From: Malus domestica
Lineage: Eukaryota; Streptophyta; Magnoliopsida; Rosales; Rosaceae
Direction: 5' to 3'
Assembly: GCF_042453785.1 (NCBI RefSeq)
Contig: NC_091675.1
Span: forward strand, 570,501-634,500
DNA: 64,000 nucleotides
Position numbers and translations under genes: made by a program. This document shows, piece by piece, positions 1 through 64,000 of this stretch (positions are counted from its first letter, which is position 1; every line of letters starts with the position of its first letter). The notes beneath the pieces are model-generated. The model did no database searches and was not told the DNA's origin. It saw nothing but the letters and a program-made list of their open reading frames with translations.

Positions 1-3000
1 ACGTGAAGGCAATAACAAAAGCAGTCACCGTGAGGGAGAGATTCTGCACGATTGTTGACAGACGGTCAGCTAGAGCGCTTCGCACCAACGTTGCATTTGC
101 TGCTAAAGTTGATGTCAGTGATCCGGTGTTATTCTCTTCCAAATCGAACCAACCAACTTCATTCGAAAGGATGGCTGCAGTCAAAAACAAGAACGCCGTT
201 CTCAGTTTTGATGGATTTCGTAATGTGCATTATATGAGAAATAAAAATATGGTTCAATCTTTGAGGTCGAGAAGAACCTTTGAACATTAATAAACGAACG
301 CGAGTTGTGAGCCGCTCCCCCATCAATGTATAAAAGTAGTGCTGCAGGAGATATATTGGGACAGTGACAGCAGCCAAGCCAACAAATATGAGAGCTATCC
401 TATCAACAACATGTTTGATTTGAGAGCCGCCAGGAGCGTAAAACACTGTCAATATATGAGTTATCCCGAGCGAGAAAAGAGGAGCTTCCATGCCAGCGAG
501 AACTGCACCGACTGACCCCAGTATTGCGTAAGGCCACTCGGGCGCATTTAGTTTCACTAATTCCCATACTGGTGCAGCAGCAGAGCTGGTCTGATCGCTT
601 GGCTTCTGCTGTTTTGTACTGATTGCCTTGTCCTCCTGCGGATAGTTATTTGTGGTTCCACGAAAGCTGGATTCTCTCGAAGAATGTCCAGATACTAAGC
701 CAGAATCTTTACCCCGTTCCAGTACCTGCATGCTCACCAGATTTGCATACTCCCCTTTCTTGGACATCAGGTCCGAATGGTTACCACTCTCAGCAACCTG
801 ACCGTTCTTCAAGACAACGATTGTGTCCACATCTTGGATAGTGGACAATCGATGAGCAACGATTACTGTAGTTCGATGCAACATGATTTTCTCTAGTGCC
901 TGCTGAACAACTAGTTCTGATTCTGCATCAAGAGCGCTTGTGGCCTCATCTAAGAGTAGTATTTTCGGGTTTCGCAGCACTGCTCTTGCAATGGCTATTC
1001 GTTGCTTTTGCCCTCCGGAAAGCTGAGTTCCTCCCTCTCCTGCCTGAGTGTTGTAGCCATCAGGCAATCCTTCAATGAAAGAATGTGCATTTGCAGCTTT
1101 AGCAGCTTCCATGATCTGATCCAGGTCTGCGTCTTCTTTACCGAACAAAATATTGCTGGCTATAGTAGTCGCGAACAATGCCGGTTCTTGACTTACCAAT
1201 CCCATCTGTTCTCGCAACCATTTCAGTTGGAGAGTTCCAAGTTCATGTCCATCCAACAGTATTTTACCTTGCAAAAATTGGTTCATGATTTAGACCTCAA
1301 AACAAGAAACGAAATGGTTATTAGACAGGACCAGAATACCTGAAACGGGGTGGTAGAATCGCTGAATCATGGATATAACGGTGCTCTTTCCTGAACCACT
1401 AGGGCCAACAACTGCAAAAGTCTTTCCAGCTCCAATCGAAAAGCTCAAGTTATCGAACACCATATTTGATCGTGATGGATAGGTGAAACCAACCTCACAG
1501 AAGTCAATCTGCCCAGACACTTTCGGCAACACTATTCCGTTGTCCGTGACCTTACAGGATTTGGAATCCGAATCGATCATCGTCATGATATTAGCAGCAG
1601 CAGCTCTCCCTTTTGCAATTGCACCAAGGTTTGGAGCAGCTTGGCCAAGAGCACTAAATAAGAAAAAGGTCTGCTTTAATCACGAAACTGGAAATAGTAA
1701 ATGCACACATAATTTGGAGTGGACTTACAATCCGCTGAAGATGACGTTGATGATTGTTGTGAATGCTTTCCCCCCGTTCGTGTCATGATGCCTTACAAGT
1801 ATGCTGGCATACCAGAGAAGCAATGCCCAAGCGCAGAACAACAGCCCGTATGTAAACCCTACACCAACTCCTTTCGCAACACCGGTCTTCTTTCCCAGCT
1901 TGAGGGCCTTGTTCAGTGAGGTTGAGTATGCTTCAATGGCTCTGTCCTCTCCCCCGAATGAGTACACTGTACGAATCTGCGAAATAACCTGGTGTATGCA
2001 ACATGTGTGATGAAAATAGGCTACATATGCGGCAAGATGAGTAAGATATCGAGAAATGCCTAGGACAGTAGTTTACCTCTTCAGCAACCTTGCCGGCTTC
2101 TGCGTAAGCAGCCTCACCCTTTTCGGATAAGGTAGACATGATTATAGTATAAGCTCCACCTGCAATAGCTATGAATGGAACCACAGCCAAGGTCAGAAGC
2201 GTAAGCTGCCATACCGATGTAAAACCGATCGCAAATCCAACAAGGAACTGTGAAAGGTAGCGCAAAGCATGGCCAGTCTGCATTCAGAAGATACAAGGAA
2301 CAATGTTAATTGTGTTACTCTTAAGGACCTTCTTCGAGAGATTTCACAACAGTTTTGGTTGCGAATTACCTTGTCACCTATCGCATCTTGCACTAGAATT
2401 GCATCACTTGAAATGTGGAAAATAATGTTGGTGTCTCTGGCTTCAGTGTCGAAAAAATTAATGTCCTTGTTTAGAACTGATTGGAGATACTTCATCCGCA
2501 AACGAGCTGTCTGCCTCTCCCCGGTTCGCGTCCAGAATGCTACACCTGAAATTAAAGCGTCGGCAAGGATACTTATACTTAACCAACTTGGCTACGTTCA
2601 GGTCTGCTGATACTAATGCTCGTATAACTAATTTGACGAGTGTAATTTACAAAACGTACCAATCCATGCTGATGCGAAAAGAACGAGTCCAAGATATACC
2701 AAGTACAAAGCATACTGCAAATAAAAGAAAAAGGGAAAACTCACATACATATATCGAAACAGGACATCATCGCACGAAAGGATAGCGAAAAGGTATTCCG
2801 AAACGTTTGATCTTACCTCGGAAATCCGGGCAGACAGTTGTTGTGGATTCATCGCCAGATGTCCTAACGAATCGATCATGCGACCGAATAAAACAAAGAA
2901 CACAGGAAGCACACCACCATGGATACAAGCCCCAACACTTCCCAAAAACATCAACACGCAGTCCACCTTGTCAGCAGCAGCAAAAAGTCCGAGGAACGAC

Positions 3001-3095
3001 ACGCTGCGCTGCTTGGTCGAGTTCGTTGGTTTGTCCATTTTCGGAAGCGGGTTTCCGTCAGAAAACTTGTCGGAGGCAAGCTCTACTTCCTCCAT
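1..3095 (-). CDS. ABCB13/ABCB14-type ABC transporter (P-glycoprotein family), 5' part; 3' end lies beyond window
   Basis: ATP-driven membrane exporter of the plant ABCB/MDR class; Arabidopsis relatives ABCB13/14 act in auxin or malate transport, but the substrate here cannot be read from sequence. Minus-strand exons: 3095-2817, 2714-2660, 2545-2370, 2277-2077, 1988-1729, 1653-1340, 1267-278 and 174 to the edge, all GT-AG with unbroken phase, about 816 codons. The first membrane domain spans roughly residues 25-330. Nucleotide-binding domain 1 shows Walker [10 protein letters not shown] (about 407-415), the LSGGQ signature (about 511-515) and Walker [14 protein letters not shown] Ser-rich linker and the start of the second membrane domain follow. 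The ATG at 3095 ([10 protein letters not shown]) is the first Met; upstream in-frame sequence has no ATG. A full protein should be near 1,250 aa, so about a third is missing on the left. No disabling change is seen. Confidence 0.93.
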
Positions 3096-4497
3096 AATGC
3101 CGACAGACAAAGTGAAGTTGTTTTCTCACAGAAGTGAGGGAGAGAAGTGTTTATTTCCCGCCAATTAATGCAGACGCTGTATAACTAGTTGGCATTTCAA
3201 CCAACTACTCGGCTCTCTAACTGTAATCTACCCAAAACATAATTGCCGTTCTATAGCTTTCAATTGAGCTGTTGGATAACAAAGCAATTAACTCAACAAG
3301 TTGAAAATTAGTTACTTGGGGCCCGAGCGTGGATCATTTTTCAAAGAGATATTTTACTATGATCAGAACCAATGTTATTATATTTTAAGTGTCTTTTTAT
3401 TAATGACATATAATGTATATGTTTGTGTTTCGCGTACATTGAAAAATCTCTACATTTTTCAAGCCTATGGACCACCGTGCTGTGATCAGAATTTCCAAAT
3501 ACGTATATATGCATACAGTTTATTGAACTGCCTCGAAAAGGAAGAAAAAAAATTACAAGTACAAAAGTATAAACTATACTGAAGTGGAAGTGGTGGTTGC
3601 ACTTTAGTCGCATCATCTTACTACATTAATACCATGTGGTACTCATTTACCATAACGATGACATTCACAACTACACATATATATTTTCAAGCTTTTTCTA
3701 TTTTTATTTGTACAATGTGACGGAGCTTGGATCTGAAAGTTAGCTACAACTTACGTATCAAAATTTGAAAATAAAATATATGGAACGAAAATAAAATTTC
3801 TACCTACAATATAATGTGTGGTTGTGTTACGAAGAATAACAATTCTAAATTCTTATAAATGAATTTTAGCACAATAAATTTCAATCCATACATTCCAGAT
3901 TCAAATTCTTTTTATTTATTTTTCTTTCTTTAAAAAATGAGGACAACTGGTGGCAATTCACGATTATCCATAATGGCTATAGTGAATTTCACCTTACCAG
4001 TAGTCACAGTCAAGCAAACTCATAAACTCGGAGTATCGAATCTAAAACCTCCCACATTTTTTCTTTATTAGAGAGCTACAATCCGACCTCTTCTATTCCA
4101 TAAATCTTTGTAATATATTTGAATTCTCTCCCCCTACTAATAATAATACATGTAAAAAAAATTCAACGAAATTCCTAAAAGTCAAAGCAAAAATAAAAAA
4201 GCTAAAAGGGCCGGAATATAGAGAGTTTTGGGCCTTTATAAACTACTTCCAAGCCCAGAACTGACAGTTACTAGAAACCCGTACAGCCTAGAAACTAAAC
4301 CAGCCGAGTCCAAATTTCTATAAAATTAAAGAAAACTAATGAAAAATTTAAAAAAACATTACTTTTTAATAAAAAATATTTTTAAAAAGTATAATGAATA
4401 GTGGCAGTTAAAGGTAAAAATGTGACTTTCGTTAAAAGTGAACAATACCGATAATATTTTGTTAAAACTCTCAAAAATTAATAGAGAGATTTGGGAA
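3096..4497. other. AT-rich spacer between divergent ABCB and RPA12 genes
   Basis: Shared 5' region of two divergently transcribed genes. Very AT-rich, with no credible coding sequence; short ORFs at 3301-3616 have no recognisable product. One TGGGCC motif (4229-4234), the core of plant site II elements, lies toward RPA12. Confidence 0.6.
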
Positions 4498-4544
4498 TTA
4501 GGGTTTAAGATTTAGCAGACACTGGGATTTGTGAATTAGGGTTT
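4498..4544 (+). promoter_or_regulatory. Two telo-box motifs upstream of RPA12
   Basis: TTAGGGTTT occurs at 4498-4506 and again at 4536-4544, just upstream of the probable 5'UTR intron donor (about 4596). Telo-boxes, often with site II (TGGGCC at 4229), are known to mark plant ribosome-biogenesis and translation genes. That fits an RNA polymerase I subunit. They may lie in the promoter or the 5'UTR, since the transcription start is not visible. Confidence 0.55.
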
Positions 4545-4902
4545 TATCACTGCGGCATTTCCGTCGCCAACTCTCCTCACGACGATTGCTCGTATGTAAA
4601 TTCTTAATTTGAACTTCAATTTCTTCTTTAACTTATTCCTCTGAGTAATTGTGTTTGTATAATGCATCGGTCTTTTCAGTAGTTGCTTCTAGTTTGTTTC
4701 TTGAATTCGCTGTTGGGTTTGTATTAGTATGAATTAAGATACCAGTTTGATTTTTTGGACAAAATTATTAGCTTGCATGGCAGCTGTTTGATGAAATGCT
4801 CAACTGAGCTCAAGACATGTTTTGGGTTTGACTTTGTTAATGCGTAAAGCTCCAACTGCAGGTGCAACAACGATATCTGACGGTGCATCGGAGAAGCATT
4901 TC

Positions 4903-6108
4903 ATGGCATACTCTCAAGGCCGCAATTTCTTGTTCTGCGACTTGTGTGGGAGTTTGCTAAATTTGAATTCAAATAAGTATGCTCAATGCCCTCTCTGCAA
5001 GTTCCAGCGAAATGTGAAAGGTAGAGCAAACTTAAGCTTTCGGCCATTTGTGTTAACTTATGCATCTTTAATCTGTTTTCTAGTTTCAAAATTGTTTTGT
5101 GGATGAATTCATACCGTATTTTAGTTGTATATACTCAATTTCGAAAAGAGTTTACCTTTGGAAGTGTTTTATATTCTAACTGCTATAGAATTTATCAACT
5201 TAAATCATGGCATGTCTCGGGCTTTATATTTTTCTGTGGCATATACGTAATATTTTTGTAGGTTTAACTTAAATATTTTTCCTTTCTTAGTTTTGTACCT
5301 AATATGATTTTAATTGTCTTCAGAGATATCCGGAAGAGAAATATCTTACAAAGTCACTGCTGTGGATAATCATTCTAGCCATCGTCTGTGTGTACTTTAT
5401 GTGTGCACACTAAATTGAGTTGTCGTGGTTCGCACATGTACTATGATTTGCCGACATTCACCTCTCCCATACCCTGCGTAAAGCGGGAGCCTTGTGCACT
5501 GAGTACGACGATATTTTCTCATGCCCCTTTTACAATATTCGAAAATATACGTAAGCAGTGAGTTTAGTTAAAGATAATACACTCAAAATGTTGGATCTGA
5601 TTGTAGTATTAAATTGAAATTAGTCAGTTGACACAAATCAAATAGCGTCGAATTTTACATCTCTTTCCGCATCACAGCAACAAGTTATTACTCTGTGTGT
5701 CCCTGTTGCAGGATATTAGAAGAGATCTAGGCATATCAATAATTCCAGAAGAGAAGGTGCAATTGCAAAAGGTAGCTGTGCTTTTCAGTTTTCATTTAAA
5801 GCAGTGGTATTTGTTTGGGAGGAATGTGCTTTCAATTTTTCTGATGATATTTTTCTCTGGTAAACAGACAGATGCTAAAACGTGTGAAAAATGCGGCCAC
5901 AATGAGCATACATATTACTCCCGACAGGTATGCTAGAATCGCTCAATCATCTAAGTATCTTTTCTTCTTTCTTTTTCGAGTCGTCTAATTATCTTTTATG
6001 CTGCCTTGCCTTCTTTCTTTGATACGGGTCTAGATGAGGTCGGCAGATGAAGGGGCCACTACTTTCTATGTGTGCACCAATTGCCAGCACCAATTTACTG
6101 AGAATTGA
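4903..6108 (+). CDS. RPA12: DNA-directed RNA polymerase I subunit RPA12 (A12.2-like zinc-ribbon subunit)
   Basis: Small subunit of nucleolar RNA polymerase I, used for rRNA synthesis, transcript cleavage and termination. CDS exons: 4903-5020, 5324-5361, 5712-5771, 5868-5927, 6034-6108, giving about 116 aa (Arabidopsis homologue about 119). The N-terminal zinc ribbon has Cys12, 15, 29 and 32. The C-terminal TFIIS-like ribbon has Cys78, 81, 106 and 109 around RSADEG (94-99), the acidic hairpin that inserts into the active centre. A 5'UTR intron probably ends at 4861. The ATG at 4903 ([10 protein letters not shown]) puts the first ribbon where the family has it. The donor after exon 2 of the CDS is weak (GTGGAT at 5362), so that junction, and perhaps one or a few residues near 52, is uncertain. 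Telo-boxes upstream fit a ribosome-biogenesis gene. Confidence 0.88.
5459..5517 (+). repeat. SINE-like fragment in RPA12 intron
   Basis: A block of the type 'GCGGGAGCCTTGTGCACTGA' inside the intron resembles a sequence module recurrent in plant SINEs and introns. Only about 60 bp remain and no target duplication is visible. The family assignment is from memory. Confidence 0.35.
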
Positions 6109-6536
6109 TATATACCGGAGATTGGAAGAGATTATGGGACATGTTCCTAACAACTCTAAAGATTTATGCCTTGTATTGAGTGTATATTTAAGATTTAACA
6201 GATATGAGATCAAGGTTTGAAGTCATACCGAACGTGTTTTTTCACCAACACAGATTTGTCAGCTATAAGATTTATGATTCTGTGGTTTTGCTTCCGCCAT
6301 ATTAAAGGGGAATATGATTGTGCCGAAATGAAATATGTGCTGCTAGAGTTTTGTATATGTCCTTGGGAACATGGCTAGAACGATCGGAATAAAACCTCAA
6401 GTGATCAAAACTTTACATATCGATGGTATGTTGCTCAAATATCGACTGTATAACATTTAAAGACTGACAAAGTAGCAAATAGATGTTGGTAACGTACTCA
6501 AAAACGGATAATTTCAATAACTAGGATTTGAAAAAC
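6109..6536. other. RPA12 3'UTR and flank
   Basis: AT-rich sequence after the RPA12 stop, most likely 3'UTR then spacer. AATAAA-like signals are present (for example near 6390). No gene is seen. Confidence 0.5.
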
Positions 6537-7136
6537 CAACGTCCTAAAAATCGTTAGGTGCTAGTCGGGCGGTGGGTAGGGGCCTAGTGCCTAGGCGGCT
6601 AGGTGGGCAGATTTATGTAAATTTATTATATATCTTGTAAATAACTAACCTATTTACACCTGAAAAAAAATAAAAAATAAAAAAAAACTATACTTGTATA
6701 AAATGCAAAATAGAAGTAGAAAAATACACAAATTATATACATCCAAAAAATTCAATATTTAAAAAACAAGAAGCATATAATCATAATGAGGAGGATTTGG
6801 ATGACAGACTAAATTCTTCTTGTTCTTGAATCATAATCCTTGCATTGGATTGGACATATACTAAATTATTTAACTTTGTTGTATCTAGTTTATTTCTTTT
6901 CTTTGTATGTATCAAAAATGCTCAAATTCGTTTCACTATTGGATAAACTTGCAGTAAATCCATTATTTACAAATTAGCTACATCAAAAAAAAAAAAATAT
7001 ATATATATATATACATAAAATTCGCTTAGGACCACTTAGCTGCAGACCGATTTTTTGAAACGATTTGCCTAAAATCGAAACGGGCCTTTATCGTCTAACA
7101 CCTAGGCGGCCGCCTAAACCGATTTTTAGAACACTG
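6537..7136. mobile_element. hAT-like non-autonomous DNA transposon, 600 bp, with 8-bp target duplication
   Basis: The ends are CAACGTCCTAAAAATCG and the inverse of CAGTGTTCTAAAAATCG, forming near-perfect terminal inverted repeats of about 17 bp. TGAAAAAC is duplicated exactly at 6529-6536 and 7137-7144, an 8-bp duplication typical of hAT elements. Next to each end are GC-rich palindromic blocks built from CCTAGGCGGC. The inside is AT-rich (poly-A runs and a TA microsatellite at about 6996-7012) with no transposase. A diverged relative lies at 16779-17204. Confidence 0.8.
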
Positions 7137-7464
7137 TGAAAAACACACTTTGACCAATTCCCCAATTAAAAAACTTGAAACTCTCTATTTAAGTCAGAAA
7201 ACATTCATATCATTATTATTTGGAGACCAACAAAAGGAAAAACAAATTTGAAAAGAAAAAGAAAAACATCCTTTGGTATTTTTTTTGTGCACCCCAATAA
7301 AAAACACAGGTGGCGATCACAAATTTCCTCAAGGAGAAGTGAGGAGAGGGATTACATGATTAATTTATCATCACGAATTAACCCTCTCACTTGCCTTTAT
7401 TTACACAACTGACACCTACAAACCAAACCATGATCACCAACTACTAAGACAACCACCCAACCAT
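7137..7464. other. Spacer and likely 3'UTR of the minus-strand gene at 7465
   Basis: No ORF or repeat stands out. Because the next gene runs leftward, the right part is probably its 3'UTR. Confidence 0.4.
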
Positions 7465-8166
7465 TCATCGGAGACGTAACAGACGGCAGAGGTTGTCGGT
7501 TGCTCCGGCGTCGACCCCTGCTGCAGCCTCGGCGTTGCAACCAAGCCTTGGCTGCAGAGAAAACCTTGGCAGGGGCAGGCTACTCGGAGGTGGTGAGAGA
7601 GTGAAAATGGAACCTGAAAACTTCTCCATATCACCCACACCGCCACCGCCACCGAGACTCTTACCAATGGACGATGAGAAAACCCTAGTAACATCTATGG
7701 GAAGATCATTCGGATCGGGACCCAAACGGTTGGTGGAAGCGATCAAACACTCAGATATCGCTTTGAAGTCCTGCTTATTAGCTTCTTCTTTCTTGGAGGG
7801 CTTAGATTTCGGCTTTTTCGGGGTGAGAGATTGGCTTCTGGTGATCATGTTGTTGGTCTTCCTGGCGGCGGGAGGGCGGGAGGCGCTGCGAGTACGCGAT
7901 GGAAGAGACGGCAGAGACTGGTGGTGATAAGGAGGTCTGTTGGGAACCGGCAGAGGAAGGAGAGGCGGATTTTGATGCTGCTGCCTCTGCGCCTGTTGAA
8001 GATGTTGGTAGCGGTAGTGGTTGAAGAGAGAGAGAGAAGGTGGAGGAGCTTGGAGGAGACCTCCTTGGAAGTTGTAATTTATGGGAGCAAGATTTTCAGA
8101 GCTTCTTCTCACCATTTTCATCTGCTTGCAGGCAGAGATTGGTTGCTCTACAACAACAGTTTCCAT
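7465..8166 (-). CDS. Uncharacterised plant-specific Pro/Ser-rich protein
   Basis: A single-exon ORF of 233 aa starting at the ATG at 8166 (METVVVEQPIS). It has no signal peptide or membrane segment. The middle is low complexity: Pro/Gln/His-rich at about 40-95, then a basic Lys/Ser stretch at about 110-130 that could act in nuclear targeting. The C-terminus (SLPLPRFSLQ, then ATDNLCRLLRLR) resembles the conserved tail of a small plant family sometimes labelled 'splicing factor, proline/glutamine-rich-like' with no proven function. A conserved tail, an ATG preceded by a long leader and an upstream TATA box all argue that the gene is real. Function is unknown. Confidence 0.75.
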   Translation of the reverse strand: METVVVEQPISACKQMKMVRRSSENLAPINYNFQGGLLQAPPPSLSLFNHYRYQHLQQAQRQQHQNPPLLPLPVPNRPPYHHQSLPSLPSRTRSASRPPAARKTNNMITRSQSLTPKKPKSKPSKKEEANKQDFKAISECLIASTNRLGPDPNDLPIDVTRVFSSSIGKSLGGGGGVGDMEKFSGSIFTLSPPPSSLPLPRFSLQPRLGCNAEAAAGVDAGATDNLCRLLRLR

Positions 8167-8556
8167 AGCCGAAAATTGCAGTTTTTCTGAATTTTGATGT
8201 GTAAATATAACAAAATAAACAAATTACGGCACTAAGAAAATCTTTGATTAATATACGCAAGATTTTCTGTAGAGATTTGGTGACAAAAATTTACACGAGA
8301 TTTGAATCAAGAAAAAGTTTAGATCATAAAAATATCAAAGTGAATTCGTGTCAAGTTGAGATAAGTAGATCAAATATAAGAAATTAAGACGTCTAATAGA
8401 GACGAAGAAAACTTCGAATTAAGTTAGAGCTAGGAATTATCTTAACATAGAAATTATAATTAGATATCTCAAAGGATTGAGTTGATTGGATTTTTTGTAT
8501 ACTTTGCATTACCTTGAGGAATCTTGAATTGGCTCTCTACCCCCCTTCCCTTCACC

Positions 8557-8565
8557 TTTTTATAG
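8557..8565 (-). promoter_or_regulatory. TATA box of the gene at 7465-8166
   Basis: CTATAAAAA read on the minus strand, about 390 bp upstream of the ATG, would place transcription start near 8530 and give a leader of about 360 nt. The leader (8167-8530) is AT-rich. Confidence 0.5.
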
Positions 8566-8938
8566 AGGAATGCAACCCAACGGCTACATTATTGATTTTT
8601 TTATTTAATAATTTTACATTTTTTACGTACTAAAATATTTAACTGTAGGCGGCAACCGCCAGTTCGTGTCCCACCGTTGGATCCCGCCATTGGAAGTAGC
8701 CGTTGGGGAAACGTGGCCGTTGCTATCGTCCTCGCTCCTCGGGTTCCTCGTAATTGGAATGGGCGATAGGGACTTGACGAATCCTAGCCACACACGTTGC
8801 CAATTAGGTGGCCCAGCACTGTTTTAAGAAATATCATCTTTGTGACCTCACGTTCAGGTAGGGAAGCAAGAAGTGAGTGATGGCAGCTCTCTCCTTTTTT
8901 TATTCTGTTTTTTTTCTTTCTATCTTCCATTGATGAGT

Positions 8939-9088
8939 GAGATGCTTATTCTACACACATCCTATTTTATTTCTCACACATCTCTTGATAATTTATGTAC
9001 GTTGATATTCTTTAGTTCATTCGATCTGACGGTCAAAAATAAAAAAGATGTATAAGAAGTAAAATGAAGTGTTTAGATATCACACCCC
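8939..9088. mobile_element. MITE family A, copy 1 (about 150 bp)
   Basis: Inverted-repeat element whose right end (TAGATATCACACCCC) and core (CGATCTGACGGTC) match the copies at 26966, 29052, 38431, 38781 and 46195. The left end has diverged and no clear target duplication remains. Confidence 0.65.
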
Positions 9089-10029
9089 ATTCTAAATTCG
9101 ACTATAGAAAGAGTAGTGATAAAAATTGAGACAGAGTGAGTTGAAGAACGAGTTTTAAAGTGGGCATCTGTTTGTAGTCATTTGATCAAATTTCAATGGT
9201 ACATATCAACTAATTTGGTGAATTAGGAGGAAGAGATCCGGGGATGATCTCTTTCCCATTATTAGGGTTAAAGGCATAGGAAGTAATCACTTAGTATTAC
9301 GGTCTAGTGATCATTTTCCTTCTTCTTGTTGCTTGATATCTCATTCGTACACATCTTCTCTTTGTTTCTCGAGCCTATAGTGAGTTACAGACAGAGTTTG
9401 AAATGGTCAAATCTTTGATGATTCCATCATACATGATTGAGTTGCGAAAACTTCTGGATAGGTATCCTATATATGAACTGAATTCTTTCTGGTTAAATAA
9501 TCTCTTTCTAGTTGTTATTCTTCTTCACTTATAAGTGAAATATTTTAGGTTTGATTCCCTTCAAATGCGAATTTGAAACCAAATTCAATCGTGAACATTA
9601 AAGTTAATTAAGTCCATTAATTAAATTTCCATATTAAGCTCCATGCACGACCATATGTTCAGTTCATGACTGATATTGCATTATTGAGTCCCAAAATTAA
9701 TGATGCATGCGTTTTTATATGGCAGTGAAGTCTCTATCTATGGGCGTTTCTTTCAAACCAAGATATGATTTGTAACGTCCACGTTGTTGACAAGCTATTA
9801 GCCCATTACGAAAGTAGGTAGATCGGTAGGCTAGCTAGGTGAACTCTTTCTTCGAACAATACACACAAACACATATTTACGTCAGTCAAGAAATAAAAAT
9901 ATATGTGAAAACTAATGGTACTGTCGATGTTGGCCCCTTGAGTGGCATAAATAATGAGTGTGTCCTTGCAAAAGGAAAAATGTGTGGTATCCATGCATCA
10001 AATCATCTTTACTTTAAGCTTCGTTTTGG
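9089..10029. other. Spacer with a SINE fragment
   Basis: No gene is visible. At about 9514-9585 lies a remnant of the tRNA-derived SINE seen intact at 29648, recognisable by CTTCACTTATAAGTGA and a B-box-like GGTTTGATTCCC. The rest is AT-rich unique-looking DNA. Confidence 0.45.
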
Positions 10030-10270
10030 TTTTTTTACAAGAGGCGATATAATTTTTATTAATGAACAAGAACAATTATAAGAGTTGTTACATTGGATAC
10101 ACTTTCTTAGTATAACTAGTTCATCAATCTGGAGATAATTTGCACACAAGCATAAATAGTAATCTTTTAAATAGCCACAATAAGTAGTACTGGCACCAGC
10201 ACAAACACCAACGGTACAAATTTGTCATAAAATAGCAGACGTAATAAACCTAAACTGGGACATACGCTAA
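10030..10270. repeat. Dispersed repeat shared with 56335-56640
   Basis: This begins with GAGGCGATATAATTTTTATT and contains a block ending GACGTAATAAACCTA. The stretch at 56335-56640 has the same order of motifs (AAGCGATAAAATGTTTTATT, later GACGCGATAAGCCTA). The pair is probably the 3' part of one retroelement family, possibly LINE; the class is uncertain. Confidence 0.4.
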
Positions 10271-10450
10271 GTCATGATACATGTTTACCCTACCTTCCCC
10301 ATTATTGTAATCATTTTCATTCGCAAATGAACATATGAAATTATTTATGTACACTCTTATTTTGATTATTCTTTAATTTTATTTAATCTGAAAAACAAAA
10401 ATTGAACAAAAGTATGTAAGATGAAAAATAAAGTAAATATTACTTCGCAT

Positions 10451-10822
10451 TGTTGTAGAAATGGATGTCCACTCAAATAATGGGCAAGTTGCCCTTCCAC
10501 TATTTAGCATGTGATTTACTTGTATAAAAACAAGCCTTATGAAACACAACAAAAGATATAGATAGATGTGAAGGGTTCACGGGAAAGAAAGAGAGGAAGG
10601 AAGGAAGAGGAAGAGAGAGAAGGAAGAGGAAGAGAGAGAATAGAGGAAGATGAGAGGAGATAATAGAGAGAGTTATCTTTGTACTCCTATTATTCTAAAT
10701 TATAATGAAAGCACCACTGCTGCCCCGAGGACGTACTCCAGTCACACTGACTGTAGAGGAACCTCGTAAATTTTGTGTCTTGTTTCATTTATTCCACTGC
10801 ACCCACCGTCGATTTTACAACA
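10451..10822 (+). repeat. 5' LTR
   Basis: 372 bp with TGTTGTA/TACAACA termini, containing a long GA-rich tract (about 10570-10675). It is followed by CGTTATCAGCACGAG, the position of a primer-binding site; the primer tRNA was not identified. Confidence 0.95.
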
Positions 10823-11610
10823 CGTTATCAGCACGAGAAGCTCTCATGTCAGTGGAAAGCACAACGCCACAAATCCTGTTCACCTCCTCCAGCTGGAATC
10901 TCATAGATAAGAAAAAAATTTCATTTCATCTTCAAATCTCAGTACAATTGATTTTCTTGAAGCAACTATATATATTGTTATATGACTGTATATCATCCTT
11001 TGCAGAAGCAAAAGAGTAAAAGACTCCAAATTTGTAAGAGAATTTGACAGCCATGTAAATAGCCTCGGAACTCCAACTTGCGGACCTCGGATTGAAATAC
11101 TTTCTTCTTGAAAGTTGTTCGTCTGCTCAGTATCTACAACATATCAAAATTTCAGAAAATGTTAACGGTGCGATCGTCGCAGATGTCTGAAATACCAAAC
11201 CCGTTTCCAATTTCCGCAGAAAACTGGGCAGCCACCTTATGAGTACCAAAACTCCATTTCGGTAGTTCAAATCGAAATTGTTTATTCACGAAAGTTGTTT
11301 GGTATCCTCTTATCCATATCATACTAAATTTTGAACTAAATCTAACGGTTTGATCTTCTCATAAGTTGCAGACACTCTTGACTCCAAAACTTATGGGAAT
11401 CGTTTCGACTTTTTCGAAACTCACCGGAAGAGGAACACCAATTGGAACTTATTGTTACTATTATTTACTGAGTAACCAAAATGACTTCGAACTGTGAAAT
11501 AATAATAAAAATAAAAGGGATGAAACAAAAGAAGTGGCAGACCAAGAAAATGAAAAAGCAAAACATGAGGACTTAATCATTGCATTTTCTGTTTTGGCAT
11601 ATTTATGTGC

Positions 11611-11905
11611 ATGGTGTTGGTTTAAAGCCCATGTCACAAGTTCTATTTATTTAAAGCAATTTATTTATAGTGGGTAGAATTATTACCCTTTGCTTTAAAG
11701 CTTTGATATTTATGTGAATGGTGCTGAATCAAAGCCCTTGTCACATGCTTTATTTACTTTAAAGCAATTTATTTACCATGGACGGTTTTACCGCCTATTG
11801 CTTTAAGTTTTGATGGTGCTGAATTAAAGCCCTTGTCACAAGCTTTATTTACTTAAATGCAATTTATTCATTATGGCTGGAATTACCGTCTATTGCTTTA
11901 ATTTA
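11611..11905 (+). repeat. Tandem repeats in the retrotransposon leader
   Basis: About three diverged units of roughly 95-110 bp, each with AAAGCCC.TGTCACA, then TATTTA.TTAAAGCAATTTATT and GCTTTAA. They are followed (11940-12190) by many short copies of a GGACCTGAAGTTCCTTGATC-type unit. These replace the expected gag region. Confidence 0.6.
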
Positions 11906-12209
11906 TTTATTGTACTTATCTTTTGTTACTATGAGTATATACAGGACCTGAAGTTCCTTGATCAGATCAGAACCTGCAGTTTCTTGATCCTCATCATATA
12001 AAATGATTGGACCCGAAGTTCCATCATACAAAAGGATCTGGCATGAAGTCCCTTGATCCTGAAGATCAGGACATGAAGTTCCTAGATGAGTACCGTAAGT
12101 TTGAAGTGCCGCAGTGCCTTAACTTAATTGTAATAAAAGCCATAAGAGTCTCAGTTTACAGACTATTAAATAAGGACCAGAAGTTCCTTATGTCCATACT
12201 CAAAATGGT

Positions 12210-12600
12210 TTAGCAGAAGCCTTTATTAATCGAATGAAATTGATTTCCCGCGCTCTGCTCATGAAAACGAAATTGCCAATTTTCTACATGGGGACATGTA
12301 AACTTTACATGATGCATTATTAATTCGGTTGAGACATGTTACCGACCATCAATACTTCTCAGTACAACTCGGGTTTGGAACCAACCAAACATTATACATT
12401 TACGAGTTTTTGGTTGTGTTGTCTATGTGCCTGTAAGACTGCCACAACGTACTGAAATGAGGCATCATTGCAGATTAGGCATTGAAGTTGAACACCATCT
12501 ATCATTCAATATTTGGAATTCTTGATTGGGGATATGTTTACCGCATGGTTTGCGGACTGTCATTTTGATAAGACAATTTTCCTGCCATTAGGGGGAGAAA
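12210..12600 (+). pseudogene. Eroded copia integrase core/C-terminal region
   Basis: Conceptual translation gives motifs like AEAFINRMKLISRALLMKT, then QYFSVQLGFG and FADCHFDKTIFLPLGG with stops and frameshifts between them. This order matches the end of the plant Ty1/copia integrase, including the familiar ADCHFDE tail. It is not functional. Confidence 0.75.
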
Positions 12601-12606
12601 ATAATA

Positions 12607-12687
12607 TCGTTCCAGAAGAACGATGAGAAAATATCATTCCAAAAGAATGATGAGAAAAGACCGTTCCAGAAGAACGAAGAGAATTTG
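12607..12687 (+). repeat. 27-bp tandem repeat, three copies
   Basis: Three units of the form CGTTCCAGAAGAACGATGAG, with small substitutions, follow the integrase tail. Each unit contains its own inverted repeat (TTCCAGAAGAA). Confidence 0.65.
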
Positions 12688-14235
12688 TCTTATTTTGATT
12701 CACGAAGCAATCAATGAGAAAATGAAATATGGATAATTGAATGATACAACGAAAGTGATGAAATCATATATACTTACTGCAAATGTGCCTACAAGAATTG
12801 ATGTCTCTGTTGGATAAAATAATGAGACAGTAAATGATTTATCTGTTGCACGCCTGAAGCGTGGCAGATTTTTAGACTCAAAAGGTTCAGTTATTCGAAA
12901 GAAGAATAATATGGCACTACTGAACTATTGCATTCCCGAAGCATAACTGTTGCATGCCAGAAGCATGACAGTCGCCGCATGGATACACGTCCCAGATAGG
13001 ACAATCCACAGACATGGGAATATTGATGTCTCATGCATGTAGCATGATAGATGTATAGGTTCCAAAGACTCAACTCCCGGAAGTGGAGAAAATCCAAGCT
13101 CTATAACGCTCAAGAGGAGGTTATGATCCACATTCTCTCAATTATGACTATCCTGGAAGAGATAGCGTCATGCCCTTGAAGAGGCAATGGATATCCAAAG
13201 AAATGAAAAGCTTTTATGCATGCGCATGCACATGAGAATATGGGATCACGGATTGATGATAACCAATGGTAATTTTGGTTTTTACAAGTAGCTACTAAAT
13301 TCATCAATGAACTGTGTTAATATTGAGTCACGTTCTTTTGTTCGTCGACAAAAGAAAAATTATTGGCCAAAATGGAGAAAGGCAATTCCATTACAATTTT
13401 GTAAGAACGTGGGCAAATGAACCTATATATATTTGAATACAATACAAATAGTCAAAAGATGTTGAACCAAGGAGGTTATATATGGGCATTTGTAATACAG
13501 TGTAATACACTTACATGATATGACACAAGGTTGTAAACGAGTTCATATAAATGGAGAATTATATACCAAGGGTTGTGAGTCGCCCACATCATATCTCCAT
13601 AAGTAAATCCCTCAAGTATACATGGGAGCGAATTGCTCTGTATAAATTCCAAAGGAAAATGTATCATGAAGTGTAGAAAACCCTTGAAGGATTCAAATTG
13701 CTTGAAGTAAGCCTCTGAAGGGTAAAACATAAAATATGTACTCAATACCAATGGATTATATAAATTGCCTTAGTGAGTACTATCATTATGATATTGTTGC
13801 AACATACTAAAATCTCTTGCAAGAGTCAATGACATTAAATTATAACTCTTGAAGAGTTGATGATATTAAATTGGGACTCCTGAAGAGTCTAGAAAAATTA
13901 TAAAGTGTTGAAGGAATTATTGTCTCGAGCTGCAGATCGAACAATCTACCAACACGAATCTTATTCATGATATTTATGATATTAAAAGAACCATATGGAT
14001 TGAAGATTATGAGTTGAATACTCATATGATGAAGACACTAAGAATAATCATTTATCTTCGTGAGGGTAAAGATAAATTAATATTTGGTCCAGAAGTACCA
14101 CATCTTAGTGAAGTATATGCTTTATTGTATTTGGCACAATACATTGAATGAAATAAAGCTTATTTATTAATATCTCCAAGAAATTACAGATATATACATA
14201 CACATGAGTTAAAACAAACAAACAGGATGGAGCCT

Positions 14236-14853
14236 TCACAAAGGTTGCTCATGTGAAGCCTCAGTACTCGGAAGTACCCCAGAAGGGGGAGGCACTGGAG
14301 ATTGATCATGTGGCACCCCAGTACTTAGCAAAACATCAGAAGGGGAAGGCATCAGTTGCTTTCGGAATCTAGCAACGAACCTCTGGTGATCACTTTGAAT
14401 CCGACTTTCGGATTCCTGCAGTTGGACGAGCTTTCTTTTCATGCTCGTAGAGTAACTATTTGCAAGCACGTGTAACATCCTATTCTCGTGCTTGAGCCCT
14501 CAGATCTCTTGTTTAAGACTTGCCACCTCCGCCATCAATGATTCAACTTGGCGAGTTTGAGCAAGTAGGCGTTGGCCCATATTGGACACAGAGCCAGCAC
14601 ACTGAACACTGAGAGCCAAGGAGTCTTGAATGGCCGACTCTTCAGACCGTTCTGAAAGGATCTTGTTATCCCTTGGAGTGAGAAGATTCCTAGCTACCAC
14701 AGTAGCGGTTATGTTATTCTTCATCATAGAGTCCCCAACCGTAAGAGGACCATTAGAAGATAAGAAGGACCGGCGCCATATATTATCCTGACGCTGCTCG
14801 TCTGTATCACTCCTAAGACTCAAATCTAAGCAAATGTTAGATGGGCAAGTCAT
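14236..14853 (-). pseudogene. Antisense ORF inside the retrotransposon, broken by one stop codon
   Basis: On the strand opposite to the element, 206 codons form one frame interrupted only by TGA at 14500-14502, which follows a Leu-Lys-Gln-Glu-Ile run. The N-terminal part has no recognised domain. The middle (VESLMAEVASLKQEI, and after the stop GLKHENRMLHVLANSY) looks like a coiled coil. The C-terminus is Pro/Ser-rich with two similar PPPSGVLPSTEA-type segments. I recall similar predicted proteins in Rosaceae annotations, apparently from retroelements, but could not check. The function of such antisense ORFs is unknown. Confidence 0.6.
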
Positions 14854-14862
14854 TTTTCAGAA

Positions 14863-16224
14863 ATGATGAAGGAAAAACAGAGGTCAAATAAAATTTCAGA
14901 AGTGCAAGAAGGTGGAAATTTCTCAGGCAGCAATTTTCTGAGCATACCCTTGAACACAATTGATGTCTCTATAAAAGAAGAGGCAGCAGAGCCACTTGTT
15001 CAAAGATCGAAGAGGCACCGCTCTCCGAATTTCAAAAGCCAGATTTTCCTGAATAAAGTTCGTTAACATTTTTCAGACGTAATCCCAACTTTTTCAGATG
15101 TCGCGTGCAATTTTGTCAAAGATCTCTGACAAAGTTGAAAACGCGTAAATCTTACTGTTCTATTTACACCACAGTTGCTGACAAGAGTAAAAGCACAGCA
15201 CCACCACTTGCTATTGAGAAATCTCTATATATGTCGACCTCTGTTCTCCATAACAAGGCAGACCCGCAACACTGCAAGAATACCTAACTCTTCCTCATCT
15301 CCGAGAATGCATCTTCAACATAGCATCTCGAAATACTCAGTTTTCTTCCTCTCCGAGAATACCTCTTCAAACATGTCACACCAGAGCAAGATTATCACAT
15401 ATCTTCAGGGACCAGAGCAAGATTATCTCATATCATGCAATCTCCCTGTCATTTCCTTTGTCCTTGTTCTTGCCTACGAAGACAAGGATAAAGAAAGCAA
15501 TATGTCGGAACTTCCACTCAAACTCCCGGTAAGGAACCGACTGCCTGGAACCTTTCCTGATTGCTTACCTAGTGTTGCTCTCGAGTAGTCATCTTTAACG
15601 GTTGGAGCTGGGTCTCCAGTCACCAAGAAGTGATGAACCATTCAAATGCAAGGGTTTGCATTCCTCTCCTGCATCATGGGACAAATCCTACAAGAGAAGA
15701 TGCCACACATGCATGGGGGAAAAGCAAGGAAAATACTACTTAAGCAAGGGGAGCAGGTAAGGAAAGTGAAAATGATACATTGAAGCATGTGGAGACAAGC
15801 GCAACAAACGCGTGCTGATTCATCCCTAACAAAACTGAAGATCACTTGCCACATGAAGCTCCTCATGGTCCAATTTCATTCAAGATCAATCCTCGAAGGT
15901 CCTTGAAGAAATCACAAGTCCGATTCAAGATCAAGTGTCCACCACTTTTGAATCAAATTCCGCTCCAGATAAAAGGAGTAAATTCAGATCTTCGATACTA
16001 GTCTAGCAGAAAGTCCTACAACTCAGTTCAAGAAAAAGCCTGTGGAAAGTTAACAAGTAAAACACCTCTTTCAGCAACTCTTCTTACTAAGAGACTAAAG
16101 CAGAACAATCAACGATCAACCTAAATGATTTGAAATCAGGGGGAGATACTCATCAGGGGGAGCATCTAAAACAGATCAAGATTTTAACGAGTCAATCGAA
16201 GACTTGTGGCCATCCAAGGGGGAG
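14863..16224 (+). other. 3' internal region of the retrotransposon
   Basis: Mostly non-coding. A plus ORF at 15175-15588 has no recognisable product. Two GGGGGAG-type purine tracts (about 16140-16162 and 16216-16224) are present; the second directly precedes the 3' LTR and is the likely polypurine tract. Confidence 0.5.
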
Positions 16225-16596
16225 TGTTGTAGAAATGGATGTCCACTCAAATAATGGGCAAGTTGCCCTTCCACTATTTAGCATGTGATTTACTTGTATA
16301 AAAACAAGCCTTATGAAACACAACAAAAGATATAGATAGATGTGAAGGGTTCACGGGAAAGAAAGAGAGGAAGGAAGGAAGAGGAAGAGAGAGAAGGAAG
16401 AGGAAGAGAGAGAATAGAGGAAGATGAGAGGAGATAATAGAGAGAGTTATCTTTGTACTCCTATTATTCTAAATTATAATGAAAGCACCACTGCTGCCCC
16501 GAGGACGTACTCCAGTCACACTGACTGTAAAGGAACCTCGTAAATTTTGTGTCTTGTTTCATTTATTCCACTGCACCCACCGTCGATTTTACAACA
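16225..16596 (+). repeat. 3' LTR
   Basis: 372 bp, identical in length to the 5' LTR with a single substitution at 16530, followed at once by the CGCAT target duplication. Confidence 0.95.
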
Positions 16597-16778
16597 CGCA
16601 TGAATATTTCTTGGACCATCTAAAAATAACATAATTAAGTCTAAGTAGATGAGATAAAAGGCTAACCAGCCAAAGATTTGACAATTTCATTCACTACCTA
16701 TTAGCCTTATCCAAAACGACATAAAAACAACTTGTCAGGTGTCTTATACGGTTAACTCGTTAAACACCCATTTAATAA

Positions 16779-17204
16779 GGTTCAAAATGATGCTAGGCGT
16801 TAGGCGGATTTAACTAAATCTATTATATTTTATATAAATAAATGTATTTTTATACTTAAAATATATATAATTTCATCATAAGCTACAAAATAGAATGACA
16901 CATATATTATGAAGTATTTGAAGATAATGAAAACATGGGAAACAAACATATAATATGTGCTTATTTAAGTATTTAACAAGTTTCTTACAATTTATTGAAA
17001 AAAATAAAATGCAAAATGAAAGTTATATATTTTCTGTTTAAGTGAGTCGCAACCTAGGCGAGTGCCTAGGTAGGTATGGACGGGCTAGGCAGTTTAGGCG
17101 GGCGTCTCAACAGGTCTAGACGCTCATTTTTAATTATCAAACACCTAGACATTAATCGGAGCAGTGGTTAGCCGCTTAGCACCTAGACGACGATTTTTAG
17201 AACA
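16779..17204. mobile_element. Diverged second copy of the hAT-like element
   Basis: Carries the same CCTAGGCG-rich subterminal blocks (17050-17185) and the same right end CGATTTTTAGAACA as the 600-bp element at 6537-7136. The left end (GGTTCAAAATGATGCTAGGC) is eroded and no convincing target duplication is seen. No ORF is visible. Confidence 0.65.
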
Positions 17205-18787
17205 ATTAATACTGGATTGATTCAGGTTTACACACGAATAACGTACCTGTTTCAACTCATTTGAACCATTAAATTAAAAGCATTTGATATTTTGTAGAAA
17301 TAAGATGTGTTGAAAGTAATACTTATGTGGCACGTGGATGTAAATTTGTTGTGCTTAATGAAATTATTGTGGTCTTATTGTTGAACGAAAAGAAACTTAC
17401 AAATTCAGATGTTAATATTTAGTAATTTTGTAGGAAATATTTTATATGATTATTAATTAAAGTACAAAGTGTTCTTAATGGGTGCAAAATAATCGGGTTA
17501 GGTAAACTGTTAATTTTAACAGATCGGTTAAGGTTTAAATATTTTTAACCTGTTAAGAGATTATTGTGTTATGATAATGTATACATGACTTATTAAAATA
17601 ACGAAACTAACATGAAAACGATACGAACATAACAAACACAACTTGTTTGTTAGATTTAATCCGCCAACATATTTTAGTATTTATTGAATATATAGACACA
17701 TTTATATATATTCGTTTCGGGTGCAGAGGTACTTATTAATTAAGTAATTTTGCATAAGATCGAAAATATATGGAGATCTCCAACTTTTAAAAGCAAATTT
17801 GGTGCTTTCTCGATCATCCACCCTATCCCATCGTACCCGTCACATGATCGCATGGCGAGGTCTGAAGCCAATGGGTTAGGGAAAAGAAAGGTAACTAACG
17901 ACGATTCCCATAAACCTAATTCTGAATTATATGAAACGTGTCACGCTCTCACGCATTAATATATAATAACTAACGATATTAAATTGGCAGTGATGTGAGT
18001 TGTCATCTTGCACCGACCATTGCGAGAAGGACCCACTCGATCCTTCTCATTCTTTTATATCAACTGTTATAGCTTGTCATTTTAGTTTTTAAATAAAAAA
18101 TTGGTATAACTGATACGTATATTTGTCAATTGTAAATTATTTGGATCAGTGAAAAATTTGTTAATGTTTAATTTTAAGTTGAGGAGTTAATTTGACAATA
18201 ATACTTTTAAAAAGTTATCAACAGTTGTTCATATGACAATTTAATATATATATTATCAATTTTTTCATTAAATGATCAAAACTAATTTACGATAAATAAA
18301 CTCGTAAGCCAATGATTTAGATTGTTGGTTTTCAACAATGTCATCCGGTATGATTGAAGGTAACAAAAGCTCACATGCTCTCTTTTTTGGGGGGTAAAGC
18401 TCACATGCTCTTTGGCTTGGATATTATCAAATTAATGTTGACAAAAGTTGGCGCAAATAAAAAGTAAAATATGTGTTGCTGACTCATGACATAAAGGATC
18501 ATCATCATCATCAACTACAAACCAAACGGTCGGTGCCCTAAAAGAATGGTCAACTCCAAACTTCTCACTTCAAAATAAATAATAAATAATAATGTGTTTT
18601 TAACCCCCTTTCAAAGCCAACAGGATTCTCTTCGGATATTTTTTATGAGAATTTTGATGCCCTAAAAAAATATTTAAAATAATCTTTAACAGCACGATGT
18701 ATAATGAACAGATATAAATTCACAAATCCTTTAGATCCTCACAAAGAGGATCCGGATTCTTTTCAAATATAGGATCCAGATTGTGAT
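17205..18787. other. AT-rich spacer
   Basis: No gene or clear repeat is visible. A 69-codon ORF at 17750-17959 has no recognisable product. Confidence 0.45.
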
Positions 18788-18975
18788 GAGACTAGGATTT
18801 TCTTTCCTCCTTTTTCCATCACCTTTCATCCCCTCCTTTCACAATCTCTTATTTTGTTTTTCTCTTGCTATAAAAAATTAATATAAGATGTTGATATGGC
18901 TTAACTATGACCGTTCAAATAGGAAGGAATGAAAGGATATGAGAAAAAAAAGAGGAGATAATCATACTCCATTGT
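18788..18975. mobile_element. MITE family B, copy 1
   Basis: Starts with GACTAGGATTTTCTTTCCTCC and ends near GAGATAATCATACTCC, which is roughly its inverse, giving inverted repeats of about 40-50 bp. The centre has AATTAATATAAGATGTTGAT and TGACCGTTCAA. It matches copy 2 at 19359-19530 along its length. Confidence 0.55.
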
Positions 18976-19358
18976 GATGACGGTATTTTCTTTTAGACAC
19001 TATGCGCAATTGACATAACACGAGACTATGAGATATGAGCATATGAACATACGGAAATTCTGTGTTCACGATTTATGGTATTTTAAAGACTTATTAACTT
19101 CATAAAACTTTAACTTCAACTCGTTTTTTTTTTTTTCCAAATCTGATTATGTTTATTTACCAAAGTTGAGTTTTCGGATATATTATTGTTGTTTAGAGTT
19201 TTACTTTAGGCTTTAAGTTCCATCTAGAATTTGATACTTAAACATTAAAATGTATGCGATTAATCAAATTCAAGGCCAAAACTTTAACGTCTAAGCGTCG
19301 ATGATTTTACACTACAAACGAGGAAAAATGAGATTTTCTCAATGCATCATGTTAACGT

Positions 19359-19530
19359 CGGACTAAGATTTTCTCCCCGCCTCTTTCCATTCATTTCCCT
19401 TCCCTCCTCTTGCATTCTCTATTTTGTCTTTCTATTTTTATATAAAATTAATATAAGATATTAATGTGAATTAACTGTGACCGTTCAACTAGAAGTAAAA
19501 GAAAAAAAAGATGAAAGATAATCTTACTCC
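19359..19530. mobile_element. MITE family B, copy 2
   Basis: Same layout as the copy at 18788: GGACTAAGATTTTCT at the left, AATTAATATAAGATATTAAT and GTGACCGTTCAACT in the centre, AAGATAATCTTACTCC at the right. A related but more decayed stretch may lie at about 31830-31980. Confidence 0.55.
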
Positions 19531-19820
19531 CGTGCACATATTAAGATTGTGAGAATGTCTTTTATAACAATTTTTAAGGTAAGATATTATGAGCCCAGTC
19601 CAATCATTGAGCCCACTTTTAATTTTTCAATTGGGTATATTTCCGTGCTCTAACCCAGAATTTTAAGGCTCACCAAAACCCAACTATTGTCAACTCTTAT
19701 CATTGCGCAACTTGTCATTGGGGTCCAAATGTGCGACTGTTTCCCACCATGGAGATGGCCTCTTTTGTTTCTCAAAGTTGTGACATCCTTCCAAATATGA
19801 AATTTGATGTTTCAATTGGT

Positions 19821-20330
19821 CTTTTTTTTCTTTTTTTTCTTTTTTTTCTTTTTAAGTTTTTTTTAACAGAGGCGATATATATATTGATGAGAGGAAAGAG
19901 GATTACTACGAAAGGAGCAATCAGAGCTCAAACAGTCTTCGAATAAAACATTTAAAATAAAATTCGGTAGTTCTTCAAACCAAAGACCAGGGCTGTTGGA
20001 CGAGAGACTGTAGCAGGCAAGTCGGTGAGTTGCTTGGCACCTGATATGGGTAAAACAAACTCCAGTGATTCCTAAAGAAATCTATCTAGAATCCTCGACC
20101 AATAAGGGAGAGGTCCAACAAGGAAGAGCATAGAGCTTGGATGATCTAGAGCGAATCACTCTCATTAACAATGTTATGAAAATCCTTGGAAGACGCCAAA
20201 GCAATACCCTCCCTCACTGCTAAAGCTTCAGCTAAAAAGGGGGAAGGGACATGTGGAAAAAACTTAGATAAACATACCATAAAATTTTTGTCAAGTCACA
20301 GAGTACCACCCCCACTTCAATTGGTCTTAA
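19821..20330 (-). pseudogene. LINE retrotransposon remnant: 3' end with RNase H-like domain and poly(A)
   Basis: Read on the minus strand, 20330-19980 encodes fragments such as AEALAVREGIALASSKDF and NESDSL, separated by stops. This is the pattern of the RNase H-like (RVT_3) domain at the end of plant LINE polyproteins. About 100 bp downstream is a run of A8G units (T-rich on plus, 19821-19865), consistent with the poly(A) tail of a 5'-truncated insertion. Confidence 0.6.
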
Positions 20331-20907
20331 GCGTTATCTAAAGTCGCACTTGACTATAAGAGGTTTTATGCTCAACTCATACAAATATATGAATAATTAA
20401 TTGTAGTGAGTTTGATAGCATTTGGGACAAATTAATAGTGACCATAAATATCTAAATATCCAACAGATATCCAACAGATTAAGGAGAAAGACTTTTTAAC
20501 TTTTTGTTTTTATTTATATTTCGGTTATATAAAAGGGACAACAAGAAAATCTGTCTTTCACGTTTGGAACTTTATTTCAACTTTTTTGAAGAATTAATAC
20601 CTTTTTTTGTTTTTTTTTATTAAAACTTTTAATTATGATTTAAATTAAAACGATTGTTGTCGGCCGAAAGGTCGTTTTCCATGGGTTTATTGGAAACCAC
20701 AATAATTGTGACCACAAATCGAAAGTGTGTTTTTGACATCAAAATATCAAGAGGCACATGTCGGAAGTAAAAACTTTGACATTTCAACCATAATTTTCAA
20801 GTGTTACCACACAAATATACCTACAACATAAATTTAGGAAAGATGTTGGAAACCATTTCTTTCATCTTATCGGTGCGTTTGTTGCATCGAATTATCTTAG
20901 ATTTGAC
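20331..20907. other. AT-rich spacer
   Basis: No gene, RNA or repeat is recognised here. Confidence 0.4.
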
Positions 20908-21187
20908 TAGTTTCAGGGACTAAACTAGACTGCCTTAGCCTAGACTATACAGTATAAGAATAATGAAGTGTTTGGTATTGTGTCAGACTAAACTATGGAC
21001 TCAAATATTACGAGAGAAATTTCGAAGTTTTGATCAAAATATTGGATTAGTTCCAGGGACTAAACTGAATTAGCTTAACTTAGACTAGACAGTATAAGAA
21101 TATTTGAGTGTTTAATACAATGTCAGACTAAACTATGAACTAAAATATTACGAGTGAAATTTCGGAGTTTTGATCAGAACGATTCGT
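20908..21187. repeat. Tandem duplication of a 140-bp unit
   Basis: Two adjacent copies (20908-21047 and 21048-21187) share TAGTTTCAGGGACTAAACT, AGTATAAGAATA, TGTCAGACTAAACTATG and GAAATTTCG.AGTTTTGATCA with scattered substitutions. No coding potential is seen. Confidence 0.75.
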
Positions 21188-22378
21188 ACATAAGTAATAT
21201 TATTCCGAAGTAGGATGTAATCAACTAAAATAGAAAGTAGGTTATGCCCGTCTAAAGATATATCATACAACTAAAGTAATTTTTACGCCCCAACACACAA
21301 GGTTTTTGTGAACCTACCTAACTCTTTAAAGTGAATCATGTTTTTGATTATTTCATCAAAATAATATTGGAAATACAACCAATAATAATTCATAAAAGGG
21401 GATAATCGTGGAAAGCACTATGCTTGATCCACACCTACTTTTCTTTTTGTTATTTATTCTTATATTTTGGGATGTTAATATTTTTTTTATTACAAGCAAT
21501 ATATTACTAATCCAAGCCAAATCAATTGGTAAATGAAAAAAAATGCTTTTATTCAAAATCATAGATGTACGACTGTAAAAAGTAAAAACAGTTTTATCTA
21601 TACTTTTCAAAAATGATATTTTTTTATAAGAGACTATTAGTGAACAATACCAACCAATGCAATTTTTATATTAACAATGTCGACCGCGTCTCTTTTATTG
21701 CTAAAAATACTTTTAAGATTATAGTTTATCAAATGCTTTCGTATTAAATCTAAAGCATAGCCGATTGAAAAAAATGTCACAGATATTTCATGCTCATGAT
21801 GAGCGGTATGCTTGATCCTCAAACAGAATGCCATTCTAAAATTCCTGAGCATAAAATATCTCGAAATATAAAGAAAAGCAAGTACCATGACCGTAACAGT
21901 AATATTAAAAAAAAGTCAAAAAATAATAAAGAGGGAGAAAGACAAAAGCCCAAAATAGAAACCAATCATTATCTCCGTTTTAATTCCGTGAATTTATGAT
22001 TTTTTTTCCCCACAATCCCGTAACGCTGTAAAAATCTGGACAGATGAGAGAGAGAGAGAGAGAGAGAGATCCAATAAACCGCTTAGCCGTTACCGACACT
22101 CGAAAGAAATGAGAAACTCCACCAGCCTTTTCCTTTAATGCTCCCTTCTCCTTCCTTCAGATAAGCATGGTCGTCGTCCCCACTTCTATTCCTACTCCAA
22201 TCTTTACGGTTTTTTTTTTTTTTTGGCTGGGTTTGTGTTGTAGTAGTATTGGTGTGTAGGAAAGGGAAGGAGTGAAATTCGAGAGGTGTCTTTGGATCGT
22301 ACTCGGTTTTGACTGTGTTGTTCTTGTGTAATAGAGTGGCATTTTGGGGCGGTCTGAGATTCCGAGGGCGGATTTGAG
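21188..22378. other. AT-rich spacer and SYT2 5' region
   Basis: No gene is seen up to about 22040. A (GA)n microsatellite at 22046-22069 precedes the probable 5'UTR of the synaptotagmin gene, which also holds a T12 run near 22211. Confidence 0.5.
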
Positions 22379-25300
22379 ATGGGTATTCTGAGTGCGATCT
22401 TGGGTTTTGTGGGTTTTGGAGTTGGAACTTCAATTGGGCTTGTGATCGGGTATTACCTCTTCATCTACTTCCAGCCAACTGATGTCAAGGTTCCTTTTGT
22501 TTCTTCCCTTTTCATTGCTAATTTTGCTTTTAATTTTAACAATTTGAATTTGGTTGAATTATAATTGTAATTATCATTTTTGTTGATTTGTAATGAACCC
22601 AGAATCCTGCAATTCGTCCATTGGTCGAGCAAGATTCGAAAACTCTGCAGAGGCTGCTTCCGGAGATACCCATGTGGGTGAAAAATCCAGACTATGATCG
22701 TGTATGTTCAATTTTCCAAATTTTAGTTTTCGCAAATTGTTTATCTTGTGTTGGTGTTATAACCTAATGCCGCAAGAGAAGCTTATCGTAATTTTTGTTT
22801 ATGTGAAGGTTGACTGGCTTAACAAATTTATTGAGCTCATGTGGCCTTACCTCGACAAGGTAATGCATACCTATTATAACAGTACTTGGATATATTTTCC
22901 GGGGGTGTTTTGCTTGGTTGACTCTCTCTTACTCGTTTTTGTACTGAGCATTGATGGTGAATTTGTTTTTAGGCAATTTGCAAAACTGCGAGGACCATAG
23001 CAAAACCCATTATTGCTGAGCAAATTCCGAAATACAAAATTGACTCCGTCGAGTTTGAAGCTCTTTCCTTGGGCACCCTACCGCCAACTTTTCAAGGTTG
23101 AGTTGATCCTCTTTACTTTCCCTCTTACACGCACACAATTTTGCAGCTGCATTCTGTTTTCATGATCCCACCCATCGGTTATATGCTACTTATCACTTTT
23201 TACTTTTTGTTGTTTTTGTTAATTTCTTGACATGGTATACTGTGAACAAGATGATATCCCTTAAAATTTCCGTCTTATCTTATTTTAAACCTTGTTCTGT
23301 TTTCCCCTGCTAGGCAATACTTGTGCGGAGTCCTCATTTCTTGTTTTTCTGTATATGGCAGGAATTAAAGTGTATGTTACCGGTGAGAAGGAATTGATAA
23401 TGGAGCTACAACTGAAGTGGGCAGGCAATCCTAACATCCTTGTTTCAGCTAAAGCATTTGGTTTGAAAGCCACGGTTCAGGTGCGTTTCATGAAGGAACT
23501 AGTATTTTTTAAAGTTGGGTATGTTTGCACACGCTCTTCCCCACGTGGTCGTCTGCCTATCTCATGCACAGACGCACATGAATCAATGCTTGGAATAAAA
23601 GTTACGACAAGAGACTTATTACTGGATTTGAACGGTGCACTGATTCTTTGGATTGTTTCAGGTGGTTGATTTGCAAGTGTTTGCTTGTCCACGTATCACC
23701 CTGAAGCCTTTGGTTTCAGCCTTTCCTTGTTTTTCAAAAATCTTTGTCTCTCTTATGGAGAAGGTATGGTACTGATTCCATTTTCTTATTGCTTACATGC
23801 TTGATCATCGTCTTACAGCAGAAAACTAGTTGGTAGTCAGGGACATGATATGTTTATTTAACTACTTTGTTTTGGTATTCTGGTACCAGACAATCCAGAG
23901 TCGGAAATGTGTTATATTTAATGTCATTTTCAGATGTTGATCCTATATGACCTCAATTTAATTGAATAAGGCTCAATTTTTGTAATTATGACTATTTGAG
24001 ATGTATACTGGGATTAGATGATGTCCATGATCGCCCCCCCCAATAGACAACCTCCAGAAGTATGATTCTGTTGTGGTGTCTATAATGTGCCACATCTTCC
24101 TTGTCTCCTTACTTTCATTGCGTTTTCCTTTCTATTTTCCCTTCTCAGCTATCTTATTACTTATTTGCAGCCACATGTTGACTTTGGATTAAAACTGCTT
24201 GGAGCAGATGCTATGGCTATTCCTGGCCTGTATAGGTTTGTCCAGGTAATATCTCTTACCTTTGCATATGTTAAAGAGTGATTTGATTGGTGTTTCCATC
24301 ATATATGTGTATAAGGATGATTAGCATATATGTTATAACAAGATTCATCGATTACTTATTTATGGAATATCCTACTTGAAACTTGAATTTCTCAACGCCA
24401 TCTTGCTTACTTTTGTTATTATGTTTTGATTCATCAGGAGCTTATTAAAGAACAAGTGGCAAACATGTACCTATGGCCCAAAGCCCTAGAAGTACAAATC
24501 ATGGATCCCACAATGTATGTGTCATGGTGTTTCGTTTCGAGTAATTGTGTAAGTTGGTTGTTGTGACCTAATAATTTTGTTTAATTCTGTCAGGGCCATG
24601 AGGAAGCCTGTTGGGATTTTGCATATAAAAGTTCTTAAAGCAATGAAGCTTAAAAAGAAAGATTTTCTAGGAGGAGCAGATCCATATGTGAAAATCAAGC
24701 TCACTGAGGACAAGCTTCCTTCAAAGAAAACAACTGTGAAACATGGCACTTTGAACCCTGAATGGAATGAAGAGTTTAATTTCGTTGTCAGAGACCCGGA
24801 GACTCAAGCATTAGAATTTATGGTTTATGATTGGGAAAAGGTATGATTCTTTGTTTGGACTTGTGAGAGAAAGTAGATAGGCTTTTTTTTGGCGTGATTT
24901 TATTTCTGTACGTGTATAATAATGTGGGTTTAATTTTTCTTAGATTGGCAAACATGACAAGATGGGTATGAATGTCATTCCACTGAAAGAACTTACGCCT
25001 GAAGAGCCTAAAGTTATGACTCTTGAAGTGCTGAAGAGCATGGACCCGAATGATGCTCAAAATGAGAAATCACGTGGACAGCTTGTTGTGGAATTGATCT
25101 ATAAACCCTTTACGGAGGATGAGATGCCTAAAGATGACGAAGATCCAAATACTATAGTAAAGGCTCCTGAAGGAACACCTGCAACTGGTGGTGTGCTTGT
25201 AATTATCGTCCACGAAGCTGAAGATGTGGAAGGAAAGCACCACACTAACCCACAAGTGCGCATGCTTTTCAGAGGGGAAGAGAAAAGAACCAAGGTACAT

Positions 25301-26111
25301 AAGTCCCTCGTTGTTGTCCTTGTCCTTTTGCTGTCTTTCCTCTTATTGTTTATAAATTATGGTTACTCCATGCTAAGACTCATAGCAAGGAAAGGAGGCA
25401 TTATGTCGCATTCGTATGTGAAAATTTGATTTGTATGGTTACCCACTTTTAACAGGTTGACTCTTGCATTCTTTTTTCTTTTTTAGTCGAAGACTCTTGC
25501 AGTCTGAGTTTAGTTGAAAATGAGAAGAAATGGTAAAATCCTGTTTTCTGTATTTATAAAAGAATGTGTTGGATACAATGAACTTGTGAGAATAGACGAA
25601 GTTGTTCCCGGGACTGTTATACAAGGGTCATGGGTTTCCCTCCATGATGCTGATACAATAAGAAACAATTGACTGCCGATCATTTTGTTCGATTTTGGAA
25701 TTTCAAAGTTTTACTTTGCTATAAACGTTTTGTATGTTTACTTACAATCTCATTGGGAACTGACACAGCTTATCAAGAAAAATCGGGATCCAAGATGGGA
25801 CGAGGAGTTTCAGTTTATTTTGGAAGAGCCACCGAAAAATGAGAGGCTTCATGTTGAAGTGGTTAGCCACTCCTCAAGGATGGGGCTGTTGCATCCCAAG
25901 GTAACACAACTGAAACACCTTCAACTTATTTAGATTTGCGATCTTGAAATAACCCTGTAGCGTATTTCCTTCCAATCAGGAAACTCTTGGATACGTGGAT
26001 ATAAGCTTGGCGGATGTTGTTAGCAACAGAAGAATCAATGAAAAATACCATTTGATAGACTCGAAGAATGGACGGCTTCAACTCGAGCTGCAATGGAGAA
26101 CATCTTCTTGA
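22379..26111 (+). CDS. SYT2: Synaptotagmin 2-like SMP/C2-domain protein
   Basis: Membrane-anchored tether and lipid-transfer protein of the plant synaptotagmin/E-Syt family, acting at membrane contact sites and in trafficking. Twelve exons: 22379-22489, 22603-22701, 22809-22859, 22973-23096, 23362-23480, 23662-23763, 24171-24245, 24438-24514, 24594-24840, 24944-25294, 25769-25900, 25980-26111, giving 539 aa (Arabidopsis SYT2 about 537). One N-terminal membrane segment (residues about 3-30) is followed by an SMP domain (about 70-250), C2A (about 263-360) and C2B (about 420-520). C2A keeps the acidic calcium loops (FLGGADPYVK, VYDWEK). C2B has HHTNPQVR instead, lacking the usual Asp. The MAIPGLYRFVQ and LKKKDFLGGADPY segments favour SYT2 over SYT1. 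All splice sites are GT-AG and in phase. Confidence 0.95.
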
Positions 26112-26965
26112 AGGGTATTGCAGTAAAAGACTCTAGAAATGGGGAATAACTGTCCAAGGTTTTCTAGGTTTCATTGTACAATTGGTATATGTTTGCTAGA
26201 GTTGACAGTTTGTCTTTCGAAGTTTAAGATTTTTTTTTGTAAACTCCGATTCGTTTCGGATCACGCCTTGTGTTATTTGCTCCTTTTGATTTCACCCTCT
26301 TGTTTTTGCTATTGATTTTACCGTACCAAGATAATTCAGGTGGTGCCCTTGAACTCGAGATCCAGAATTTGCTATCGACGGATATGTTTCTTGTTTGAGA
26401 TCAATCCGCTCTTCAACTTTCATGCTTTCTTAGGGAGGACTTGCCTACCATCGATATGCATGCAACTCTCGCGATATTCCAAATTAACAACGCGATTATG
26501 GGTGAAATCTCTTATTTCAGACTATCGTCTCCTTTTAACTTTCACGTATTCTTAGGAATACTTTTTTACTTTCATGCATCCTTGGGAATACTTTCCTAGA
26601 CTCGGGATATATGCCACTGTAACGATATTCCAAAACGAGCTAACCAACAACGCATTGCTAGAATTGGGGACGAAATTGTCGCAAGTTAATATTATTTTGT
26701 TAGTGGAACAGGCAAATTTGAATCCGTTTAATACGGCTCGATTCCTATGGGTTGAACGGATCCGTTTTTAATCGTGTCGTAGAACAAAACAACAATATAA
26801 AATAATTTCTATGTGTTTCTATCATAAAAGACTTACGTCTAATAAAGCCAATACCAATACCAACAAATGTTCTAAAGGAAATAGTAGGATTGTTGTTTTA
26901 CTTCTTGGTGTTAGATAGATATGAAATTATGGGCTCCATTGTCGACTACTAATAAAATAAAATAA
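26112..26965. other. SYT2 3'UTR and spacer
   Basis: The first 200-250 bp are probably 3'UTR. Around 26410-26600 a segment like ACTTTCATGC.TTCTTAGG recurs three times in degenerate form. No gene is seen. Confidence 0.4.
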
Positions 26966-27091
26966 GGGATGTGGCTTCTCCCACACCCCTTGTTAATTTC
27001 TGTCATTTGATATTCTTCAATTCATCTGATCCGACGGCCAAAAATTAAAAGGACGTGAGAGAAGTAAAAATGGGTGTGAATATCACATCCC
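26966..27091. mobile_element. MITE family A, copy 2
   Basis: Ends are GGGATGTGG and CACATCCC; the core is CGATCC-type (GATCCGACGGCC). It sits in an AAATAAAATAA-rich target that gives an 8-of-9 duplicated flank. Confidence 0.7.
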
Positions 27092-28828
27092 TAAAATAAA
27101 ATAACAAGTGCTAAGACAACTCTTATACGGTCAACTGATTTTACACAAGTTGGGTCCAACTCAGATTGTTTTGAAAATTGAAGGTAAAAGTGAAAATGTC
27201 TTACATCAAGCCGGGTAATACGGTCTGAACCCACGAGTCCAAACATTTGTATATCCACCCATACATAAGCGCATCTCCAACAAGCTACCCAAATGAGCTC
27301 CTTGACAAAAAGGTAGGGAGAAGTTGAAAATTTTCATCTCCAATCACTCTTGTCATGCTTCCAAGATAGCGAAATTTCTAGGAGCTCCTAAATCTAGGGA
27401 ATAAGAAAGGAGCTCCTAGTATTAATACGTTTGAAAATATTTTAAAGACTCCGTTGGAATTTTATAGGAGATTGTTAAAATAATATTATACACCTTTTTG
27501 GTTAAATTTTGACTTAAAAATCGGGAGCACGATGTAAACCTGCTGGGTTGGGCAATAGAAATAGTTGGACTTGTCTTCCTTTGCCTTGCTCGGGCCTTTA
27601 TGGTTAGGATTCAGCGTCGAAAAAGGCCCCATTTCAGACCCATATTCTGGATCCGTTTTAATCTGATGTGACCATTTGCGGAGTTTACACTCTATTTGAT
27701 TGAACGCCGAACACGCTGAAAGATACTGGTGGTGACAATAAGTCATCATCTTCATCATTTTCTGTTCATCATTTGCTGTCTTGAAAGTTGAAAAGTTTGG
27801 TCCTTTTCAAGTTTGATCTTTCAAGGACAGCCTGATGCCATCTATATCCATCCGTCCATCCATCCATCCATCTATCTATTTGATTCAGCAGGCGAGAATA
27901 GGCATAGGCATATGCTTTCACCGGGGAAAAAAGATCATCGCCGGATCCTTCTACGGAGATTTTAGGAATTTCGTGATACGATTAGAAATTATTTTAAAAT
28001 TAAAAATAAAAAATAAAATATAAATAGTACCTGATGTACGATGAATGGTCAAGATCACGAGATCCTTAGGATTTTCAAGAAAAAGATCTGTCGTGGATCC
28101 TTTTTCACCGATTCTATTTATTCATTTATTTTTTTTACTTTTCATATAATTTTTCAAATTTTGACCATGGTAACTAATAAATTAAAGAAAATTAGTAGAT
28201 AAAAATTAATATGGATAAAAAGTAAAAATGAATGTATAAATAGCACTATGCCTTTCCAAAATACAAACGCTTTCTTCTCAGTAATGCTTATCTAAAACTT
28301 ATATGAAGCGTGTGTTTGCTCTTATTATAATGTTTTCGGTTTATAGTATAAAATTGTGTATTCTCTCTGCATGTTTACTTATATTAGTAGCCTCAATGTC
28401 AAAATAATTGTGAACTTGTTCATGTGTTATTTTAAAATTAATGAAACAAAAATAATTAAGAATAAACAAATGTGTGCATAAATGGATTTACTTTTCAATC
28501 TCAATGATTTGAATGGGAAAAGCTCAAAAAAAAAAAAAAAAAAAAAAGAAAGAAAGAAAGAAAGAGAGACAAATATGAAGGTTCTTTTGAGTTTGGACCC
28601 AACTCCCAAAGGCAAAAGCATGTGCGTGTGTTTTTGTATGCACTAAAAGTAAACAAGCGCGCCTATTCCAGTTCCAACTGCAATACTCAAAAGTCTGAAA
28701 TGTGGTTCAAAAACCGGTCTTTTCACCCTATCGGATTTTTTTTATGAGACAAATAATATATATATTATTTTAGCTAGCATCGCTTCCAATAATATTTACT
28801 ATTTGATGATAACTATTACAGTCTAATA
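27092..28828. other. Spacer with microsatellites
   Basis: No gene is seen. It contains a (CATC)n run at about 27849-27871 and an A22 run plus (GAAA)n at 28526-28565. A stretch at 27270-27415 with GCATCTCCAACAAGC near one end and repeated AGGAGCTCCTA may be another decayed small transposon. Confidence 0.4.
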
Positions 28829-28950
28829 ATATTTTTTTTTACTTATAAATAAAAGGTTTTAGTTCAATTATCGTCAAAGATGAATTTAATCATATTATTG
28901 CTAGCTTATTGTGAGGCTTAGTCTACTCCTTTATTATTTAATAAAAATTT
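28829..28950 (+). repeat. SINE fragment (tRNA-derived family)
   Basis: Diverged copy of the SINE at 29648: ACTTATAAATAAAAGGTTTT, a decayed B-box TAGTTCAATTATCG and the following ATTATTGCTAGC tail are recognisable. Confidence 0.5.
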
Positions 28951-29051
28951 AACTTTTAGATAGATATTGTTCAAAAAGTTAATATAGCTAGTCATTACAT
29001 GACATTAGGAGATAAAGAGAAAATCTACCATGTCATAGGCTATATTTGAAT

Positions 29052-29199
29052 GGGTGTGCTATGCACACATCTTTTTTTTTACTTCTCACACACTCTTTGT
29101 TAATTTATGTCCGTTGATCTTTTTCAATTCATACGATCCGACGGTCGAAAACCAAAAGGCGTGGGAGAAGTAAAAAGTGGTGTGGGAATATCACACCCC
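29052..29199. mobile_element. MITE family A, copy 3, with perfect 9-bp target duplication
   Basis: A 148-bp element with ends GGGTGTGCTATGCACACA and GAATATCACACCCC. TATTTGAAT is duplicated exactly at 29043-29051 and 29200-29208. Inverted arms carry ACTTCTCACACA and its inverse, around the core CGATCCGACGGTCG. The 9-bp duplication points to Mutator-superfamily mobilisation. Confidence 0.85.
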
Positions 29200-29534
29200 T
29201 ATTTGAATATGTTACGTGAAGAAGTGAGAAAATTTATTGTGCATAAGTTATATCTTTTTAGTCACGTGATAAAAGTTGTAAAAATAATTTTGGAATACAA
29301 ACGAAAATTGATCACCGTATTAGCATTCCTCACATTGCATGTTATAATCCCCCATATTCCAAGTGCATAAGGAGTTTGAGATAATATTTGCCATGTTATT
29401 AGCTGTATCATTTTAGGTCATGTAACCCAAAGACCAGATAGGTAATTCTTTAGTACAACAAGAGTTGATCACCGTATTAATGGTACTCTCGTATATTACA
29501 CTTTTATGTTAGAATCTCTCGTTATGACCACAAA

Positions 29535-29582
29535 CATACATACATACATACATACACATACATATATATATATATATATATA
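29535..29582. repeat. (CATA)n-(TA)n microsatellite
   Basis: Compound simple repeat of CATA units passing into TA units. Confidence 0.9.
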
Positions 29583-29647
29583 ACTTGTTGAACACGAATT
29601 CTCTCAATAAGATGGACACCTATAACTTAAAACGGCATACCATGCCA

Positions 29648-29890
29648 CCTAGGATTACGATCTAGTGATATTTCTCTTCACTTATAAGTAAGAGGTTTTA
29701 GGTTCAATTCTCGCCAAAGGCGAATTTGAACCATATTATTATGGTTAGGCTATAATGAGACTTGGCCCACACCTCCACTCCCTTAGTGTTGATGATATCA
29801 TTTGTTATTATGGTTAGGTTATAATGAGACTTGGCCCACACCTCCACTCCCTTAGTGTCGATGATATCGTTTGTTAAAAAAAAAAAAAAT
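29648..29890 (+). mobile_element. tRNA-derived SINE with internal 69-bp duplication
   Basis: The head contains an A-box-like GATCTAGTGATAT and a B-box-like GGTTCAATTCTCGCC, followed by ATTTGAACCATATTATTATGG. Its tail unit, ending GATATCATTTGTT, is present twice in tandem (29738-29806 and 29807-29875) before a terminal A14 run. Fragments of the family occur at 9514, 28829 and 38622. Confidence 0.7.
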
Positions 29891-32458
29891 ACGGCAAACT
29901 ATACCACTATTTCCTGGTCCAAAAATAAGCATGATTTTTTATGCTACAAAACTACAAGTCAAATGGATTGAGTCCCTTCGTTGAGGCTGAGAAAGAATAT
30001 AACCATTGTACTTTAGTAGTAAAGGAAAACGAATATTAACTTATAAATCAGTCCCTACAATTCAAAACTACGTAACGTCCTCCAATCAAGAACAAAATTC
30101 CCCTACTTTTTTAAACCATCCTAAAAAGTTTTAATTTTTCTAAACACAATAATAATCATAATATTAATATAAGTGACATTATTGATACTAAAATAACCAT
30201 CTTTATTCTCCAACACAGAACTTATAGAATCTTGCAATTGAGAATTCATCCACTAACATGAACGTGTTACCAAAACACTAGTGGAAGAAAAATGAGCTTG
30301 GATCAAATGACAAAGAATCGATGCTGCCGTCCTTGTTGTGACAATTTGTGAGGCTATCAAAACATCCCCACCCCAATTGTCACAGTAACATCACTTTCGT
30401 TTTTGGCATCGTATCATCAAAAAGAGGTCCATATCCCTAAAAGCCTACTTTCTTACAAAGTCCACAACCAAGTATTCTTGCAAAAAAAGTCTACGAGGGG
30501 ACTCGTTTTGTTCCTAGCACACTCATTTGATGGTTTGGAATCAAAGCGAGAGCTTGCGGGTAAAATTTGGGTAAATTTTGCTCTCATACAATTTTATGTT
30601 AGTTCTGTTACATACGAGGATTTACCTAAAAGCGTAGTTCTGTTGAAGGGGAAAGGATAATATATTCAAAGGGAATGGAGAATTGAGGTAGGCACACAAT
30701 AGGCTGCACACTTATTGGGGTAGGATAGTACTTTCCACATAGTCATTTTTTATCTCTCTCATGCCATTCTTGATTTTCGGTTGAGGAATCGAATGAATTG
30801 AAGTAGATTAATGGATAAAACTAAAAAAGATGAGTGAGGGGAAAAAATAGGTGTTTAGATATCACTATTATTAGAGTCAGATATAATAATACATCATTAA
30901 TATTCATGCAAAACGAACTTAAAGCATCTTAATTACAAATGAAAATAAATATCATTACTGTTAACATATTTGGTAATAATCTATACTATATATTAAGAAA
31001 ACCCTTATTGTCAAATTTTTGCCACTTTTTTTCCAATTTTGATCTCACTTTTGAGACGCACTCTTGCCAAAAAAAGATGGCAAAATAGTAATTTTATACA
31101 TTTTAGCTCACTGACAAAAATTTGAAGGTGGATCGCTGGGGCCCATGGCAGAAGTATCCATCGATATTGGTCAAATAAACGAAAGGAGGAGAGAAGGAGA
31201 AAGAGTAGACTTTTAGCTCACTGACAAACGGAGTCAGAGGGTAATTTGACCGTCTAGGAAAAGACACAGACAGTCTTTAATCTGGGCCCAGCATTGCCCC
31301 AAGCCCATTCGGATCCTCATTTCTTAGAAAGGTAGCATCCACATCGACCTTCGGTTCTGATCACTGGCCCATAATCGAAACACATATATAACGCTAAATT
31401 CCAAAAAAATTAAAAGACCGCAGAGACGTGTCAACTTTGCCTCAGACGACATTATTCATACAACAACTTTCATAACAAAAGTAATAATTTTTGTATTTTT
31501 GGTCCTATCTTACCCCATGTTCGTCTCCTTTGATGTAAAAATTTGTCCGAGAATAATCTCTGTCTGCTCTTTTTAAACAATTTTAAAGGGAAACAAACGG
31601 GACAAAGACAAAGAATAAGAGAGGACAATGCATAGTCGGACAGTCACTTGATCCGACGAGCTGGCCGCTTGAAAAGAAAAATATATTTAAATTAGGATAA
31701 TGGCGGGATTAATGAGATTAAGGACGTCAAAGTAAGAAGAGAGGGAACTGACGCGAGAGAGCAGAGATTAGATAGCTCTGCGACCGCCAGTAACATTATC
31801 AAGTATTTTCTGGCATTGAGCTAGGGACCCGGCTTCTTCGCCCTCCCACTTCTTATACACTTATGTCTTTTCTTATTTTGTGCGATCACAGTTAAATAAT
31901 ATTAATTTTTTATAAAGATAATAAAATAAAAATAAAAATAATATAAAATATTGACGTAATTTAACTGTAACCGTAACCGTAAAAAAAAAAAAACAAAAAA
32001 AAGAGGGTGAGGTTGAGCGAGACCTTCATATCAGGCCGTCAAAACACACCTATCCTATTGAGAATCGCAGAGGGTACCAACCCCCTTTAACACCGTCAAT
32101 CTCCCCGTCCTCTGCGGTCCAACCAGTAGCACAGTAGCAGTACGAATATGGAAATTACACTCCACACGCAGAGACTTAACCATCGGTTTAACCGCACCGT
32201 GAACTGATAAGTGTATGGCGGGGCCCACCACCCAAACTGCCCTCCCAGTCTTACCAGATAGAGGGCTAGCTACAAGCGTAGCTTATTAGCTATGAAGAAT
32301 TGGAGCCAGCCTCTCTCTCTCATCCAATTTTTCCCTTTTTTTAATTTCCCGTCCTCTTCGTCTCTGATTCTGTCCTCCACATTGCGCATTTGCATATATA
32401 CCAGTAAACGCTACCTCTAAAACAAAGAACTGAAAAAACGAAAATTACTTAATTGATT
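29891..32458. other. Spacer and CLV1 promoter region
   Basis: No gene is seen. A decayed family-A MITE may lie at about 30725-30870 (GATATCACTA end). A pyrimidine-rich CTCTCTCTC patch (about 32313) and TATATA (about 32395) near the start codon are candidate core-promoter signals for the CLV1-like gene, but the transcription start is not clear. Confidence 0.4.
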
Positions 32459-35400
32459 ATGGTAACCTCCAGTCCCCGCCGAATTCTCCCCCTTTGTTTC
32501 GTCGTTTTACTGCTTTGCTCCGCCCCCTGCGGCGGACACCGCGACCTCGATGCGCTGTTGAAGCTCAAGGCCGCAATGGTCGGCCCCAAAGGTTCTGGGC
32601 TCGAGGACTGGAACTCTTCGTCCTCGCACTGCTTCTTTTCTGGTGTTTTATGCGACCGCGACTCCAGAGTCGTTGCTCTCAATGTTTCGAATATTCCCCT
32701 GTTCGGCACGATTCCGGCGGCGATTGGGCTGCTGGACAAGCTCGTCAACCTCGAAATTACCGACGACAACTTGACCGGGAGGCTTCCGGCCGAGATGGCC
32801 AACCTCACCTCTCTCAAGCATCTGAACATCTCCAACAACGCGTTCAGCGGCAGCTTCCCCGGCGAAATCGTGCTCGGGATGACGGACCTTGAAGTCCTCG
32901 ATGCCTACAACAACAACTTCAATGGGACACTTCCCATTCAGCTCGTCAGTCTCAAAAACATCAAGCACCTCCATCTTGGCGGGAACTACATCACCGGCGA
33001 AATTCCCGAGGATTACTCGGAGATACAGAGCTTGGAGTATTTGGGACTCAACGGTAATTTGCTCACCGGAAAGTTACCGGCGAGCTTAAGTAGGTTGAAG
33101 AATCTCAGGGAAATGTACGTAGGGTACTATAACAGTTACGACGGCGGAATTCCGCCGGAGTTGGGGTCGGTGAGCTCGCTGCAAGTCCTCGACATGAGCA
33201 GCTGCAACCTCGTGGGTCCCATCCCCACCACTCTCAGCCTTTTGAAACACTTGCACTCTCTTTTTTTGCAGGTGAACCGCCTCAGCGGCAGCATTCCGCC
33301 GCAGCTCTCGGCGTTGAACATGCTCATGTCTCTGGATCTCTCCATCAACGAGCTCACCGGAGAGATACCTGAGAGCTTCTCGGAGCTCAAGAACCTCACG
33401 CTGGTCAATCTGTACAAGAACAATCTCTACGGTCCGATTCCAAAGTTCGTAGGCGATTTTCCTCATCTCGAGGTGCTTCAAATTTGGGAGAACAACTTCA
33501 CATTCGAGCTGCCGGAGAACCTCGGCCGGAACGGCAGGCTGAAGGACCTCGATGTCACCGGAAACCACCTCACCGGGCTGATTCCGCGGGATTTGTGCAA
33601 AGGAGGTAATTTGAAAACGGCAATTCTAATGGAAAATCACTTTTTCGGGCCGATTCCCGAGGAACTCGGGCTGTGCAATTCGCTGGTGAAAATCCGAATG
33701 ATGAAGAACACACTCACCGGGACGATTCCAGCTGGGATATTCAGTTTGCCCAATTTGATCATGATCGAGCTAAACGACAATTTCTTGTCCGGCGAATTGC
33801 CACAGCAAATTTCTGGGGGCAATATTGGAATCCTCACACTTTCGGGAAATCACATTTCCGGGAAAATTCCGCCGGCGATTGGTAATCTCAAGAGTCTGCA
33901 AACTCTTTCCCTGGAGATGAACAGATTTTCCGGTGAAATTCCGACGGAAATTTTTTATTTAAAGTTGCTATCAAAGATCAATATCAGCGCCAACAACCTC
34001 AGCAGCGACATTTCAGAGTCCATTTCCCGCTGTTCCTCCCTGACGTCCGTTGATCTCAGTGGAAACAATTTGGTTGGCGAAATCCCGAGAGGAATTGCGA
34101 AGCTGAAAGTCCTGAGCATTCTCAATTTCTCCAGAAACCAACTCACCGGAGAAATTCCCGCCGAAATGAGATCCATGACGAGCCTCACGACTCTCGACCT
34201 CTCCAACAACAATTTCGTCGGCAGGCTCCCAACCGGCGGACAGTTTCTGGTCTTCAACGACACGTCGTTTGCGGGAAACCCCTATCTTTGCTCCCCGCGC
34301 CGCGTCCAGTGTCCGTCGTTCCATAGCCGCAAACCGTTCGCTACCTCCAAGATCGCTCTTATCGTCATCGGACTCTGTACGATTCTGTTATTCTTGTTCA
34401 TAACGGCTTACCGGATGAGTAAGAGTGAAATCCAGAAATCTTTGGTGTGGCGTCTCACCGCCTTCCAGCGCCTCGATTTCGGAGCAGAGGACGTCCTCGA
34501 GTGCCTTAAAGAAGAGAACATCATAGGGAAAGGCGGCGCCGGGATCGTGTACCGCGGGTCGATGCCGGACGGCGTTGACGTGGCGATCAAACGGTTAGTC
34601 GGGCGAGGAACCGGGCGAAACGACCACGGTTTCTCGGCCGAGATAAAGACTCTGGGAAGAATCCGGCACCGGAATATCGTGAGGCTGTTGGGGTACGTGT
34701 CGAACAAGGACACGAATCTGCTGCTGTACGAGTACATGCCAAATGGGAGCTTGGGGGAGCTGCTGCATGGGCCGAAAGGGGGGCATTTGCAGTGGGAGAG
34801 GAGGTACAGGATCGCCGTCGAGGCTGCCAAGGGGCTGTGTTATCTCCACCACGACTGTTCGCCGCTGATTATTCACAGGGACGTTAAGTCCAATAATATT
34901 TTGCTGGACTCGGATTTGGAAGCCCACGTTGCGGATTTTGGGCTCGCTAAGTTTTTGCAGGATGCTGGGGCGTCCGAGTGCATGTCTTCCGTTGCTGGGT
35001 CCTATGGTTACATTGCCCCAGGTATGTTAATTGGCAAATGTTTTTTCTTCAGGAGCAATGAAATTAAATTCTTGAAGTATTTATTGCCAATTTTTCTTTG
35101 AAGGTTACCAAAGTTTTAATAAAAAAAAAAACCAACAAACTAAGAATTCAGTCCAACTCAATTTCAATGTGTTTGCATGTGATCTGACCTTTTTGCATGT
35201 GTTGGTACGAACAGAGTACGCCTACACATTGAAAGTGGACGAAAAAAGCGACGTGTACAGCTTCGGCGTGGTGCTGCTGGAGTTAATAGCAGGGAGGAAG
35301 CCGGTGGGAGAATTCGGAGACGGGGTGGACATAGTAAGATGGGTGAGGAAGACAACATCGGAGCTCTCTCAGCCATCTGATGCAGCGTCGGTACTGGCGG

Positions 35401-35573
35401 TGGTCGACCACAGGCTCTCCGGGTACCCACTGGCAGGCGTGGTACACCTGTTCAAGATTGCCATGATGAGCGTAGAGGATGAGAGCTCCGCCAGGCCAAC
35501 GATGAGGGAAGTGGTGCACATGCTCACCAATCCTCCGCCCGCGGCTCCAACTCCGAGCCTGCTTAACCTTTGA
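32459..35573 (+). CDS. CLV1: CLAVATA1-like LRR receptor kinase
   Basis: Plasma-membrane receptor kinase of LRR subfamily XI; Arabidopsis CLV1 binds CLV3-type CLE peptides and restricts stem-cell number in meristems. Exons 32459-35021 and 35215-35573 give 973 aa (CLV1 980). The intron splits the Glu codon after GSYGYIAP, a position common in this subfamily. A signal peptide (about 1-25) is followed by a Cys pair near residues 58-65 and about 21 LRRs. The membrane segment is at about 632-653. Kinase motifs are GKGGAGIVY, Lys711 (VAIKR), HRDVKSNN with Asp808, and DFG Asp826, so it should be an active RD-type kinase. The start is the ATG at 32459. Reading through the intron gives a stop that removes the kinase C-lobe. 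Confidence 0.95.
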
Positions 35574-36433
35574 TTCGATAATCTTCTGGATCAATGTTTT
35601 TGAGTAAATAAAAGCGCAGCACCCGAAAGTGAAATAATTATGTGCAAAAGATAAACAAGTAGTCGATTTTTGCTTCATCGTTGTAAATGTATCGTTTTAC
35701 GTTTTGTTGTTGTAATGTAATGTGATTTTGGTTATTTGTTCTTTGGGTTTAAGTTCTATGTTGTTACGTAGTTACGTTAGAACCAACAAATTAGCGTTTT
35801 CTCGGCTCTTATATTCTTCTAATACAATGATATATCGTTCTAAATTTTGGTTATTGCCTGCTTGATTTCCCCAATAGGATTTTGTATTAAGCTTCTATTT
35901 TCCCTGAATTGTTGTCTATATTTATTGTTGTAATCAGGAGAGCTTCGCCTGCTTCATCTCCATCACCATAGGATATCAGTGCTGTGGCTGTTGAGGATGA
36001 GATTCAGAAGCCTCTGACTTATCAGCTAGCAAGTAAACAACTTTAACCCTCCGTAAGGAGTTGGCAGCGTTTCGAGCTAGGAGTCGAACCAAGGCCGCTA
36101 TTCTGGACTTAGAGATAGTAGTTCCTATGTATGATATGAAATAGGAAGGAATAGAGTAAAGCCCTTGTCCTCCTCTAATACAAGTAGGTAACGCGACTTT
36201 AATCCCTCCGAAGTAAGCATTTGGAAGCTCAAGAGCAAGAGTAATTGTAGTTGTGGGCCGTCACATTCGATTGCATAATAGGTCTACGGGTGGAAACACA
36301 CCTGCTGTTTAAATCCCTATATGCGGGGCATAAACTTTGGATTTGGATCAACAGCTGATCCAAAGTAATCCATCCCATAATTGCATATGAAAATAAAGAT
36401 AGTATTCTTTCGACGAGCAAAGTCAAGTATCGA
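35574..36433. other. CLV1 3'UTR and spacer
   Basis: The first 250-300 bp are probably 3'UTR, with AATAAA at about 35607. No gene is recognised in the rest. Confidence 0.45.
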
Positions 36434-36775
36434 ATGAGTGTAAAGTTCTTAGCATTCTCTTATTTTACTTGTTTAAAAGTTTTCCTGTTTCTTCTAGGAT
36501 TTATTGAACTTTCCAACATCAACATCGCCGAGGAAAACATTGTGTCAACTAAAGAGCGCGAGGTTATTGAGGTTCCTGACGGTGAACCAAGAAATTCCGG
36601 TGTTTTGGAAGCAAAGGATGAGATTAAGAAACCACAAGTAAAGTTGTTAGCATTCTCTCTCATTGTTTCTTCTCTATTATCTCTTAAAATTGTCTACATG
36701 CTTGAATTACCTTTCTATCATACGAGAAAAATTCGGGTATTCGTTTATAACCATGTTATTTTAGGGCACTTTTAA
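36434..36775 (+). other. Exon-like fragment of unknown origin
   Basis: A 113-codon ORF contains a hydrophilic core (IAEENIVSTKEREVIEVPDG and onward, about 36499-36638) framed by a pyrimidine-rich ...TTCTTCTAG acceptor and a CAAGTAAAG donor. Sequence just upstream (GTAAAGTTCTTAGCATTCTC) is nearly repeated just after the donor (36639), as if an exon-intron unit had been duplicated. No family was recognised. It may be a captured gene fragment. Confidence 0.3.
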
Positions 36776-37587
36776 AAAAATCAAGTGTTTTGTATTTTAA
36801 TCACACTCGACTCCACATAACCTCACTCACTGTGAGTGTTGCCTTATTCGAATAGTTGCCTCATTTGACAACTCGAATTGTACTAACTATTTCAGTCAGA
36901 TAGGATAATCTGTCACCGGACTGTACTGACTAAATTAATCGGTGTTTGGTGCAGTATCGTACTAATGACCATATTATTTATAATCTGTTTATTACCGTAT
37001 CGGATAAGAGATCGGATTATATTATTTTGACTAAAAAATTTGATGACTAATGAAAAAAAGGAATTCTTTTGGATAAAAATTCACAACAACCAAATGCATC
37101 AAATTAAATAAAAATAATATTGATATTGCATTTTCTATTTGTCCTTTATTTAAATCAAATTAAAAAAAAATAATTTCTTCCCCATATCTTCTCCACCGCA
37201 TAGGATTCCCCAGGATTCACCACATCAAATGGGATGGACAGCAGAATCAGCATAGACCCTATACCTAATAGCATAAGACTTCGTCCCAAATGTTCTATGC
37301 ATGTGAGATTGCTCCCTGATCTCTCGCATTTCTTTCCATGAAGAGTCAACCCAATTCCAACGGTGCTACAATGATGTTGGGCAGTAGGTGAATGCAGGCG
37401 GTGCTCCGACGACGTGGGTTTCAGTCGGATCTAGTTCAAATACAAGATCGATGGCACGCAAACCCGTGCGGGTCTCGTGACTATGAACTGCAGAGGAGGG
37501 TGACAACCATGACGAGAAATTGAGAAGGAGGGCGACAGCTATGAAGTGCAAAATGAATAAGAAGAAAGGAGAAGGGCGAAGAAGTGA
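36776..37587. other. Spacer
   Basis: AT-rich to about 37150, then more balanced. No gene is recognised. Confidence 0.35.
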
Positions 37588-37906
37588 TGAAATTGAGGTT
37601 CTACTGTAAAACTAATTGGCAATATAGGGAGTAGTTCAAGATCATATAAACACATAGCAAACCTTGTTGGGACAACTCTCAACATGCCCCTCCATATGTG
37701 GTGGATTTTCAAGCTTACACGTTGAAACAACTGGGTGACGTGGAGCGCGTGTGGCCGTTGGGCTTCACAAGTGGACAACCTTGCTCTGATACCACGATGA
37801 AATTGAGGTTTCATCATAAAACCAATTGGCAATATAGGGAGTAGCTTAATATCATATAAGCACATAGCAAACCTTGTCCCTCACCAATGTGGGGCAACTC
37901 TCAACA
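37588..37906 (-). mobile_element. TRIM (terminal-repeat retrotransposon in miniature), 319 bp
   Basis: Read on the minus strand, a 109-bp LTR (37906-37798) begins TGTTGAGAGTTG and ends CCTCAATTTCA. It is followed by TCG and then TGGTATCAGAGC (37794-37783), the exact plant initiator-tRNA-Met primer-binding site. A 113-bp non-coding interior ends with a purine tract (GGAGGGGCA), then a 97-bp second LTR (37684-37588) lacking 12 bp of the first. No convincing 5-bp target duplication was found. Confidence 0.8.
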
Positions 37907-38430
37907 AGAAGAACCTGGGATTAACGATGGCAACGGAAGTGAGTTTGTAGAACGATGCGAGAGAGCCAGACGATAGAGCGAGGACACCGACCCGACTAAA
38001 TAATAGATAGGTCTATGAAGGATAAATAAGCGAGCATACACCGTAGAAAAGATGTGGGCCTAGTTTAAGTAATACGGGTATTATTTAGTACATAGTTGCA
38101 CCAAACTTCCGGCTCTGTATAACTTAACCTATTCGATTTCTTATACGGGCTGCCAAACGAGATCCAAGTGTCTTAAAATTGTTTAGTCAAATTGAATATC
38201 TTAAGATGTTATGTTACAAGTAACATTATCGAAACGAGAGAGACCTTAGATCCATATGGGGCATTTGAAAAACTGATCAGTGACAAAATAATGGGATATT
38301 TGATTCCATCAAACGTCTCAATCCTAATTGATTAGACTAATCTTTTCACCTGTAATTGTCCAACATGATTACTTAATGTTGTGGGACACTTGATTTTAGT
38401 TTTACAATCTCTTGAATGCTATATACAGTG
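37907..38430. other. Spacer
   Basis: No gene or repeat is recognised. Confidence 0.35.
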
Positions 38431-38574
38431 AGGGGTGTGATATCCACACACCCCATTTTACTTATCACACACTTTTTAAATTTTCGACCGTCGGATCGGA
38501 TGAATTGAAGAAGATCAACAGACAGAAATGATCAAGGGGTGTGTGAAAAGTAAAATGGGTGGATAGCACACCTC
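38431..38574. mobile_element. MITE family A, copy 4
   Basis: Ends are AGGGGTGTGATATCC and the inverse of GAGGTGTGCTATCC; the core is CGACCGTCGGATCGG. The flanks TATACAGTG and TATACAGAA agree at 7 of 9 positions, an eroded 9-bp target duplication. Confidence 0.8.
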
Positions 38575-38621
38575 TATACAGAAACATCTACAAAATACGA
38601 GAGCCAACGCCTACAAAATTC

Positions 38622-38780
38622 TTTTGTATCTATGGTCTAGAGATATTCTTCTTCATTTGTAAGTGTGAGATGTTTTAGATTCGATTCTCGCCAAAAAAGA
38701 AGTTGAATCACATTATTATGACTATACCAGGATAAGAATTAGCCATTCACTCATCCCTTTAGTATAGATAATATAGTTTA
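38622..38780 (+). mobile_element. SINE copy interrupted at its tail by a MITE
   Basis: GGTCTAGAGATATTCTTCTT, then a B-box-like GATTCGATTCTCGCC and the tail GTATAGATAATATAGTTTA. This is the family of 29648. The MITE at 38781 is inserted in its 3' tail, so the SINE is older. Confidence 0.6.
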
Positions 38781-38928
38781 GGGGTGTGCTATCCACACAC
38801 TTCTTTTTACTTCTTACACATCATTTGTTAATTTATATCCGTTGATCTTCTTCAATTCTTCCGATCTGATGGCCGAAAACTAAAAAGATGTGGAAGAAGT
38901 AAAAAAATGTGTGTGGATATCACATCCC
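38781..38928. mobile_element. MITE family A, copy 5, with perfect 9-bp target duplication
   Basis: A 148-bp element, GGGGTGTGCTATCCACACAC to GGATATCACATCCC, flanked by exact TATAGTTTA at 38772-38780 and 38929-38937. Confidence 0.88.
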
Positions 38929-40290
38929 TATAGTTTATTACAAAAATGAAAATGGTTTGCCAACGAAAGTGATGGTGATTTTTTCAAGAGGTCATTAACC
39001 AAATGACGCCATTTGGCCAAGGTCTTTATTTTTTATTGTTGTTTATTCACTAACAAATTTGTTGGCAAGTTGGTCAATGTTTATTTTTCAAATAAATACG
39101 TTGGCAGCTTGACCGTGTCCAGGGTCAAATTAAAATTCAAACTTTCGTCCGCAGTTTCTTAATTTTTAATTTTTATCTCTTTAATTTTTTTAAAATTTAA
39201 TAATTTTTTTTATTGTTAAATGTTAATTCATAAAGAAAATTTATAATTAAATTTGTTGTAAATATGACATAGTTTTATTGGATGTTGGGTCCTATATATA
39301 TTTTATGAGGCGACCTTTAAGTTTCAAAAAGAAAAGAGAGTCCACAAATTACAGTGGAATGATTTTGAGTTTCATGGAATAAAGTTGTGATTTTTGAGTT
39401 ATAGGGGCAAAATGAGATCAAAATGAAGTTCTAGAGGAGTGTAGCTAATTAAGCGTTTTATTTTTTATTTTTGTTGATCATAGAAAATGAAATGGAAGGA
39501 TTTTTTTTCCCCTTCTTATAGATGAAATTTAATGGAAATTTCAATTTAAACTAAATGATTATTTAAAATGATTGAAAACATTTTTGGTGAATTTTTTTTT
39601 ATAGAATCAATCATTTGTAAAAACGCAAGTGAATTTAAAAAAACGCTTTAGTGGTTCCTAGAAGATTCATGAAGCACTTCAAATGCTTTTAAAACACAAA
39701 AACTTTTTTCTAAAAAAATTGCACTCATTTTAAAAACACTTGGAAACAAACCCTAATACTATGAACATGCTCCACCACAAAGTTAGAATTAACAATATAT
39801 ATATTTTTTTCACATGAGTCAATTTCTTAGTAGGACCTCACCGGAGGGACCCCCTAACAATTTTGTTGCCTTCCACAAAACTCAATGACAATGTGTGCAC
39901 AACAAGTGACTGTGACGGACCCCGTGAAAGTGGCAAGGTTAAGCCCCTCTCCTTTTCAGCCCATTGTATTTAGTTTTAGACCACGTCAACAAAATTGACA
40001 GTTTTGGTCTTCGGTGCACCTACCTATCACTTTTACGCTCCCCTACCGAGCAGAACTTAAACGGTTCATCTTGTTCCCAAAAAAAAAAAAAAAAAAACTT
40101 AAACGGTTCAACGGTCGAGCTCGCCGCCCGGTCCACGCGGCCCAGCCACGTCACGGCCCGCCCTCGCACGCGCTGCACGTGCGTTTTCCCGGTTCCAATT
40201 AGAAGAAAGCGTGAGAAAATAAAATTGGAAAAATTAACAAAACACGAAATTAAATTCAGAATTTCTGGAAAAAGAAAAAAACAAGAGGCG
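38929..40290. other. AT-rich spacer and promoter of the TFIIS-domain gene
   Basis: No gene is seen. An A20 run lies near 40080. The GC content rises from about 40100, as expected at a promoter. Confidence 0.4.
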
Positions 40291-40377
40291 GAAACGGTAG
40301 ACTCTCGTTTCTCTCTGTGGTTCGAAAAAAGCTTCACAGAGAACCAAGCGAGGGTTTTACGGAGGAGAGACAGGGGA

Positions 40378-40413
<36 letters not shown>

Positions 40414-42783
40414 TACGAGATTAGAGAGAGAAAGCCCAGCACATACACAGAGGAGAGAGAGACAGAGAGAGCGGAGGTGCTTCTCAATTGGACTGTGTCA
40501 AAGCTAGGGTTTTTTCTGTTCGCGAAGGTAAAGTAGACGACGACACTGCTGCTTCTAATTTTTTGCTATTTTGCATTATAATTTTGTTTAATTAAATTAA
40601 ATTCGATTCCAATTTGGAATTAGCCTTAATTAAGCACCATATCTCGCGGCATTAATTCTCGTAATCCTGATTAAATTTTCCATATCCGTAATATTTCACA
40701 TCACTTCTCGTTCGTCCGAAGCATGGAAAGGTGGGATTTTGATCCTCTTTGCTCTCACATCGCTAGTTTGGGTACTAGGGTTTGCCTTGTTTGGATTTTA
40801 CTGCACATACTTATACCCAAATCAATGGAGCTATATGATTAGTGGTTTCAGCCTGGGTTTTACAGTATGATTCAGTGTGTGTCTGTAAATTTTTTCCCCT
40901 TATCATATTATACACTTCGTAATTTTTCTTCGGGCGTTGAATTTATTGCCTATTCGGTTGTTTCAGGATTAGATTGTGTCGTATTTGTCAATGTGATCCG
41001 AAAGCTCCAATCTTCATCAGGTAGAGGTTCTACTCTCCCTCTCTTATTGGTTTAATGAGAGATTTGTGATTTGCTATATGTAAATATGTTTTGTGCATGT
41101 GCATGATGTTTTTATCGTGAGCGTGCTTGGATGATCAATTATCTGCATTTTTAAATTCGTTGAGAAGCAAAATTTACACTTTGAATACGACTTCCATTTC
41201 ATGATATATACTGAACAGCGTAGCTTCATTTTTTGTATGACTCTATGTGGAATAGACATAAGAACACTAGATGTTGTTCTTGTGAGAGTAGGCTATTTTC
41301 TGTATGTTTATGCCAGCTTACACAATTACAGATCACATTTCTTACAGTTTATTTGTTTCTTTGAACTTTAGTGACGATTGCTTTTGTATGTGTTTCACAC
41401 TCTTTGAAAAACTTCTCGTTTATTAATCCATTGTTTGGCTGCACGTGCACTTATGTGGGCTAGTTGAAGACTTTTATCTATTAAACATGAAATTTGATCA
41501 TACTTGATTGTATAATAAGTTTATGGTCGTCTGGTCAAGGAATCTAACAGTCTAGCAATAAGTTTTGTTAGGCTATTATTTACAATGGGTTAATATACTG
41601 GATTTAAATATGTGAATCTTGCATCTGAACTTTGGTATAACCGCAGATTCAACCAGCATTAGAAATGAGTCAAGTGGGAACATCAATGTTGATACATTGG
41701 TCACTTAGTTCTAGATTTTGTGAGTGGAGTTCTGTAAGAGAGAGAAATAGTTCATTTGTGAATCTGTCGGATAGGAAATGTACCTGAAAGGAGTACTTCT
41801 AGTATAAATACAGCTTGTCTTTGTTGGATCATCATAAGTTGACATTTTATTTTTGGAATTTTTTTCTTAGCTTGGTTGTACCCAACCTTTTCCTCTCTTG
41901 CTTATGTTATTGTCATCTTATCCCTGCATGGTTGTAATTTGGAAATGGTGGTGATGCATCACTTGAGGTTTACTTAATTATAGTTCAAGCTCATGCTTGT
42001 TCCATGCCTTATTTCCTAATTTCTTGATTTGAAAGAATAGTTTAGTTATAAATTTTTTGAGTTCATTTAATTCTGTAGTGTTAAATGGTATCAACTAATT
42101 GGGTTTGCGGGTATTCCATCTTGCCAAGCTTGATCTGGATCAATGTTCCTTCTTTAAGTTAGAGTTTTCACATAATGTTATTTTTTTTATTGATTGTGTA
42201 TCACAGATTGTTTAATTAAAATTTATCTTATTCCATTTACACTTAGTCTTCAGCTCTCTATAGAGTATTTCTTACACTTATCGGACTTTGTATTGCTTGG
42301 GACAATCAATTGGTTTAAACTTCTTATACTTGCCCAGTTAGATGTAGGTGAATATTTATTTGAATCTGTAATTTAGTTCAAATCATCGTGTTCTCTTGGC
42401 CTAAGGATACTAGAAGCGTAGAATATGCACAAAGTTTTAATATTTTGTTGCACAATTAGAGGAACTTATTTGAAGTTGGTGTAAAAATCATTAATTATAA
42501 CCATGCCCTGAGGCACTGCCTGCCTGATCAAAAGGCTTTTTTCTGAGATTGTTCTACTTTGTCTTGCAAACCAGTTAAGGGAAGTCATCATTATCTGTTA
42601 TATTTTGGTTGTACTACAGACACGGTAAATTGGTTATTCTGTATTGCTGGTATTAATTTCTGTGTATGTTCTTTAATTGACTTTTGACATGACCATTTGT
42701 AATTAATGCAGTTCTGAATGAAAATTAAAGCATTGATGTTCTGCATGGAATTCTTTGAGTGTAAGCATGCCATGTAAAGCACC
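40290..42783 (+). other. 5'UTR with intron(s) of the TFIIS-domain gene
   Basis: A (GA)n tract at 40381-40408 and GA-rich sequence to 40470 resemble a plant leader. The likely donor is GCGAAG/GTAAAG near 40528. Possible further splice sites are the acceptor TGTTTCAG near 40967 and TTAATGCAG near 42711. The exact exon layout needs transcript data. Confidence 0.5.
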
Positions 42784-45700
42784 ATGACTCTCGAAGATTT
42801 CTTTACCTTAACTGAGATGAAAGATGGGCTCACAGCCTTGTCGCGAGTTCAGGAGCTGGTCACTGTAATGCAGAGTGAGAAAGATTCTGTTGTGAATAAT
42901 ATTGGTGATGCAACCCGGCAGTGGGCTGCTGTTGCAAGCACAATTGCTGCCACAGAGAATAAAGATTGTCTTGATCTTTTTATTCAATTAGATGGACTCA
43001 TGTTTGTTGATAGATGGCTAAAAGATGCTAAAAACTTAGGTAAAGATACAAATGAGAACTTTGTAGAAGAGTCAATAACTGCTCTGTTACGAGCACTTGA
43101 AAAGCTGCATATACACAATAAGAGGTCATTATCTTCAGGGATCTGGAGTACTGTGAAGAGTCTTCTTAGCCACAAAAGCTCAACGGTTCAGGATCAAGCG
43201 AGACTGCTGTTTGATAGCTGGAAGGAGGATGGTGATGCAGTTCAAGTTGATGTTGTGAATGCTGGGGTTCTACCAGATGATGGGAGTTCTAAGATTTTGG
43301 AAGAAGATTCTAAGCCATCTGCTTTAAATGTTACTTCAGAAGTAGGTGATCACAGAGAAAATCACTCATCAGGACCTGCCCAAAATGAAGTATTGCCATT
43401 AAGGACTTCGGGTGATCTTCTACCAGAAAGTGCTGATACTTTACCCATACAACCTTGTAACAAACAGTCTCCCCCAACCCACAAGCTTTTAGACAGCGAT
43501 TACATCAAAGATGGATCTCCAGATACATTGGCCTCTGCTGTTGTGTTCAACCCTATTCAAGAAAATCCTATAAAAGATGAATCCTCTATATGTTCTGTGG
43601 GAGGGACCACTTCAATTGGAATTTCTATTTTTCCAGTAGCAAAACTGAGCAGTGTTGATGAACAGTCCGACAGTCCAAAATTGAATGGGTTGTCAAAAAA
43701 TGAAGATCAGGACCACAAAGTCAACAGTTCCCCGAAGAAGTTGGGTGTGACAGACATCTCTTCAGGGTCTGGTCTATTGGAAACTGGGAGTGTTTATTCA
43801 GGTGCTGATGGTGTTACTTCCCAGGATGTGGCAACTGATTCTGCTTTGCAAAAACATGCCAATCTCGACGATTCTTGTCAAAAGTTTACTGCTCTTGGTA
43901 GTGAAGGGACAACTGCATCTGATCCAAAGGGTGTGGTGGATGATACAAGATCTGTCAATCATTGCAGTACTACAGTTCAAGAGGGTGAATGCTGTTCAAA
44001 CACTCCGCAAGATTCATCTGGGAATGGTAGTATTTCTGGAAAACTTGAAGATTTGGAGACTTCTTCCAAGATGGCTATTGATGAAGATAAGGAGCATTCC
44101 AGCGATGAAGATGAGGAATTGACAATTGCTAATGAGTATCCTAAACCAGCAATTGATGCCAAAAGTCCTGACACATTTGATAAAAGAAGGTCTGATATTG
44201 AACTTGAGTATGGGTTGGTTGATGCTCTAGAAGTTGCTCGACGGGTAGCCCAAGAATATGAAAGAGAAGAACCGGACTGCAGTTCATCTTCGGAGAAAAA
44301 TGCAGAAGGTGGACTCAGACAGGTCAACAGCCCAGACTCTATAAATGCAGAACAGGACTTACCCGCTTCACCAAAGGAGGTGCCAACTGAACAAAGTCAT
44401 TCTGCAGAGGCAAATCCTGTGAGGGAGGACCATATGGTCAATTCAGAAAATCCGGGCACTGCTCCACATAGTCATTCGCCAGAGGTGAATCCTGACATGG
44501 AGTCCTCTCAGGTAACTGAAGCAGTTCAAGAACCAGAAGTTAACCCAGAGAAGGGTCTTTGTAGTTTTGATCTAAATCAAGAAGTGTGCTCTGATGAAAT
44601 GGATCGCCCAGTAAATCCTGTCTCTACACCAATTCCCGTTTCAAGACCAGTAGCAGCTGCTAGTTTACCTGGAGCCCGTTTGCAGTTTGAAGGGGCTATT
44701 GGGTGGATAGGATCTGCTCCAAATAGTGCTTTTCGCCGAGCTTCTCCTCGCAGACTCTCAGATGGCGATAAGAATCTTACAGGGGCCACCAGTGATAGCT
44801 CAAAGCAGAGGCAGGATTACCTCGACATTGATCTGAATGTGGCTGAGGGTGGTGATGATTTAGGAAAACAAATTCCAGTGCCATCTGGCCTTCCTTCTGG
44901 GGAATCTTCAGTGGAAGTGAATCAGAATAGATCAGGGAGGCCCCATTTGGATCTGAATCGTATTGATGATGATGCTGATGCCTTACCATCGGATTCAAGG
45001 GTAGAAGGACAGTTCTTGTTCAACCGTGTTGGCCGTCGCAGCCCATCTCCTGCTTCATCATCTTCATCAATGCAGCCTTCTATGAGGAATTTTGATTTGA
45101 ATGACAGGCCATTTTTTCATAATGATTCTGTAGATCATGGGCCGGGTAAGTCTTTTCAAAACGCAAATGCATATGGATGTCCTAAACAGGATGCTTCAGT
45201 TATTTCTATCATGGGTACCAGAGTCCAGATAAACAGAAAAGATGCCTCCCAGAATCTGTCCCTGGCAAACGGCAAGGCTATTGAGATCGCAACAGAAGCT
45301 ACCATGGCGAGAACTAGAAGCTTTATGGACATGGGTTCAACAGTCCCTTACTCTCACCCTCATGTTTTCAGCTACAATGGATTGGCAACTGGGCCTGCCA
45401 TGTCGTTCTCCTCAGCCATGTATGGACCTGGTGGCACAATCCCCTACATGGTGGATTCTAGAGGAGCCCCAGTTGTACCGCAAATTATGGCCTCTCCGTC
45501 AGCTGTTCCTCCTCAGTTCTCTCAGTCACCGTTCATCATGAATTTGACTGGTGCGCAACCAGGTCTAAATGGTGTGATAAATGGTGCTGGGCCCTCGCGC
45601 CCCAGTTTTGATCTGAACTCGGGCTTCATGGTTGAGGGAGGCAATAGGGACTCGGTGGGCCTGAGGCAGCCTTTCATTCACGGTCAGGGAAGGTCTATGG

Positions 45701-45837
45701 AGGATCATTTGAGGAATAACTCACAACCCCCATCAAGTTCTACGGTTGGTGGGAAAAGGAAGGAACCAGATGGCGGGTGGGAAGCATACCCGTATAGCTA
45801 CAGACAACAGCAGCAGCAACCGCCGCCGTGGAGATAG
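42784..45837 (+). CDS. TFIIS N-terminal (LW) domain protein with DLN/EAR-type motifs
   Basis: A nuclear protein of 1017 aa from a single coding exon. It is related to the plant family of Arabidopsis At4g24200 and, more distantly, SUO, but without a BAH domain. The TFIIS N-terminal helical domain covers about residues 40-155 (FIQLDGLMFVDRWLKDA through VQDQARLLFDSWKEDG); this fold docks partner proteins in elongation complexes. A long, acidic, low-complexity middle follows. Five DLN motifs start at residues 596, 683, 723, 771 and 943; the one at 771 is DLNDRP, an exact DLNxxP EAR repression motif. The C-terminus has a basic KRKEPDGG patch and a Gln/Pro tail. The ATG at 42784 (MTLEDFFTLTEMKDGL) matches the conserved family start. 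Role in transcription or mRNA-linked repression is inferred. Confidence 0.88.
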   Translation: MTLEDFFTLTEMKDGLTALSRVQELVTVMQSEKDSVVNNIGDATRQWAAVASTIAATENKDCLDLFIQLDGLMFVDRWLKDAKNLGKDTNENFVEESITALLRALEKLHIHNKRSLSSGIWSTVKSLLSHKSSTVQDQARLLFDSWKEDGDAVQVDVVNAGVLPDDGSSKILEEDSKPSALNVTSEVGDHRENHSSGPAQNEVLPLRTSGDLLPESADTLPIQPCNKQSPPTHKLLDSDYIKDGSPDTLASAVVFNPIQENPIKDESSICSVGGTTSIGISIFPVAKLSSVDEQSDSPKLNGLSKNEDQDHKVNSSPKKLGVTDISSGSGLLETGSVYSGADGVTSQDVATDSALQKHANLDDSCQKFTALGSEGTTASDPKGVVDDTRSVNHCSTTVQEGECCSNTPQDSSGNGSISGKLEDLETSSKMAIDEDKEHSSDEDEELTIANEYPKPAIDAKSPDTFDKRRSDIELEYGLVDALEVARRVAQEYEREEPDCSSSSEKNAEGGLRQVNSPDSINAEQDLPASPKEVPTEQSHSAEANPVREDHMVNSENPGTAPHSHSPEVNPDMESSQVTEAVQEPEVNPEKGLCSFDLNQEVCSDEMDRPVNPVSTPIPVSRPVAAASLPGARLQFEGAIGWIGSAPNSAFRRASPRRLSDGDKNLTGATSDSSKQRQDYLDIDLNVAEGGDDLGKQIPVPSGLPSGESSVEVNQNRSGRPHLDLNRIDDDADALPSDSRVEGQFLFNRVGRRSPSPASSSSSMQPSMRNFDLNDRPFFHNDSVDHGPGKSFQNANAYGCPKQDASVISIMGTRVQINRKDASQNLSLANGKAIEIATEATMARTRSFMDMGSTVPYSHPHVFSYNGLATGPAMSFSSAMYGPGGTIPYMVDSRGAPVVPQIMASPSAVPPQFSQSPFIMNLTGAQPGLNGVINGAGPSRPSFDLNSGFMVEGGNRDSVGLRQPFIHGQGRSMEDHLRNNSQPPSSSTVGGKRKEPDGGWEAYPYSYRQQQQQPPPWR

Positions 45838-46194
45838 AAGTCTTTAACTACTCCCCGACATCTGTTTGGATCAGTTTCATAAATCCTTCTAAGTAGATTG
45901 ATATAGGCGATCTAGAAGCGGGCGAGCTCATTTGCTTTAGTAGAAACCGAATAAAAGTTGGAGGGAGTTTTATCAAGGTGACATTATATTAATGTGATTA
46001 ATTTCTCAAGGAAGAAATTAGGTTCTTGTTTTTAATTTATTGGTTTTTTGTTTCTGTTTTCTCTTTTAAGTGTTCCATAGAGGACAGTGCAGTGCAAAAC
46101 ATAGGATACTTTTGGTACGATGTAGCTGTAATTTCTCTTCCATTCCATGTATATCACACAAATTATAGGAACAAATCCCTACATTATTTATTTT
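45838..46194. other. 3'UTR of the TFIIS-domain gene
   Basis: AT-rich sequence after the stop, probably 3'UTR; no separate feature is seen. Confidence 0.5.
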
Positions 46195-46338
46195 GGGTCG
46201 TGCGCTATCCACACTCGTTTTTCTTTTTACACCTCTCTCAATTTTTTACCGTTGGATTGGATAATTGAAAAAGATCAATGGTAAAAAAATTAATAAGGGT
46301 GTATGAGAAGTAAAAATAGGCGGGAAATAACTCTATCC
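46195..46338. mobile_element. MITE family A, diverged copy 6
   Basis: GGGTCGTGCGCTATCCACAC at the left and a TTACCGTTGGATTGG core match the family. The right end is eroded and no clean target duplication was found. Confidence 0.5.
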
Positions 46339-48197
46339 TTTCATTTAGTCGGGTCCCTATTACCTGTGTGTTAAGAAAACGAGTATATTTTTGAAAGAAA
46401 ACAAAAGGAGGAAAAGTATATTTGCATTCAACGGAAAGTGCATGTCCAGCCCACGAAACTTGGCCCAATATGGTCAGGTTTTCAGGTATATGCTCGGTAC
46501 TCGGTAGTTCTGAGCCCGGCTTGTATTTTAATTAATTTGTTTAGTAATCAAGTTTTATTTTTAATACGACAATATTATTTACTTAATTTGAGACATCATG
46601 GACTGCCATAATAAATTAGTACTCACGAGATTCGGATTTTTTTTTATAACAAATAATATTATGTACTTTAAAGATAAAGACCGATTGTTTGTCAATCTCC
46701 TAACAAATCATTGTGTCAATATTTCATGGTTTTCAATTAGTTTTGTGAATTTTTCAAAAGCCAGCATAAAACTTTTAGAAAATCCATCATAAAACCATCT
46801 TTTTTTTAATTTTTTAGAATTTTCAAAAGCCATCATAAAACTATTATAAAATCCATCATAAGACCACTTTTTTTTTTTTTTTTAATTTTATAGAATTTCG
46901 ACCGCACCTCTAGCTTTTAAATTTCATTTTGATTGGAAGCAACGTAACGTATGTATGTAAAGTATGGCAAGGGTCAACTCGTCTTGATAGATTCAATTCG
47001 CAAACTCTCTCGCCTGAAGTTTGCAACAAGCCTTTCACACACCTCAGTCCGAATCCATTAACGTTCTAACTGTTGCAAGTGTTCCATAGAAAATACATAC
47101 CGAACAATCCATTAATTTTCAAACTCTTTTTATTAGTTTTCCATGGAAAATACATACCGAACAACGTCAAATGTTCCAGCAAGGTGTACGAGTTCATGAA
47201 AAAAACAGGGCCCAAGGCAGTAACAGCTGCAGATTTTGGCCAACCAAAGTCAGCCCCGACGATTGAAAAAAACAACTAATGATCAGGCAGTTTAACCTTG
47301 TAACGGAATTTCCTAATTAACCCTGCTGATTGCAAAAAGTTTCAAAACACAGACAAGTCGCGATCGAATTGGAAGAAGGTTCACCCTAAAACGACCTCTT
47401 TCAACAATTTGTTCAATATCATAGGGAACCTGAATCACACACACTACTCAAGTTGTACAGAGAACAAAGACTTACTGTACATACATGTAACAAGTAACAC
47501 TTAAAATCCATGAATATGCAGCCCACTCAACGGTAATTCTACAACTCTGAACAGAAATGTTGAGCAAGTTTACCGGTATTGCTACCACTCTAACCTCAAC
47601 CACTACATCATCATATATATGGAAAACGTCTAGGTAGAACACATACAACTCACAAGTTTTGCAATTCAAAATGTAATTCTTATGTATAACTCTGTAAAGA
47701 AGACACGAGTTCCCACCACCCGAAACTCTCACGAATGGAGGACACATATCAAAGCATCATATGTTGGTCTAGACTCTGGAACATACATTGACAGAGCAAA
47801 CGAGGGACATGTAAGGTTATAAGGTGGAAGGACGCAATGAACAAGTAACGCATCCGATGGGCTAACAAGAAATGAGGTGCATTACCATGATTTGCTTCTA
47901 CACAGTATGTTCATGGAACCATGGAAGATACGAAGGTTTAAACAAGATATTGTGTACCATGTGAGAAGACAGCGGAATCAAACATGAGCAAACACCAACA
48001 GAAAATTGAGTTCAAATTATTATTTACATCCAGAAGAAAATGGAAAAACATGAAAACAGATTTCAATTTCTTCTTCGAATCGACTACTAAGCTAATAATA
48101 AGCAAACAAAAGCATATAAATCAGTTACAAATGCAACAAGGAAATGGGAGGAATGAAGGAGGTATGAGAATTGCAGAAATGGTGATACCGATTTCAA
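46339..48197. other. Spacer with local duplications and RING gene 3'UTR
   Basis: A unit of about 70 bp containing TTTTCAAAAGCCA.CATAAAA and AAAATCCATCATAA is duplicated at about 46748-46902. TTCCATAGAAAATACATACC occurs twice (47081 and about 47138). The right end is probably the 3'UTR of the minus-strand RING gene. No further gene is recognised. Confidence 0.45.
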
Positions 48198-49319
48198 TCA
48201 ATGAGAGATTGAATTATCTCCGCCAGAACTGGAAGCTCCAGCGGCACTAACAGTCACAGCTCGCTTCTTCCTCTCCTCCTCGTATTCTGGATCATCGGTT
48301 GGCAGCTCAAACCGGCAAACCGGGCAAGTATTCCTGGAACTCAGCCAAGGAACAATGCAATCGCCATGGTAACCATGCCCACATGGCAGCTTCTTCGACA
48401 TTTCACCAACATTCACCATATCCTTGCATATGGCGCACACCACGGCCTCATCCTCTGAGGCAATCTTGACCGACGGTAACTCCGAGACGGCATTCTTCGA
48501 CGCCGGTGGAGACCCTCTCCTTCCAGCATTATCGCTCTCAGCCAAGGTCTGCAACAAAGCCTCATAGCCGGCTGCATCTACGTAATCCTCGGGATTGCCG
48601 ATGTACCGGTCCGATTCGGGCATTTCGAGCCGGAATTCGATCGAGTTGTCCTCCAGCCCCATCAAGATCTCGGCCCAATCCAGAATCCGGTTCCTCCCGC
48701 TGCTCGCTCGGGTCGCAATCTCTCGGATGCGGAGACGAAGCACGTCGCGACGACGTCGTCGCATGTCTTCTTCATCTCTCTCTTGCTCATCTTCCTGGTT
48801 CTCTTCGCCTTCATCCTCGTTATCCGATCTATCATCTTCCTCTTCCTCCTCCTCCTCTACTTCCTGTCCGGCTTCTTCGTTACCCTCGCCGTCGTGGTTG
48901 CGAAACTCGACACTGTGCTCATCGTCGTCCTCGTCCTCGTCATCGTCCTCGTCGTTGTCCCACCCGTCCATCTCAATCCTGAAGAAATCGTCATCAGGCA
49001 TGGGGTTTTGAGGCAGCGACAGGGGCGCATCCTCCTCACGCGACGCCTGAGCGATTAGCCGCAGCACCTGGAGAAATGGTGAGCCTAGAGTCGGGTCGTC
49101 GACCTGATCAGACGATCGGGAAGGAGGATCCGACTGCGGATACGACGCGGCCCGGATCGATTCGACGAAACCGTTCTTGCACTCGTGGCAGACGATATCC
49201 GGGAGATTCGCCACGGTTTCAATGGAGACGCGTTTGTTGCAGTGGTAGCACCAGTACTCCATAGTCTCCGTCTCGGCCTCTGACGCAGATCGCGGCGTCT
49301 GGGATGGAGTTTCAGCCAT
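48198..49319 (-). CDS. Zinc-ribbon plus RING-H2 E3 ubiquitin ligase (RDUF/RING1-like)
   Basis: Intronless, 373 aa. An N-terminal zinc ribbon (YWCYHCNKRV; Cys24, 27, 44, 47) is followed by an acidic middle at about 120-205 made mostly of Asp/Glu. A RING-H2 finger has C295, C298, C313, H315, H318, C321, C332 and C335 with Trp325 in the usual E2-contact place, so it should ligate ubiquitin. This layout is that of the plant RING family that includes RDUF1/2 and CIP8-like proteins. The substrate is unknown and the protein is probably soluble, with no signal or membrane segment. The ATG at 49319 (MAETPSQTPRS) is the first Met in frame. The strongly acidic stretch produces long antisense Ser-rich ORFs, which are artefacts. 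Confidence 0.92.
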   Translation of the reverse strand: MAETPSQTPRSASEAETETMEYWCYHCNKRVSIETVANLPDIVCHECKNGFVESIRAASYPQSDPPSRSSDQVDDPTLGSPFLQVLRLIAQASREEDAPLSLPQNPMPDDDFFRIEMDGWDNDEDDDEDEDDDEHSVEFRNHDGEGNEEAGQEVEEEEEEEDDRSDNEDEGEENQEDEQERDEEDMRRRRRDVLRLRIREIATRASSGRNRILDWAEILMGLEDNSIEFRLEMPESDRYIGNPEDYVDAAGYEALLQTLAESDNAGRRGSPPASKNAVSELPSVKIASEDEAVVCAICKDMVNVGEMSKKLPCGHGYHGDCIVPWLSSRNTCPVCRFELPTDDPEYEEERKKRAVTVSAAGASSSGGDNSISH

Positions 49320-50528
49320 AGGGTTTCTGTTTGGAATTAGAGGTCCGATACGGCCGAGAAAGACCAAAAGAAAGAAGGAAGGAGCGGGGAAATTGGGTGC
49401 GGGCTGCAGATTAGATTCTTGAGGACCTGTGCGCCGAGATTGTCAATTGTGTGACGTGGATTGCTTTGGTGCTGCGAGGTGGTTTTTTCCCATGAATTTT
49501 GACCCGTTGGATGAAACTTACAATTTTGTTGATCTGTGGTGGAGGAGACAATCAACGGTGGATATGTATGGGTTGGAAAGTTGTTGGTAATGCATTAATG
49601 CAATAACTAAATAAATAATAGGGTTTTCATTTTCTCTTTTCTTGTGGAGAGGGGGTTTTCAATAACTAAATACATAAGAAAGGTTTTATTCGCGACTAAA
49701 AAACAGTATAGAGGAAAAAACAATTAAGAATAATGCTAAAGCAAATGTGAGGTATTGCTCCTAAACATTTTAAAGTATTTTATTTGTCTTTAAACAAATT
49801 TTTTGGATGAAAATCTAGCAGTGTTATTCGAAAAAATATTGCTGCACATTATGACACACACGTTTTAGCGACTAATACCCACCGTCTTTTTTTTAGTACT
49901 TTAAAATATAAACAATTTAAAGTTACAAGCCCTTCCACTATTGAAATTAAGTTTAGAGCATTATTCAGCATTGTACTTGAAATGTTGCGTTTGAAATATC
50001 CAAAGTCATTTATATAAAAATAAAAACTATTATGGCACTCAAATCACTGAGCGTAAAATAAATAAAGAAATCGTTGTATCTAAATAGAAAAGATTTATAT
50101 AAATCGTGCAACTCACAGTGACACATTTGCATGAGCTTGTATCCAAAGTCTTTATATTCAAAATCTCTATTGTGATTTTCCTTCTCACGTCGCCAACATT
50201 GCTTTGTGTTAATAAAAGCTAATGTCACATATTCATCAAGAAGTTATGTTTATTTCGATTCAATATCTTTGACATCCCAAGTTAAAATATCATTTCTGAA
50301 TGGCCACTTTCACCAAGAAATGAGCGTGACCTATAATACTTCATGATTAATCGGTTGATTGTCGTTCACTGTAAATCTTTAAACAACAACTATTTCAACA
50401 AAATAGTACTTGGCATTGGCTCCTTTTATATATTTAACAATTTAAACAATTACCACTATCGTTTGTTAAAAAAAAAAAAAACAACCAATGTACCCTTGTT
50501 GGACACCGATTGAACTTTAATTAATCAA
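49320..50528. other. RING gene promoter and AT-rich spacer
   Basis: No gene is seen. CACTATCGTTTGTT plus a poly-A run near 50456-50481 is the tail of a SINE copy. Confidence 0.4.
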
Positions 50529-51139
50529 GGGTAAATTGCAGTTTAACCCTTTGAACTATCATCCCAGTTGAAATTGACCCCTTAACTATTTTTTATTTTA
50601 TTTTTTATAAATTAACCTCCTGAACTATTTAAAATCGGTCAATTAATCCCTTGTCGTTATATTGCAGAATCAATTCTGTCAAATTCAAGGGCAGATTGGT
50701 CATTTCATCATTAATTGTTACTTGTCAGTTATAACCGTCGATAAAATTTTGACAAATTGGTACAAAATAATTCAAATATATATAGCATAATGAGAAAACA
50801 TAAAAAACCAAATGTTTACATAACAGACCATCTCACATTGTCATTACACATTATTTTGTTTTCTCATGTCATAATTACATTGTTGGTTATAGTTGACAAA
50901 TAAGAATTGATGAAGGAAAAATTACTTTTCCTTTGAATTTGACGAAAAAATGGATGAAATCTACCGATAAGGGGTCAATTGGCATATTTCAAATAGTTCA
51001 AGAGATTAATTAAAAAAAAATCAAGAGGTCAATTTCAACTGAAGTTATAATTCAAGAGATTAATTTCAACTGAAGTTATAATTCAAAAGGTCAATTTCAA
51101 CTGAAGTTATAATTCAAGAGGTCAAGTGACAGTTTACTC
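50529..51139. mobile_element. Mutator-like MITE, 611 bp
   Basis: Long imperfect inverted ends: GGGTAAATTGCAGTTTAACC at the left, the inverse of GAGTAAACTGTCACTTGACC at the right. Both continue into GTTGAAATTGACC. The flanks ATTAATCAA (50520-50528) and GTTAATCAA (51140-51148) agree at 8 of 9 bases. A 31-bp unit containing TTTCAACTGAAGTTATAAT is repeated three times within the right arm (51021-51113). It is non-coding. Confidence 0.7.
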
Positions 51140-51223
51140 GTTAATCAAAATGAGGCCAATATTTATTTATAACACAAAATTTGCTAAATCGCATCATCTT
51201 GTCCGGATTACTTATTATTTATG

Positions 51224-51973
51224 AGGAGTGTTAAACCCACCCCCTTTTCTTATTTCCCCACCCCACTTAAATGTGAAAATTCCATTAACAACTATGTCCT
51301 TTTAGAGAATGACCGTAAGGACCTAAACAATAACCAATTGTATTTTGTCACGTAAGCGTTAGATTTTTTTCATTAAAAACTAAAATAATAGAAAAAAGAA
51401 AAAACGAAAAAAATCAGAAAACTCCCACCCCATTCTCACTATTATAACCACGACAAGTGCACAACCACACGCCTCCCTCACAACGGCGTCGATGATGGCT
51501 ACCTTCTTTTCAACTCCTTTCTTTTCCCTTTCTCTCATGACAGTGAACAATCTCGATCCAATTCTGATAGTGAAAGAGATTATGTACAGCGAAGGAAGAT
51601 GGGTAAACCCATGAAGGTGGGTAGTTTTGAGGCTATGTTGGTGCTGCGAAGGTTGGATGGGGTGGAGCTTGGGTGTTGGTTCGGCTGCCGTATTAGGGAT
51701 CATGGTGCATATAGGGTTTGGAGGTCTGTTGCTTCGATGGTTTTGGAATTGGGATGGTTAACCGATTTTTATCAATTTTTTTTTGTTAAAGAGATATTTA
51801 TATCCTATATATTCTAATAAATAAAATTTAAAAATTTTTAGAGATATATAAAAGGTTATATTAGGAATAAGGGTGGGTGGGAAAAGAGAGTTTTTCATTT
51901 TTAACTTTTTATGGTAGGTGAAATTATAAGGTGGGTGGGAAAATAGGACAATGGGGTGGGACTAGTAACCTTC
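51224..51973. mobile_element. Mutator-like non-autonomous element, 750 bp
   Basis: Imperfect inverted ends of about 50 bp rich in CCCACCCC (left AGGAGTGTTAAACCCACCCC, right the inverse of GAAGGTTACTAGTCCCACCC). The flanks TTATTTATG (51215-51223) and TTATTTATT (51974-51982) match at 8 of 9. The more GC-rich interior (51475-51760) may be captured sequence, but no gene family was recognised. Confidence 0.55.
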
Positions 51974-52132
51974 TTATTTATTTACAATCTCCATAAAAGA
52001 GAAAATATTTATTTACAATCATATCCCTCTCTACATCCAAAAAAGCAAGCCTCGATATATTGGAGTTCGTATTTACTAGATATACTACATATAAACACCA
52101 ACGACCAAGAGAGAGTGATTTTAACCACTTCA

Positions 52133-52160
<28 letters not shown>
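52133..52160. repeat. (AT)n microsatellite
   Basis: Uninterrupted AT dinucleotide run just downstream of the stop of the gene at 52191-52526. Confidence 0.9.
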
Positions 52161-52163
<3 letters not shown>

Positions 52164-52190
52164 ATCTTTTACCCCTGTTCTTTGTCAAAT

Positions 52191-52526
52191 TTACGAAAAT
52201 CCACCACAACTGAGTTGTTGAGGGAGCCTCAAACGGACATCAGAAGCCGAGGATCGGACGGCCACGCCGTGCCAGCAAATACCACCCTTGCACGACTCAT
52301 GAGCAACTGGAGGATTGTAGTCGCCGGGAACTGCATATGTGGGTTTGCGGGAGACATCCCACGTCAGAGTCAGGAACAGGATAAGGCACACCACGGCGGT
52401 GGAGAGGATTAACACAAAGGCACCGCCGAAGCTCTGCCCAATCGCCACCCCGTACCCCTTGATCGCGACAATGACTGCCACGTAAATCATCGTCAAGTTC
52501 CTAACCACCGCGTCGGAAACCGCCAT
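52191..52526 (-). CDS. Small plant two-transmembrane protein of unknown function
   Basis: Single exon, 111 aa, starting at the ATG at 52526 (MAVSDAVVRNLTMIYVAVI). Two hydrophobic segments (about 10-28 and 37-58) are followed by a short soluble tail with conserved-looking blocks LTWDVSRKPTYA and CKGGICWHGVAVRS. I recall unnamed plant proteins with the same MAVSDAVV start and WHGVAVRS block, so it looks like a real conserved gene, but no role is known. A TATA-like TTTAAATAG lies upstream on the minus strand near 52620. It could sit in an internal or plastid membrane; the sequence does not decide. Confidence 0.75.
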   Translation of the reverse strand: MAVSDAVVRNLTMIYVAVIVAIKGYGVAIGQSFGGAFVLILSTAVVCLILFLTLTWDVSRKPTYAVPGDYNPPVAHESCKGGICWHGVAVRSSASDVRLRLPQQLSCGGFS

Positions 52527-54052
52527 CTGCTGCTTCTGGGTGGGGTTTGTGAATTTGAGAGACACTGATCAACTTTGCTCTTTGACCTCTCTTTGACAAG
52601 TCTAAGGTGGCGTGCCGGCTATTTAAAAGAAAATTAAGGGGGCCCACAATTATGTGATTTAATCAAAAGGTTGCTTCTTTTAACCGCAAATCTGGACAAG
52701 TTGGAACGAAATTTGCTAAATATCATTATCGCGTGTACAGGCCAATTGATCAAAACATTGCACTTTACTATTAGTTAGTGATGTTGGCTCAGTGAGTATC
52801 TTCTTTCGTGAAGAACTGTTGGCCGTTTTAACACTCAAATTCGATTATTATTTGTCGAGAAATAATATTCAGTCACGTATAATTGTATGTCAAGTTAATT
52901 GAATAGGACATTGCATCGCCTTCTAAACCTCATTACTCTTGTTAAGAATTAAGAATTAGTTGTTATTAAATATATATTATATTAATTAATTAAGATATTA
53001 CGCTGCCTTCTAGCATTTGAATTTAACCATTTATTCCGTTAATTTGAACAATTTAAAATATCAGAAAACAGAGTCTTGATGTTTCTCAGCTGCCATCTGA
53101 TATTGTTGTCTTGGTGGAAAAGGCTCAAGCTTGAGCTTATCTTCAGTTTCGGGCGTTTCTTGCAAGGGAGAATCAAGAATGGAGATAATGCCCGCCAATT
53201 TTGCTGTCGCACACCCGCCGATTTTGTTTTCCACTGGATAACGCCACGTTTCCTTTTTTTTTTTGGTATCACATATGACAGCCTTCTACGTGGTCGCACC
53301 GGACTTGCCAAGCACACTGCCTAACGACGTCGTTGGGCTGCACTCTTTGCTGCTTTTCTTGGCTTTCAGATACAGTGACGTTGGCCTAACTGATCGGGCG
53401 AAAATTCGATCTCGCATTTCCTGGTGGGCACGCATGTGTGATAAGTTTAGAGGCTTGTATCAAAATAAAGAAAAAATAATTAGGCTACAACCACATTTGT
53501 AAAGTTTTATGGCACCATCGAAATTCACAAGGATAATATTTGCATTTTTTCATAAAGAAATTCACATATCTTATTTCTTTTGAATAATGAATACTCACGG
53601 TATAGATTTTATGACTTTTTATCCTTATTTGAAGATCACTTCTACACAAAATTATTCGAATCGAAGATTGTTTAATCATCTAAATGTATGAAACAAATTG
53701 ACAGTGTGAGTACCAAGTAACATATTCATGATAAACCTTCTACTTATTTGATACATTTGGATAACTAAGTGATTTTTTATTAGCATAATTTTTTTTATAA
53801 GAATGATCTTCAAATATATATTAAAAAACTTAATGATTTCAATTATAAAGTTTATATATGATGTAGATATGTTATTCACAAAATGCATAATATGTGTATT
53901 CCCCATAAAAGAAAACACAAGAATTGTTCTTTTGATAATTAATTTTCTCTATATAACATGCAGGCTTGAAAACAATGAGACGATGAGTGTGTTGTTGGTA
54001 GTATTTTTATCTAGGGTAAATCTCAGTGTGTTGTTGGTAGTATTTTTATCTA
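52527..54052. other. Promoter of the small membrane protein gene and spacer
   Basis: No gene is recognised; ORFs at 53039-53502 have no known product. A 39-bp tandem duplication (53988-54065) abuts the Mutator-like element. Confidence 0.4.
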
Positions 54053-54933
54053 GTGTAAATCTCAGTTTACTACTTTCAAGTTTCGTGGTTTTCAACATTT
54101 GGTATATAATTTTTTTTTCGTCTCAAAGTCATACCGAAAGTGTTAATTTTGGGACGGTCTCACACATCCGTTATTTTGACTGTTAAGTCTCCCGTTAATT
54201 GATGACGTGGTGCTCATGTGAACAATAACTAGATGCCACATGTCATTAAGAGGTCCACGTGGAAATTAAAAATTAAAAAAAAAATTGATCGTCTTCTACC
54301 TCCCCCGACCATCTCTTCCTCCCTTATCCCTTTATTCTCTCTTCTGCACCAACCCACCAAACCCTCATCTCCTCTCCTCTTCAACTCATAATTGATCGTC
54401 TTCTACCTCCCCCGACCATCTCTTCCTCCCTTATCCCTCTATTCTCTCTTCTGCACCAACCCACCAAACCCTCAGCTCATCTCCTCTTCAACTCATTCTT
54501 TTTGTCTTGTTGTTTCGCTTCACTCCTTAATAGTACACATCTCCTCGTTGGCCATCGGCAATCTCAAGCAGCTTATCTCATATATTTCTTCCCCATTTGA
54601 TTTTATTCTATATTTTTTGGATTTTAATCCCCAAATAAATGGTGTCATAGCTTATCTTTCACAACCAGTAATCCCAATTTTTCCGTTCAAGAAACAAGAT
54701 ATACTGATTAAACAGGATTTAGTTTCCTTCCTTCTTTTCTCCGATCCCTGAATCGGATTCCACAGCCGTGAAACCGCAGCTGAATCTTTCTCTGCGTTGG
54801 TCTGTCGGATTTGGCCAAAAATGCAGGTCGGTATCGGGACCCATTAAAGCTCTGATCCTTTCACCGCCTATTTGTATCTCGGGGTTGTTGGGAAGCCATT
54901 TACTGCTATGTTCTTTGTTAGCGAGAGAATTCA

Positions 54934-55889
54934 ATGGTGAGATTCTTGAAGAGCGTCGGGTTATCACGCGTTTTCTGGTTGCGAATTCTTGTGAGGGATT
55001 TGTATTTCCTCGTGGGTTTTTTTCGGTGCATGCTCTTCTTCCACTTGGCTGTCAAGAAACCCAAAAAGCTCTGCCGCAAACCGACGAAAATACGTCAAGG
55101 TTTTGGGCTTTGCGCTGAAACCCAGAAAAGCTCTGTCGCAAACTGCCGTAAAGATCAGGTATTTAGCTGGCCTTGTTAAAATATCTACCTGGGTACTTGA
55201 TCTTGGTACTGAATCTGTAACATCCCACATCGACTAACGGATAAGGGGTGATATGCCTTATATGTACATGCCCACCTCCATATAGCACGAGGCTTTTTGG
55301 GAACTCACTAACTTCGGAATCCATCGAAACTCCGAAATTAAGCGAGTTCGGGCGAGAGCATTCCCATGATGGGTGACCCATTGGGAAGTTCTCGTGTGAG
55401 TTCCTAGAAACAAAACTGTGAAGGCGTGGCTGGGGCCCAAATCGAACAATATTGTGCTACGACGAAGTCGATATGGGATGTGTCTGAATAGTATCAGAGC
55501 CACTATGCCATGTGGTGCGAGTGTGCCAACGAGAACGTCAAGCTCCTAAAGGGATGGATTGTAATATCCCACATCAACCAACGGAGAGAGGGTGATATGC
55601 CTTATATGTACATCGAAACTTCGAAGTTAAGCAAGTTTAGGCGAGAGCATTCCCAGGATGGGTGACCCACTGGGATGTCCAAAGCGGACAATATCGTGCT
55701 ACAATGGAGATGGTATGGGATGTGACATAATCTATTGTTTTCTTTCTGTGTTTCAAGATAGCATCAATGGGGCTTCTTCTTCGAAGTCTCGCGATGCTGT
55801 TCGTTGTGATATGTCTCTCTCGGCTGCCTGATGTTTCTGCACAATCCTCAGGAAGCTCAGCATGTGCAAATGAGAGAATGGAGGGATAA
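54934..55889 (+). CDS. Putative chimeric spliced ORF carried by the Pack-MULE
   Basis: Exons 54934-55158 and 55758-55889 join in phase 0 at GATCAG/GTATTT and TTTCAAG/ATAGCA, giving 118 aa. Exon 1 (75 codons) starts MVRFLKSVGLSRVFW and has a hydrophobic stretch then a Lys/Cys-rich part (KKPKKLCRKPTK); its source is not recognised. Exon 2 encodes MGLLLRSLAMLFVVICLSRL then PDVSAQSSGSSACANE. This resembles the signal peptide and first residues of plant GPI-anchored lipid-transfer (LTPG/xylogen-like) proteins, and it runs out at the inner edge of the right inverted repeat. The intron contains a whole Cassandra element. Whether it is expressed is unknown; it may be only captured debris. Confidence 0.4.
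55216..55727 (+). mobile_element. Cassandra TRIM retrotransposon with 5S-rRNA-like LTRs
   Basis: The 5' LTR (55216-55485, 270 bp) begins TGTAACATCCCACATCG. Its 5S-like part (about 55320-55408) shows ACTCCGAAATTAAGCG, GGGCGAGAG and GATGGGTGACC, matching the order of the internal pol III promoter of plant 5S rRNA genes. A primer-binding site TAGTATCAGAGCC (one mismatch to the initiator tRNA-Met complement) follows at about 55489. The interior is about 75 bp and ends in a purine tract (AAAGGGATGGA). The 3' LTR (55560-55727, 168 bp) has lost two internal blocks. The flanks GAATC and TAATC agree at 4 of 5 bases. Confidence 0.92.
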
Positions 55890-56129
55890 GGGAGGAAGGG
55901 ATGTTCGGGGGAGGTTAAAGACTACCATTTTTTTTTTGAATTTTTAATTTCCACGTGGACCCCTTAATGACAAGTAGCGTTCAGTCATTGTCCATATGAG
56001 CGTCACACCATCAGTTAACGAGAGATTTAACAGTCAGACTGACAGATGTATGATTTTGCGACGAAAAAAACTTCATGTACTAAATGTTGAAAACCATGAA
56101 ACTTGAGGGTAGTAAACTGAGATTTACCC

Positions 56130-57250
56130 TTTTATCTACGTTGGCTACTTACGATTGCTTGAAGTGTTTCCTTCTCACCTTTTTAATTATTAAGTTGGTT
56201 TACAACGAGTGAGATGGTGAAAGACAATCTTAGTACTTGGTTTTCCATCATACTCAAAAAGCAATGGCGCATTTAGAGATTTTTCTTCTCCGGTAAGTAG
56301 ATGAGCATTAACGCTTATGTACATTGTTTTCTATTAATAGAAGCGATAAAATGTTTTATTATCAAGAACAACAAGTACAAGAGGTGTCAGATGAGTACAT
56401 ATTTTCTAGTGATTAATTTTATGATCCGGGAATGATTCACACAAAACGGCAATAATTTTAAATCTCTATACGGCTACACAAGAGACCATTAAAACCAAGT
56501 GTCTCCGAGCAAACTTGTCACAAAAAATTATAGACGCGATAAGCCTAGCATTGAACCCTTACAAAAACCATTGCAAACAGCGAGACCACAACATATTGCT
56601 TAGGCATCACATATTTGAAAGGTTGTATCAAATGCTATGAATTGAAAGTTCATGTTCAATCAAACGATATCAATCTTCGAAAAGCATAAAAAGGTAACCA
56701 AGATTTCTAGGATGATTTCAAATAGGTGTCACACTATAGATTTTATTAGATTAGATGTTATATTATTCACCGACGAGATTCGAACCTACGCCGTCATGCA
56801 ATGGCTCATCTCATTTCCACCACTGTAGTAAATGACCACTTACAATAGGTCTCAACTTTTTAAAACATGAAATAACTACCTAATGTTTTAAAAATTAAAC
56901 ATTTGTTAGGTCACTAGTGATAAAGTCACTAAAATTAACTCATGACGTGGACAAATATATTAATGTTTGTTTTCACTAATTCGTCATTTATGGAACTTTA
57001 AATGCTCAAATCACTGTCTTCATAGATAATGCGACAGTGAAAACCCATTTCAATATTTTTTTATGCCATCACTTAATGCTAATGATATGACAAATGTCAG
57101 GTCTTTAAAACCTCAAGTACTAATTTAGAATGTTATAAAAAATTGCGACAAATTTAATCATTCCTAAAGATTGGATAGTTGGTTTAAAAAAAATATATTA
57201 TGCAGTTTTCACTTCTTTTTTTTCTTCACTTATTAGTCGCCCTTTTTTTT
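56130..57250. other. Spacer between the Pack-MULE and the HSP90 promoter
   Basis: The part at 56335-56640 is the repeat related to 10030-10270. A minus-strand GTAGGTTCGAATCTCG near 56770 looks like a SINE B box. No gene is seen. Confidence 0.4.
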
Positions 57251-57256
57251 ATTTCT

Positions 57257-57428
57257 CCACGTCAAGGACGAAACAATCTCCAATACCAGTTTGCCACGTA
57301 TAACCAGCAAAGACCAGCCCTACGATCATCCACGCTGGCAGCATATGCTCTGATCTGACCCGTCAACCAAGACTGGAATTCTCAAGTCCTCGGTGGGCCC
57401 GTCCACAACGCCTTGTGTCTCCACGTCA
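57257..57428 (+). promoter_or_regulatory. ER stress element (ERSE) and two UPRE-like sites upstream of the HSP90 gene
   Basis: CCAAT at 57280-57284 and CCACG at 57294-57298 are separated by exactly nine bases, the consensus ERSE (CCAAT-N9-CCACG). CCACGTCA, the core bound by plant bZIP17/28/60-type factors, occurs at 57257-57264 and 57421-57428. This fits induction of an ER chaperone by the unfolded protein response. Confidence 0.8.
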
Positions 57429-57565
57429 AGGAAATAGAGCTGGCCCAATAAAATCCATACACGTATTCCCAAACAAATCAGGGAGCATTGGTTCGTCCAA
57501 GCTGGCAAAACCAAGCCAATCGCCGTTAAAACGACGCTTGCCCAGTCTAAACGGCAGGAGCTCCA

Positions 57566-57572
57566 TATAAAA
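57566..57572 (+). promoter_or_regulatory. TATA box of the HSP90 gene
   Basis: TATAAAA lies 105-111 bp before the start codon, implying transcription start near 57597 and a leader of about 80 nt. Confidence 0.7.
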
Positions 57573-57676
57573 TCCGAAGCCGTGAGAGACGCTGGGAAAG
57601 CAGCACACACTGAAATAGATAACTCTCAGTGAGCGAAGTTACTAGAACTTTTTCCAAGTGTTTTCGAGTTGCAACG

Positions 57677-60600
57677 ATGAGGAAGTGGACGATACCTTCC
57701 GTTCTGCTTCTGCTCTGCCTTCTCTCACTCCTCCCCGATCAAGGTACGCCTAGGGTTTCTGCAGATCTCGATTACTTGAATTGTGAACGATGCATTGTTA
57801 TGAGTAAATGTTTCTGAATTCGAAGTTTGTATCGGAGATTTGATATTGATTAGGGTTTTCTGGCGATCTGTGTTTATTCAGGTCGGAAATTACAGGCCAA
57901 TGCGGAGGCTAATTCCGACGAGCTCGTAGATCCGCCGAAGGTTGAGGAGAAGATCGGCGCCGTTCCCAATGGTTTAACCACCGACTCCGACGTCGCCAAG
58001 AGGTCAGCGCTTTATCATTTTCTATATCCGTGCCAATAATTCGAAGACGTGTGAGTTAGTTTCTGAATAGATGTATTTCTTGCTGTCAATTTTTAGGGAG
58101 GCAGAATCAATCTCGAAGAGATCGCAGCGCAGCAACGCGCAGCATTTCGAGTTCCAGGCCGAGGTGTCTCGGCTTATGGACATTATCATCCACTCTCTGT
58201 ACAGTAACAAGGATATTTTCCTAAGGGAGTTGATCTCCAATGCTTCCGATGTAAGTCGTTGACTTGAAGCTATCATACAGTGTTTTATCCTTTACCTGAC
58301 ATGATTTCGATTGCTAATCGTCGGAAACTTTTATCCCGATTTCAGGCGCTTGACAAGATTAGATTCCTGGCCCTCACGGACAAGGATGTTTTGGGAGAAG
58401 GCGATAACACTAAACTCGAAATTCAGGTTAGTAGTATCCTTGCATTACTTTAACTTTTTGAAGCATAAAACTAGATGATATATTATTAAATTTTTTGCAT
58501 TGGTTTGAAAAATGTATAGATTAAATTAGACAAGGAGAAGAGAATCCTCTCCATTCGTGATAGGGGTATCGGTATGACAAAGGAGGACTTAATCAAGAAC
58601 TTGGGAACCATAGCTAAATCTGGAACTTCAGGTTACATATTGGTTTTTGTTTGGAGATCAGAATTTTGAGTGGAACTAAGTGTTAGTTTTTATTAATTTA
58701 ATTTGGTTTTGCTTTGCAGCCTTTGTGGAGAAGATGCAGACTAGTGGCGATCTCAATCTTATTGGGCAGTTTGGAGTTGGGTTCTACTCTGTGTACTTGG
58801 TTGCCGATAATGTGGAAGTCATCAGCAAACACAATGACGACAAACAGTAAGGGTTTTGAATGATTTACTCTTTCACTCATTTATGCTAACAGGTTTTTTA
58901 AGGGACTGTTAATGACAAAGTAAATTTCTCGTGCTTCAGGCATATTTGGGAGTCAAAGGCTGATGGGTCATTCGTAGTTGCCGAGGATACAGAAAATGAG
59001 CCACTAGGACGTGGCACTGAAATTAGATTGCACCTCAGAGAGGAAGCAGGAGAGTATTTGGATGAGAGCAAACTAAAAGTGAGTGGTTTCCCCATTTGGG
59101 ACTTTTTAACCAGTGATTACCTAGTTTTATTTCAATATTTACTCACGTTGGTTTCCCCATTTTTCGGGGTTAGAGTACAATTAATTTATCCCATTCTTAT
59201 TCTATTCTATTAGAATCAGTAATGTTCTCATTTCCATAACTTGGATGCGTTGTTCTTGTTTTTGCTTCACGGCGCAACAATCTGCCACATAAAGAAAAGT
59301 ATGATAGTTCTATACATTAATTATAATGCACGAGTGATGTAAAATGATGGTTCACGATAAATTATTGTTTTGTTTTTCAGGAGTTGGTGAAGAAATATTC
59401 TGAATTTATCAACTTCCCCATCCATTTGTGGGCAAGCAAAGAGGTTGATGTGGAGGTTCCTGCTGATGAGGATGAGTCCAGTGATGAAGAGGAATCATGT
59501 ATGCAACCATTATTCAAACTCCTTGTTTGTTGTAATTTATTTTAAAGCTTAGTACTTAAGAAGTTAATTCTAAATATTTGCATTAAAGTTCTATATATTT
59601 TGATACCTATTCTCACGTATTGTTGCCTCCCTGCACTCAACAATTGTGAACAGCTGAAAGTGAGAAAAGAGAAGAGGAAACCGAGAAAAGTGAAGATGAA
59701 GATGAAGATGCTGAGAAGAAACCAAAGACAAAGACAAAAAAAGAAACTACTTATGAATGGGAACTTCTCAATGATGTTAAAGCTATATGGTTGCGTAGCC
59801 CCAAGGAAGTGACCGATGAAGAGTACACCAAATTCTATCACTCTCTCGCCAAGGTAAGTTTCGTATATGAATCATATGATGGTTGTGTGACCATATAGAA
59901 TGTTATTTTTGGAATCTAAACCACCTTTTATACTGTATATTTATACCGCTCAACAGGATTTCAGTGATGAGAAGCCTTTATCGTGGAGCCACTTTACTGC
60001 TGAAGGTGATGTAGAATTCAAGGCTGTCCTCTTTGTGCCTCCTAAGGCTCCTCATGATTTATACGAGAGCTATTACAATGCCAATAAGTCCAACTTGAAG
60101 TTGTATGTTCGAAGGGTTTTCATATCAGATGAATTTGATGAGCTCTTGCCAAAGTATCTAAACTTTTTGATGGTAATGCAGGATATTTTTAAGTTCTCGC
60201 AATAAGGTTTATGGGATTGGTTTTTACGTGCTTATCTAAAACTGGATTTTACATTGATGGTTTTACAAACAGGGTCTTGTTGATTCTGACACCTTGCCGC
60301 TCAATGTATCACGAGAAATGCTTCAACAACACAGCAGTTTGAAGACGATCAAGAAGAAACTTATACGCAAAGCCCTTGATATGATCCGTAAACTTGCTGA
60401 GGAAGATCCTGATGAGTCCAGTGACAAAGACAACAAAGGTACGGTGCTTAATATTTGCATGCAGTTTTCTTTACAGTTCTGGTAGTATTCAATCTGAACC
60501 TAGTAATTGTTATTTAGTGCATTGGTGTCATGATGACTGCAGTCTGGACTCACCTGCATTAATACCATCCCTTCAAAACTCAAAACTTGAAATATTTTTG

Positions 60601-61965
60601 TTGTTTTTCATTAATTGTTCACTTTTGCTTCTTGAATTTTGATGTGAAAGCAGAGGTTGAAAAAAGTGAGGATGAGGAGAAGAGAGGCCAATATACAAGA
60701 TTCTGGAATGAATTTGGCAAGTCCATTAAACTTGGAATCATCGAAGATGCGGCTAACAGGAATCGTTTGGCAAAACTCCTAAGATTTGAAAGGTATTAAT
60801 ATTTTGTTAATATTTGCGTTTAGTTTGATTGACAGCATGGTACATCCTTCTAGTCGTCTTCATGTGGTTGAATAACTACTTTGAATTCTCTGACAGCACC
60901 AAGTCAGATGGCAAATTGACTTCGCTGGATCAGTACATTTCAAGGATGAAATCTGGGCAGAAGGACATATTCTACATTACTGGAGCCAGCAAAGAACAAT
61001 TGGAAAAATCTCCATTCCTTGAGAGGCTTAAGAAGAAAAACTTTGAGGTAAATACAAAATCTCCATTTCTTTTTGTTCTTTTCCCGCTTTTTTTCTTTTG
61101 GTTATTTTGAGTCACAATGCCTGTTTTTGTCTGTCTATTTACCTTTTCACACGTATTGTTGCAGGTTATTTTCTTCACAGATCCAGTTGATGAATATCTG
61201 ATGCAGTACCTGATGGACTACGAAGACAAGAAATTCCAGAACGTGTCGAAGGAGGGTTTGAAACTTGGCAAAGACTCAAAGGACAAGGAACTCAAGGAAT
61301 CGTACAAGGAGCTCACTAAATGGTGGAAGAGCGCTCTTGCCAGCGATAATGTGGATGATGTAAAGCTGTCCAACCGTTTGGCTGACACCCCTTGTGTGGT
61401 TGTGACATCAAAGTATGGTTGGAGTGCAAACATGGAGAGGATCATGCAGTCTCAGACGTTATCAGACGCTAACAAGCAAGGATACATGCGTGGCAAGAGG
61501 ATACTTGAGATTAACCCAAGGCATCCAATTGTCAAGGAGCTCCGCGAGAGAGTAGTAAAGAACGCTGAGGTACGTCCTAAACATCTTTTATGCTTACTCC
61601 TTGAAAAATACCATCCGTCTACTAGATAGTGTGTTAAAATAATCATCTATAGAATTGTTGACAAATGTGGTTTTGACTTGCACAAATATTTGTTTGCTCT
61701 TCAGGATGAGAGCGTGAAAAAGACAGCACAGCTTATTTACCAGACTGCACTCATGGAGAGTGGCTTCAATCTTCCAGACCCCAAGGACTTTGCTTCCCGC
61801 ATCTACAGCTCGGTGAAGTCTAGCCTAAACATCAACCCTGATGTTGCAGTTGAGGAGGAAGATGATGCCGAAGAAGTTGAGACAGAAACTGCTGCAACTG
61901 AAGCTGCAGCTACCCCTGAGGTTGAGGCTGATGCTGATGCCGATTCACTTAAGGACGAGTTGTAG
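57677..61965 (+). CDS. HSP90-7: Endoplasmin / ER-resident HSP90 (GRP94, SHEPHERD-like)
   Basis: ER-lumen HSP90 chaperone; the Arabidopsis orthologue SHEPHERD is needed to fold CLAVATA proteins. Exons: 57677-57743, 57882-58002, 58097-58250, 58346-58426, 58520-58631, 58720-58846, 58940-59078, 59381-59498, 59654-59853, 59957-60172, 60273-60438, 60654-60792, 60897-61047, 61165-61569, 61705-61965, all GT-AG and in phase, 818 aa (SHEPHERD 823). A signal peptide covers about 1-22. ATPase motifs are [14 protein letters not shown] (about 107-120), [17 protein letters not shown] and [15 protein letters not shown]. An acidic linker lies at about 300-340. The middle domain has WLRSPKEVT and [20 protein letters not shown]. 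The tail is acidic and ends KDEL, the ER-retrieval signal. The ERSE in the promoter supports stress induction. Confidence 0.97.
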
Positions 61966-62723
61966 GTTCCCTAGAGCCTGCCTATAGGGTGGGTGAGATA
62001 TGGGAAATCGAGACATTGCACTTATGTGATTCCGTGTTTGGTTAAGACATTAGGTCGAATAGATTTACTGCAATCAGATAAACGAGAATTTTGTCCCCAG
62101 CATCTAGTTATTAGTTTCAGAGACTAATTAATGCCATGAAGTCTTTTCTTTGTAGATGCAATGTTCGATCATCTGTTTCTGTTTCTTGTTTCTTACCCGT
62201 GCTTTCTGTTGCTTGTAAAATAGCTCTTGATTTATTAGGGAAATGGGTAAGGCCCGTAAGGTTATGGGTTCAAGCTCACTCTCTCCAATCCATGCTCATC
62301 ATCTCTACTTTGCCTCCTGACACAAAATTGTGTTTTTTGGATCGTAAGAGTTAGCTATATAGGATTGAGTTTTCAGGGAAATGCCATATGAACAAATCCA
62401 CCACCAGAAGTAAGTGGCTTCTTATTACTTGATAATCACTTTGTTTTTATGTTAAGTAACCTAACCAAGGTCAGGTCATGTCGGTTAGAGCAGTTTGCTC
62501 TTTCTACATCCACCCTCTTTGGTGTTTAGATTAACTAAATCGTCCATCGCTTGTATTAAAAAGGTAACGTGCGGTAGCTCATTTTCGAATCTCATGAGTC
62601 TCAAGAGGAACAAATGGGGGCTATCGTGATGACTCAAGGGGCAGAAACAGGCGACGAAGTTATTCACGAGAAATAATAAAATTACATTACCAAAGCTTAC
62701 AATTCCGGCAAAGTTTGTTTTCT
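61966..62723. other. HSP90 3'UTR and spacer
   Basis: The first 200-300 bp are the probable 3'UTR. No further gene is recognised. Confidence 0.45.
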
Positions 62724-63170
62724 TTAGCAGCTGCTGAGCCTGCCTCGCCAACCAAATGTTTGGTATCCATGGCGGATATTGTTTCCCGCCACCGTCGGGA
62801 GCTCCCCGGCCGTCGTTCCACTCCCACCTCCAGAACCCCGCCCATTATTTACTGTGCTTGTAGTTGTTGTCACCCCGGACCCATTATTTGTCGTGCTTCT
62901 TGTTGGAGACGTATCTCTTGCAGATTTTTGACTGCATGCACACAGCATATAGATATAAAGTTAATTAAAGTGAGGAAAACGTAAGATTATTTTCGTTATA
63001 CCTTGCAGTAGAAGGGCAGAATGTTATGATGTAATCAGCTCCACTACAAGTAAACGTACTCGTGACATCGTTGTACGCGTAGCTATACGATCTCGGACAC
63101 GCCGACTTAAACATCTTCGAGTACACCGACGGCCTACGTGTCCGAGAACCCCAGCATGGCTACAAAATTG
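62724..63170 (-). pseudogene. Thaumatin-like protein (PR-5 family), decayed 3' fragment
   Basis: On the minus strand, 63170-63002 encodes a thaumatin-like C-terminus with [18 protein letters not shown] and then [21 protein letters not shown] intron (63001-62932) joins a Ser/Thr/Gly-rich tail exon ending at the stop at 62724, like the extensions of some thaumatin-like proteins. Upstream, where TPDTCRPS is expected, one base and then two bases appear to be missing, so the frame is lost over three codons and regained, and a disulfide Cys is gone (SRTRRPS). Nothing 5' of about 63170 is recognisable. The fragment is most likely non-functional. Confidence 0.6.
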
Positions 63171-63361
63171 CATAGTACGGTATGCCAAGATCTTGGTTCT
63201 TTTTTCATAGTTCCGAGCTCAAAACTCTCTTCCGAAATTAATATAACAGTTTTAACTCTCTCTCCTCTAAATAATAGTAATTTTAAAAAAATTGCATTGT
63301 CTAAAGACAAAGAAATATAATTGCTTGTAAGTTATAGCATTCAAATTAAGTTTATGGAGGT

Positions 63362-63571
63362 CGGGATCCTGGATCCCTTTCATTAAATCCTATCAATCAA
63401 CAAATTCGGATCCTTAAAATTTGATTCAACGGCTAAAAACATAGAGCTCATTTAAAAGTTATCATAATTTAGTCGTTAGATCAAATTTTAAGGATCCAAA
63501 TTTGATAATTGATAGATCAAATTTTAAGGATTCGAATTTGTTAATTGATAGGATTTGGTGGAACGGATCCC
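63362..63571. mobile_element. Foldback MITE with long inverted arms
   Basis: AAATCCTATCAATCAACAAATTCGGATCCTTAAAA-type sequence on the left is mirrored by its inverse on the right (AAGGATTCGAATTTGTTAATT, then GATAGGATTTGGTGG), arms of about 60 bp. Both ends carry GGATCCC. A third partial copy of the arm (GGATCCAAATTTGATAATTG) lies in the middle. No ORF is present. Confidence 0.6.
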
Positions 63572-63768
63572 TTTCCGTCGTTAGCAATATTGGAGGATCA
63601 ACATAATAATGTGGGACCTAGTAAAGCAAAAGCTTTGGAGTAATCGACATTGCTGAAACGGTTCCACGTCACAGCATACATAGTTAGGGTGGACTGCACT
63701 TCCGCCGTGGGACTCCTGTTTTAATTAACAATTTTTTTACAGTTCGAGCCGCGTTTTTGTTAATGATG

Positions 63769-63804
63769 TATAAATACACATAACGGAGGAAAAGTACACC
63801 GCAA
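63769..63804 (+). promoter_or_regulatory. Upstream signals of the tRNA-Leu gene
   Basis: TATAAATA at 63769-63776 lies about 30-36 bp before the gene, and CAA (63802-63804) lies directly in front of it. Plant nuclear tRNA genes commonly carry both. Confidence 0.6.
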
Positions 63805-63888
63805 GTCAGGATGGCCGAGTGGTCTAAGGCGCCAGACTCAAGTTCTGGTCTTCGAGAGAGGGCGTGGGTTCAAATCCCACTTCTGACA
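63805..63888 (+). tRNA. tRNA-Leu (anticodon CAA)
   Basis: 84 nt, cloverleaf complete. The acceptor stem GTCAGGA pairs with TTCTGAC (one G-T wobble), with discriminator A. The anticodon stem CCAGA/TCTGG encloses the loop CTCAAGT with anticodon CAA, reading UUG. It has a class II variable arm (TCTTCGAGAGAGGGC) and a T arm GTGGG TTCAAAT CCCAC. No intron is present and CCA is not encoded. The sequence is of the nuclear, not the plastid, trnL-CAA type. Confidence 0.97.
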
Positions 63889-63894
63889 GATCAG

Positions 63895-63899
63895 TTTTT
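63895..63899 (+). terminator. RNA polymerase III terminator of tRNA-Leu
   Basis: TTTTT six bases after the tRNA 3' end, the usual oligo-T stop for polymerase III. Confidence 0.85.
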
Positions 63900-64000
63900 A
63901 TTTTCTTTCAATAATTTTTTGCTTCATCAATATCTTTCAAATTTTGGGGGCCCTCACAGACATAATTCAAAAGAATTACGAAAGCTTATAAGTTTGGTAA

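Follow-up and report, generated by a model that had tools for sequence, protein, structure and literature searches.

Does the apple genome hold, at this locus, a new gene pieced together by a transposon, or trapped host sequence that only looks like one? The question arises from a 2-kb interval within the window, the stretch of 64,000 nucleotides of Malus domestica analysed here (C15:570501-634500, contigs being designated C plus a number). A first-pass annotation had described there a Mutator-like element with two spliceable exons, taken from two sources and forming a candidate chimeric gene, with trapped gene debris as the alternative. Comparison with the genome (651,096,769 bases in 19 contigs) leads us to regard the interval as, very probably, a decayed Pack-MULE relic holding one piece of a DUF1191 gene, entered later by a Cassandra retrotransposon, whose 118-codon frame is a by-product of drift.

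The element and its donor gene

The interval 54053..56129 (+) is a non-autonomous Mutator-like element (MULE) of 2077 bp, recognised, as had been claimed, by long terminal inverted repeats (TIRs) and an exact 9-bp target site duplication (TSD), and in addition by a TIR family in the genome. The TSD, TTTTATCTA, is identical on the left (54044..54052) and on the right (56130..56138). The left TIR (54053..54389, + strand), which begins with GTGTAAATCTCAGTTTACTAC and whose family copies mostly show 79-88% identity, pairs with the shorter right TIR (55864..56129, - strand), the arms measuring about 337 and 266 bp, respectively; the pairing of 54052-54349 with 55864-56130 amounts to 75% identity over 298 aligned positions and to 82-87% in ungapped blocks. 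As an inverted repeat, the arms score 227 bits; block shuffling of the element, repeated 100 times, gave at most 41 bits, and the highest-scoring tile among 27 others in the window reached 155 bits. When the 2077-bp interval was placed at random, an exact 9-mer TSD within 3 bases of both ends was obtained in 0 of 2000 placements. The empty site of the element was not seen in the C8 homeologous flank, which aligns only from window position 56916 onward. Elsewhere in the window, the hairpin-like inverted repeats at 38431-38940 (with relatives at about 8950, 26975 and 29052) and at 50597-51024 are probably MITE-like, and the interval 10451-16598, with 374-bp direct repeats that are 99.7% identical and start with TGTTG, is probably a young LTR element; CGCAT flanks it on either side if ACAACA is taken as the LTR end.

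The left end carries two tandem duplications that the first-pass annotation overlooked, as it did the Cassandra element inside the "intron". One, of 107 bp, lies at the inner end of the left TIR (54283-54389 and 54390-54496, +; 97%); the other, of 39 bp, covers the left TSD and the TIR tip (53986-54024 and 54025-54063, +; 97%), and its outer copy keeps GGGTAAATCTC. MULEs with whole tandem TIRs are described in sections of PMC3310237, and the window element resembles the multiple- or tandem-TIR MULEs of those sections in that terminal sequence is duplicated at one end. It differs from them in repeating only the inner third of one TIR, and in that the repeat is single in six of the eight fetched relatives (L009, L010, L011, L014, L015 and L016), where one stretch matches both copies of 54283-54496; in the remaining two, no match reaches that far.

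MULE TSDs are typically 9 bp long, with a range of 8-11 bp. A range of 9-11 bp is given in the portion of PMC3310237 consulted. Borders were scored for the window, L009-L015, L035 and L043 (two alternative borders), leaving out L016, and of these 11 an exact 9-bp TSD was found at six (the window and L011-L015), an exact 8-bp TSD at two (L009, L010) and an imperfect one at three (L035 and both L043 borders), under a lenient rule that allowed TSD lengths of 8, 9 or 10 bp and a shift of up to 3 bases and kept the best fit, while the random control counted exact 9-mers only. Further copies with the same inverted repeats, for which the annotation had proposed to look, do exist: the query 54053-54500 yielded at least 42 genome matches, a lower bound because 40 of 2369 first-look candidates were scored. 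Between two family TIRs that lie 8.1 kb apart on C2 (L050) there is an ORF in which the MULE transposase domain PF10551 is recognised (E 5.9e-18). The window element thus belongs to a MULE family with a transposase-bearing relative, of which it is a non-autonomous member. It would have been mobilised in trans by a transposase of its own TIR family. To transpose, such an element would require no more than its TIRs and a transposase supplied from elsewhere, and its cargo would be passive.

A Pack-MULE is a MULE with captured gene fragments, whose interior derives from a host gene that itself has no flanking TIRs; a transcribed chimeric gene is no requirement for membership. For the interior, the annotation had envisaged a separate, unidentified source for exon 1 and the start of a GPI-anchored lipid-transfer protein gene for exon 2. 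A genome search with both, which it had suggested, returned a single donor gene for the two parts. The query 54497-55215 matched C12:26402941-26403662 at 92% over its full length of 719 bp, and C4:26260403-26261101 at 86% (query positions 7-719), and the exon 2 query (55730-55870) matched at four places, namely the window, C12, C4 and a sister copy of the element. The captured leader and the start of the leader intron occupy 54491..55215 (+), corresponding at 92% to C12:26402940-26403668 on the minus strand. The two "exons" match this C12 donor at 92% and 89%, and the match to the C4 homeolog is at 86%. C12 and C4 both carry the captured parts in order, about 540-570 bp apart, and the window TIR has no match in the 8 kb examined at either, so these loci were rejected as further Pack-MULEs. 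On C12, some 2 kb upstream of the donor leader, there is also a separate match of the Cassandra type (L033 6274-6473).

Downstream of the leader, the C12 gene contains a reading frame of 322 codons, the product of which matches DUF1191 (PF06697, E 4.7e-70, in a scan started one codon past the ATG); PRIMA1, below its cut-off, was the sole other family listed at E up to 0.01. Compared with the genome, the donor protein gave 16 matches, including itself and the C4 copy (89%), the others being family members or parts of them (31-45%) and short fragments (77-93%), among which were the window and its sister. One DUF1191 gene on C12 therefore donated both "exons", and the C4 copy is its homeolog. Because C12 and C4 carry both parts and the donor encodes DUF1191, the idea of two sources and the lipid-transfer identity fail: the whole 719-bp stretch is contiguous in C12 and nearly whole in C4, which leaves no place for a separate gene behind exon 1, and of the description of exon 2 only the signal-peptide start holds. 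The annotation had named as an objection the presence of this interior at unlinked places that lack inverted repeats. Formally this is the case, but the places concerned are the donor gene and its homeolog, as expected for a Pack-MULE. With captured gene sequence inside its TIRs and a donor identified on C12, the window element is confirmed as a real Mutator-like element and, by anatomy, as the Pack-MULE that had been suspected.

The sister copy and the Cassandra insertion

The sister copy, at C15:51294780-51296710, lies about 51 Mb from the window copy and has the same interior between family TIRs. It is the one stretch with the donor interior among the eight fetched from the TIR family, L016 sharing only Cassandra sequence. 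The mobility of the element is apparent from the sister TSD, TAAACTTA (8 bp), which differs from that of the window around a common interior. The sister spans donor 3833-5244 with the intron body present, and its left capture junction, at donor 3833, is that of the window copy. It lacks Cassandra, most of exon 1 and, specifically, donor 4227-4450 (window 54882-55105), covering the ATG of the proposed exon 1 (donor 4280). In the middle of the two copies, where a global alignment fails to line up, local matches and the sister sequence were used.

Pooled over three aligned blocks, the window copy is 90.7% identical to the sister, 92.3% to C12 and 85.8% to C4, and the remaining pairs are at 94.8% (sister-C12), 90.6% (C12-C4) and 88.5% (sister-C4). 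Both element copies thus resemble C12 more closely than C4, in keeping with a capture later than the duplication that produced C12 and C4. Among 565 gap-free columns, 463 are constant and eight have more than two states; private changes number 29 in the window, 14 in the sister, six in C12 and 40 in C4, so the element copies change faster than the C12 gene (29 and 14 versus 6). Changes shared by window and sister are only three, against one each for window with C4 and window with C12, and the grouping of the two copies thus depends mainly on their common junction. This scarcity of shared derived changes speaks for two independent captures of the same donor, a reading that we nevertheless hold to be highly improbable, given the left junction at donor 3833 and the same TIR family in both copies. 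According to the single-capture reading, the MULE would have acquired one contiguous piece of about 1.4 kb of the C12 DUF1191 gene, comprising leader, leader intron, start codon and signal peptide, and the new Pack-MULE would have transposed at least one more time, leading to the window and sister copies.

The history of the window copy would then involve its intron. The inferred donor leader intron (55159..55757, +) is delimited by the GT and AG that lie 610 bp apart in the donor, and its body is kept in the sister; in the window about 530 bp of it have been deleted and a Cassandra TRIM retrotransposon of 512 bp has been inserted (55216..55727, +), as identified from its 5S-like LTRs, PBS-like motif, ends, genome copies and empty sites. 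LTR comparison places a 5' LTR of 270 bp at 55216-55485 (+) and a 3' LTR, missing about 100 bp internally, at 55560-55727 (+). The 5' LTR is followed by a PBS-like TAGTATCAGAGCCA (55489-55502, +), a candidate primer binding site of the iMet type, and the internal region is 74 bp. The element runs from TGTAAC to GTGACA; the 3' LTR ends in CA and the 5' LTR in CT instead of CA, and the flanks, GAATC (55211-55215) and TAATC (55728-55732), agree at four of five TSD bases. A match to Rfam RF00001 at 55299-55406 (E 4.9e-05), in the first LTR only, reached 37.9 bits, just under the gathering score of 38; the second LTR has 68 bp of the 5S-like segment at 88%, with no Rfam listing of its own. The Cassandra query gave at least 93 genome matches including the window, with 40 of 4232 candidates scored, and six of the seven loci in which both LTRs were inspected have a GGGATGTGA-like LTR end followed by GGTATCAGA. 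Judged by match positions, C13:26386269-26387232 and C7:30741054-30742026 are tandem arrays of the form LTR-internal-LTR-internal-LTR.

At the insertion point, the sister, C12 and C4 all read through an uninterrupted GAATCTACTGTTTTC, and the notion that Cassandra was an original part of the intron was discarded on this ground. The order of capture and then Cassandra is likewise drawn from these empty sites and not from divergence, since the two clocks disagree: between the two Cassandra LTRs there are 26 differences (18 transitions) in 172 aligned sites, or about 7.6% per LTR, which exceeds the 5.1% (29/565) of the window branch. The excess might reflect a higher mutation rate in a silenced element. 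According to passages of PMC10853983, Cassandra has a 5S promoter and a methionine PBS, and its elements in Rosaceae are small. The window copy resembles the elements presented there in the 5S-like segment of both LTRs, a putative iMet-type PBS, the short internal region and the length of its 5' LTR, and differs in its internally shortened 3' LTR and in the divergence of its LTRs.

In the proposed sequence of events, the window copy would have lost the 530 bp of intron and Cassandra would have entered the remainder; the left end would have acquired its small tandem duplications, and the copy would have drifted. The outcome shares with the Pack-MULEs of rice, maize and tomato the long TIRs, the 9-bp TSD, an interior that stems from a host gene at an unlinked position, the capture of a gene 5' end and the presence in more than one copy with different TSDs, and departs from them in the Cassandra nested within the captured intron and in the duplications at the inner edge of one TIR (107 bp) and at its tip (39 bp).

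The origin of the 118-codon frame

The reported splice signals are present: a GT at 55159 and an AG ending at 55757 join two exons in frame into 118 codons plus a stop. The C12 gene has GATCAG/GTATTT and TTTCAAG/ATTTCG at these same sites, 610 bp apart, which suggests a donor leader intron of that length preceded by an untranslated exon 1; the splice sites would thus be the donor's own. Exon 1 (54934..55158, +), compared with C12 and C4, corresponds to the donor leader exon, and its ATG opens in both genes an upstream ORF of 29 codons (MARFLKSVGLSRVFWLRILVRDLYFFVGF in C12, a variant in C4) that ends in a stop. An extra T at about 55017 and adjoining changes remove this stop in the window. Exon 2 (55758..55889, +), by the same comparison, consists of the donor start codon (55767) and the signal peptide up to 55862, followed by the right TIR as far as the stop. 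Between acceptor and exon 2 ATG there are 9 nt in the window versus 14 nt in the donor; the sister also has 14 nt, and it lacks the region of the extra T. Both parts share one frame because of the 1-nt insertion and the 5-nt shortening in the window copy, two frame changes absent from C12 and C4. A gap of 10 nt in this leader exon of the C4 copy is apparently another sign that the exon is non-coding.

Exon 1 of the window differs from C12 at 12 sites, ten of them window-derived, and these are distributed over codon positions 1, 2 and 3 as 2, 5 and 3. In this small sample there is no third-position excess and no visible constraint on the long frame, and with ten changes weak selection on it may exist. 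The 118-residue translation had only below-threshold matches in Pfam. The signal peptide now stands in mid-ORF, and the frame past 55862 reads TIR-coded residues.

These observations bear on whether the element could be a working new gene, in which an ORF borne by the MULE would be transcribed from the TIR or the captured leader and spliced across Cassandra into a predicted secreted or membrane peptide of 118 residues. The donor-type GT/AG sites are retained and the fused frame is open, a pattern that decay alone need not leave and that counts against a relic, and 40% of the studied rice Pack-MULEs are transcribed according to the part of PMC8277862 consulted. That same part presents protein-coding Pack-MULEs as rare, and the frame of this one needs an inserted T and a shortening found in neither C12 nor C4, while the sister has lost the ATG with window 54882-55105; together with the displaced signal peptide, the TIR-coded residues after it, the unbiased codon positions (n=10) and the Pfam result, this makes a working gene very improbable indeed. 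The claim that the transposon assembled a chimeric gene is not upheld, as the frame depends on two changes of the window copy and the sister is without the ATG stretch; trapped gene debris, the alternative offered at the outset, is supported. The captured leader might, instead, give rise to antisense or small RNAs that regulate the DUF1191 donor: it is 92% identical to the donor leader over 719 bp and lies between long inverted ends, and both PMC13317346 and PMC8277862 mention that captured fragments can have effects through small RNAs (PMC11197308 was likewise consulted). The 8% divergence leaves fewer perfect 21-24-mers, however, and the element is on a different chromosome from the donor, and we consider such an RNA role unlikely. 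As far as can be judged from sequence, the window element is most likely a non-functional relic, its open frame being a by-product of drift.

Pieces of the donor gene elsewhere in the genome

When 2264 bp of the C12 gene (C12:26401405-26403668) were compared with the genome, 27 matches in 25 candidates were obtained. Six represent the gene itself, its homeolog, the window (two) and the sister (two); the other 21, three of which are the same 36 bp, are further pieces at about 18 additional places. Grouped by overlap and shared borders, the pieces form about seven groups, window and sister included, and a carrier is visible for three: the MULE of window and sister, MULEs on C17 and C5, and an LTR element family. 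By their TIRs, the C17 and C5 MULEs form a subfamily that is related to that of the window element but distinct from it; their TSDs are imperfect, and they have a common right border at donor 4599. The LTR elements, on C1 (L036 1893-4673) and C3 (L037 1897-4697), are about 2.8 kb long with LTRs of 274-287 bp and carry about 140 bp of the donor leader, which is a case of gene capture by a retrotransposon; L036 has a PBS-like TGGTATCAGAGCCA, CTCCT flanks L037 on both sides, the C1 copy having four of five matching bases, and relatives of the element were found on C11 (two) and C7. No flanking repeats appeared in the 5-6 kb viewed around L038, L039, L040 and L042.

Three control stretches, all from this window and only the third of donor-query length, were searched in the same genome. 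The first gave 69 matches, consisting of itself, two C8 homeolog pieces and, for the rest, hits to a dispersed repeat that occupies part of the query; the second gave itself, C8 and one 36-bp match, and the third itself and C8 only. Leaving aside that repeat and the 36-bp match, none of the three was scattered in the way the donor gene is. A tentative reading, to which we give somewhat less than even weight, is that the DUF1191 gene acts as a hot spot of capture: at least two MULE subfamilies and an LTR family would have taken its leader and its coding parts separately and several times. Some property of the locus, such as chromatin, transcription, R-loops or the leader sequence, would then invite acquisition by mechanistically unrelated elements. 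Since the controls all come from the window and only one is length-matched, the hot spot should be treated as a lead, not as a finding; the donor leader may itself be repeat-derived, and one element may have passed the donor cargo to another. No paper linking Pack-MULEs and DUF1191 was found, and the eight papers listed, of 171, in a loose literature search on repeated capture from a single donor were all unrelated; no claim on precedence is made.

What looked like an attractive candidate for a new gene is thus explained as a relic whose donor and sister copy are identified and whose rearrangements can be partly ordered. The case illustrates how splice sites and an upstream ORF inherited from a donor may give the look of a chimeric gene. 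If it is confirmed that elements of different classes captured one gene repeatedly, this would offer a natural test bed for the acquisition of host DNA by transposons.
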